35,283 bases of DNA, taken from positions 1 through 35,283 of the IMG/VR virus record IMGVR_UViG_3300032286_000132; one strand, given 5' to 3'. Under the pieces are notes generated by a model. The model had not been told where the DNA came from, ran no database searches, and saw nothing but the letters and a program-made list of their open reading frames with translations. Position 1 is the stretch's first letter; the number at the start of each line of letters is the position of its first letter. The position numbers and the translations under genes were made by a program. This document shows positions 1 to 35,283 of this stretch, piece after piece. Source of the stretch: a virus.

Positions 1-83
1 CCAACCTTCATCTGCTCACCAGTAATAGGATCTAACTGGCGTGGTAAGTCATCTGATGTCAATGGATTACGGGATTTGTAGTA
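1..83. repeat. Left copy of 83-bp terminal direct repeat
   Basis: Bases 1-83 are identical to 35201-35283. The repeat lies inside a protein-coding gene that is continuous when the two ends are joined. This is the usual mark of a circular assembly or of a circularly permuted phage genome. A biological direct terminal repeat is less likely because the repeat is very short and sits mid-gene. Confidence 0.97.
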
Positions 84-2489
84 GTTAACTGCCTCCCAAA
101 ATCCACGACTTGCTGGCTCAGTTGCAGTCAATGCCATAGCGCTTGGCATAGTATTAGACCTTGTAGGATCCATCATGCGCTCTATACCAGCCACAAAAGA
201 ACTATGAACGCCTAGTGGAGATCCACCAATGGCCAACTCAGAGCCTTGTTTAACTACCTTCTTAATCAAGTCAGCAAAGATACCAGGTGCATCCTTTTTG
301 CCTGATGTAAATACTTTCATAATGTCGCTAAACCCTTGGAGCATGGGTTGCTCTGCAAGATATTGATAGACACCTAATGCCGCGCCCATAGCAATCTTTT
401 CTGTGTCAGATCCACCAGGAGTCATCATTGTGTATTCGCCAGTAGTAGCGGCTATGCCAAGCAATGTAGCCAATGGCTCCATACCAGCATAAGACACATA
501 AACCTTATCGCCAGTACTCTTAACAGTTGTCATGCTTTCTAATTGAGCCAATGTCTCTGGGCTTACATCACCTTTATTAAAGGCTACTGAGAACTGTTGC
601 CAGCCTGTACCTTCTAGCGCTTTCTTATCTTCTATACGCATAGGGCCATAACCAGTTAGCTGGCCTTCTAATGCAAAGGATCCAGCCGCGTATACCATTG
701 AGCCACCTAATGTGACGCGAGCCAAAGCCTGGTCTCTGCGTATACCACCAGCATTGAAATCACCCCAGAATCGTGGGCTTGCAAAGTTTAAGCCTGGCGT
801 GCGAGAGATAGCCTCCAAAGCAATATTTGTAGGTGTTTTAATAAACGGCACAAACATCTTAATGATTGGGTTTTGACCGGCTCTCTGTAAGCCTTGTAAT
901 GCTGGCTCTAGTTCACGGGTAAAAGTTACTGTACGGGATACGCTCTTGGCCGCATCGTCAATGTCTGCGGTTGGATTTGATAGCAACTCTGATACTAGGT
1001 CAGCAGATTGTCTAGATGCATCATCTGGCGCAATGCCATGTTGAACAAGGTTCTTGTACATCGTATCGCCCTCGCGTACTGCAAGAGCGTTTAATTCCAT
1101 GCGATATCCAACGGCTTTAAAGAACTCATCTTCTGCCATCAATGCACGGCCAGGGAGGGTAACGAATTTACCCCAATAACGCAACGCATTACCAGTTGCT
1201 TTGCCTACCTCTGAGTCTCCAAAGTCAATATCAAACGCCTCGCGCCCGGCACGACCAGCCTCAATCTTTGAAAATGGATCTGTCGGAGCATTCTTAACAA
1301 ATGCAGTACCAGCAATATCTGCACCTTCACGAATACCCTGTAGGAATCCTACTGCCTGGGCATATACCTCGTTTGTAGAGATAGCTTGTTCGCCACCCTT
1401 AAACATAAAGTTACGAGCATTACCAATGGCTGATGCAACTGCACGCTCTGGGATCTGATACGCACCAAAGAATAAGTTACCAGCAATATTCTTAGCGTGT
1501 GTAACAGGGCTAGACAATAGGCCATTAATCCATGTGCTATACCAGATGTCTTTGACAGTACCGCTGATAGTCTTTTCTGACAGGGTTGCACGGGCGCTAC
1601 GGGAATCAAGAGCGGTGTACTTATTAGCCAGGTCATGCACAGAGTCAATGCCACCAGACTCAGTCAAGATACCATCTAGCATTGCGCCGCGAGCAGTAGT
1701 TGACTCACGGGCTTGGGCAAAGATACCAAGGGTACGAGCAATATCTGCTTGACGGCCGCGAGCCGCTTTAAGTAATACACCCTCTAGCGCTACTGCCTGT
1801 TGGAAACTAGCCGCCAATTCTGGTGTCAGTTCACCGGCATTCTTTGCCGCTTTAACTTGTTCGCCTAAATCAAATGCACGCTTGCCAGCATCAGTAATAG
1901 CTAGGAGCATCTTGTATGCATTGCCAGCATTGGCCTCTGTGATCTGAGTAGGATCTACTAAACGAGCCAAGAAAGCCTCGTCATATCCCTCATTAATTGC
2001 TTTGGCCGCAATCTCTTTGTAGCTAACTTTCTCTAGCTTGTCAGCGCCATAGGTTCTAGCAGTTGCCTCTATAAATTGCTTAACGCCATCCTCATCCTTA
2101 ATCATGTCTAAATTGAATGATGTCTCTGGAACCCCAGCCCTAACCTCAGCAGTAGATAGTGAGGGTTTACCCGTAGTAGGCATCAATGGTGCGGTCTCTA
2201 GTACTGTCTGAGCAGTCTCTGGTGTGGCATCTTTAATAACCTGATATGGGCCTACTTTGCCTGTGTCAGTACCGCTGGGTAGGATAGGTCTTTCTGTGCG
2301 CTTAGGAGCCTTTTTAACGGCCTCCCTGAGCATTGATGTAAAGCCAGCTACTTGTGTTGGCTCAAACTCTAAAGGCTGGTCTGTTAATGTGGTTGGTTCA
2401 GTTTGCTCAGTACCAACTGGCAACTCTGCCACAGTCTTGTCTGCACCAGACAAATCATCTAAGCGCTCGGTTAGCGGTTTCATTGCCAT
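1..2489 (-). CDS. Large internal virion / DNA-ejection protein (N-terminal 830 residues; continues across the genome junction)
   Basis: The reading frame starts at ATG 2489, which overlaps the stop of the upstream 59-aa gene as TAATG. It stays open to position 1 and continues at 35200 down to a TAG at 34810, giving 2,880 nt or 959 aa in all. It is the last and largest of the internal virion proteins, in the place of T7 gp16. Residues 1-120 are Pro/Thr-rich and look disordered. From about residue 300 the protein is mostly helical. The segment near 315-345 (WYSTWINGLLSSPVTHAKN) and LPGRALMAEDEFFKAVGYR near 445 resemble large phage polyvalent and core proteins. No lysozyme or transglycosylase motif was recognised. 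The expected role is in the ejected inner core that helps carry DNA across the envelope. The family role follows from position and size; the detail is inference. Confidence 0.85.
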   Translation of the reverse strand, partial: MAMKPLTERLDDLSGADKTVAELPVGTEQTEPTTLTDQPLEFEPTQVAGFTSMLREAVKKAPKRTERPILPSGTDTGKVGPYQVIKDATPETAQTVLETAPLMPTTGKPSLSTAEVRAGVPETSFNLDMIKDEDGVKQFIEATARTYGADKLEKVSYKEIAAKAINEGYDEAFLARLVDPTQITEANAGNAYKMLLAITDAGKRAFDLGEQVKAAKNAGELTPELAASFQQAVALEGVLLKAARGRQADIARTLGIFAQARESTTARGAMLDGILTESGGIDSVHDLANKYTALDSRSARATLSEKTISGTVKDIWYSTWINGLLSSPVTHAKNIAGNLFFGAYQIPERAVASAIGNARNFMFKGGEQAISTNEVYAQAVGFLQGIREGADIAGTAFVKNAPTDPFSKIEAGRAGREAFDIDFGDSEVGKATGNALRYWGKFVTLPGRALMAEDEFFKAVGYRMELNALAVREGDTMYKNLVQHGIAPDDASRQSADLVSELLSNPTADIDDAAKSVSRTVTFTRELEPALQGLQRAGQNPIIKMFVPFIKTPTNIALEAISRTPGLNFASPRFWGDFNAGGIRRDQALARVTLGGSMVYAAGSFALEGQLTGYGPMRIEDKKALEGTGWQQFSVAFNKGDVSPETLAQLESMTTVKSTGDKVYVSYAGMEPLATLLGIAATTGEYTMMTPGGSDTEKIAMGAALGVYQYLAEQPMLQGFSDIMKVFTSGKKDAPGIFADLIKKVVKQGSELAIGGSPLGVHSSFVAGIERMMDPTRSNTMPSAMALTATEPASRGFWEAVNYYKSRNPLTSDDLPRQLDPITGEQMKV

Positions 2490-2668
2490 TATCCGAGTCC
2501 TTTATTTGTTGCAAATAAATTAGCAACATTGATTGGCTGGCCTTGTGCGGCTCTATTTTCACCGGCATCCCACCAATCGGTAAATGTCAACCCATCTTGC
2601 ATATACTCTTCTGCTCGTGGGAACTGTTGAAGAAAATCTTCTTCTTTGAGCTTGATATCAGTAATCAT
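2489..2668 (-). CDS. Small protein between internal virion genes (59 aa)
   Basis: This frame runs from ATG 2668 to TAA 2489. It is threaded between its neighbours: its ATG overlaps the TGA of the 700-aa gene (ATGA), and its TAA overlaps the ATG of the 959-aa gene (TAATG). The product begins MITDIKLKEEDF, has an acidic middle with a DWWDAGEN segment, and has no membrane segment. I do not recognise it. Its context, coupled on both sides to internal virion genes, suggests a small virion or assembly factor. The precise double overlap makes it a likely real gene. Confidence 0.7.
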   Translation of the reverse strand: MITDIKLKEEDFLQQFPRAEEYMQDGLTFTDWWDAGENRAAQGQPINVANLFATNKGLG

Positions 2669-4767
2669 CTCTTTGCCTTTTCTGTAATTTGCTCACCAGT
2701 TTCTATTGCTGGTGGAGTAGTTTTACCATCCGTTTTTAGCATGATAACCTCTCTTCTCTGGCGTGGGATACTTACCTGAGTTCCTAGCTTTGGATCATAT
2801 TGCACAAAGAATCCATTGGAATCTTGAGCGGCCATAGACTCTTTACGGGTCATAGCCTTGTTCTTGAGTCCAACAATCACGCCATTAGATCCTTTTGGTT
2901 GGGCATCCATTGGCCTAAAGTCATAAGCATCACCATCAATAACCTGGTAAGTTTTGCCTGTAGCCTCATCAAATACAGACTCTGGTAAACCTTTCTTACT
3001 ACTAAATGCCATTGCCACATTCTGGCCATCATCAAGCCATTGACGCATTTGAGTCCAATTGGCGTGTGGATTATCCACATCTACTGTCAATCCATTTTGG
3101 CCAGCTTTTTGCGACAGGCCTGTAGAACTGTAGGTGTAATGATGATTTGGAGCAACTGGACGATACTTCATCTTTGTGTAATCGTAGAAGAGTACATCTG
3201 GGTTTGCCTCAATAATTGACTTATGTACCTTTGGATCAATGTCAGAAAGTACATTAAGACGAATAGCTAAAGCATTGCCATTCTTTTCTGCTATCTTTTT
3301 CAATGAAAATATTTCTTCATTAAGTTTGATTGCAAATGCCTCTGGTTCACGGAACATCGCCTGAGTCATTCTAAAGCTACGCAGACGGGTTCCCTTCATA
3401 GCATCTAAGTCTGCTCCACCACCATAGGCAAAGTAACCGCCAGAAGTTTTACCAAGGCATTCTTGAGCGCAACTTGCAGAGTTCGGGCAAGTGCTAAATT
3501 TTTCAGCTTTGAATGCTGGTGATATAGCCAGGCCAGCGCTTTCAATATTGCGCCCATCTGGTAACTCAATAGGTACGCCACCCTCAACACCAGTTTCAGT
3601 CTTAAGCAATTTGCCATTAGTAGTCAGTAAGCGTTTAACTTTTCCATCAACGCCAGTTCCAAGAATTGGTGCTAATCGTTGATTTGCTAAAGCGGCCGCA
3701 TTCTTGACATCTTCCTGGTCAAGTGTTTTGATCCAGTTCATTGCATCATCAAATGATTTTGTAAAGCGCTGAGTTGATGGCTCAAATGGAAACGGCTGGG
3801 CAATTAAATCTTTAAATGCCTGGTCAGAATATACTTGTCCTTTTGGAACATTCTCAGATACATATTGCTTTAATTCTTTTTGTTGAATTCCAGTTAACTT
3901 AGTGCCTGTTTGCTTTTCAACTGCTTGAATCATTTTGGTTGCTGACATACTTGATGCAATACCATCCGCAACAATCTTCTGCACTACTGGCAAACTCTTT
4001 GGATCAATCTTAGTTAAAGCAATTGGCTGGGCTACAACTGGTGCGCTTGTTGGAGCGTCTCCAACTATCTTCATGCTCAAACCAACTGGCATACCTTTTG
4101 TAGATTTTATTGCTTTTATTAATAATTTTGTTCCTTGTACTGCCGCCTCCGGAACGCCAGGGGCTGGTAAAAATTCACCAACCATTTGGCCATACTGAGC
4201 CATTCCCTGTCTTTCTGCTTGATTAGGGGCGTTAACGGGAACAACAGGAGACAATGCTGGAACATTAATATTTGTACCAGGTAATCTAAATCCTTCCATA
4301 CTAACTTGCTCAGTTGTTGGCAAAGTTGTTGGCTGAGACATTCCTTCTAAGAATGCACTTATTCTTGATGTATTGTTTGGGTTAATAAAAGCATTTTTTA
4401 ATCCAGTAAAAATACTTTCCACATCTCCACCAATACCCATTACTTGAGAAGTTGCTCCTCGCGCCGAGCCAGCCAACATATCAGCAAGAGCCATTAATGG
4501 CTTATCTAATCCACCAGCTTTTGCTGATTGCTCTAATGTTAATCCACCACGCCCAACTCTAACTTGAGATGGTTCTGGTTGTTTAGTAAGGCCTGGAGTT
4601 TCTGGCATAACATCTGTTACAACTGGAGGTTCTGTATATCCAGTAACAGTTACTTGACCTGTACGCTCACGCTTAGGGCCAGCCGCAAGCAATGTATCTT
4701 GAGTTGGTGGAGTAACTTGAATAATATCGTCTGCCGCCAAATCATTCATGAATCGTTGGTCAATCAT
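2665..4767 (-). CDS. Internal virion protein with C-terminal gp88-like domain (700 aa)
   Basis: The gene lies between two other internal virion genes, two bases after the 539-aa gene, and is coupled to the 59-aa gene by ATGA. Residues 1-250 are Pro/Thr/Val-rich and probably extended. Residues 250-365 look helical. From about 380 to 665 the sequence resembles the phage and plasmid 'gene product 88' family. It has a Cys cluster C427, C433 and C437 (STCPNSASCAQEC), then AIRLNVLSDID (501-511), then VLFYDYTKMKYRP (525-537). The three clustered cysteines could bind a metal or Fe-S cluster. The family match is from memory of its motifs, and no biochemical function is established that I know of. Its place in the order suggests an ejected virion protein carrying an enzyme-like domain. 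Confidence 0.75.
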   Translation of the reverse strand: MIDQRFMNDLAADDIIQVTPPTQDTLLAAGPKRERTGQVTVTGYTEPPVVTDVMPETPGLTKQPEPSQVRVGRGGLTLEQSAKAGGLDKPLMALADMLAGSARGATSQVMGIGGDVESIFTGLKNAFINPNNTSRISAFLEGMSQPTTLPTTEQVSMEGFRLPGTNINVPALSPVVPVNAPNQAERQGMAQYGQMVGEFLPAPGVPEAAVQGTKLLIKAIKSTKGMPVGLSMKIVGDAPTSAPVVAQPIALTKIDPKSLPVVQKIVADGIASSMSATKMIQAVEKQTGTKLTGIQQKELKQYVSENVPKGQVYSDQAFKDLIAQPFPFEPSTQRFTKSFDDAMNWIKTLDQEDVKNAAALANQRLAPILGTGVDGKVKRLLTTNGKLLKTETGVEGGVPIELPDGRNIESAGLAISPAFKAEKFSTCPNSASCAQECLGKTSGGYFAYGGGADLDAMKGTRLRSFRMTQAMFREPEAFAIKLNEEIFSLKKIAEKNGNALAIRLNVLSDIDPKVHKSIIEANPDVLFYDYTKMKYRPVAPNHHYTYSSTGLSQKAGQNGLTVDVDNPHANWTQMRQWLDDGQNVAMAFSSKKGLPESVFDEATGKTYQVIDGDAYDFRPMDAQPKGSNGVIVGLKNKAMTRKESMAAQDSNGFFVQYDPKLGTQVSIPRQRREVIMLKTDGKTTPPAIETGEQITEKAKR

Positions 4768-4768
4768 C

Positions 4769-6388
4769 TTATTTACCTTTTTGTATTCTCAGTATTGACT
4801 TGCGCTCTTCAGAGTTAAATCCATAACGCTTTAAATCATCATCGGTATAGGTCTTTGATGGATCATAATTAATTCCTTTGACATCAAAATACTTTGTCTT
4901 AACTCTATCTTGAGAATCTCTAGTATCTTTGATTTGCAATTGAACTTGTTTATCGCTAATCAATTCGTTGGCAACTGACATAGGATCAAATGGCTCACCA
5001 TTGTTTCTTGCCTCCATTTGACGGGTAAACAATTTAGCTTTGATATCAGCAACAGTTTGTTTTTCCATTCCAAAGCCAGGCGCAGTCATATCAGGAACGC
5101 CCAATTTATTTTGAATAAATTGAGTTGCTCTGCTCATCTCAGGATTATCCTGGCGTACATTTTTCTTAAGTACATTTGCTTGTTTCCAAGAGATGATTTT
5201 GTTTTTAGCTAGATTATCAAAGTAATCCTCGCCAACCTTTTGACGATCTGCTAATGACTCTAGCTGACCCATCAACTCCTGATTACCACCGCCAACATCT
5301 CCAGTAACCATAGCCTTGCGCTCTTCTGCGCTGATGTCAACGCCAAGACCCTTAAGCCTATTTAATCCATTTTGAGCGCTAATCTTTCCTGTCCATACTT
5401 GCTCTCGGATATCCATTGATTCATCGTAGTTCTTTTCTGTTGCGGCATCGCGTGAGCGTTTCCACATGACGGCCTCTTCACCTAGGCGGTCAACATAGGC
5501 TTTACGCAACTTGTCTTTATCAATAGTTTTAACTAATTCATTAAGGTTGCCAAAGTCACCAGCATTAATACGCTTAATACCATCAGATGGTTTGGTAGCA
5601 AAGTCAGTAGTAGTTGTGTAATCAACAACTGCATTCAATACGCGCTTTTCAAAAGCATCCATTGTTTGTTTAACAAACTCATAGTTGCCAGTTGCTTTAG
5701 CAACTTCATATACTCTACTGCGCTCTACTTTGACGCGTTGCAACAACATAGCTGGATCTTTTTCAGCTTTAAATGTATCAGCAATAATTGTGGCTGATGG
5801 AGCAATAGAGTCTCCAGCAAGAGCAATCTGTCCTTCGCCATAAATCTTTGCATAATTCTCTGTAGCTTTTACATATACTGCGTTGGCGGCAGTAGCTATA
5901 GAACTTCTAAATTTAAGACCTTCCTCAGCATCAATAGATCCAAGAGCCTTGGCATAACCAGCAGTCATTGACTTAATGGTTGTCTGTACCTCCTCAAGAC
6001 TAAAAGATCCAGACTCAACCGCGGCGCTTAACATGGCCAACTCTTGACGGCCTTTAACTTCTAACTCATTACGCAATTGTCCAGCTTGGATCTTGCGTGC
6101 GGCATCACCAAAGTATGTACCAGGTTTAGCAAATAATTCAGCCGGGCTTTTACCCTCCTTCATTGCAGTCATTACTTGTTCTGCGCTTGGCTGGTTTTCT
6201 GCTCCGTATTGCATACCCTGACGCTGGGCATACTCAGCGGCATTCTTAAAAGCAAAGTCAGCCAGCCTATCTAACTGTGCGCCAATCACTTGCTTTTGTG
6301 TAATGCTTTCTTTTATGTTGGCATAATCCATGCGCGGAACTTCTGCTGGCAGATATCCTGTTGGTTGGTACATTTGAAGTTCAGCCAT
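4769..6388 (-). CDS. Internal virion protein, gp15-like position (539 aa)
   Basis: This is a long, soluble, predominantly helical protein (MAELQMYQPTGYLP..., ending SILRIQKGK). Many Ala/Lys/Glu/Gln segments and few aromatics fit a core protein of podoviral virions. No enzymatic motif or membrane segment was seen. It lies 8 nt downstream of the gp14-like gene and 1 nt before the 700-aa gene, in the order gp14-gp15-gp16 of T7-type phages. The assignment rests on position, size and composition rather than on sequence recognition. Confidence 0.7.
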   Translation of the reverse strand: MAELQMYQPTGYLPAEVPRMDYANIKESITQKQVIGAQLDRLADFAFKNAAEYAQRQGMQYGAENQPSAEQVMTAMKEGKSPAELFAKPGTYFGDAARKIQAGQLRNELEVKGRQELAMLSAAVESGSFSLEEVQTTIKSMTAGYAKALGSIDAEEGLKFRSSIATAANAVYVKATENYAKIYGEGQIALAGDSIAPSATIIADTFKAEKDPAMLLQRVKVERSRVYEVAKATGNYEFVKQTMDAFEKRVLNAVVDYTTTTDFATKPSDGIKRINAGDFGNLNELVKTIDKDKLRKAYVDRLGEEAVMWKRSRDAATEKNYDESMDIREQVWTGKISAQNGLNRLKGLGVDISAEERKAMVTGDVGGGNQELMGQLESLADRQKVGEDYFDNLAKNKIISWKQANVLKKNVRQDNPEMSRATQFIQNKLGVPDMTAPGFGMEKQTVADIKAKLFTRQMEARNNGEPFDPMSVANELISDKQVQLQIKDTRDSQDRVKTKYFDVKGINYDPSKTYTDDDLKRYGFNSEERKSILRIQKGK

Positions 6389-6396
6389 GATTTAAC

Positions 6397-6990
6397 CTAT
6401 GCTGGAGTAGAAAAATCATAAACTGGCGCTGGTTTACTTGGCGCGCCACCTAGCTTTGAACCCATGGCAAACGCTTGGCCAACTTTGCCAATAGCCTCAT
6501 ATGTACCAGTTTTTTCAGCAGTTGATCCAGCTTGCTCATAGAGAGATGCTTGTATCAGACCGCCTCTGCGTGTCATGTCAGCATTATCTAAAGCAAACAT
6601 AAACTCTTTACCACCGCGAGTCTGTGTAATCTGTTGAACTAACCCAGCAGAACCTTCAAATCCTTGTGTGCCACCAGCGTAACCACGAGCAACAGTACTA
6701 GCTAATGCACTATTTGTGCGTTGCAATATTTGATTAGCTTGCAATTCATATTGGACTGCTCTGCGACCAGACTCAATCTCAGCCTGTTTTGCTTGCATCT
6801 CATACATTTTCTTTTTATCTTGGCCAGCCTCATATGATCCATATGCACTAACTAACATTAAGCTAATAGCAATAGTTGCGCTTACTGGCTCTTGATATTT
6901 TTGACCAGTAAGTTTACTAGCCGCTGGGCCACCCATTGGATCGCCAATTGGGCCATCAAAGTTTTTAATATCTTGTCTTGAGAATCTCAT
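6397..6990 (-). CDS. Internal virion protein, gp14-like (197 aa)
   Basis: The protein has a single hydrophobic stretch near residues 38-54 (ATIAISLMLVSAYGSYEAG). A long Gln/Ala/Glu helix (DKKKMYEMQAKQAEIESGR onward) and a Gly/Ala-rich tail follow. This layout of an N-terminal hydrophobic segment plus an amphipathic helix is typical of small podoviral internal proteins placed directly after the tail tubular genes. T7 gp14, which forms an outer-membrane channel during ejection, is the known analogue. The gene starts 2 nt after the stop of tail tubular protein B. Confidence 0.7.
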   Translation of the reverse strand: MRFSRQDIKNFDGPIGDPMGGPAASKLTGQKYQEPVSATIAISLMLVSAYGSYEAGQDKKKMYEMQAKQAEIESGRRAVQYELQANQILQRTNSALASTVARGYAGGTQGFEGSAGLVQQITQTRGGKEFMFALDNADMTRRGGLIQASLYEQAGSTAEKTGTYEAIGKVGQAFAMGSKLGGAPSKPAPVYDFSTPA

Positions 6991-6992
6991 TT

Positions 6993-8987
6993 TTATGTCC
7001 CTTGATGCGTTGATACTTTATACTCTAAACCAAGCAAAGTCATTTTGAGTGGTACATCTTGCTCAATCGTAATCTTTGCATCCTGTGTATATCCAAGCAA
7101 ACCATGAACAGTTTTTGTCCCTGTGTACTCAGCTACTGATTCATCTAAGATATCTCCAAACGCTCTAAATGGAATTTGAATACCATTAATCTTCATGTGC
7201 TGAGTTTCAGATACCAAAGCGTTAACCTCAACAATGCGCTTTTTAAATCCAATACGAGTGCCAGTTTGTAGTTTGATATCTACAGGCATTGTTACCGCAC
7301 GAACATCTATGGGTAAGCCAACCTCATAACTAGTTACTGATGAGCGTGGGAATGTAACTGTGCCACCGCCTGGCACCGCTTGCTCTGCCATGACTGCGCC
7401 ATCAAGAATAGTCTCAACTGTCTCAGTAGCTAGATGGCTCATTGATACGGATGCCGCCGCTCCACCAGTTTTAGCGGAGTCTGTTAACAAGTCATTATCA
7501 AATACTTCAACATAGTATTGGTTTGTGCCATTTACATTGCGCTTAACTACTGTGTATATGGTTGAGATATCTACACCAACATCAATAAAGTATGCATCTA
7601 CTGTAGTGAACTTAGATGGAGCAATTACATTCTGGGCGCGTAACAAAGAGAATACGGCCATTGTACCATCGTCTGTATTAGTAATGAGCAATAAGTCATT
7701 TTCGTCTGTAGCAACAGAGCGGCGTAATGCCATGCGTGTTGGTGTGCGTAATAAATGACCAGCAAGTAATGATATTTTTTGAGTCACATAAGTTAACTGT
7801 GTATCAGTATAAGCAAACTCATTTAATGATTTACCTTGGCGTTGTACAAACAATGTGCCAGACTCTAACTGCTGAACTCTAATGCCTTCTTTAATGCCGT
7901 TACGACTTGCGGTTTTAACAAAGAAGTTGGTAGGAGTGATTGGATCTAGGCCATTCTGTGGTACATAGAACTCACCACCAGTTGTAAATACTTGTAAGTC
8001 GCGCCCAGAGATAATATCAACAATAGCGTTGAAAGTATTGGTATCTAATGTGGCCTCAACTGCGTCATCATCTAAACCTTCTGTAGCAAGAAAATCAAAA
8101 AAGAGACCAACTTTAGAACCCCATATAGTGCTAGGGCGAGACTTAGAACCACCAAAGTACAAGCGACCCTCATGGAAAGTAACAGAGCGAGGATAACCGC
8201 GTGTGCTACTCCAAACATTTTCGTAACCAGATTCATATTCCCAAGACCCATTTGCAATAGCTGAAGTGTTAAAGAATGGAAACTCTGTAATTGCGTCAAC
8301 AGATGTAGTTGAGTTGTACTTCACAATCTTAGCGCGACCCTGTGGGGTTGCATTGACATATTGCCCAACGCTACCAGAACTAAACACTCCAGATGATGCG
8401 GTCAATGTAACCTTACCAGATACCGCTGATGGTGTCAGAGTACCGGCTGGGTTAGTAGTGGTTGCGGTAAATGCATATGATGGGTATGTATCAAAAGCAA
8501 TTGTGCTGGCAGTCCAAGAATAATCATTAGCGCCGCGAACAATCTTAATTGGTGCCACATCCTGGTGAACTACAATTAATGTATCAGCAGATTGAGTCCA
8601 TACAATATTGTTTAATACAGAGCCAACAAGGCCAACGCCTGATGTACTTAGGTAGGGATTACCCGTACCATTGATATTAGTTACCAATGCCTCGTTTTTA
8701 AAAATGTACATCCGATTATGTGTAAAGCAAAGCATATAGCTATCAGATGTGGAAAACTCAAATTCAACTAAGCGCACGCCATTGGCCGCTGATTCTGTAC
8801 TGCTATTAGGAAGGCTTGAAAGGTACCTTAAACCTGGTCTACGGCGTATCCCACCCTGTGGCTGGCACACTACATTTGTAGCCTCTTCTAGAGCGTTTGC
8901 GTAAGCAGTTAAATCTACCCTAGCCCTGAGTAAAGGATCTAGTTCTCCAGTAGAAAAGTTTGTCTGTATTGAGACAAAGCGGCTCAT
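6993..8987 (-). CDS. Tail tubular protein B / tail nozzle (664 aa)
   Basis: The N-terminus (QTNFSTGELDPLLRARVDL, then GGIRRRPGLRYL) is the hallmark opening of podoviral nozzle and stabilisation proteins. The family includes T7 gp12-like tail tubular B proteins, which are about this size or slightly larger. The rest is rich in beta-prone Thr/Val/Ser stretches, consistent with a beta-propeller nozzle. Its start codon overlaps the stop of the tail tubular A gene as TAATG, so the two are translationally coupled. It forms the distal tube that closes the channel and carries the fibres. Confidence 0.92.
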   Translation of the reverse strand: MSRFVSIQTNFSTGELDPLLRARVDLTAYANALEEATNVVCQPQGGIRRRPGLRYLSSLPNSSTESAANGVRLVEFEFSTSDSYMLCFTHNRMYIFKNEALVTNINGTGNPYLSTSGVGLVGSVLNNIVWTQSADTLIVVHQDVAPIKIVRGANDYSWTASTIAFDTYPSYAFTATTTNPAGTLTPSAVSGKVTLTASSGVFSSGSVGQYVNATPQGRAKIVKYNSTTSVDAITEFPFFNTSAIANGSWEYESGYENVWSSTRGYPRSVTFHEGRLYFGGSKSRPSTIWGSKVGLFFDFLATEGLDDDAVEATLDTNTFNAIVDIISGRDLQVFTTGGEFYVPQNGLDPITPTNFFVKTASRNGIKEGIRVQQLESGTLFVQRQGKSLNEFAYTDTQLTYVTQKISLLAGHLLRTPTRMALRRSVATDENDLLLITNTDDGTMAVFSLLRAQNVIAPSKFTTVDAYFIDVGVDISTIYTVVKRNVNGTNQYYVEVFDNDLLTDSAKTGGAAASVSMSHLATETVETILDGAVMAEQAVPGGGTVTFPRSSVTSYEVGLPIDVRAVTMPVDIKLQTGTRIGFKKRIVEVNALVSETQHMKINGIQIPFRAFGDILDESVAEYTGTKTVHGLLGYTQDAKITIEQDVPLKMTLLGLEYKVSTHQGT

Positions 8988-9601
8988 TAATACCTCACCG
9001 CAATAAGAGAGAAATCATTGATAGCATTTGTTGGTTGATTAACGCCATCAATATTCATTGCCTGGCGCAGATATCCTCCGCGGCCATTATCTCCTGGCGC
9101 TCCAACTGCAACAGATTGCCAGTATTGGCTCTTCTCCGTTTGGTCTGTAATTGGTAGTGCTAAGTGCCAAGTCATCATGTATTTAAGAAGTTGCACAAAG
9201 TAGCTTGGCAATTCGTACTCTGGTACTGAGTATTGATAATCAATATAGACAGTTTCGTAATCAGTTAATAATTTGCTACCCATGATCCTATACTCTTTGC
9301 GTGGATATACGCTAGTTGCATCGGTATCATAGACGGCGCGAGGAGATCCAATTCTATCTCCCGGCAATTGGTATTCGTATTGGTACTCATTGGTTGGCGT
9401 AGTAACCAACCGAGCAATTGAGGTTTTTTTAAAGCTAAAAGACCAGGGATATAACATTAAAGCCTGGTTCTTAATATCGCCGTATAAGCGATCTGAGATA
9501 GAGGCCTCATCTGTGCCTTCATCAAATGACGAAATGGGCTTTGCGCCCAGCATCACTAATGCATCAGAACATATCGATAACGATGTATCACCAGCGGCCA
9601 T
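8987..9601 (-). CDS. Tail tubular protein A / head-tail adaptor (204 aa)
   Basis: The sequence begins MAAGDTSLSICSDALVMLGA and continues with LMLYPWSFSFKKTSIARL, a pattern typical of podoviral tail tubular A (T7 gp11-like) proteins. Length is close to the family norm. The protein forms the ring between portal and nozzle. A GGAG ribosome binding site precedes the ATG, and a strong stem-loop lies just upstream at 9620-9657. It is the first gene after that hairpin, so it may be translated from its own transcript or from read-through. Confidence 0.92.
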   Translation of the reverse strand: MAAGDTSLSICSDALVMLGAKPISSFDEGTDEASISDRLYGDIKNQALMLYPWSFSFKKTSIARLVTTPTNEYQYEYQLPGDRIGSPRAVYDTDATSVYPRKEYRIMGSKLLTDYETVYIDYQYSVPEYELPSYFVQLLKYMMTWHLALPITDQTEKSQYWQSVAVGAPGDNGRGGYLRQAMNIDGVNQPTNAINDFSLIAVRY

Positions 9602-9619
9602 TTAAATCTCCAATGTAAT

Positions 9620-9657
9620 AATGGGCTATCTTCTGTTTTACCAGAAAATAGCCCATT
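9620..9657 (-). terminator. Strong stem-loop between capsid unit and tail genes
   Basis: The arms AATGGGCTAT (9620-9629) and ATAGCCCATT (9648-9657) pair perfectly. They extend inward through one mismatch and five more pairs (TTCTG/CAGAA) to a 6-nt loop. On the minus strand it follows the 90-aa gene. No clean T-run follows on that strand, and only four T's follow on plus, so it may act as a partial terminator, RNase processing site or 3' stabiliser rather than a full stop. Confidence 0.7.
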
Positions 9658-9673
9658 TTGATACTAGATACTA

Positions 9674-9946
9674 TTAGTCTGTATCTGTTGCGCTTACAGT
9701 TGTACCATCAGCAATATCAACAGAAGTTGAAGTTACTTGGTTAACATATGTCAAAACTAGGCTAGGCGTAGTTGTGTCATAAATAAAAAGAATATCGCCA
9801 ACAACAAGCATATCTTTCAATGACGCAAAATAACCAGCGTTATTGACAGTTGCTTGTGTATCAGCAGTTTTATACAAATACATTGATGGTGAATTACCAG
9901 CCTTCGATGCACATACAGTTACTAAACCAGTTGCGGAATATGCCAT
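9674..9946 (-). CDS. Small capsid-associated protein (90 aa)
   Basis: The product begins MAYSATGLVTVCASKAGNSP and contains LYKTADTQATVNNAGYF and DILFIYDTTTPSLVLTYV. This is a small all-beta, Thr/Ser/Val-rich protein of a kind commonly found directly downstream of podoviral capsid genes. Members are usually annotated hypothetical or as head or fibre decoration. It has a near-consensus Shine-Dalgarno (AAGGAG) and sits 17 nt after the major capsid gene, between two hairpins, so it should be co-expressed at high level with the capsid. A decoration role is inference. Confidence 0.75.
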   Translation of the reverse strand: MAYSATGLVTVCASKAGNSPSMYLYKTADTQATVNNAGYFASLKDMLVVGDILFIYDTTTPSLVLTYVNQVTSTSVDIADGTTVSATDTD

Positions 9947-9963
9947 TTCAGTCTCTCCTTAGA

Positions 9964-10806
9964 TTAAGTTTCGCGAGCGGTGATTTGGATAATACCTTCG
10001 TTGTCGATCGCAATCGCACCGGCAGAAAATACAGAGTTCACAAGGAACGATGTTTTCTCAGGGATGTAATTGATTTCTGTACGAGGAGCAATACCTTCAG
10101 CATAGCCGATAGCGTCTTTATGGAAAGCAAAGCAAGTGCGGTCTAAAGAACCATCAATTGCTAAACCACCTTCGGTGCGATCGCCTAGGATGTGAAAAGT
10201 AAAGCCTAAGAAAGTATTGATTTCACCAGCTACCAATGCTTTAACAGTATTGAAGTCAGAAGATGTAACGGCAGTCTCAGACAACAAAGATGCTAAACCA
10301 GAGGCGTGCAGAATAATGTGACGGCCTTCTGGCGGTACATTGTTTTTGTCCAATATCTTTTTAGCTTCGCGCAATTTAGCCACATTCATATTGGTGTCTG
10401 TACCACCGATATCGTTGCTAACTGTGTATGAAGTAGATGCGGCAGTTAAAGCGTCTAAAATCATTTGGTCTTGACGGCGGCCAATGGCGTTGCCAAGAAC
10501 TTGAACTAACTCTGAACGCTCATCAAAGTTAACTTTAGCTTGTGAAAAGATATCGCTATATTCAGCGGCATTGTAATCAGCAAGAGTACAAGTTACATTT
10601 GAAAATGCTACATTCAATGGGGTTACATCAGATTGCAAAATGCGTGGTGTAGCTACGCCCTTGCCAACTTTAGGGAATTTAACTGTAGAGCCTTCGACTC
10701 CTCTGCGCTGACGAACTGCACCTACCAACATTGCTTTGCCCTGGTAGGACTGTTTTACCTCAGCATCAAAGAGGGTTACAAAGGCGTTTGATAAAGATAC
10801 GCTCAT
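9964..10806 (-). CDS. Major capsid protein (280 aa)
   Basis: This is a HK97-fold type capsid protein by context and sequence style (MSVSLSNAFVTLFDAEVKQ; FSNVTCTLADYNAAEYSDIF; AVTSSDFNTVKALVAGE; ending GIIQITARET). Length suits a small podoviral coat protein without a large insertion. It follows the scaffold gene after a 237-nt leader that contains a terminator. A good SD (GGAG, 8 nt before ATG) supports the start. The codon pattern is regular and the upstream gene order portal-scaffold-capsid is canonical. It builds the icosahedral head. Confidence 0.92.
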   Translation of the reverse strand: MSVSLSNAFVTLFDAEVKQSYQGKAMLVGAVRQRRGVEGSTVKFPKVGKGVATPRILQSDVTPLNVAFSNVTCTLADYNAAEYSDIFSQAKVNFDERSELVQVLGNAIGRRQDQMILDALTAASTSYTVSNDIGGTDTNMNVAKLREAKKILDKNNVPPEGRHIILHASGLASLLSETAVTSSDFNTVKALVAGEINTFLGFTFHILGDRTEGGLAIDGSLDRTCFAFHKDAIGYAEGIAPRTEINYIPEKTSFLVNSVFSAGAIAIDNEGIIQITARET

Positions 10807-10849
10807 TTGAAATCTCCAAAATAGATAAAAATTAAAAGGGTTATCGCAT

Positions 10850-10940
10850 TGGTATGCCGGTGCTTTGGGCCATTCGCTTGCTACTTACGGGAGCCAATCG
10901 TCAGATTAATCTGCATTAAGGGCCAACTAAATGGTATGCC
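10850..10940 (-). promoter_or_regulatory. Structured leader of the capsid gene
   Basis: The 194 nt between the terminator and the capsid ATG hold no credible gene. They contain a perfect 12-bp palindrome, CAGATTAATCTG (10902-10913), and two copies of the 9-mer TGGTATGCC (10850-10858 and 10932-10940) flanking it. A weak minus-strand promoter is possible upstream: TTGTGT, 17 nt, then TAGAAA, in the rc of about 10949-10978. The layout suggests transcription restarts here for the capsid unit. Function is inferred. Confidence 0.4.
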
Positions 10941-10992
10941 TTATGGAGTTTCTAGCAGAACTGTCAGAAAAACACAACAGTTTTTATATAAA

Positions 10993-11022
10993 TAAAAAAA
11001 CCCCGGCCATACTGCACCGGGG
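10993..11022 (-). terminator. Rho-independent terminator after the scaffold gene (minus strand)
   Basis: On the minus strand, CCCCGG (rc of 11017-11022) pairs with CCGGGG (rc of 11001-11006) across a 10-nt loop. A run of seven T's follows directly. It is placed 22 nt downstream of the scaffold stop and upstream of the capsid leader, a textbook intrinsic terminator. Confidence 0.85.
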
Positions 11023-11043
11023 CAACCACCTCTCGTGAAGAGT

Positions 11044-11823
11044 TTATTGAAAGGTCTGGCTGAACATACGCTCAACCTTAGCCCTGTATGATGGATCAGT
11101 TTTATATTTAGGATCGGCAACCATCTGATATAACTCATCTTTAGATGGAGCGCCGTCTACTGGTACTGATTGTGTTGGTATGCGGTTGCCCTCATAGGAC
11201 TCACGCAACTTCATTAATGCCTTGATGCCGTTAGCGGTACCGCCCATGTACTTGAACTCTTCAAAGTCATCCTTACCCCAGACTCCTTTGTTTACAAGGC
11301 CTTTTGCCCATTCTGTCATACCTTTAATTACAACATCGGCATTGGGGCCAAGGGCGGCTTTTTCTTCAGCTAGGGATCGCTGGACGCTTTCAACCTTTTG
11401 GGCTGACATTCCAACTACCTTGCTAACCAATGAGTCTAGCGCTAACTGCGATATCCCATTCTCTTGCGCCCAGGTCATTACATGGCCGCGAACTGGATCA
11501 TCCTCTGGGATTCCTCCAAATGCGCTTGCATCGTACTTACCATCGGCTGGCGCTTTGTGCTTGCCTTGCGATATCTGTTTGCGTAGATCCATCCAGGATT
11601 TAGCGATACCCTCAAGATCTGGCTCTGCGTTGTCTTTCTTCCAAAAGTTCTCTGGCCACCATTCTGGACGATCTAATGGTGTGTCATCTTCTTTTGGTGC
11701 TAGATGATTGATTTCTGTGGATTGTGGCTGACCATCATTAACCTGGCTCTCAGTTGATAAGTTAACTGAGTCCAATAGGCCACCACTACCTTCTGTGGGT
11801 TGGACTGCTTCGGTTGTTTCCAT
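11044..11823 (-). CDS. Capsid assembly scaffolding protein (259 aa)
   Basis: The protein is highly acidic at the N-terminus and Lys/Gln/Ala-rich with predicted helices after that. The early motif DRPEWWPENFWKK (about residues 51-63) is typical of podoviral scaffolds. The C-terminus is basic (YKTDPSYRAKVERMFSQTFQ), as expected for the coat-binding tail of scaffolding proteins. It lies immediately upstream of the capsid gene and is followed by an intrinsic terminator, which would separate its dosage from that of the coat protein. It guides procapsid assembly and leaves before packaging ends. Confidence 0.85.
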   Translation of the reverse strand: METTEAVQPTEGSGGLLDSVNLSTESQVNDGQPQSTEINHLAPKEDDTPLDRPEWWPENFWKKDNAEPDLEGIAKSWMDLRKQISQGKHKAPADGKYDASAFGGIPEDDPVRGHVMTWAQENGISQLALDSLVSKVVGMSAQKVESVQRSLAEEKAALGPNADVVIKGMTEWAKGLVNKGVWGKDDFEEFKYMGGTANGIKALMKLRESYEGNRIPTQSVPVDGAPSKDELYQMVADPKYKTDPSYRAKVERMFSQTFQ

Positions 11824-11825
11824 TT

Positions 11826-12089
11826 TTATAGTTTCCTTGCTTTTTGAATCCGTGACTCAAGATCCCGAACAATACTGTTCTGTCCTTCTCGATAGAACGC
11901 ATAGCTTGGATCAGAACCAGGCACGGCAACTGGTTGCTCTAACAAAGTGGCTCTTAACCACTTCATCAGTTTTACGCCATCCTCAGATGCAAGTACTCTG
12001 AGACATAATTTATTTAAATCTTCTACGGCCTGTTCTGCGCCACGGATATCAGTTATCTGCTCTTGCAATCCTTCCCATCCATCATTCAT
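11826..12089 (-). CDS. Bbp19-like small phage protein (87 aa)
   Basis: This small protein sits between the fibre gene and the scaffold gene, two nt before the scaffold ATG. The pattern CLRVLASEDGVKLMKWLRATLLEQP, then a short loop, then YREGQNSIVRDLESRIQKARK resembles the Bbp19 family named from Bordetella phage BPP-1. Members occupy the same place near portal and scaffold genes. Function is unknown. It is predicted helical with no membrane segment. The family assignment is from motif memory and is moderate. Confidence 0.65.
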   Translation of the reverse strand: MNDGWEGLQEQITDIRGAEQAVEDLNKLCLRVLASEDGVKLMKWLRATLLEQPVAVPGSDPSYAFYREGQNSIVRDLESRIQKARKL

Positions 12090-12101
12090 TAAAAATCCTT
12101 T

Positions 12102-14228
12102 TTAGAATGTGTACCATTGAGTTGTTGTAGTGGCTACAAACTCAATAGTTGAGCCAGCCGTTAAAGTATATGCTGAATTAGCCGATAAAGCATTAATCGT
12201 ACCGCCTGTTGCTGGGTAAATACTTAAAGTATCAGCGCTATCTGAGTTTCTAACTAAAATACGCATTCCAGCTACCGCAGTTGGTAGCCTTACTCCTGTT
12301 GCTCCTGTAGCAACTACAGTCACATTATTGATATTTGAAACTAAAGCAGTAGCACCGCCTTGTGTAGTACCAGCCGCACTTATAGCCGCACTAATACTGT
12401 TTACCACTAAACCACTTAATGTAGTTGTGCTAGTTGCTCCTGATACCGCAGAACCAATATTAATAGCAGTAGTAGAGCCTGATAGTCCAGCAGTACCAAT
12501 ATTAATTGCTTTAGTAGAACCTGATGCAGTTGCACCAGCTTGAATATTAGTTGTTTGGTTTCCTGTAGATTGCCCTACAGTTATAGTTCCTGTTCCACTT
12601 GTGCCACCAGCAGTCCATGTTCCTGATGTTAGTGAACTACCTATAGCAATGTTGCCAGTAGTTGTAGACGCAGTAAATGACGAAGAAACAGTCGTTGTTG
12701 ATAATGATGCCGTACCACCAGCAGTCAGATTGCCTTGAACAGTTAAAGTTCCATCTACATAAGCATTAGACTGTACTGCTAAGTTACCTTGTACTCTAGC
12801 GTTGCTAGTTGTATTAAATACATCGGTTACTGCACTAATAGAGTTTGTTTCGGTGTTGTATTGATAAACTGTGTCATTAGCTGAGCCAACCAAATAAACA
12901 CGATTGCTGGCAGTAGAATCAATAAATAAACCTGTAGGGCTAGTTTCTTGGAAGCCAATATACAAGTTATTTACAAAAACTGCGGTGCTGACATTCCAAG
13001 CAGTTCCTAACAAATATTCGTTAATATCATCGCCAGTTGTTCCCATAACCCACATTTTTGTACCATCAGCACTTAGGTTTACTTGTTGTGCATTTGTTTC
13101 TTGTGTTGATACACTAAACGAAATACTTGCATAAGAAGCAGTAGAAACATCCCAAGCAGTACCTAAAGTGTATTGAAATACTGCATCAGCAGTTGTTCCA
13201 ATAGCATACATTACTGTTCCATCAGTTTTAAACCAAAGACCAGTTGGTGTTGCTTCTTGACTTGTTACGCTAAAAGATTTAGATGCGTAGGAAGCAGTAG
13301 AAATATCCCAAGCAACAGATAATGTGTATTGATATACAGTATCGTTAGTACCGCCCATAACAAACATGGTTAAACCATCAGGTTTAAAAAAGACATCCTG
13401 TGGTGAATTATCTTGTGCCGCAGTAGAAAATACTCTGACATAAGTTGCAGTTGAAACATCCCACGCAGTTGATAGTGTGTATTGGTTTACATCATCGCCA
13501 GTAGCACCGTTAACATACAGATTTAAACCATCAGGACTAAAAAATAATCCGTTTGGAGTTGCTTCTTCAGCCGTAATAGACTTACTTAATCCTGAGTAAT
13601 TCCAGCCAGCAATGCTTGTGGTTGTTCCAAAGCCAGTAATATCACTAGCGTCTAATGTATCCCAAGATAATGTTGTGCCATTAGTTTTTAAATATTTTCC
13701 TGGATTGGCTGATTGCAAATTGTATGCGTCAACCAAAGCAATTAATTCTTTTTGACGATCTGTTAGTTTGTCATCTCTACCGCCACCGCCGCCACCGCTA
13801 GTAGGCATAACGATCCACTCACCCCAAATACCTGGCTCTTTTTCAAAGCGTAACATAAGACCTTTTTTCTCATGCTTTGGCATTGGGCCAATAGGGCCTT
13901 GCACCCCATCAATACCTTTTACTCCGGTAAAACCACGCTCTCCGCGGTCTCCTTTAGCGCCATCTTTCCCAGGGTTACCTTGGTCTCCTTTATCACCCTG
14001 TTGACCAATATCACCTTTATCGCCTTTATCACCTTTAGGGCCAGTAATAGATTTGCCTGGAATACCTTGGGGGCCTATAGGGCCACGCTCACCCTGATCG
14101 CCTTTATTTGGCTGAACAATAATTTCTCCAGCATCACCTTTTTCCCCTTTTTCTCCACGCTGGGCTTTAGCTTTTTGAGCAATCTCTAGTGCTCTAGTAG
14201 CAAGCGCTCTTGCGACTTCATCACGCAT
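12102..14228 (-). CDS. Collagen-like, repeat-containing fibre protein (708 aa)
   Basis: Residues 1-23 are a short helix. Residues 24-114 are almost continuous Gly-X-Y triplets, many of them GDK or GER, which should form a collagen-type triple helix. Residues 118-142 form a compact segment, followed by a six-Gly linker (145-150). Residues 215-470 hold about five repeats of ~48 residues with the pattern TPxGLxFxxDGxxMYVxGxTxDxVxQYTLxTAWDVSTA, like beta-propeller blades. Residues 470-708 are Thr/Ser/Ala/Gly-rich fibre sequence with repeated TAINIGSA-type units. The start overlaps the portal stop by 8 nt. The location between portal and scaffold, far from the tail fibres, suggests a head fibre or other surface fibre. 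Confidence 0.88.
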   Translation of the reverse strand: MRDEVARALATRALEIAQKAKAQRGEKGEKGDAGEIIVQPNKGDQGERGPIGPQGIPGKSITGPKGDKGDKGDIGQQGDKGDQGNPGKDGAKGDRGERGFTGVKGIDGVQGPIGPMPKHEKKGLMLRFEKEPGIWGEWIVMPTSGGGGGGRDDKLTDRQKELIALVDAYNLQSANPGKYLKTNGTTLSWDTLDASDITGFGTTTSIAGWNYSGLSKSITAEEATPNGLFFSPDGLNLYVNGATGDDVNQYTLSTAWDVSTATYVRVFSTAAQDNSPQDVFFKPDGLTMFVMGGTNDTVYQYTLSVAWDISTASYASKSFSVTSQEATPTGLWFKTDGTVMYAIGTTADAVFQYTLGTAWDVSTASYASISFSVSTQETNAQQVNLSADGTKMWVMGTTGDDINEYLLGTAWNVSTAVFVNNLYIGFQETSPTGLFIDSTASNRVYLVGSANDTVYQYNTETNSISAVTDVFNTTSNARVQGNLAVQSNAYVDGTLTVQGNLTAGGTASLSTTTVSSSFTASTTTGNIAIGSSLTSGTWTAGGTSGTGTITVGQSTGNQTTNIQAGATASGSTKAINIGTAGLSGSTTAINIGSAVSGATSTTTLSGLVVNSISAAISAAGTTQGGATALVSNINNVTVVATGATGVRLPTAVAGMRILVRNSDSADTLSIYPATGGTINALSANSAYTLTAGSTIEFVATTTTQWYTF

Positions 14229-15837
14229 TTGGCATTACCTCTGCAATTTTATTTACTCCAAGCATATCTAATATCTTTTTATCTGCTTCACCACCAGCCA
14301 TCATATCTGGATTCTGTTGAGCCAACTCCATTGCTTGTTGTTGTATTTGTTGAAGATTATAATCACGCTCTGCTTTATCAAATCGTAGACTTACAGGAAT
14401 GCCTAGTTTGTCACCAATGTAATCAATAATTTCACCCATACGAGGAGTTGCCTGTCCTTCTGGGCCAAAGCCTTGAGCCATTTGTACAAACTGTACTACA
14501 TTGGTTACATCTTCCATATTCTGAGCCATAGCCAGCGGAGCAACTGGAGCAACCTTAACTTCAAGGCCATTGACTCGTAATGGCAAGTCAATCAATCCGC
14601 GGTCATCCATTACTTGGAGGATCTTGCTTACTAATGGAATCATTGTTTCGTTGATTAAACGACCAAATGCAGAGCCTAGGTTTTGGCTTAATTCCTTCAT
14701 ACGCTCTACTACTTCTGTAGCAGAACGAGCGCTCATGTTATCAGGAGGCAATGACTCATCTAGCAAGATGCGCTTAACATTCATGCGTAAGTCATTCATA
14801 ATAATTTGAGATACATTGAAATCTCCGGCACGCGGCAATGGGCGTAAAGACTCGCCTTGTGGGCCACCATTACGCGCAACAGGAATGATTGCACCTGGTA
14901 CGATTTTGACTGTGGCTGGATTAAGCACACCATCGTCAGCCGCGGTATAAACGCCGGAGATAGCTAGAGATGCATTCTTTAGCACCAACTCAAGAGTCTT
15001 ATTTAAAGTCTTGATATCAGGCAATGCAGTAATCAATGGGCCACGGCCGTAGATCTCGCCAGCAACCTTCATATAACGACTTACTACCCAAGGGCTAACT
15101 TTAAGTCTACGGAATACTAACTCTTGTTTTGTTTCTTTATGGATGACATAGTACATAAAGTCACCGCGCTTAGGATCTAGTACTGTTGCCTCAATCAACT
15201 CTACATCCTCTGTAGGCTTTAAATCAATCTTGGTTTGCAGATCTGCTGGTATGTTGGCATCTTTCCATTGTTGAATAACTGCCTCGCCCTTAATACGCAT
15301 ACGGCGGTATACATTATCTACCTGGCCGTTAGCGCCCTCTTCAAATGCTACTAAGAACTGTGGCACAGGAATAAAGTTAATAGGAGTTGTGTCATCTCCA
15401 GGCTGAACCATCATAACTGCGGTACCAACTGCAAGATCCAATAAGAACTCACCCATAGCAATATCAAAATTAGATTGCTTAAGAGTTGCAAACATCTTGT
15501 CTGCATAGATATCAAGAGCGGCCGCGGCCTCTTGTCTGCGGTCTGCTGGAATATCTGGGCCAGTTTCTAAACGGCACCACTTTCTCTGCGGTGGGAAGAT
15601 GCCTGACTGTAATCGGTTGGCGAAACGCTGGGTTGAATTGATAGCCGTTGCGTCAAACACGCGGTTCATTTTCTTAGCGCCGCCAACCTTACCATCATAA
15701 TACCCGTCATATAGGTTTCTTTGTGGCAAAGCAAATTCATAGGCCTCATCGTAGAGGTCTCTAAAATCTTCTTTCTTACGCAGAGCGATATCGTGGCGCT
15801 TAAGAATATCATTAGGGGTTAGTTTCATCTCAGCCAT
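14221..15837 (-). CDS. Portal protein / head-to-tail connector (538 aa)
   Basis: This is the podoviral connector type. It begins with an N-terminal helical part (LRKKEDFRDLYDEAYEFALPQ). Next come NSTQRFANRLQSGIFPPQRKW and the conserved mid-region VSPWVVSRYMKVAGEIYGRGP. The C-terminal half is helical and includes LLDESLPPDNMSARSATEV, and the tail is Gln-rich (YNLQQIQQQAMELAQQNPD). Length matches the Head-tail_con family of about 500-560 aa. It forms the dodecameric ring through which TerL pumps DNA. Its start overlaps the end of the Cys-rich gene by 8 nt. Confidence 0.94.
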   Translation of the reverse strand: MAEMKLTPNDILKRHDIALRKKEDFRDLYDEAYEFALPQRNLYDGYYDGKVGGAKKMNRVFDATAINSTQRFANRLQSGIFPPQRKWCRLETGPDIPADRRQEAAAALDIYADKMFATLKQSNFDIAMGEFLLDLAVGTAVMMVQPGDDTTPINFIPVPQFLVAFEEGANGQVDNVYRRMRIKGEAVIQQWKDANIPADLQTKIDLKPTEDVELIEATVLDPKRGDFMYYVIHKETKQELVFRRLKVSPWVVSRYMKVAGEIYGRGPLITALPDIKTLNKTLELVLKNASLAISGVYTAADDGVLNPATVKIVPGAIIPVARNGGPQGESLRPLPRAGDFNVSQIIMNDLRMNVKRILLDESLPPDNMSARSATEVVERMKELSQNLGSAFGRLINETMIPLVSKILQVMDDRGLIDLPLRVNGLEVKVAPVAPLAMAQNMEDVTNVVQFVQMAQGFGPEGQATPRMGEIIDYIGDKLGIPVSLRFDKAERDYNLQQIQQQAMELAQQNPDMMAGGEADKKILDMLGVNKIAEVMPNA

Positions 15838-16267
15838 TATTATCCTCGTCTAATCCTTCAAATGGGTTTTTACCCTTTGCATCAGTAATAGGGCCACCTG
15901 GCTCCCATGTATCGCAAGTCCTAGATGATGTGCATGGAATTTCCCATTCATCACAGTAGCCGCCAGACTCATTAGTATCAACCCATGCTGGATCAACCTC
16001 TGGTGGAGTAACTTGCTCATATTCTTTCATGCAGTCATCAATGAATTTAGTTTTCCAATAGTGACCACAATTGCCGCAAACCATCTCGCGTGCGGCACAT
16101 TCGCTTACATTCCACTTGGCAGACTTCATAAGCCAAAACATAACCTCTGGCATCTTAGGATTAGCTGGGCCTAAATCAGCCTTAGTAATGCAAACTCGAT
16201 GATTAAAAATACTCATCTCTTTATCTTTAAGTACTTCTGGGCATTTGCCTTTTGTGTAATCTTCCAT
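15830..16267 (-). CDS. Cys-rich phage protein, possible zinc-binding (145 aa)
   Basis: I chose ATG 16267 because it overlaps the stop of the 194-aa gene as TAATG; a start at 16279 would add only MVRI. The motif YTKGKCPEVLKDKEMSIFNH opens the protein. CAAREMVCGNCGHYW and later CDEW, IPCTSSRTCDTW follow, giving about nine cysteines that could hold one or two metals. Small Cys-rich proteins of this kind occur beside portal genes of other podoviruses and are annotated hypothetical. A head or packaging role is suggested only by position. Confidence 0.8.
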   Translation of the reverse strand: MEDYTKGKCPEVLKDKEMSIFNHRVCITKADLGPANPKMPEVMFWLMKSAKWNVSECAAREMVCGNCGHYWKTKFIDDCMKEYEQVTPPEVDPAWVDTNESGGYCDEWEIPCTSSRTCDTWEPGGPITDAKGKNPFEGLDEDNNG

Positions 16268-16851
16268 TATTCGTACCATTCAATAATTAATTCAGCCATG
16301 TGTGAAGTACCATTTACATTAGTTAATCTAAAAAGATAGGTAGTTAATGGTTTAAATACCATCTCTAAAGCAGATAATCCAGCGCCGCCAGATTTTTTTC
16401 CAGATCCACCAGTAATAATTTCTCCATCAATTTGAGTGCCAACGCTAGTAACTGTTGGATTTATTAAAATAGCTGATTGACTTGCAGTATCTAAAATTCT
16501 ATGACGATTAATGGCAGTAAATGATGTGCCTCCAGTTACAACCGCGCCCTCATAAACATACAACTCTGCATCTCCACCACAACTTGCATCAACTAATATA
16601 TGGGCAGTCACTCCGCTTGCCCATGCAATAGCTATATTACAACTTGCTCCAGCGGTCAATTTTGCTGAATCTGGATATAAGCGATACGCTTTAAATGCTC
16701 GACCTTCATGCAGTCTTAGGTGATTAACATCAAGAGTTGGAATAGGTCTATCGGATCCAACCAAATAATGTAGTCCATCTTTGTCGACATAGGATGGTGA
16801 TACATGGATAGATTTAGTATCAAGAGACTCTCTCTTAACTTCAATGGCCAT
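16267..16851 (-). CDS. Hypothetical beta-rich late protein (194 aa)
   Basis: The product (MAIEVKRESLDTKSIHVSP..., ending TSHMAELIIEWYE) alternates short hydrophobic strands with Ser/Thr/Gly loops and looks all-beta. It contains a Gly/Ser/Lys loop (ITGGSGKKSGGAG) that is not a Walker motif in context. It has no signal peptide or membrane segment. It is coupled at both ends by TAATG overlaps. I do not recognise a named family. Position among packaging and portal genes and the beta-sandwich look suggest a minor structural protein. Confidence 0.75.
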   Translation of the reverse strand: MAIEVKRESLDTKSIHVSPSYVDKDGLHYLVGSDRPIPTLDVNHLRLHEGRAFKAYRLYPDSAKLTAGASCNIAIAWASGVTAHILVDASCGGDAELYVYEGAVVTGGTSFTAINRHRILDTASQSAILINPTVTSVGTQIDGEIITGGSGKKSGGAGLSALEMVFKPLTTYLFRLTNVNGTSHMAELIIEWYE

Positions 16852-17006
16852 TATTTGCTCTTAGGTTTCATAGCAGTTTTAGCGGCTTGTTTAAATTGAG
16901 CGTCAGTCGGTGCGCCAGGCGAACCAGGCTTACGCATCTTTTCTTTGGAACCTTCAGCAATGCGCTCACGCTTGGCGTGAATATTAGCGTATAGACCAGT
17001 TTTCAT
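16851..17006 (-). CDS. Small basic phage protein (51 aa)
   Basis: The product starts MKTGLYANIHAKRERIAEGS and continues with EKMRKPGSPGAPTDAQFKQA. This short, basic protein type recurs near packaging genes of many podoviruses and cyanophages and has no assigned function. Its ATG overlaps the previous TGA (ATGA), and its TAA overlaps the next ATG (TAATG), so it is threaded into the operon. The recognised N-terminal pattern and double coupling make the gene secure despite its size. Confidence 0.8.
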   Translation of the reverse strand: MKTGLYANIHAKRERIAEGSKEKMRKPGSPGAPTDAQFKQAAKTAMKPKSK

Positions 17007-17155
17007 TTTTTAGTTGCCTGTCTTGCTTCAGACAAAGCAATAGCTACTGCCTGTTTTTGATCCTTAACAACAGGGCCACCTTTGCCAGAATGTAAACCAC
17101 CAGCTTTATATTCGCGCATTACCTTGCCGACTTTTTTCTGAAATTTATCTTTCAT
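17003..17155 (-). CDS. DUF6496-like small protein (50 aa)
   Basis: The sequence KVGKVMREYKAGGLHSGKGG followed by PVVKDQKQAVAIALSEARQA matches the pattern of the DUF6496 family: a short basic helix, a GxLxSGxG loop, then a QAxAIALSEAR helix. The family is common in phages and bacteria and has no known function. It is linked to the next gene by ATGA. The family name is given from motif memory. Confidence 0.8.
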   Translation of the reverse strand: MKDKFQKKVGKVMREYKAGGLHSGKGGPVVKDQKQAVAIALSEARQATKK

Positions 17156-17156
17156 C

Positions 17157-17399
17157 TTATCCAAGATTAGATCCTCCACCTAGAGTTTGAACTCCACCCT
17201 CTGGATTTAAGCGAGCATCAGATAGCAACTGACGGCCACCTCTTCGGCGTGAACGAGCGCGTGCGGCATCTTCCTCTTGTGCTTTAGTTACACTTGTTAT
17301 TTCTGCTGGTTTATTACCAGCCGCCGATTGAACTGCATTGTTTGCTTGTTCGCTTGTTTTAGAAAAAAGTTTTACTACTGGCGATACGGCTCCACCCAT
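17157..17399 (-). CDS. Small late protein, paralogue A (80 aa)
   Basis: The C-terminal half (SRRRGGRQLLSDARLNPEGG, then VQTLGGGS) closely matches the C-terminal half of the 81-aa product encoded immediately upstream. The N-terminus MGGAVSPVVKLFSKTS differs from its partner. The product is basic and soluble, with an Ala/Glu/Arg helix in the middle. The conserved RGG..LLSD.RL.PE.G.QTLG unit is seen in small proteins beside terminase genes of other podoviruses. Function is unknown. It arose probably by tandem duplication. Confidence 0.75.
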   Translation of the reverse strand: MGGAVSPVVKLFSKTSEQANNAVQSAAGNKPAEITSVTKAQEEDAARARSRRRGGRQLLSDARLNPEGGVQTLGGGSNLG

Positions 17400-17401
17400 G
17401 A

Positions 17402-17647
17402 TTACATTACTCCTGATTTATCAGATCCAAGGGTTTGCACGCCTGTCTCTGGAGTTAAACGAGTGTCAGATAAAAGCATCCGACTACCACCACGCAATCG
17501 CGCCTTCTGGCGTGCCGCATTTTGCTCTGCCAATAAACGCTTTTCGTCAGCGGCTTGCTTTTGCATTGCCTCTGTCTGAGCCTTGGTCTCAGCGGCCGCG
17601 CGTTCTGCTGGCCCTGTGTCTGGCTTACCACCAAATAATCCACCCAT
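17402..17647 (-). CDS. Small late protein, paralogue B (81 aa)
   Basis: The product opens MGGLFGGKPDTGPAERAA and has a long Ala/Glu/Lys helix. It then has LRGGSRMLLSDTRLTPETG and VQTLGSDK, the same C-terminal unit as the 80-aa gene two bases downstream. The start ATG directly follows the TAA of the acetyltransferase-like gene. The N-terminal helix may be a coiled coil. It could be a minor head or packaging accessory, but this is only context. Confidence 0.75.
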   Translation of the reverse strand: MGGLFGGKPDTGPAERAAAETKAQTEAMQKQAADEKRLLAEQNAARQKARLRGGSRMLLSDTRLTPETGVQTLGSDKSGVM

Positions 17648-18142
17648 TTATAACCTCGTCATTAAGTAAGAATCAACTTTATCTGGGCCATACTTTTTCA
17701 TTACGCATTCGGTTTCAAAAAACAGAGCCTTCGCATAACGAATAGCACGACTGTCATCAGTTCTAACTGTTATTTGCAATCTATGCAAGTCTAGATATCT
17801 CATAGCGATATCTATAAACGATAAAGCACACTTAACCATTGTGGATGGCATCTTTCTAGCCTGGTGATCGAACAATGCCCACATCTCACCAACGCCACCC
17901 CAGAACAATATGACACCAACAATGGCTACGGGTTTACCATGATAGAAAATAGTGATAGCCGTACCTAGTTGAGCCTGGCTAGATACCATATCTCGAATGC
18001 CATAACCTCTAGATACTGCCAGCAACTCAGGTTGGTCTATATCCATCTGGTCAAAGTGTTCAATAACAAACGGCAAAGTGAATAGGCCTTTGCGCTTATG
18101 CATCTGCTCATTCAACATTTCGTATGGTATAGATATCTTCAT
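17648..18142 (-). CDS. GNAT-like / gp13-type phage protein (164 aa)
   Basis: The protein shows the layout of a GNAT acyltransferase fold: a hydrophobic strand with VAIVGVILFWGGVGEMWALF, then an amphipathic helix, then LHRLQITVRTDDSRAIRYAK and a final strand. This pattern matches the DUF2833 type, in which T7 gp13 and related virion-assembly proteins fall. Catalytic activity cannot be judged: a clear acetyl-CoA binding R/Q-x-x-G-x-G/A loop is not visible. It is coupled to TerL by TAATG and followed directly by the 81-aa gene. Confidence 0.72.
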   Translation of the reverse strand: MKISIPYEMLNEQMHKRKGLFTLPFVIEHFDQMDIDQPELLAVSRGYGIRDMVSSQAQLGTAITIFYHGKPVAIVGVILFWGGVGEMWALFDHQARKMPSTMVKCALSFIDIAMRYLDLHRLQITVRTDDSRAIRYAKALFFETECVMKKYGPDKVDSYLMTRL

Positions 18143-19698
18143 TAGCCAAATATCTCAAAATCGCTATTAGCTACAGTTTGGGCTATGTAAGTCTTAGATT
18201 CCCCTAGATTACCCCTAGTCATGCGCTTGTATTCGCCGCCACCTAGCAATAGATACCCAAAGGCATCGCCCACATGGGAGTGTTCATTCTTATTAGGAGC
18301 GTCTCTAAAGCGTTCTTGCCCTGATCCGACTGATATACGCTTAAAGTGGTACCCACCAGCTAAAGATTTACGCAATAATTTGCATTTTGTGTCAACAATT
18401 AGCCCTGGCTTGCCGTTAATAAGGCGTTGCATGGGCGCGGCCGCTGACTCTCGGCGTACCTTGAAGTCATTTGATGGGGTAGGCTGAGCCTTTAACCCTA
18501 ATGTTTTAAGAAAGTCAAAAGCGGTAACTTCATAGATTGCATCTCTGGCCATACCGGCTGGGTCACCCCATACAAGAACTTGCATATTTGGGTATCTGGC
18601 GTTGATTTCGGACACGAGTTGATGACCAAAACGCTCCAAACCCATATCAAAAGTAACAATTTCATCAAGGATTACCCACCTTCCATTCGGTAAGCGCTGG
18701 CCAATGACCGCCGCTGGGGTTAAACCAAAGTCTAATCCTATTTGGAGCGGAACCGATGGATCCAACTCGACATCACCAGACATAATGTTATCGTCATATT
18801 CCGGCCAAACCGATTTACCTTCTTGAACATAGGTATATTTTCCCTCTGCGTAGCATCTAATCCAATCTAAATTTTTACCCAATAGCATTTGCTGATAATA
18901 TCCGGCTGGTAAATTAGCCACATTTTCAGCTTTGTTGTTTATTTGCCACCATTTGCCAGATGCAAAGATGCAATCGTTGGCTTCTGGGTTTTCTGGCAAC
19001 TCATCTTTAGATATCTCTACTACGCCACCTGGTTGTTTAAAAAACTTCCAAGCATACGCACCCGTCATTCTTTCTTTCTCTGCCATTCGATACCACCAAT
19101 GGTCATCGTCCATCGGGTTGGTATCCATCCAGATGCCATGCCAGGACGCGCCCCCATCGCGCTTAGTTGGATATCGCCCTACGCGGTGAGTAAGACCATC
19201 AATAACGGCCTTTGGTAATTCACGCGCCTCGTTAACCCATGCACCCGTCAATTCCAAAGAGAGTAGCTTTCGTACATCTTTGGGCTGGTCAAGTGCTAAG
19301 AAGATAACCTCGCAATCAATGCCAGCCGCCCCTTCCCTACTGGGTAAGCGGATATGGTGCGTGATCGGTGGAGTATGGAGCATTGGCCCAAAGGTATTCT
19401 CTGGAAATAGGTCTAACCAGGTCTTGATTGTGGTAGTCTTAAGTTCTGGGTAGGAGTTTCGTACAATAACAAAACGGCTATATCGGATGCCATCGATAGG
19501 GCTAGGCTTTTGCTGAATTGCTCTGATAAATACCTCAGCGGCGCAAGCATATGATTTGCCGGATCCTACTGGCCCCATCATGCCACGCACGAATGCATTG
19601 CTCGTTAAGAACTTATATACTTCTGGACTTTTAGAGAAATCTAAATTGAGTCCAGAGTCTGGTAATGCTTTAGAACTCATCTCTTTGGTTCTAGACAT
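18142..19698 (-). CDS. terL: Terminase large subunit (518 aa)
   Basis: The ATPase Walker A is GPVGSGKS (42-49). The Walker B region is TGAWVNEARELP (151-162), with an NE in place of the usual DE. The coupling motif is MDTNP (191-195). The C-terminal RNase H-like nuclease shows GLDFGLTP, VLVWGDPAG and HVGDAFGYLL, supplying the acidic metal ligands. Length is normal. The enzyme pumps DNA through the portal and cuts it at termination. The start is supported by AAAAAGG six nt upstream. It is the first gene of the leftward late region and diverges from the phosphoesterase gene, so a late promoter should lie in 19699-19771. Confidence 0.96.
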   Translation of the reverse strand: MSRTKEMSSKALPDSGLNLDFSKSPEVYKFLTSNAFVRGMMGPVGSGKSYACAAEVFIRAIQQKPSPIDGIRYSRFVIVRNSYPELKTTTIKTWLDLFPENTFGPMLHTPPITHHIRLPSREGAAGIDCEVIFLALDQPKDVRKLLSLELTGAWVNEARELPKAVIDGLTHRVGRYPTKRDGGASWHGIWMDTNPMDDDHWWYRMAEKERMTGAYAWKFFKQPGGVVEISKDELPENPEANDCIFASGKWWQINNKAENVANLPAGYYQQMLLGKNLDWIRCYAEGKYTYVQEGKSVWPEYDDNIMSGDVELDPSVPLQIGLDFGLTPAAVIGQRLPNGRWVILDEIVTFDMGLERFGHQLVSEINARYPNMQVLVWGDPAGMARDAIYEVTAFDFLKTLGLKAQPTPSNDFKVRRESAAAPMQRLINGKPGLIVDTKCKLLRKSLAGGYHFKRISVGSGQERFRDAPNKNEHSHVGDAFGYLLLGGGEYKRMTRGNLGESKTYIAQTVANSDFEIFG

Positions 19699-19771
19699 TG
19701 ATTACCTTTTTAATGATATTTTTATAAATATACTGTATAAACAACAATATGCAAAATATTTGAAAGAAAAT
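19699..19771. promoter_or_regulatory. AT-rich divergent promoter region, TerL / phosphoesterase
   Basis: Only 73 nt separate the divergent TerL and phosphoesterase starts, so promoters for both must lie here or in the coding ends. The stretch is very AT-rich. It contains several TATA-like hexamers and an inverted repeat TTTATA (19721-19726) / TATAAA (19736-19741). On plus, TTGATT (19698-19703) and TATAAA (19723-19728) are separated by 19 nt, a long spacer. No single promoter is convincing. Confidence 0.45.
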
Positions 19772-20737
19772 ATGCCAGGATATCATCTCACAGATGAGCA
19801 ATTTATAGAAGAGTGGAATAAATTAGGTAGTCCTGGTCTATTTGCTGAAAAGCATAAATTAAACCCTAGGTCTGTAATGAATAGGCGTAGATCCATTGAA
19901 TGTAGACATGGCGTTAAATTGCCAACATTTAATAGCCAAAGGCAAGATGCCATAATACTTAGGACAGAAGAAACCCCAGGCAATGCTCGGCGCGGCACCA
20001 CTATTGAAAAGGGGCGCGTAGTCGTGTTTTCGGATGCTCATTTCTGGCCAGATGATTACACTACTGCCTATCGGGCATTATTGCTGATTATCAAAGAGTT
20101 TAAGCCAAAAGTTGTGATAGCCAATGGAGATGTATTTGATGGCTCACAGGCATCTAGACACCCAAGAATAGGCTGGTCTCAGACTCCATCAGTTAAAGAA
20201 GAATTAGAGGCGTGCCAGGAGTTTATGGGTGGTATTGAAAATGTATCTAAGGGCGCGGAGTTGATTTGGACTTTAGGTAACCATGATGCACGCTTTGAAA
20301 CATTCTTAGCCGCTCAGGCTCCACAGTATGAGGGCGTTAAAGGGATGACTCTAAAAGACCATTTTCCTATGTGGAAACCTTGTTGGTCTTACTGGGTAAA
20401 CAACGATACTGTCATCAAGCACCGATTTAAGGGTGGATTTGGGGCTGGTAGGGCAAACTCGGTTGCGAGCGGCACCAATATCATTACGGGGCATACCCAC
20501 AATCTAGCGGTACAACCAGTAACTGATTACAATGGTACAAGATATGGCGTGCAAACTGGCACTCTAGCCGATCCAAACTCAGAGCAATTTGTGCATTACA
20601 CCGAGGACAATCCTAAAGATTGGAGATCAGGGTTTACCCTATTATCTTTTGAGCGTGGCCGCTTGTTGTTGCCAGAATTAATCCAAGTTTGCGGTGAAGA
20701 TGAATTTGAATTTAGGGGATGCATCAATAAAGTATAA
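19772..20737 (+). CDS. Metallophosphoesterase with N-terminal helix-turn-helix (321 aa)
   Basis: Calcineurin-like phosphoesterase motifs are all present: FSDAH (86-90), NGD (118-120), GNHD (169-172) and GHTH (241-244). Residues 1-45 (YHLTDEQFIEEWNKLGSPG, then a segment ending RSVMNRRRSIE) read like a helix-turn-helix, so the protein may bind DNA and hydrolyse a phosphoester. I start at ATG 19772. The longer open frame from 19556 would overlap the TerL N-terminus and encode no conserved sequence. Phosphoesterases with this N-terminus occur beside terminases in several podoviruses. Substrate is unknown; nuclease or phosphodiesterase activity is possible. Confidence 0.88.
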   Translation: MPGYHLTDEQFIEEWNKLGSPGLFAEKHKLNPRSVMNRRRSIECRHGVKLPTFNSQRQDAIILRTEETPGNARRGTTIEKGRVVVFSDAHFWPDDYTTAYRALLLIIKEFKPKVVIANGDVFDGSQASRHPRIGWSQTPSVKEELEACQEFMGGIENVSKGAELIWTLGNHDARFETFLAAQAPQYEGVKGMTLKDHFPMWKPCWSYWVNNDTVIKHRFKGGFGAGRANSVASGTNIITGHTHNLAVQPVTDYNGTRYGVQTGTLADPNSEQFVHYTEDNPKDWRSGFTLLSFERGRLLLPELIQVCGEDEFEFRGCINKV

Positions 20738-20739
20738 AT

Positions 20740-21093
20740 ATGCGGATTACGCCAGAGGTGGTCAGACACCTATACTCCTCTTTGTACTGTTGCTATCCAT
20801 TTAGCAAGTGGAAGATGCCTCTGCCGGAAGAGGTTGGCTTTATAGTGACCGCTGACCCAGAAACAATGGGTACCTATCTATACGATACTGGGGAAGATTA
20901 CGAACATACGATTACTGTCTCGTCAGCCAGGTGCGGACACTACTACACTCTGCTAACCACCCTGGCGCATGAATGCATACACATGAGTTTTCATCGGCAA
21001 AAAGGCGATAAATGGATGCAACATGGAAAGCCATTTAGAACCCGTTGCAAGATGGTAGCTAATGAACTAGGGTTTGATCCTTTAGAGTTGTAG
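20740..21093 (+). CDS. SprT-like zinc metalloprotein (117 aa)
   Basis: The zinc motif HECIH (77-81) is followed by a third candidate ligand in MQHGKPF (93-99). This spacing is typical of SprT/Spartan-like metallopeptidases, here in a minimal form. The N-terminal part is helical, followed by a beta segment. It begins 2 nt after the phosphoesterase stop and so is co-transcribed. Related domains cleave DNA-protein crosslinks in cells. A role in clearing proteins from phage or host DNA is possible but unproven. Confidence 0.82.
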   Translation: MRITPEVVRHLYSSLYCCYPFSKWKMPLPEEVGFIVTADPETMGTYLYDTGEDYEHTITVSSARCGHYYTLLTTLAHECIHMSFHRQKGDKWMQHGKPFRTRCKMVANELGFDPLEL

Positions 21094-21100
21094 CCTATAG

Positions 21101-21119
21101 GTATATACAATGTATATAC
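21101..21119. repeat. Two copies of palindrome GTATATAC at a convergent junction
   Basis: GTATATAC occurs at 21101-21108 and 21112-21119, 11 bp apart or about one helical turn. Both copies lie in the 27-nt gap between the convergent SprT-like gene and the membrane-protein gene. The AT-rich sequence has no G/C stem, so it is not a normal intrinsic terminator. Paired same-face sites look like a protein-binding site. Confidence 0.5.
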
Positions 21120-21120
21120 A

Positions 21121-21363
21121 TTACGAAAATGCGCCCCAGGATCTTAATGCCAATAACAGATATGTTACGATGCCACAAAAATAGATCAGAGTTGCGGCCA
21201 TCTCCACTACTAGCAAGGGCAAGTCATCCTCCATGTACCCAGCTATTGACCAAAGCAAAGAGCCAATAAAGCCAACTAAGATATTGAGAGGGTAAACATT
21301 AAAGCTAGTAAGCGCAATCCCAACTAAGCAAAGCGCGGTGCCGTACCACTTCATGGTTTTCAT
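21121..21363 (-). CDS. Small membrane protein (80 aa)
   Basis: Three hydrophobic segments are visible: WYGTALCLVGIALTSFNVY (5-23), ILVGFIGSLLWSIAGY (28-43) and VEMAATLIYFCGIVTYLLLA (53-72). An acidic loop MEDDLPL lies between the second and third. The pattern resembles small phage and bacterial proteins of unknown function in which YPLNI and SLLW are conserved. It is the last gene of the leftward early series and is coupled to a 20-codon ORF by ATGA. It would sit in the inner membrane. A role in lysis or exclusion cannot be told from sequence. Confidence 0.75.
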   Translation of the reverse strand: MKTMKWYGTALCLVGIALTSFNVYPLNILVGFIGSLLWSIAGYMEDDLPLLVVEMAATLIYFCGIVTYLLLALRSWGAFS

Positions 21364-21422
21364 TTTTCTTGCGCCTTTCCAGGTATAGGTTTTCTTTTAC
21401 GCCATAGGCTTTTCTTATTCAT
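21360..21422 (-). CDS. Possible 20-aa microprotein
   Basis: A 20-codon frame (MNKKSLWRKRKPIPGKAQEK) starts with an ATG that overlaps the TGA of the DUF3310 gene. It ends with a TGA that overlaps the ATG of the membrane-protein gene; both are ATGA junctions. The peptide is strongly basic. It may be a real peptide or a device that carries ribosomes from one gene to the next. Its exact fit is the only evidence. Confidence 0.4.
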   Translation of the reverse strand: MNKKSLWRKRKPIPGKAQEK

Positions 21423-21649
21423 TTGATCCTCTTGGCTATTTCGCGCTCAATGTACCATTTAGCTTTACGCAAATCCTCAATGGCATCGTGTTTTTCGTCA
21501 GCACGCCAAATATACTTAACGGCGTTGCCCAGGCAAAACCCCATATGCTCTGTTATCTGAATACACTCTACACCTGACGGGTGGCTGGTGTAGTGCTTGG
21601 GGTGATTGACCGCGTCATGCTGGGGGTTGTTAGGTTCAAAGTGGCTCAT
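21419..21649 (-). CDS. DUF3310 / SaV-like protein (76 aa)
   Basis: The motif VNHPKHYTSHPSGVECIQI, followed by GFCLGNAVKYIWRADEK and IEDLRKAKWYIEREI, is the signature of DUF3310. This small phage protein is sometimes annotated as nucleotide kinase without proof. Length is normal for the stand-alone form. It is coupled by ATGA to a 24-codon ORF upstream and a 20-codon ORF downstream. The family often accompanies phage replication genes, which fits here. Biochemical role is unknown. Confidence 0.88.
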   Translation of the reverse strand: MSHFEPNNPQHDAVNHPKHYTSHPSGVECIQITEHMGFCLGNAVKYIWRADEKHDAIEDLRKAKWYIEREIAKRIK

Positions 21650-21720
21650 TTTTTACTCTTCTTTCTATTCTCTATTTCGCGCTGGAGGATATGCCAAAAA
21701 GGAGATTTTATAATTTTCAT
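21646..21720 (-). CDS. Possible 24-aa microprotein
   Basis: A 24-codon frame (MKIIKSPFWHILQREIENRK, then KSKK) begins at an ATG overlapping the TGA of the 66-aa gene. It ends at a TGA overlapping the ATG of the DUF3310 gene. An AGAGAATAGAAAG purine stretch at its end can serve as SD for DUF3310. The peptide is basic and amphipathic. Expression is likely by coupling; function is unknown. Confidence 0.45.
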   Translation of the reverse strand: MKIIKSPFWHILQREIENRKKSKK

Positions 21721-21917
21721 TCGCCCCACCTTTCGCCAATATGATTCATGCGTGGGTTTGTAATGTCATCAAAAGCAATATCCTCTTGATCAAAATCAGG
21801 ATCAATTTCAACTAAGCCAGCAAACGGGATAGGCTCCTCATAGCTTGCGCCAGAGTCAACGATTACTGTGGGTGTGTGCTGGGCCTTCTTGCGGTCATCG
21901 GTGGTGAATGTAGTCAC
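21717..21917 (-). CDS. Acidic small early protein (66 aa)
   Basis: I chose the GTG at 21917 because GGAG lies 6 nt upstream. An in-frame TTG at 21950 lacks a usable SD and falls in the palindromic operator. The product starts MTTFTTDDRKKAQHTPTVIV and is acidic in its second half (VEIDPDFDQEDIAFDDI). It has no recognised domain. It is the first gene after a predicted promoter with the AGCGATATCGCT palindrome, so it may be the lead gene of a regulated sub-operon. Confidence 0.65.
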   Translation of the reverse strand: MTTFTTDDRKKAQHTPTVIVDSGASYEEPIPFAGLVEIDPDFDQEDIAFDDITNPRMNHIGERWGE

Positions 21918-21935
21918 ATTGCTCTCCAAGTTGTA

Positions 21936-21983
21936 AGCGATATCGCTCAACCCCGATATTAATGACTACAAAATAAAAAGCAA
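21936..21983 (-). promoter_or_regulatory. Leftward promoter with palindromic operator (copy 2)
   Basis: On the minus strand, TTGCTT (21983-21978), a 16-nt spacer and TAATAT (21961-21956) form a candidate sigma70 promoter. Eight nt after the -10 box lies the perfect palindrome AGCGATATCGCT (21947-21936), placed around the expected start of transcription. The same 12-mer lies at the same 8-nt offset from the -10 box of the rightward early promoter. The promoter boxes are only moderate; the palindrome match is exact. Confidence 0.6.
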
Positions 21984-21998
21984 TAGCTATTGTTGTTT
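21981..21998. terminator. Weak AT-rich hairpin after the TerS-like gene
   Basis: CAATAGCTATTG (21981-21992) can fold into a short hairpin, with T-rich sequence after it on both strands. It lies just past the stop of the 142-aa gene. The stem is AT-rich and short, and it overlaps the -35 box of the next promoter, so any termination is likely partial. Confidence 0.3.
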
Positions 21999-21999
21999 T

Positions 22000-22428
22000 T
22001 TAATCAACTTCCACATCTTGGACATCTGGTGGCTTGATGTTGATGCCAATAACTGATGGCTTATCTGACTCGTCTGGGTTGTCTAGGAGGCCTGATGCCT
22101 TAGCCAGTAGGCGCAATACGCCCACCTTATCGTACAACTCCAACTCTAAATTACCATCCTTATTAACTTTAAGACTTTTGATGGCTTGCAAGGCATGGTC
22201 AGGAATATCTTTACTAGCTTTAACCTTAACCTTGCCCTCATCGTCCCATTCCATGATGTCTGTAATCTTCGTATTGGCCATACAAAGCAAAGAGTAGGCC
22301 ACCGCCTCACGATTCTCTGTGATGGTGGCTGACCGCTCTAACCTCTTCTGTATCGATCGGATCCCACCCCAGTTTTGTAGGGATGGAATCTGACTCGCTA
22401 CCTTAGCCTTGGGCCTGGTTGTTGCCAT
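22000..22428 (-). CDS. Terminase small subunit-like protein (142 aa)
   Basis: Residues about 50-125 follow the C-terminal pattern of Terminase_2-type small subunits: ITDIMEWDDEGKVKVKAS, then HALQAIKSLKVNKDGNLELE, then LYDKVGVLRLLAKASGLLD. The usual N-terminal helix-turn-helix is not evident; residues 1-45 are basic and unlike a standard HTH. The gene is far from terL and in the early leftward series. It begins at the last base of the SSB-like gene. It may select DNA for packaging with TerL, or may be a TerS relative with another job. Confidence 0.75.
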   Translation of the reverse strand: MATTRPKAKVASQIPSLQNWGGIRSIQKRLERSATITENREAVAYSLLCMANTKITDIMEWDDEGKVKVKASKDIPDHALQAIKSLKVNKDGNLELELYDKVGVLRLLAKASGLLDNPDESDKPSVIGINIKPPDVQDVEVD

Positions 22429-22730
22429 TAGAACGGCACATCATCCAACGGCGCTACCTCTGCGTAGTTCTCAGGGCGGCCAATCACACCAGACGGCGCA
22501 AAGCTATTAAACGATGCCGGGGCATTTAACTGTTGTTTCTCTTTCCCAATATACCCAGAAAAATAAGTTCCCTTGGGGCCTTGCTTGTCATACATATTGA
22601 ACCAGAACTCGCGCCCATCTGGCAACTTGATTGTGCCTGTCCAATCAGCGTGCTTTGGATCTGTCTTTTTTAAGTTCTTAAATAACTGAAAGTTGCCTGG
22701 CTTAATCTCAAAAGGCTTATCGTATGCCAT
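22428..22730 (-). CDS. Small SSB-like (OB-fold candidate) protein (100 aa)
   Basis: The product has short beta segments (FQLFKNLKKTD; DWTGTIKLPDGREFWFNMY; KGTYFSGYIGKE) in the arrangement of a compact OB-like barrel. It ends in the acidic tail PLDDVPF, which is like the DDxPF tip by which bacterial SSB recruits partner proteins. It resembles small DUF736-type phage proteins. It sits among replication genes, overlapping its upstream neighbour by 14 nt. Single-strand DNA binding is inferred, not shown. Confidence 0.65.
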   Translation of the reverse strand: MAYDKPFEIKPGNFQLFKNLKKTDPKHADWTGTIKLPDGREFWFNMYDKQGPKGTYFSGYIGKEKQQLNAPASFNSFAPSGVIGRPENYAEVAPLDDVPF

Positions 22731-22914
22731 TGTTTATCCCTATCTGTGTTTGTTGGTTAAAATCTTCTATTGCTTGCACTACTGTTGCTGACTCAGACAT
22801 CTTCTCTGATTCCACAATTAACGCATGAATTATGGATTGTAGGGTAAACCCCTGTCTTAGCAACCCCAATACTACGCTATGCAACTCTTTCTGTAACTTT
22901 GCTTGGTCATTCAT
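22717..22914 (-). CDS. Small helical protein (65 aa)
   Basis: The start is ATG 22914, which has AAAGGAG at ideal distance. A longer open frame upstream to 23097 is rejected as translated noncoding sequence. The product (MNDQAKLQKELHSVVLGLL, then an amphipathic stretch) is helical throughout with no recognised domain. It leads the SSB-like and TerS-like genes. It may be an adaptor or regulator. Confidence 0.7.
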   Translation of the reverse strand: MNDQAKLQKELHSVVLGLLRQGFTLQSIIHALIVESEKMSESATVVQAIEDFNQQTQIGINNGIR

Positions 22915-23132
22915 GTTAAGACTCCTTTTTTGAAAATACCTGGGAAAATTTGAGTATGGCACCCCGACCCTAGTGGCGCATAGGGGGGGAGGGTATGCCG
23001 CCTTGCTGGAATCGACCCCTGGCGCTATGTGCGAGACCACCTTGCTTTCTGCGTTACAGACCACCCCTGTACCCCCGTTGCAATTCCATACGACCATTTG
23101 GTAATGTTACAAGCCCCTATCTACCTACAATG
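22915..23132. other. GC-rich noncoding stretch, candidate replication origin
   Basis: This 218-nt gap follows the putative initiator gene. It is clearly richer in G/C than its surroundings, with a G7-A-G3 tract (22984-22994). The heptamer ACCCCTG occurs twice within it (23015-23021, 23063-23069) and once just outside (22848-22854). No convincing tRNA or small gene was found. Proximity to the initiator gene makes it the best origin candidate by inference, though it could also be a leader RNA. Confidence 0.3.
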
Positions 23133-23909
23133 CTAGGTTCCTGTGCAGTTCTCATCCATCAGCGCCCTGGCAAAGTCGATGATGCTCTCAGGCTCCGCTG
23201 GCCTCGCCTTCAGCCACAGTTCCAGATCGCGACTGAGCATCTGCTCCCTCAGTTGACACATTGCTATCAACTCAAATCCTTTTAAATCTAAATCATTTAT
23301 TAATTTATCTTTAAAAAACACACTTCTATATATCGATTGGACTATAGCCTCGCAGTTGTTATGCGTTACCAGTTCATTCCCAGAGGCTTTCTTTATCACT
23401 TCTAATGCCTGTGCCTTAACTGGTAATTTAATCGTCTTACGAGCCGTTCTGGTGGCTTTTAGCGGTACTGTATTCATGCTTTGTTGCTCCTCTTCTATCA
23501 TCTGTGGACTTCTACTCTCATCGGACATTGTTGCGATCGCATCCTCTGTGCCGATATCTGCATTGAATATCACTCTCGTTGTACTGGTGTGGCTATTCTT
23601 GCCGCCTTGAACAATCGTTTTTATATAATTACTTTTTCTTAATGCTATGAGTTGGCGAGTGATTGCTGGCCGACTAACGCCGAGGTCTCTGGCCAACCGA
23701 TCTTGCCCAACCCAGGTTATTCCAGCCCTGTTACAGTAACTGCACAACAAGCCCAATACTCTGATGGCTCCGTTGTCCAGGCTTCTATCTTTCAGCGCTC
23801 GTAGTGGCATCACCGCGATCTGTCGTTGATCTGGCGGCGCTGGCTTTAGCTTTACTTTGGGTTTGGTAGGGATTTGGAAGTTTGGTTTATCCCTGGTTAA
23901 AACCTTCAT
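23133..23909 (-). CDS. Winged-helix putative replication initiator (258 aa)
   Basis: Residues 45-105 form a winged helix-turn-helix. GAIRVLGLLCSYCNRAG is helix 1, LARDLGVSRPAITRQLIALR is the recognition part, and SNYIKTIVQGG is the wing. The N-terminus is Lys/Pro-rich and the C-terminal 100 residues are helical. Proteins of this architecture act as replication initiators or regulators in phages lacking their own helicase and polymerase, such as this one. The start overlaps the upstream stop as ATGA. A plain transcriptional regulator is the main alternative. Confidence 0.7.
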   Translation of the reverse strand: MKVLTRDKPNFQIPTKPKVKLKPAPPDQRQIAVMPLRALKDRSLDNGAIRVLGLLCSYCNRAGITWVGQDRLARDLGVSRPAITRQLIALRKSNYIKTIVQGGKNSHTSTTRVIFNADIGTEDAIATMSDESRSPQMIEEEQQSMNTVPLKATRTARKTIKLPVKAQALEVIKKASGNELVTHNNCEAIVQSIYRSVFFKDKLINDLDLKGFELIAMCQLREQMLSRDLELWLKARPAEPESIIDFARALMDENCTGT

Positions 23910-24121
23910 AGAACCTCACCCGCTATAAAAAGCGGTTGAATCACTTTCGTGATGTATCTATCGTTTATCGCGGTGTCTAGGATCTTCTCCTTCAGAGTGC
24001 TAGGCCCGATCTTTTCGATGGTCATCCCCCCTGATTCGACTGCGTTTATCTGAGTCTGGCGATACTCCATTCTCAAGGGCTGGGTTATGGCCCCGTTCAG
24101 ACAGTCTATACGCATATCCAT
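23906..24121 (-). CDS. Hypothetical early protein (71 aa)
   Basis: The frame is coupled by ATGA to the initiator gene, and its own ATG follows the zinc-ribbon gene by 17 nt. The start lacks a clear SD. The product (MDMRIDCLNGAITQPLRME, then mixed helix, ending PLFIAGEVL) has no recognised domain. Internal ATGs exist, so the N-terminus is uncertain. Confidence 0.6.
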   Translation of the reverse strand: MDMRIDCLNGAITQPLRMEYRQTQINAVESGGMTIEKIGPSTLKEKILDTAINDRYITKVIQPLFIAGEVL

Positions 24122-24138
24122 AGAAAAGTAAATAGGGT

Positions 24139-24306
24139 TTATACGAGGCTCGGTGGCAACTGAAAATGCGGTATCTCATTTGTCCACCAAGAGAACTCAC
24201 ACTCCTTGCAGACTCTGCGCCGACAGATCCAGTTGTGCGCCTCATGGTGCCTGGTCTCAGCCACCTTGATATCGGTGCTATCGCAATGCTCATTGATACA
24301 AATCAT
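24139..24306 (-). CDS. NrdR-like zinc-ribbon protein (55 aa)
   Basis: The sequence MICINEHCDSTDIKV, then ETRHHEAHNWICRRRVCKEC, then EFSWWTNE parallels the NrdR N-terminal zinc ribbon: a Cys pair, a variable part with R, then RRRxCxxC and an aromatic segment. Only the ribbon is present, not the ATP-cone. Its ATG overlaps the previous stop as ATGA. Full-length NrdR represses ribonucleotide reductase genes. A stand-alone ribbon could be a DNA-binding module or mimic, but that is inference. Confidence 0.7.
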   Translation of the reverse strand: MICINEHCDSTDIKVAETRHHEAHNWICRRRVCKECEFSWWTNEIPHFQLPPSLV

Positions 24307-24650
24307 TCTTTGTTCTCTCGGTTGTATATCTCTAACATGGCATTGCGTAGTGCGTTGTAGCCAGCCTGGCCACGCAACTCTGCCACCCTCGCGAGGTGCA
24401 GTTGCCGGGTCTTTCGAGTTCTAAATCTCTTGAGTACTGATTTAGCCTCAGCATACAAGCGGTACTCTTCCGAGTAGTTTCCGACTGTTGTGCCATCAGG
24501 CAAACGAAGTAGCCGCCGTCCTGGATGAAATTGACCACAAGCGAAACATCTAAGCCTGTCCTCATCTACTTCTTTTCCCTCTCCTGTTTGCGCTCCCAGC
24601 AATCCTTGCACATCCATCTCTTTTGTCTTTTGTTTGCGCTTATTATCCAA
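24303..24650 (-). CDS. Cys-containing hypothetical protein (115 aa)
   Basis: The product carries one CFACGQFHPGRR motif (residues 35-46), a possible half zinc site, followed by a basic helical C-terminus (KRFRTRKTRQLHLARVAELR). With the ATG at 24650 it overlaps the zinc-finger gene by 85 nt. A later ATG at 24617 also fits, so the N-terminus is uncertain. It could form a zinc ribbon dimer or bind nucleic acid. Confidence 0.65.
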   Translation of the reverse strand: MDNKRKQKTKEMDVQGLLGAQTGEGKEVDEDRLRCFACGQFHPGRRLLRLPDGTTVGNYSEEYRLYAEAKSVLKRFRTRKTRQLHLARVAELRGQAGYNALRNAMLEIYNRENKE

Positions 24651-24760
24651 GCCCCATTCCTATAGTCTTTGCCATACTGGCAGTTACTGCACCAGCGCTT
24701 GCCGGTGATCGAACTGTCGGCCTGTACGGCCTTTGTGTACATATCATTTTCATGGCTCAT
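24566..24760 (-). CDS. Zinc-finger protein (64 aa)
   Basis: The protein has two CxxC pairs: CSNCQ near residue 24 and CKDCW near 51. They are separated by a basic region with NGAWIISANKRQKRW, forming a treble-clef or ribbon-like finger. The ATG at 24760 has GGAG upstream; a start 7 codons earlier would extend into RusA without SD. It overlaps the RusA stop by 11 nt. DNA or RNA binding is likely; the target is unknown. Confidence 0.72.
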   Translation of the reverse strand: MSHENDMYTKAVQADSSITGKRWCSNCQYGKDYRNGAWIISANKRQKRWMCKDCWERKQEREKK

Positions 24761-25118
24761 TGCCGGTCTCCAATGTCTCAATCATTACCCTGGCCTGACC
24801 ACCTTTGAATGCTCCATTACCGCGATAGATATTAATCTGGTCTATCTGCTCATCATCATCGAATACACCAGCATCTTGCAAGCTATCTAACAAGGCCTTG
24901 ACGCGGTTATCAATATCGTATTTGCGCTTGTCCTTGGGCCACAAAACAACCTCTAGATATAGCCTGGCAGATCCCAGCTTAGGAGTGTTTGACTCAGAGA
25001 TGTAATCAGCTACGGCTTTCTTGTATTCGCGCCCTTGCTTACTCATGTATGTGGCATGAGCGCCGCGTCTGTAGTAGGTATTGACGCTGGGTGGGAATGG
25101 TAGATTAAGGACTATCAC
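24750..25118 (-). CDS. rusA: RusA-type Holliday junction resolvase (122 aa)
   Basis: The N-terminal motif LPFPPSVNTYYRR and the catalytic stretch YDIDNRVKALLDSLQDAGVF (67-86), then DDDEQI, are diagnostic of RusA. Acidic ligands D68, D70 and the D88-D90 cluster are in place. Length is normal for RusA. It starts with GTG overlapping the previous TGA (GTGA). It would resolve branched DNA produced by recombination (YqaJ/RecT) and replication, and so provide linear concatemers for packaging. Confidence 0.93.
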   Translation of the reverse strand: MIVLNLPFPPSVNTYYRRGAHATYMSKQGREYKKAVADYISESNTPKLGSARLYLEVVLWPKDKRKYDIDNRVKALLDSLQDAGVFDDDEQIDQINIYRGNGAFKGGQARVMIETLETGNEP

Positions 25119-25288
25119 GCAAGCATCTGCGTTAGACGCTGGCCTAGATCTCCTTGCTTACCAAGGGATGCTCTCAACTCCTCATTGATGATGCTTGCTA
25201 TGGGTTTCTTACGCTCCAGGGCAGTTTGTTCTAACAATGTTCTTACATCTGGTCGAAGTCGTACGAGGAATGGTTTTAGGTCTGACAT
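25115..25288 (-). CDS. Ribbon-helix-helix (Arc/CopG-like) regulator (57 aa)
   Basis: A beta strand LKPFLVRLRP is followed by helix DVRTLLEQTALERKKP and helix IASIINEELRASL. This is the classic Arc/CopG ribbon-helix-helix layout. A GGAG SD precedes the ATG, which is the first start codon of the leftward early series. Stop and next start overlap (GTGA). Being at the divergent control region, it is a good candidate for a repressor of one or both early promoters, binding the dyads at 25426-25456 or 25511-25524. Target choice is inference. Confidence 0.75.
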   Translation of the reverse strand: MSDLKPFLVRLRPDVRTLLEQTALERKKPIASIINEELRASLGKQGDLGQRLTQMLA

Positions 25289-25385
25289 CTTTTCTCCTGT
25301 TTGTGGGCATCGGGCGGCAAGTCTTTTTAGTCGTTCGTCTGCGAGTACTTAAGCTGAATAGTGTCAGTACCACCCGATATCTGTG

Positions 25386-25414
25386 AGCATACAGGATGAC
25401 TAGATATAGCGCAA
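25386..25414 (-). promoter_or_regulatory. Leftward early promoter (candidate)
   Basis: On the minus strand TTGCGC (25414-25409), 17 nt, then TATGCT (25391-25386) matches sigma70 spacing, with three and four of six consensus bases. It lies about 100 nt before the RHH gene and just past the AT-rich dyad. A partial operator core, CGATATC (25375-25381), follows the -10. Confidence 0.45.
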
Positions 25415-25425
25415 TAACTAGGGTA

Positions 25426-25456
25426 AACACTTAGAAATTAATTAAAAATAAGTGTT
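25426..25456. promoter_or_regulatory. AT-rich inverted repeat in the divergent control region
   Basis: AACACTTA (25426-25433) and TAAGTGTT (25449-25456) are exact inverted 8-mers around a 15-nt AT-rich core that contains AATTAATT. The dyad sits between the leftward and rightward early promoters. It is a candidate operator or origin element. Confidence 0.55.
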
Positions 25457-25475
25457 GTAAAACTACATTTAGTCC

Positions 25476-25503
25476 TTGACGGGTGTTCTGACTGTGGTAA
25501 AGT
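25476..25503 (+). promoter_or_regulatory. Rightward early promoter
   Basis: TTGACG (25476-25481), 16 nt, TAAAGT (25498-25503): five and four of six sigma70 consensus bases. It is followed by the palindromic operator and, 50 nt later, by the first gene of the rightward early operon with a GAGGAG SD. This is the best-looking promoter in the window. Confidence 0.6.
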
Positions 25504-25510
25504 CACATCT

Positions 25511-25524
25511 AAGCGATATCGCTT
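25511..25524. promoter_or_regulatory. Palindromic operator (copy 1)
   Basis: AAGCGATATCGCTT is a perfect 14-bp palindrome. Its core AGCGATATCGCT (25512-25523) begins 8 nt after the -10 box, so it covers the expected transcription start. The identical 12-mer sits at the same offset in the promoter of the 66-aa gene on the other strand. A repressor bound here would block initiation. Confidence 0.65.
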
Positions 25525-25553
25525 TTAACCACCCAGATAGAGGAGTTAACAAC

Positions 25554-25772
25554 ATGAGTAACCAAGAAATCAAGATGTTAGGTTGTACAGAAGAGGCGCT
25601 AACAAAACACTTTAGCGCTCAATACAATATCAATATGTATGTCGCTGGCTTATTGTCAGACGCACAAGAGTTGATTGCAATGGGTAGAACCGAGCAAGCC
25701 AACCAAATTATCAATCAAGTTAAGTTTTACTTTTTTGAGCATACAGACACACGCAATGAGGTGACAGTATGA
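25554..25772 (+). CDS. Small early protein (72 aa)
   Basis: The product (MSNQEIKMLGCTEEALTKHF, ending HTDTRNEVTV) is helical and mildly acidic, with no recognised domain. I start at ATG 25554, which has AGGAG nine nt upstream. An earlier in-frame ATG would lie before the promoter and is rejected. It is first in the rightward early operon and overlaps the recombinase gene as ATGA. A regulatory or anti-host role is common for such a position but unproven. Confidence 0.75.
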   Translation: MSNQEIKMLGCTEEALTKHFSAQYNINMYVAGLLSDAQELIAMGRTEQANQIINQVKFYFFEHTDTRNEVTV

Positions 25773-26428
25773 GTTTTGTTGCCTACTATCGCGTATCAAC
25801 TCAGCGTCAAGGTCAATCAGGCCTTGGCCTTGAGTCCCAGCAATCAGCAGTAACACAGTACTGCGCTGGCAAAGAACTCATTGCGGAGTTCACAGAGATT
25901 GAGTCAGGCCGTAAGACTGACCGCCCACAACTCTTAGCCGCTTTGGCTTTAGCTAAAAAGAACAAGGCCACCTTAGTCATTGCAAAGCTAGATCGCTTGG
26001 CTCGTAATGTTCACTTCATATCTGGCTTGCTTGAGTCTGGCGTGCAGTTCATTGCAGTTGATATGCCAGAGGCTGACCGCACATTCCTACAGATGGCCGC
26101 AGTATTCGCTGAGTGGGAGGCGCGCAAAATATCTGAGCGTACTAAGAGCGCTCTACAGGCCGCTAAAGTTCGCGGTACTGTCTTGGGTAGCCCAAGGCCA
26201 GAAGTCGGCTCTAAAGCTGGTGTAGAGGTCAAGCAAGCCAAGGCCAATGCGTTTGCATTCAGAGTTGCACCATCACTACAAAGTATCCTCGCTCAAGTTG
26301 GTTCCAACTTGCGTGATGTGGCCGCAGAGCTGCAGTTACGCGGCATCAAGACCGCCAGGGGCAATGAGACCTGGCACCCAGCCCAAGTAGCACAACTTAT
26401 CAGGAGAGTTAACTATGCAGTCGCTTAA
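25769..26428 (+). CDS. Small serine recombinase (resolvase/invertase family, 219 aa)
   Basis: The N-terminal catalytic domain shows YYRVS with S10 as nucleophile and R8, then DRLARN with R76 and R79. ERTKSALQAAK forms the long E-helix. The C-terminal 50 residues (SNLRDVAAELQLRGIKTARG and WHPAQVAQLIRR) form a DNA-binding helix-turn-helix. It has no large integrase C-terminal domain, so it resembles resolvases. It may resolve genome multimers, invert or integrate DNA, or regulate. It is the only site-specific recombinase seen. Confidence 0.9.
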   Translation: MSFVAYYRVSTQRQGQSGLGLESQQSAVTQYCAGKELIAEFTEIESGRKTDRPQLLAALALAKKNKATLVIAKLDRLARNVHFISGLLESGVQFIAVDMPEADRTFLQMAAVFAEWEARKISERTKSALQAAKVRGTVLGSPRPEVGSKAGVEVKQAKANAFAFRVAPSLQSILAQVGSNLRDVAAELQLRGIKTARGNETWHPAQVAQLIRRVNYAVA

Positions 26429-26591
26429 CAAGCACAACCAATCCTCCAAAGACTTGTACAAGTCGGAGGAGTCTGTACTTGACAGAGTGATAGGCGCAAT
26501 AGCGTTTATTGCTTTTGTCTTAATCGTAGCCCTGTCTGGATGTGTAGAGACAGATCCTATTCCAACCCCAACACACAAGGTGGCCGTATGA
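26415..26591 (+). CDS. Predicted small lipoprotein / membrane peptide (58 aa)
   Basis: A 24-residue hydrophilic start precedes the hydrophobic segment IGAIAFIAFVLIVALSGC (26-43). LSGC matches a lipobox and is followed by a short proline-rich tail ETDPIPTPTHKVAV. The gene overlaps the recombinase end by 14 nt and the next ATG by ATGA. The long n-region is unusual for a signal peptide, so it may instead be a simple membrane anchor. The tail is reminiscent of tiny outer-membrane spanins, but the gene is in the early operon; superinfection exclusion is another option. Confidence 0.6.
   Translation: MQSLNKHNQSSKDLYKSEESVLDRVIGAIAFIAFVLIVALSGCVETDPIPTPTHKVAV
26442..26470. repeat. Long palindrome inside the lipoprotein-like gene
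   Basis: A perfect 14-bp palindrome GACTTGTACAAGTC (26451-26464) is flanked by TCCTCC (26442-26447) and GGAGGA (26465-26470). It gives a nearly 29-bp dyad interrupted by three A's. It is within codons, so it may be a recombinase site, an RNA structure or chance. Confidence 0.5.
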
Positions 26592-26755
26592 ATTTAGAAG
26601 ATATAGAGTCACCTTACATTCCAGCCGCCAAGACCGACATCATGCGTACGCTAAAGCGTACGGGATGGGTGCCACCATCGGAGAACAAAGAGTATCAAAA
26701 GAAGTGGGAATACTACCGATCTATTGCTTTTTTAAACGAAAGGAAATTGAAGTGA
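26588..26755 (+). CDS. Small early protein (55 aa)
   Basis: Starts with ATG overlapping the previous TGA (ATGA) and ends with TGA overlapping the next GTG (GTGA). The product (MNLEDIESPYIPAAKTDIMR, then TLKRTGWVPPSENKEYQKKW) is mostly basic and aromatic. The phrase TLKRTGWVPPSE reads as part of a small helix-turn-helix-like module followed by a tail. It is not recognised further. Coding is supported by the double coupling. Confidence 0.65.
   Translation: MNLEDIESPYIPAAKTDIMRTLKRTGWVPPSENKEYQKKWEYYRSIAFLNERKLK
26645..26662. repeat. 18-bp near-perfect palindrome inside the 55-aa gene
   Basis: CGTACGCT (26645-26652) and AGCGTACG (26655-26662) are exact inverted 8-mers with a 2-nt spacer. The dyad centre lies about 196 bp downstream of that of the GACTTGTACAAGTC palindrome. 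Both are close to the serine recombinase gene. Confidence 0.55.
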
Positions 26756-26997
26756 ACACACAACTAGAACAAGTAATGAGCCACCTTAAATCTCGTAAAC
26801 GCACAGGCATTACTAGCTGGCACGCCATTGAGTCTTATGGCATCACGCGCCTAGCGCATTACATCCATCAACTGCGTGTCCGGGGATGGCAGATAGAGGA
26901 TCAATACGAACACGATCCTGATAGACCAAGTCACAAGTGGAAACGCTATTGGCTTAAGAAAGCACCAACTATTGCAACCATGAGGAGGGCAAAATGA
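26752..26997 (+). CDS. Winged helix-turn-helix protein (81 aa)
   Basis: The segment LEQVMSHLKSRKRTGITSW, then HAIESYGITRLAHYIHQLRV and RGWQIEDQ, matches the HTH_39-type domain found in small phage proteins. Start is GTG overlapping the previous TGA, with AAGGAA upstream. The basic C-terminus (HKWKRYWLKKAP) may add DNA contact. It could regulate one of the early promoters; it is a second candidate for the AGCGATATCGCT operator. Confidence 0.8.
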   Translation: MNTQLEQVMSHLKSRKRTGITSWHAIESYGITRLAHYIHQLRVRGWQIEDQYEHDPDRPSHKWKRYWLKKAPTIATMRRAK

Positions 26998-27164
26998 TGG
27001 ACTATTCGGAATACTTATTACGCATCGACAGACTCATGCGACTAACGCACCAGGCCGCACAAGCCAACAACAACGAGGCCGCAAGTGATATGGCCGCTGA
27101 AGTAGCGCGTTATGCCATCAGCCTGGCCGCTTACTTTGAATCAAAAACAGAAACGGAGATTTGA
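26994..27164 (+). CDS. Small helical early protein (56 aa)
   Basis: The frame (MMDYSEYLLRIDRLMRLTHQ, then a long Ala-rich amphipathic helix, ending KTETEI) overlaps the winged-helix stop as ATGA. It has a very good SD (GAGGAGG). It ends one nt before the exonuclease ATG. It is a pure helical hairpin with no recognised family and could be a dimeric partner of a recombination protein. Confidence 0.7.
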   Translation: MMDYSEYLLRIDRLMRLTHQAAQANNNEAASDMAAEVARYAISLAAYFESKTETEI

Positions 27165-27165
27165 T

Positions 27166-28125
27166 ATGGTAGGAAAAGTCACACCAAACGATATGCTCTC
27201 AGCCAGCCGCTTACCGGCGGTCTGCGGTATGAGCGTGTATCGATCACCTAACGATGAGTTGCTCTCATCAATTGATAGTATCAATGGTATATCACCGCCT
27301 GATATATCAAACGAGGCTATGGGATGGGGTAATAAGATGGAGCCGACCATCTTGCTGGAGGCCGCAAACAGGCTGAATTGCAAGGATCTAGAGATCGATT
27401 ACCATACGCCATTCTTTCACGATAAATGGCCTCTGAGTTGTTCTCTTGATGGCACCGCGTATGGCAAAGGCCAGGTCATTGTCAGCGATCCAGACAATGG
27501 CATCTATGTGGTTGGTAAGGATTCGATCACGCTTGATGGTATGGGCGTGCTGGAGGCCAAGCTAACCTCAATGCCAGCGGAGGATGTATTACCTCTGTAT
27601 CGTGGGCCTATACAGTTGCAAGCCCAGATGTCAATTATGAAAGCTGGATGGGGCGCGGTATGTACGCTTTACCAGGGAACACAGTTGCGGATCTTTTTAT
27701 TTGAGCCACATCTACCTACTTTGCGACTTATTGAGGAGACATCTAAAAAATTCCAGGACAAGATAGATCGGTATAAGAATACAGGCGAGATTGATTACTA
27801 TCCACCGATTAATCCAAAGGATGCGACCAGAACTTGGGCAAGTGGCTCAGATGATGAGCCTGTAGTACTTGATACTTATGCTGAAGAGTTGACCAAGTTA
27901 CTTATAGAAAACAAGTTAAAAATTACAAAAGCAGAAGAGGAAAACTCCAAGATTCAAACAGAGATTATGGGAATGCTTAAGAACCGCACTAGCGGCATTG
28001 CTGGTGAGTATCGGATCTCATGGCCTACCCGTACATATAAAGCCCAGCCAGCAAAGATTACGCCAGCAAAAGAGGCTTACACCATTCGTCAATCAACACT
28101 CTCAATAAAGGAATTAACAAAATGA
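27166..28125 (+). CDS. YqaJ-type exonuclease (PD-(D/E)XK, 319 aa)
   Basis: Motifs in order: GWGNKMEP with E59; SLDGTA with D95; GVLEAKL with E130 and K132; IQLQAQ with Q150-Q154. This is the YqaJ / lambda-exonuclease type nuclease core. The C-terminal part (LTKLLIENKLKITKAEEE) is a coiled coil. ATG 27166 has GGAG 8 nt upstream; the open frame upstream to 27112 is rejected. It is coupled to RecT by ATGA. It resects double-strand ends so that RecT can anneal the exposed strand. Confidence 0.92.
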   Translation: MVGKVTPNDMLSASRLPAVCGMSVYRSPNDELLSSIDSINGISPPDISNEAMGWGNKMEPTILLEAANRLNCKDLEIDYHTPFFHDKWPLSCSLDGTAYGKGQVIVSDPDNGIYVVGKDSITLDGMGVLEAKLTSMPAEDVLPLYRGPIQLQAQMSIMKAGWGAVCTLYQGTQLRIFLFEPHLPTLRLIEETSKKFQDKIDRYKNTGEIDYYPPINPKDATRTWASGSDDEPVVLDTYAEELTKLLIENKLKITKAEEENSKIQTEIMGMLKNRTSGIAGEYRISWPTRTYKAQPAKITPAKEAYTIRQSTLSIKELTK

Positions 28126-29105
28126 GTTTAGTAAAACACCAGGGGTTTGCCCCACAAACAATGACCGAGGCTATCGAGTTTAGCAATATGCTTTCTAGAT
28201 CCCAGATGGTTCCAAAGAATTATCAGAACAAACCAGAGGATGTCCTTGTGGCCGTCCAATGGGGTTATGAGATCGGTCTGGCACCGCTCCAGGCATTGCA
28301 GAATATCTCTGTAATCAATGGCAAACCATCGGTATATGGTGACGCGGCAATGGCATTAGTCCAGGCCAGCCCAGTTTGCGAGGATGTGCAAGAGAGCATT
28401 GAGGGTGATGGCACTAGTAATCCTGTGGCTATCTGCCGGGTTAAGCGCAAAGGCCGCTCTGAGGTGGTGTCTAAGTACTCTGTAGAGGATGCCAAGCGCG
28501 CTGGTCTGTGGGGTAAGCAAGGGCCTTGGTCTCAATACCCCAAGAGAATGCTCCAGATGCGTGCCAGAGGCTTTGCTTTGAGAGATGCGTTCCCTGATGT
28601 CCTTAAAGGTTTAATCACCGCTGAGGAGGCTCAGGATATGCCTGTGGATGAGGTAATTAATAAGCCAATAAAGATTGCATCTAACAATCCATTGGATGCC
28701 ATTGTTTCTAGCCCATTGTTGTCAATTTCAGAGCCAGAAGTTTTGGATATACCAGCTGATAAGTGTCTCCAAAATACAACAGTTGAAGAGATGCCTGTGC
28801 CACCAATGGAGGATGCTCCGCTACCCGTAGTCTCAAATGATTTGCCAAAGCCTGGCACATTCATGCTAAATATCCCCGGTAAAGATGCCATTGCCTGTGA
28901 GGGTATTGAGTCTTGGATGGAGTCTTATAACGATATGGCTGATAAGGTTGCCAGGTCTAAGTTGTCCAAAGAGGTTAAGGCCAGCAAGATAGGTGAGTTT
29001 AATACTTTGAATGCTGATGTCTTAGGGTTGTTGAGTGCAGTTCAAAAGGCTGGTATGACTGCACATAAGCAAAAGCGTAAGACTATGTTGGACGCATCTA
29101 GCTAA
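28122..29105 (+). CDS. recT: RecT-family single-strand annealing protein (327 aa)
   Basis: The core region VAVQWGYEIGLAPLQALQNI, then INGKPSVYGDAAMALV, then WSQYPKRMLQMRARGFALRD, is typical of RecT/Bet-type annealing proteins. The C-terminal 130 residues are less conserved and acidic or Pro-rich, then a Lys-rich tail (KQKRKTMLDASS). It follows the exonuclease by ATGA and ends the rightward operon. It overlaps the convergent lysozyme by 8 nt, with no terminator seen between. The pair drives recombination and repair of phage DNA. Confidence 0.94.
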   Translation: MSLVKHQGFAPQTMTEAIEFSNMLSRSQMVPKNYQNKPEDVLVAVQWGYEIGLAPLQALQNISVINGKPSVYGDAAMALVQASPVCEDVQESIEGDGTSNPVAICRVKRKGRSEVVSKYSVEDAKRAGLWGKQGPWSQYPKRMLQMRARGFALRDAFPDVLKGLITAEEAQDMPVDEVINKPIKIASNNPLDAIVSSPLLSISEPEVLDIPADKCLQNTTVEEMPVPPMEDAPLPVVSNDLPKPGTFMLNIPGKDAIACEGIESWMESYNDMADKVARSKLSKEVKASKIGEFNTLNADVLGLLSAVQKAGMTAHKQKRKTMLDASS

Positions 29106-29574
29106 GGTACAGGGCGCGTTCATCATTGCGCCTTGATACCAATCCTTTGAGTACTTTGCCGCCAGCCTTAGTCCAATCTAAAAAGGCCTCGGCGGCACCT
29201 TCATAATCACCTCGGTTGTGTTTCATTCTGAGGCTAGAGCGTTGAAGATTACCTAAACCTACATTGAAAGCAAAGCTGGTGAGCGCACCAAGGCGGCCAG
29301 CAGTAAGGCCGTCAGGACATAGTCTGCGTACCCCGTTTTCAAAACTGACCAGATCTTTAGCAAGCATCTCATCAACTTCTCCCATAGATAAAGTTCTATC
29401 CCACCCATCAGGGATTGGCAAAGACTTACGCTCTGCCAGCGGCACCCTGATATGTGATTGATCGATTACATGACCAACACCCACAGTCCATATTAACGCC
29501 GGGCATTGGTATGGCCTAACCCGTACACCTTCGTGGTGTTTAATCATGTCAATGACACGATGCTCTAAACTCAT
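29098..29574 (-). CDS. Endolysin, GH24 lysozyme (158 aa)
   Basis: The GH24 catalytic pattern E-8-D/C-5-T is present as E15 (HHEGVRVRPYQ), C24 and T30 (WTVGVGH), with Cys in place of Asp as in some P22-like and T4-like enzymes. ALTSFAFNVG is the conserved second helix. No signal peptide or SAR segment is seen, so it needs the holin. The start overlaps the holin stop (ATGA). It cleaves peptidoglycan at the end of infection. Confidence 0.94.
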   Translation of the reverse strand: MSLEHRVIDMIKHHEGVRVRPYQCPALIWTVGVGHVIDQSHIRVPLAERKSLPIPDGWDRTLSMGEVDEMLAKDLVSFENGVRRLCPDGLTAGRLGALTSFAFNVGLGNLQRSSLRMKHNRGDYEGAAEAFLDWTKAGGKVLKGLVSRRNDERALYLS

Positions 29575-30053
29575 TTTTTAAATGCCTGAGTTCCGAACCA
29601 GAATGAGACCACGCTTGACCAGATAATCTGTGTCTCGTTATCCCACAGAATGTCTAATGCAACGCTAAAATCTACACCAGTTTTAACGGCATAGTAAAAA
29701 CCAAATATCTCTACAAAGGCAAACAAAAAGAACAGGCCGTAGGTAATGAATGACCTGGTGAATGCCCTGGCATTGATGACCCATTGTGCCGCGCCCTCAC
29801 CGATAGCTATGTCGTGTGCGTACAAAGCCTCACGCTCTTTCTCTGCTGACTGTATGGCAATCTGCTCTGTGCGGATCTCTTCTACTTTAGCCTGGGCAAT
29901 GTATCCCTCTTTGAGCATCTGCATTTCACGCTCAGTTTGCATCTTAACAAGTTCTAGTTCATGCGCTTTGTCTGATTTATCTTGAAAAAAATCCATCAGC
30001 TTTGGCAGACCACCAGCCAGAAAAGAAACTAAAGTAGTAAGTAAAGTAAACAT
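29571..30053 (-). CDS. Holin of the 3-TM (GTA-like) family (160 aa)
   Basis: Hydrophobic segments are at about 1-17 (TLLTTLVSFLAGG), 111-132 (FITYGLFFLFAFVEIFGFYY) and 143-157 (IIWSSVVSFWFGTQAF), with a long charged helix between. This layout matches the 3-TM holin described from gene transfer agents. It lies directly before the lysozyme (ATGA) and after the coiled-coil protein (TAATG). It should form holes in the inner membrane to release the endolysin. Confidence 0.85.
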   Translation of the reverse strand: MFTLLTTLVSFLAGGLPKLMDFFQDKSDKAHELELVKMQTEREMQMLKEGYIAQAKVEEIRTEQIAIQSAEKEREALYAHDIAIGEGAAQWVINARAFTRSFITYGLFFLFAFVEIFGFYYAVKTGVDFSVALDILWDNETQIIWSSVVSFWFGTQAFKK

Positions 30054-30502
30054 TATTTAACACCCCAAGTTAAGTACCATGCAATTAATCCAGCTACAAA
30101 AAAACACCAAAACTGTACTCGTCTTACTTCTTTTAAATCATGCTGGTACTCTTCATTATTTTTGCGCTCCATATTTTCTATGTCCAATTTAATTCTAAGT
30201 ACTGAATCCCATTCTTTGGCACCATATTTTTTTACAAAGTCTATCTTTAACTTTGCCTCCTCATCGGAGATTTGTTTCTTATGTTTCCAAGAATCTAGCG
30301 CCTTAATCAGCGCTCTCTCTTTTTTAAACTCTGTCTCACGAACCGCTCTTATTCTGTCTTGGGCCTTTTGTTTGGCTACATCTGTTGCATCTTGCTGGAT
30401 ACCTTCTATACTTTTAGATAGACCTTTACTGGCCTCTCGGCTAGAGTCTATGCTACTACTTAATACCTTTACGCTATCAGATAACCCGAATGGATCAGAC
30501 AC
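30053..30502 (-). CDS. Coiled-coil membrane protein in the lysis module (149 aa)
   Basis: Start is GTG 30502. Residues 1-120 are hydrophilic and strongly coiled-coil, with a Lys/Glu-rich middle (FKKERALIKALDSWKHKK). The C-terminus carries one membrane segment, FWCFFVAGLIAWYLTWGV. Proteins of this design lie beside holins in many podoviruses. Spanin-like, anti-holin or holin-partner roles are possible. It is coupled to the holin by TAATG. Confidence 0.75.
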   Translation of the reverse strand: MSDPFGLSDSVKVLSSSIDSSREASKGLSKSIEGIQQDATDVAKQKAQDRIRAVRETEFKKERALIKALDSWKHKKQISDEEAKLKIDFVKKYGAKEWDSVLRIKLDIENMERKNNEEYQHDLKEVRRVQFWCFFVAGLIAWYLTWGVK

Positions 30503-30505
30503 ATC

Positions 30506-30688
30506 TTAGCCCACCTTGATGTGGCCAACACCAGCAAGGTAAGTAACCAGGCCTACTGCGGCAACACCGATAAACCAAAAGAACTTAGTAACGACTGACC
30601 TACCGACAGAGGTATAGACATTCTCAATGACTCGCTCAGTCACTTTCTCAACGATATCCTCAATCTCTTTCTCTGTCAGGTTAGCCAT
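30506..30688 (-). CDS. Single-TM small protein (60 aa)
   Basis: An acidic helical N-terminus (LTEKEIEDIVEKVTERVIE) is followed by one membrane segment FFWFIGVAAVGLVTYLAGV (37-55). It lies between fibre-associated and lysis genes. It may be a small holin or holin regulator. Position and topology are the only guides. Confidence 0.65.
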   Translation of the reverse strand: MANLTEKEIEDIVEKVTERVIENVYTSVGRSVVTKFFWFIGVAAVGLVTYLAGVGHIKVG

Positions 30689-30690
30689 GA

Positions 30691-30849
30691 TTACGCTTTC
30701 TTTCGTACAGTTTTCTTGGCCATTACTTTCTTGGTCGCTGGTTTCTTTGTAGTAACAGTTGTAGGTTGTTGGGCAACAGGCGTTTTAGTAATCTCAACTT
30801 TAGGTTGAAAGCCAAACTTGTCTAGTATCCAGGTAAAAGTAAAGTTCAT
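30691..30849 (-). CDS. Lys/Ala/Pro-tailed basic peptide (52 aa)
   Basis: ATG 30849 has GAGGAC upstream, and the stop lies just before the next gene. The product starts MNFTFTWILDKFGFQPKVEI and ends in KKPATKKVMAKKTVRKKA, a histone-H1-like basic tail. The N-terminal 20 residues are aromatic and amphipathic. It is not recognised. DNA or membrane binding is suggested by charge. Confidence 0.55.
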   Translation of the reverse strand: MNFTFTWILDKFGFQPKVEITKTPVAQQPTTVTTKKPATKKVMAKKTVRKKA

Positions 30850-30850
30850 G

Positions 30851-31390
30851 TTAGTCCTCAGATGGAAAAGATAAATCTAATGCCGCTAGTTGTGCAACTG
30901 TAGTAACTGCACTAATAGCAGTTTCTAATTTATTTGCTTTAGCAACAACTTCTGCACGATAAGCAACTACATCGGCTGGTATATCTACACTACGCTCTGC
31001 TTTACGGATTACCATCCAATCTGTCTGAGCAAGGATAGAGCCAGCAGTAGTCTTAACTTGAGCAATGAAGTTAGTCTTTAAACCTTTGGTAACTAATCGC
31101 TTAGTAGAATCTACCATTGCTGGTTTGCCATCTACTGTGCCTAGAACTTTGACATACATAGGGTTGCCATCTTGGTCTACTTCTTCTTTATCTTCCAATG
31201 ATTTAGGGTTAGTGATGTCACCATCCCAATAGAATCTGTCATCTGCTCTAGCTACTTCAGCTACTTCAGTAATACCGATAGCCAGTTTCTCAGCCAATGT
31301 AGTTAGGTTTAGCCAATTAGCTGGATACTGTATGTCATTAACAGTAAACGCAGTTCCTTGTGCTAAACGACTACCATTTAATATAAACAT
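30851..31390 (-). CDS. Fibre-associated / chaperone-like protein (179 aa)
   Basis: The central and C-terminal part (AQVKTTAGSILAQTDWMVI, then RKAERSVDIPADVVAYRAEV, then TAISAVTTVAQLAAL) has the layout of phage proteins encoded just after fibre genes and annotated as tail-fibre assembly. The N-terminal 70 residues are variable. It follows the large LamG/SPRY fibre gene by 2 nt, so a fibre folding partner is a fair inference. Confidence 0.7.
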   Translation of the reverse strand: MFILNGSRLAQGTAFTVNDIQYPANWLNLTTLAEKLAIGITEVAEVARADDRFYWDGDITNPKSLEDKEEVDQDGNPMYVKVLGTVDGKPAMVDSTKRLVTKGLKTNFIAQVKTTAGSILAQTDWMVIRKAERSVDIPADVVAYRAEVVAKANKLETAISAVTTVAQLAALDLSFPSED

Positions 31391-31392
31391 AA

Positions 31393-33741
31393 TTACCTCG
31401 CTAAAGCGTTTTTAAAAGGGTTTTCGGCAAATGCCATGTAGATGTAAGTGCCGCTTGATGTGTTTAAATCACTATCAGTTCCACGAATTTTAAAACCATT
31501 AGATAGAATATCAATATCTCTACCACTTGTAGAATCGTCTGCGTTTGATAAATTTGGAAATAATCCAAGATTGGCGGAATTGTATGAATTTCTTGCTGTA
31601 TCTCGAATAGTCCAATTTGCAATTGTATCGGCGCGTTTTACCAGCACAAACTTTGGTCTAAATCCTGTATAAATAAACGGACCATCACTAGAACCATTGC
31701 CTGTATAGCTACCAAACTTACTAAAGCCAGCTATTTCTGACCAGCAGTAGGCTACATAAGTTACACCGTTATCGTTATAGTCACTAAAAGATTGTTGCAA
31801 AGTAAATGTTGTTGAACTTACACCCCAAGTAGGTGTTGCAGTAGCGGATGCGGAAGTGGAATTTAAATACAAATATTGGTTTATGCCTGTAGATGTGTGG
31901 TAAGTAATCCAATTTCCTGTGCTACTTCTTTTCTTAACAATAATTATTGCTGGAGCAACACCTAACCCATGACCTACAGTAGCACCAGTTGAACCATTGC
32001 CTGTATATGTTGCAATACTAAATCCAGCAGAAGCATTAACGCTTACTGTTGATGTAATAGAACCATTGGTATTAGATGATGTAGTGCCTTGACCAGCTTG
32101 CCATTGCCAGCCTACAAAAGTATCGCCAGTATTAGCCGAATTTGAATTTACAGTATAGGTAAATCCGTTACTATTAAATGATGATATTCGTTGGTCAGTT
32201 GCTTCAGCGTTTGTTAAATTAGAAAATAATGTAGAAGAACCACCAGTAACAGAATTTAACAATTCATGGTTTCTTGCAACAGATCTACATTTCATCCAAA
32301 CAAAATCAGGTTTAAATCCAGCAGTATTCACAACAGAAGCACCACTAGAATTTCCAGTAAAGGTAGTAGCATCCATTACTGTATTACCTTTAACAATAGT
32401 GCTAGTAGGTAAGTTATAAGTATTGAGTGCTACAAATCCTGTTGGTGGGGTGTAAGCGAATGGTCTTTGACCAAAGTTAAATGCAACATTTGACCAAATT
32501 CCTGAAAATGTAGTTGTCAATGTTGGTGTAATTGGTTCGCCTATTGGCAATGTTGTATCTGTATGGACAAGAGTATTATTAAGATAGTATTTAATTTCAC
32601 CAGCGTCACAATCAACAGATATACCAATAGTATTTCCAATTGCTATTGGAGTTTTAGTAGCTGTAGATGTAGCAGTAAAATTCTTAGTATAAGCATCATA
32701 ATGACCATACCAAGAAATTCCTGATGAAGAATATTGAGAATAAGAAGTAATACTTGTATTTGAAACACCGCAATATGCTGGCAATGTTCCTGATACATGA
32801 GTACATTCCCAATACCATTTTCCTTTAGAAACAAAAAATGTTCCTTTTACAAGAGCATAATCAGTAGACGGAACATATAAATTTGCTTGTTGTGGAACTG
32901 GTGATGTAAAAGAATTGAGAGGATTCAACACACAATAGTTAGCCGTTGTTGCACTTGTCAATGTAGGTACATCAGTCATTGAATCGTAAGTAGTGCCAGC
33001 AGTTAAGCTAATGTTGTTAGATGTCCAGTTATTGCTATTGCCGCTAAAGTCATAACCAATAGTGGTTGTGCTTGTAGTGTTTGTAAATGGCAAATAGAAG
33101 CCATTAGTGCCGTAAGTTCCTGTGTATTTAGCTGGTTGCCATACACCAGTTAATGCGTTTGTAGAACCAAAAGAAGATGGGGTTAGGGCTTGACCATCAA
33201 TGAAGTTTACTTCTGTTAAGTAGCCGTCAAAATATTGAGTAAGTCCACCAGCGTTTAAAACTCCTAAATATAAAGAAGATGAATTATTTGTAATGCTTGA
33301 TGCACTAGAGCTTGGATATGCTGTAGAGCTAAATGCTGTTACTTGAACACCATTAACATACATTTTCATTCTATTAGTTGATGTCGCATTTGTAGAGTCC
33401 CAAACACAAACAATATGATACCAAGCTGACGGGTCTCTGAATACTTGCGTAGTGGTTAATCTTCCAACAACAGAACCGCCATTAAATTCAAGCCAATCAA
33501 TAGTATCAGCCGCAAAACATATTGGAGTACCATAAGTAGTGCTTCCTGTGCCGCCACTAAAAACTCGTTGTGTGCCACCTAATGAACCTCTTTTTACCCA
33601 AGCACTAATAGTCCAAGTGGTTAATGAACCAGCCCCAGCAGGAGTGCGATTCAAATAAGCAGAAGCACTACTTCTAAACCTTAAAGATTTAGTTAAGTTA
33701 TAGCCATCATCTCCAGTAAGGAGTAGATTCTGATTAAGCAT
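31393..33741 (-). CDS. Large fibre protein, LamG- and SPRY-like domains (782 aa)
   Basis: Residues about 20-190 form a LamG-like sandwich (LTTWTISAWVKRGS; WYHIVCVWDST; MKMYVNGVQV; FDGYLTEVNFIDG). Residues about 270-430 look like SPRY/B30.2 (GKWYWECTHVSG; GNTIGISVDCDAGEIKYYLN; VAFNFGQRPF). Residues about 430-782 hold two copies of a beta-sandwich with the pattern TGNGSxG...GFxPxFVxxK and a late FVGWQWQAG / YIYMAFAENPF strand. Such chains of lectin-like domains are receptor-binding fibres in aquatic phages. It starts at the last base of the T7-like fibre gene. It likely binds host glycans. Confidence 0.85.
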   Translation of the reverse strand: MLNQNLLLTGDDGYNLTKSLRFRSSASAYLNRTPAGAGSLTTWTISAWVKRGSLGGTQRVFSGGTGSTTYGTPICFAADTIDWLEFNGGSVVGRLTTTQVFRDPSAWYHIVCVWDSTNATSTNRMKMYVNGVQVTAFSSTAYPSSSASSITNNSSSLYLGVLNAGGLTQYFDGYLTEVNFIDGQALTPSSFGSTNALTGVWQPAKYTGTYGTNGFYLPFTNTTSTTTIGYDFSGNSNNWTSNNISLTAGTTYDSMTDVPTLTSATTANYCVLNPLNSFTSPVPQQANLYVPSTDYALVKGTFFVSKGKWYWECTHVSGTLPAYCGVSNTSITSYSQYSSSGISWYGHYDAYTKNFTATSTATKTPIAIGNTIGISVDCDAGEIKYYLNNTLVHTDTTLPIGEPITPTLTTTFSGIWSNVAFNFGQRPFAYTPPTGFVALNTYNLPTSTIVKGNTVMDATTFTGNSSGASVVNTAGFKPDFVWMKCRSVARNHELLNSVTGGSSTLFSNLTNAEATDQRISSFNSNGFTYTVNSNSANTGDTFVGWQWQAGQGTTSSNTNGSITSTVSVNASAGFSIATYTGNGSTGATVGHGLGVAPAIIIVKKRSSTGNWITYHTSTGINQYLYLNSTSASATATPTWGVSSTTFTLQQSFSDYNDNGVTYVAYCWSEIAGFSKFGSYTGNGSSDGPFIYTGFRPKFVLVKRADTIANWTIRDTARNSYNSANLGLFPNLSNADDSTSGRDIDILSNGFKIRGTDSDLNTSSGTYIYMAFAENPFKNALAR

Positions 33742-34760
33742 TATTTAACATCCGCTACTAAGCGAGCTGTAATGCGAGTAGATGATTCAACATAGTAAGC
33801 TAAGACATCTACCGCAGAAGCAGTTGTAGTTAATGTTGGAGCAGTGCCACCGGGAAACTTAAAGTAAGAGCCGTAAGCTAATGTGCGTGAGCCAGTACCA
33901 TCTTGAGTAATCACAATTACACCAGACTGACCAGCAGTTAAGTTTGTAGGATTAGCTAGAGTACGATTGCCGCCTAAAGTAACAGAGAAGTTGTTAGCAT
34001 TGTTAAAGTTAGGAGTAATGGTTGCACCATCAGTCAGAGCGGTAATTGTGCCACGCTGGGCTACACTAAAGTTTTGATTGGTATTAGTGAAAGCAGTATT
34101 GGCGTTATATGATTGAACATCAGTACCAATAGCAAGGCCTAAGTTTGTTCTAGCATTTGATGCAGTTGACGCTCCAGTACCGCCATCAGCAATTGCCAGG
34201 TCTGTAATACCAGATATTGATCCACCACTAATTGCAACTGCACTAGCGTTTTGAGTTGACATGGTTCCAAGGCCAGCGCTCTCAGAAGTTCCAGCCGTTG
34301 CAATTGGATTTCCATTAACATCAAATGCTAAGTACTTGCTGGCTCTGTCAGCCTTAGCTGGCATAGTCATATTAATGTTTGTTGGATCTGTAGCTGGTGC
34401 TTTAAGGGATCGCTCCGCAGTTTCGGCAACTTGTTGAGAATAGATGGTCTGACTATCCAAATCAGTATTCAATGTGCTGGCAAATAGATCTCCACCAGTT
34501 GTGTAGTCGCTAGTGCGTTGTATTGCCCTAGCCCCAACAATAGCAATGTTGCCTGTGCCAGCGGTTACTAAGGTAACTGATCCAGTACCATTAGCATTAA
34601 TGGTTACACTATAGTCTGTGGTCAAGGTTAATAAAGTAGTACCGCGATATACTGCGATATCGGTACTTGTAAGAATTTCAAATGTAAACGCGTAAGGGCC
34701 TACACCAGTATTGGTGTACACCACTCTACGAGCCACATTAGATATCGCGTAATCTGCCAT
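33741..34760 (-). CDS. Tail fibre, T7 gp17-like N-terminus (339 aa)
   Basis: Residues 5-150 match the T7 tail-fibre N-terminal pattern: an early beta part (GVGPYAFTFEILTSTDIAVYR; TDYSVTINANGTGSV) and TLNTDLDSQTIYSQQVAETA. This domain docks fibres on the tail tube. Residues 170-339 are a Ser/Thr/Gly/Asn-rich shaft and a C-terminal small domain. AGGAAAA precedes ATG. At about 340 aa it is shorter than T7 gp17, so the following 782-aa protein probably provides the receptor-binding tip. Confidence 0.85.
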   Translation of the reverse strand: MADYAISNVARRVVYTNTGVGPYAFTFEILTSTDIAVYRGTTLLTLTTDYSVTINANGTGSVTLVTAGTGNIAIVGARAIQRTSDYTTGGDLFASTLNTDLDSQTIYSQQVAETAERSLKAPATDPTNINMTMPAKADRASKYLAFDVNGNPIATAGTSESAGLGTMSTQNASAVAISGGSISGITDLAIADGGTGASTASNARTNLGLAIGTDVQSYNANTAFTNTNQNFSVAQRGTITALTDGATITPNFNNANNFSVTLGGNRTLANPTNLTAGQSGVIVITQDGTGSRTLAYGSYFKFPGGTAPTLTTTASAVDVLAYYVESSTRITARLVADVK

Positions 34761-34809
34761 AATATTTTTCCTAACCTAGTCCGAATCTATCTGAGTTTGT
34801 ATTAAAAAT

Positions 34810-35283
34810 CTATCTTTTATATTTGCCGTATTCACGGCGTGACTCTTGTACTTCTCGCAATGCATCTGCCAAATCTGGATCTTCCATAATCAATTGATTC
34901 TTAGCCTGGGAATATGTCTCAGATATCTCTTTAGCAATAACGGCCTGAGCCATACCTAAGTCTTTAGCCGCAGTACTGTATAGGTTTTTACCTAAAGCAA
35001 CAATGCCCTTTTCTAAGCGGCCATCGCCAGTTGCCAACTCAATCCAGCGGTTGTACTGAGATGCGCTGAGTTCAACGCCATCAACAGATTTGTCTGGTAC
35101 ATACATTGGCACGCCATACTCTACTAATGTTGCATGGGCTGGAGAGAACTTACCCTCTGAAGTTTTAAATGGACTGACAAATTCGTATAGGTTGCCCTTA
35201 CCAACCTTCATCTGCTCACCAGTAATAGGATCTAACTGGCGTGGTAAGTCATCTGATGTCAATGGATTACGGGATTTGTAGTA
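34810..35283 (-). CDS. C-terminal part of the 959-aa internal virion protein
   Basis: The frame is open to the right edge and ends at TAG 34810. When 35200 is joined to 1 it is in frame with the gene at 1-2489: 2,489 plus 391 nt equals exactly 960 codons. The segment (FVSPFKTSEGKFSPAHATL; LVEYGVPMYVPDKSVDG; ending VQESRREYGKYKR) is helical and charged. The internal ATG near 35262 is not the true start. Confidence 0.95.
   Translation of the reverse strand, partial: YYKSRNPLTSDDLPRQLDPITGEQMKVGKGNLYEFVSPFKTSEGKFSPAHATLVEYGVPMYVPDKSVDGVELSASQYNRWIELATGDGRLEKGIVALGKNLYSTAAKDLGMAQAVIAKEISETYSQAKNQLIMEDPDLADALREVQESRREYGKYKR
35201..35283. repeat. Right copy of 83-bp terminal direct repeat
   Basis: Identical to 1-83; see the left copy. 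Removing one copy leaves 35,200 unique bases and restores the 959-aa gene. Confidence 0.97.

Follow-up and report, generated by a model that had tools for sequence, protein, structure and literature searches.

Several classes of phage proteins are predicted or proven to reach the host from the virion. Polyvalent proteins of phages and conjugative elements, which mix effector domains, are predicted to be injected (Iyer et al. 2017, PMC5512222). In temperate phages, MuF polymorphic toxins have a virion-associated constant N terminus, occur also as short forms without an extension, carry variable C termini that include ADP-ribosyltransferases (ART), and are accompanied by a small downstream ORF (Jamet et al. 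2017, PMC5576092). For T4 Alt, a head-packaged ADP-ribosyltransferase, delivery has been proven experimentally (PMC5512222, PMC9503650). The GP88 family (PF17338, PHROG 1617), the subject of this work, is widespread but uncharacterised. In the literature searched, we found neither an enzymatic assay nor a target or phenotype for any of its members, and "gp88" does not occur in the main text of Iyer et al. 2017 (PMC5512222). GP88 fusions as such are already known to databases, since a public structure set contains fused models named "Gene product 88 domain-containing protein". Here, we describe a GP88 domain in a protein whose general kind is known from polyvalent proteins and MuF toxins, but which by strict features is neither. 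Both the slot, predicted to hold exchangeable effectors on a T7-like ejection protein, and the place of GP88 in it appear to be new.

The window, i.e. the whole 35,283-nt stretch that was analyzed, is IMG/VR record IMGVR_UViG_3300032286_000132. It ends in an exact 83-bp terminal repeat (1-83 are identical to 35201-35283), which joins across the window ends the two halves of a gp16-like gene, both on the minus strand: the N-terminal 829 aa at 1-2489 and the C-terminal part at 34810-35283, the last 83 bases of which are the first 83 of the window. Because of this junction, the contig looks like a complete or nearly complete circular-type genome of about 35.2 kb. The initial annotation had pointed to a 700-aa ORF at 2665-4767 embedded among ejection proteins. 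The ORF is real, but it is encoded on the minus strand, and a plus-strand reading was ruled out by its many stops. We refer to this gene, which encodes an ejection-type protein with a C-terminal GP88 cargo and has counterparts at the same gene position in 67 related loci, as the carrier. The embedding was borne out as well. Upstream lie, all on the minus strand, a gp14-like gene (6397-6990) matching phrog_418 ("internal virion protein") at 3.5e-8 and a 539-aa ejection gene in the gp15 position (4769-6388), which served as the anchor of our comparisons, while the gp16-like gene follows downstream. For this last gene, relatives have hits to phrog_6651 ("internal virion protein") and to gene 16 of P-SSP7. 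By gene neighbourhood, the carrier thus lies in a T7-like internal-core operon, where it differs from the gp14, gp15 and gp16 core by being an extra gene with a variable cargo, inserted between the gp15-position and gp16-like genes. An assembly artefact was ruled out by the presence of the same architecture in many independent samples.

The likeness to gp88, originally proposed from three short motifs, was confirmed by profile searches. The carrier matches Pfam GP88 over residues 411-642 (E 4.7e-18, 66.3 bits against a cut-off of 24.4) and PHROG 1617 at 1e-32, whereas NCBIfam yielded no match for the protein. All three quoted motifs are present: CPNSASCAQEC at residues 427-437, AIRLNVLSDID at 501-511 and LFYDYTK at 526-532. 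As modeled by AF2, the GP88 domain spans residues 400-665 (2773-3570, minus strand; pLDDT 87, pTM 0.85) and consists of alternating strands and helices forming about six beta/alpha units in a TIM-barrel-like arrangement. Foldseek against viral models returned GP88 proteins as the named top matches (E 4e-35 to 6e-13), and most of the significant viral matches that bear a name are GP88 proteins. Against the PDB, the domain model gave no significant match, the insignificant ones being dominated by TIM barrels; sequence searches of the PDB found no relative for the protein and only chance matches for the profile.

The carrier displays all hallmarks of the family, i.e. three conserved cysteines and the RLN-SD, YDYTK and GD-D-R motifs. 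The cysteines C427, C433 and C437, the only ones in the whole carrier, are located in the three-cysteine motif (3457-3489, minus strand), in the loop that follows the domain's first strand, and are identical in every aligned relative that covers them (71-72). The RLNVLSD motif (residues 503-509; 3241-3261, minus strand) contributes R503, N505, S508 and D509, identical in 73 of 73, and S547, G612 and D616 are also invariant among aligned relatives. Relatives were fetched with a pattern, YDYTK, taken from the FYDYTK motif (residues 527-532; 3172-3189, minus strand), so the conservation of F527-K532 is partly built in, whereas that of the cysteines is independent of this selection. In all but the most distant comparison, dN of the GP88 cargo is 0.005-0.05 against a dS of 0.3 to over 2. 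As judged from this dN/dS of about 0.02, the cargo is under strong purifying selection, and together with the invariant C, R, N, S, D, Y, T and K residues it suggests a putative active site.

What chemistry such a site might perform was considered next to the original proposal of a metal or Fe-S enzyme. A three-cysteine site could bind a metal, and radical-SAM enzymes hold their cluster in a loop after the first strand, the very place of the three invariant cysteines here. A radical-SAM-like enzyme related to DUF5131 (Gp37/Gp68, PF07505) would be compatible with the explanation that we favor below. In the best GP88-DUF5131 profile alignment, the Cys, RLN-SD, DYTK, HLTyS and VIVG motifs are paired collinearly, and some radical-SAM or Fe-S proteins turn up among the weak, low-ranking matches to viral models. 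However, that alignment has a P of 0.06-0.16 and scores below many of 120 block-shuffled controls, no Pfam radical-SAM match was found among 73 GP88 members, the GP88 model has no significant PDB match, and the C-x5-C-x3-C spacing departs from the classical CxxxCxxC. The comparison with radical-SAM-like folds that had been suggested for this domain, carried out with Foldseek against the PDB and by profile comparison with DUF5131, therefore revealed no significant similarity. We consider homology to DUF5131 possible but not probable; having been rejected against the shuffled controls despite its collinear motifs, it was kept as a lead.

The remainder of the carrier is modular. An N-terminal module (residues about 1-225; 4093-4767, minus strand) has a helix at residues 2-13, disorder to about residue 84 and then low-confidence helices; in some phages, it is present alone as a protein of 176-182 aa. 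It is followed by a linker and helical part (residues about 226-399; 3571-4092, minus strand) that travels with GP88, and residues about 320-399 are also found ahead of GP88 in other fused proteins. In the full-length AF2 model, residues 14-84 and 200-249 are disordered with low-confidence helices in between, and a well-packed helical segment (about 320-392) runs into GP88. A fold search with the N-terminal module was dropped, this model being too uncertain there (pTM 0.54).

Searching with the carrier itself retrieved 12 loci with GP88 and three that share only the N-terminal 220-240 residues. When loci were instead anchored on the upstream gene, the middle gene varied from 176 to 779 aa between constant neighbours, and the order gp15-position gene, carrier, gp16-like gene recurred in all informative loci. 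Among the C termini, HMMER identified ART-PolyVal (PF18760), two subtypes of DUF7178 (PF23802), a phrog_7348-like domain and GP88; the ART-PolyVal and DUF7178 cargos are confirmed by Pfam, and the phrog_7348 cargo is a polyvalent-type domain. Six states (GP88, phrog_7348-like, two DUF7178 types, ART and none) account for 61 of the 67 carriers, the other six being unknown. The sample anchored on the upstream gene comprises 11 carriers with no cargo, 10 phrog_7348-like, six GP88, six ART and five of each DUF7178 type. This tally is the only count free of GP88 selection, query-based loci inflating the GP88 share. Empty slots are of two sorts: in three close relatives, the N-terminal module stands alone, and in eight phages further removed, the slot holds just a gene of 187-214 aa. 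Similarity to the N-terminal module is undetectable in two of the 22 GP88 carriers and in eight of the 11 cargo-free ones, where position is the sole evidence. These results show that a slot among the internal-virion genes of a family of freshwater viruses of bacteria combines a constant N terminus with an exchanged C terminus, and that GP88 is one of at least five types of cargo.

Exchange is also visible at the DNA level. The nearest kin of the window, L013 and L017, carry DUF7178. Compared with L013, DNA identity is 83-96% outside and 27-62% inside about 2489-4600; with L013, L017 and L018, both flanks are mostly at 81-96%, with a drop to background from about 4600 to 2489. The reverse holds for L007 and L009, whose flanks do not rise above background but which share 69-84% identity from about 3990 to 2489, delimiting the core of an exchangeable GP88 cassette (2489-3990, minus strand). 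Unrelated cargos thus occur in phages about 90% identical in flanking DNA, and different cargos in close kin (the window against L013, L017 and L018; L097 against L007) show recent cargo replacement. On a maximum-likelihood tree of the gp15-position protein (53 rows, six cargo states), the cargo label changes at least 21 times, whereas five changes, the minimum, would suffice without exchange. A recent transfer between the window and L007 or L009 cannot be claimed, synonymous sites being saturated (dS about 2.3), and because dS is saturated for distant pairs, we date no transfer between distant lineages.

Could the C-terminal domains be non-catalytic, structural extensions of the ejection conduit? 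Ejection proteins in general vary widely in length and diverge fast, as this would predict. However, the cargo may be absent, the domains that replace it belong to unrelated, recognised families, an ADP-ribosyltransferase among them, and a dN/dS of about 0.02 with invariant residues suggests an active site, which makes this explanation very unlikely. We favor instead the view that the carrier is probably an ejected protein whose slot can hold different effectors, of which GP88 is one, acting on the host. It would be an additional ejection protein of a T7-like short-tailed phage, placed between the gp15-position and gp16-like core proteins. The constant N-terminal module would package it in the head and let it exit with the other core proteins, and the C terminus would be an exchangeable effector slot, filled here by GP88. 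Upon infection, the carrier would be ejected and GP88, predicted to be a TIM-barrel-like enzyme built around a three-cysteine metal (most likely Fe-S) site, would act on the host in the first minutes, with a job in host take-over or counter-defence like that of the ADP-ribosyltransferase in other phages of the family.

The GP88 cargo differs from all others in having a linked partner. From the carrier to the gp16-like gene there are 175 nt in every GP88 locus with enough sequence. With any other cargo, by contrast, this spacing shrinks to at most 2 nt or gives way to an overlap of 1-4 nt. The 175-nt gap holds most of a 59-codon ORF (MITDIKLKEEDFLQQFP...; 2489-2668, minus strand), which starts on the carrier's stop (ATGA) and also overlaps the start of the next gene. 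Its substitutions by codon position 1/2/3 number 176/116/366, a pattern from which we conclude that it is a protein gene, and its dN is lower than its dS. The partner ORF is found beside every complete GP88 carrier and with no other cargo type. In L126, L129, L133, L134 and L136, the gene for a fused GP88 is immediately followed by a weaker homologue of the partner (E 2e-6 to 8e-3), and a search over all loci found none further elsewhere.

A small linked gene raises the question of whether GP88 is a growth-inhibiting polymorphic toxin against which the 59-aa ORF confers immunity, in which case the pair would cripple the host or competing phages with no reprogramming of the host. The carrier shares with MuF toxins the constant N terminus (in which Pfam finds no MuF domain), the cargo-free forms, the variable C terminus and the small downstream ORF (PMC5576092), and the pairing of GP88 with a downstream partner extends to unrelated lineages (the five loci named above). 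Yet the carrier is located in an ejection-core operon, and the small ORF comes only with GP88: the ART, DUF7178 and phrog_7348 cargos have no partner, their stop overlapping or abutting the next start. Stand-alone GP88 loci outside the fused group have no partner-like ORF either. Moreover, MuF toxins are reported only from temperate phages, and the genome contigs searched contain no relatives of the gp15-position gene (none among 84,980 genomes in a search for prophages and hosts); the same kind of search with the fused GP88 as query returned three MAG contigs only. We therefore regard a toxin-immunity pair as unlikely. If the carrier is an effector-bearing ejection protein, the co-made partner probably silences the GP88 carrier in the producing cell, or keeps it folded or loaded there. 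A more specific version, in which a redox/radical-type Fe-S enzyme is injected with the DNA, restrained by the 59-aa partner, in a slot that it shares, over evolution, with ADP-ribosyltransferases and other effectors, is tentative, and we would not bet on all of its parts.

Beyond this slot, GP88 is present in at least 583 environmental phage contigs. The domain had been described at the outset as usually stand-alone; stand-alone GP88s do exist, but the nearest relatives form a separate, almost always fused group, and those 42-62% identical to that of the window are almost all within longer proteins. Giant polypeptides of 2,000-3,300 aa combine GP88 with ART-PolyVal and LPD38, suggesting that GP88 looks like an unlisted polyvalent-protein domain. 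Examples of about 2,600-3,300 aa, with GP88 and ART-PolyVal and sometimes LPD38, are L140:1089-9557, L143:603-8552, L145:1302-9740 and L148:963-10784. Tunturi_5, a jumbo phage of Tunturiibacter, encodes an N-terminal InPase fused to GP88 (L106:4350-5687), which is annotated as a "minor head protein" and adjoins a 1,489-aa "MutT/NUDIX hydrolase". In L133:4825-8262 and L132:2-2941, genes adjoining the fused GP88 gene contain phrog_7348-like domains (also ART-like in L133), pointing to the same effector set in another gene arrangement. ART-PolyVal and LPD38, its companions in the giant proteins, and InPase, its companion in Tunturi_5, are domains of the polyvalent proteins that Iyer et al. 2017 (PMC5512222) predict to be injected, and this company favors effector delivery. 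Among stand-alone GP88s, many are located no more than about 2 kb from a genome end (pelagiphages, roseophages, Lo5R7ANS, cluster A mycobacteriophages); others are away from the ends (HTVC023P, Sansa, XacN1, DC31). In T7-like phages, the end position usually corresponds to the first genes entering, which would fit an early action of GP88. Because stand-alone GP88s resemble ordinary intracellular phage proteins, the GP88 part might alternatively be undelivered and act late in the producing cell, its location merely providing late transcription. This is quite unlikely, since fusion to a module that is kept alone elsewhere, in the same slot with the same neighbours, indicates a structural role of the carrier, and ART-PolyVal cargo suits injected proteins.

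Delivery into the host with the DNA, as initially suggested, finds good support in the context (invariant gene order, cargo-free versions, interchange with ADP-ribosyltransferases), whereas packaging and injection themselves are predictions; we found no virion proteomics of any cargo-bearing relative. With polyvalent proteins, the carrier has in common that ART-PolyVal occurs in its family's slot, that GP88 occurs in giant ART-PolyVal/LPD38 proteins, and that it is encoded among virion genes and predicted, from that neighbourhood, to be injected. It differs in being a short T7-like ejection protein with one exchangeable domain at a fixed locus. GP88 is its only recognised effector domain, whereas polyvalent proteins have at least two disparate ones, as L140, L143 and L145 do. 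With T4 Alt it would share the logic of an enzyme delivered with the DNA for immediate action on the host, but not fold or sequence, and delivery is proven for Alt and predicted for the carrier. Within its own family, the carrier has the full domain match and all invariant residues, but its GP88 is fused to an ejection-type module. Interchange with an ADP-ribosyltransferase and a dedicated partner provide a first functional lead for GP88, and the exchangeable tail end suggests that it affects the host as soon as infection begins. The slot would amount to a naturally assembled collection of effectors that small aquatic phages use early in infection, making any uncharacterised domain found in it a candidate effector.

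The nearest cultured phage by terminase (78% identical) is Methylophilales phage MEP301, from which we infer that the host of the window virus is probably a methylophile. Its gene order is that of the window, with the place of the carrier held by gp25, a cargo-free protein of 161 aa that matches the N-terminal module weakly (E 0.05). With its empty slot, MEP301 is a natural comparison. Its gp16-like gene is annotated as two overlapping ORFs (gp23 and gp24; L223:532-2292 and 2237-3631), possibly owing to a frameshift or sequencing error. In the window, an Rfam scan at gathering level and a tRNA scan found nothing. A 708-aa collagen-like, fibre-type gene (12102-14228, minus strand) sits between portal and head-assembly genes, an odd spot for a fibre, and a 782-aa protein with Laminin_G_3 and DUF7483 (31393-33741, minus strand; E 7e-109) is probably tail or fibre related. 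Finally, the plus strand encodes a recombination set, consisting of a serine resolvase (25769-26428), a YqaJ exonuclease (27112-28125) and RecT (28122-29105), which could aid domain exchange or indicate a temperate lifestyle.
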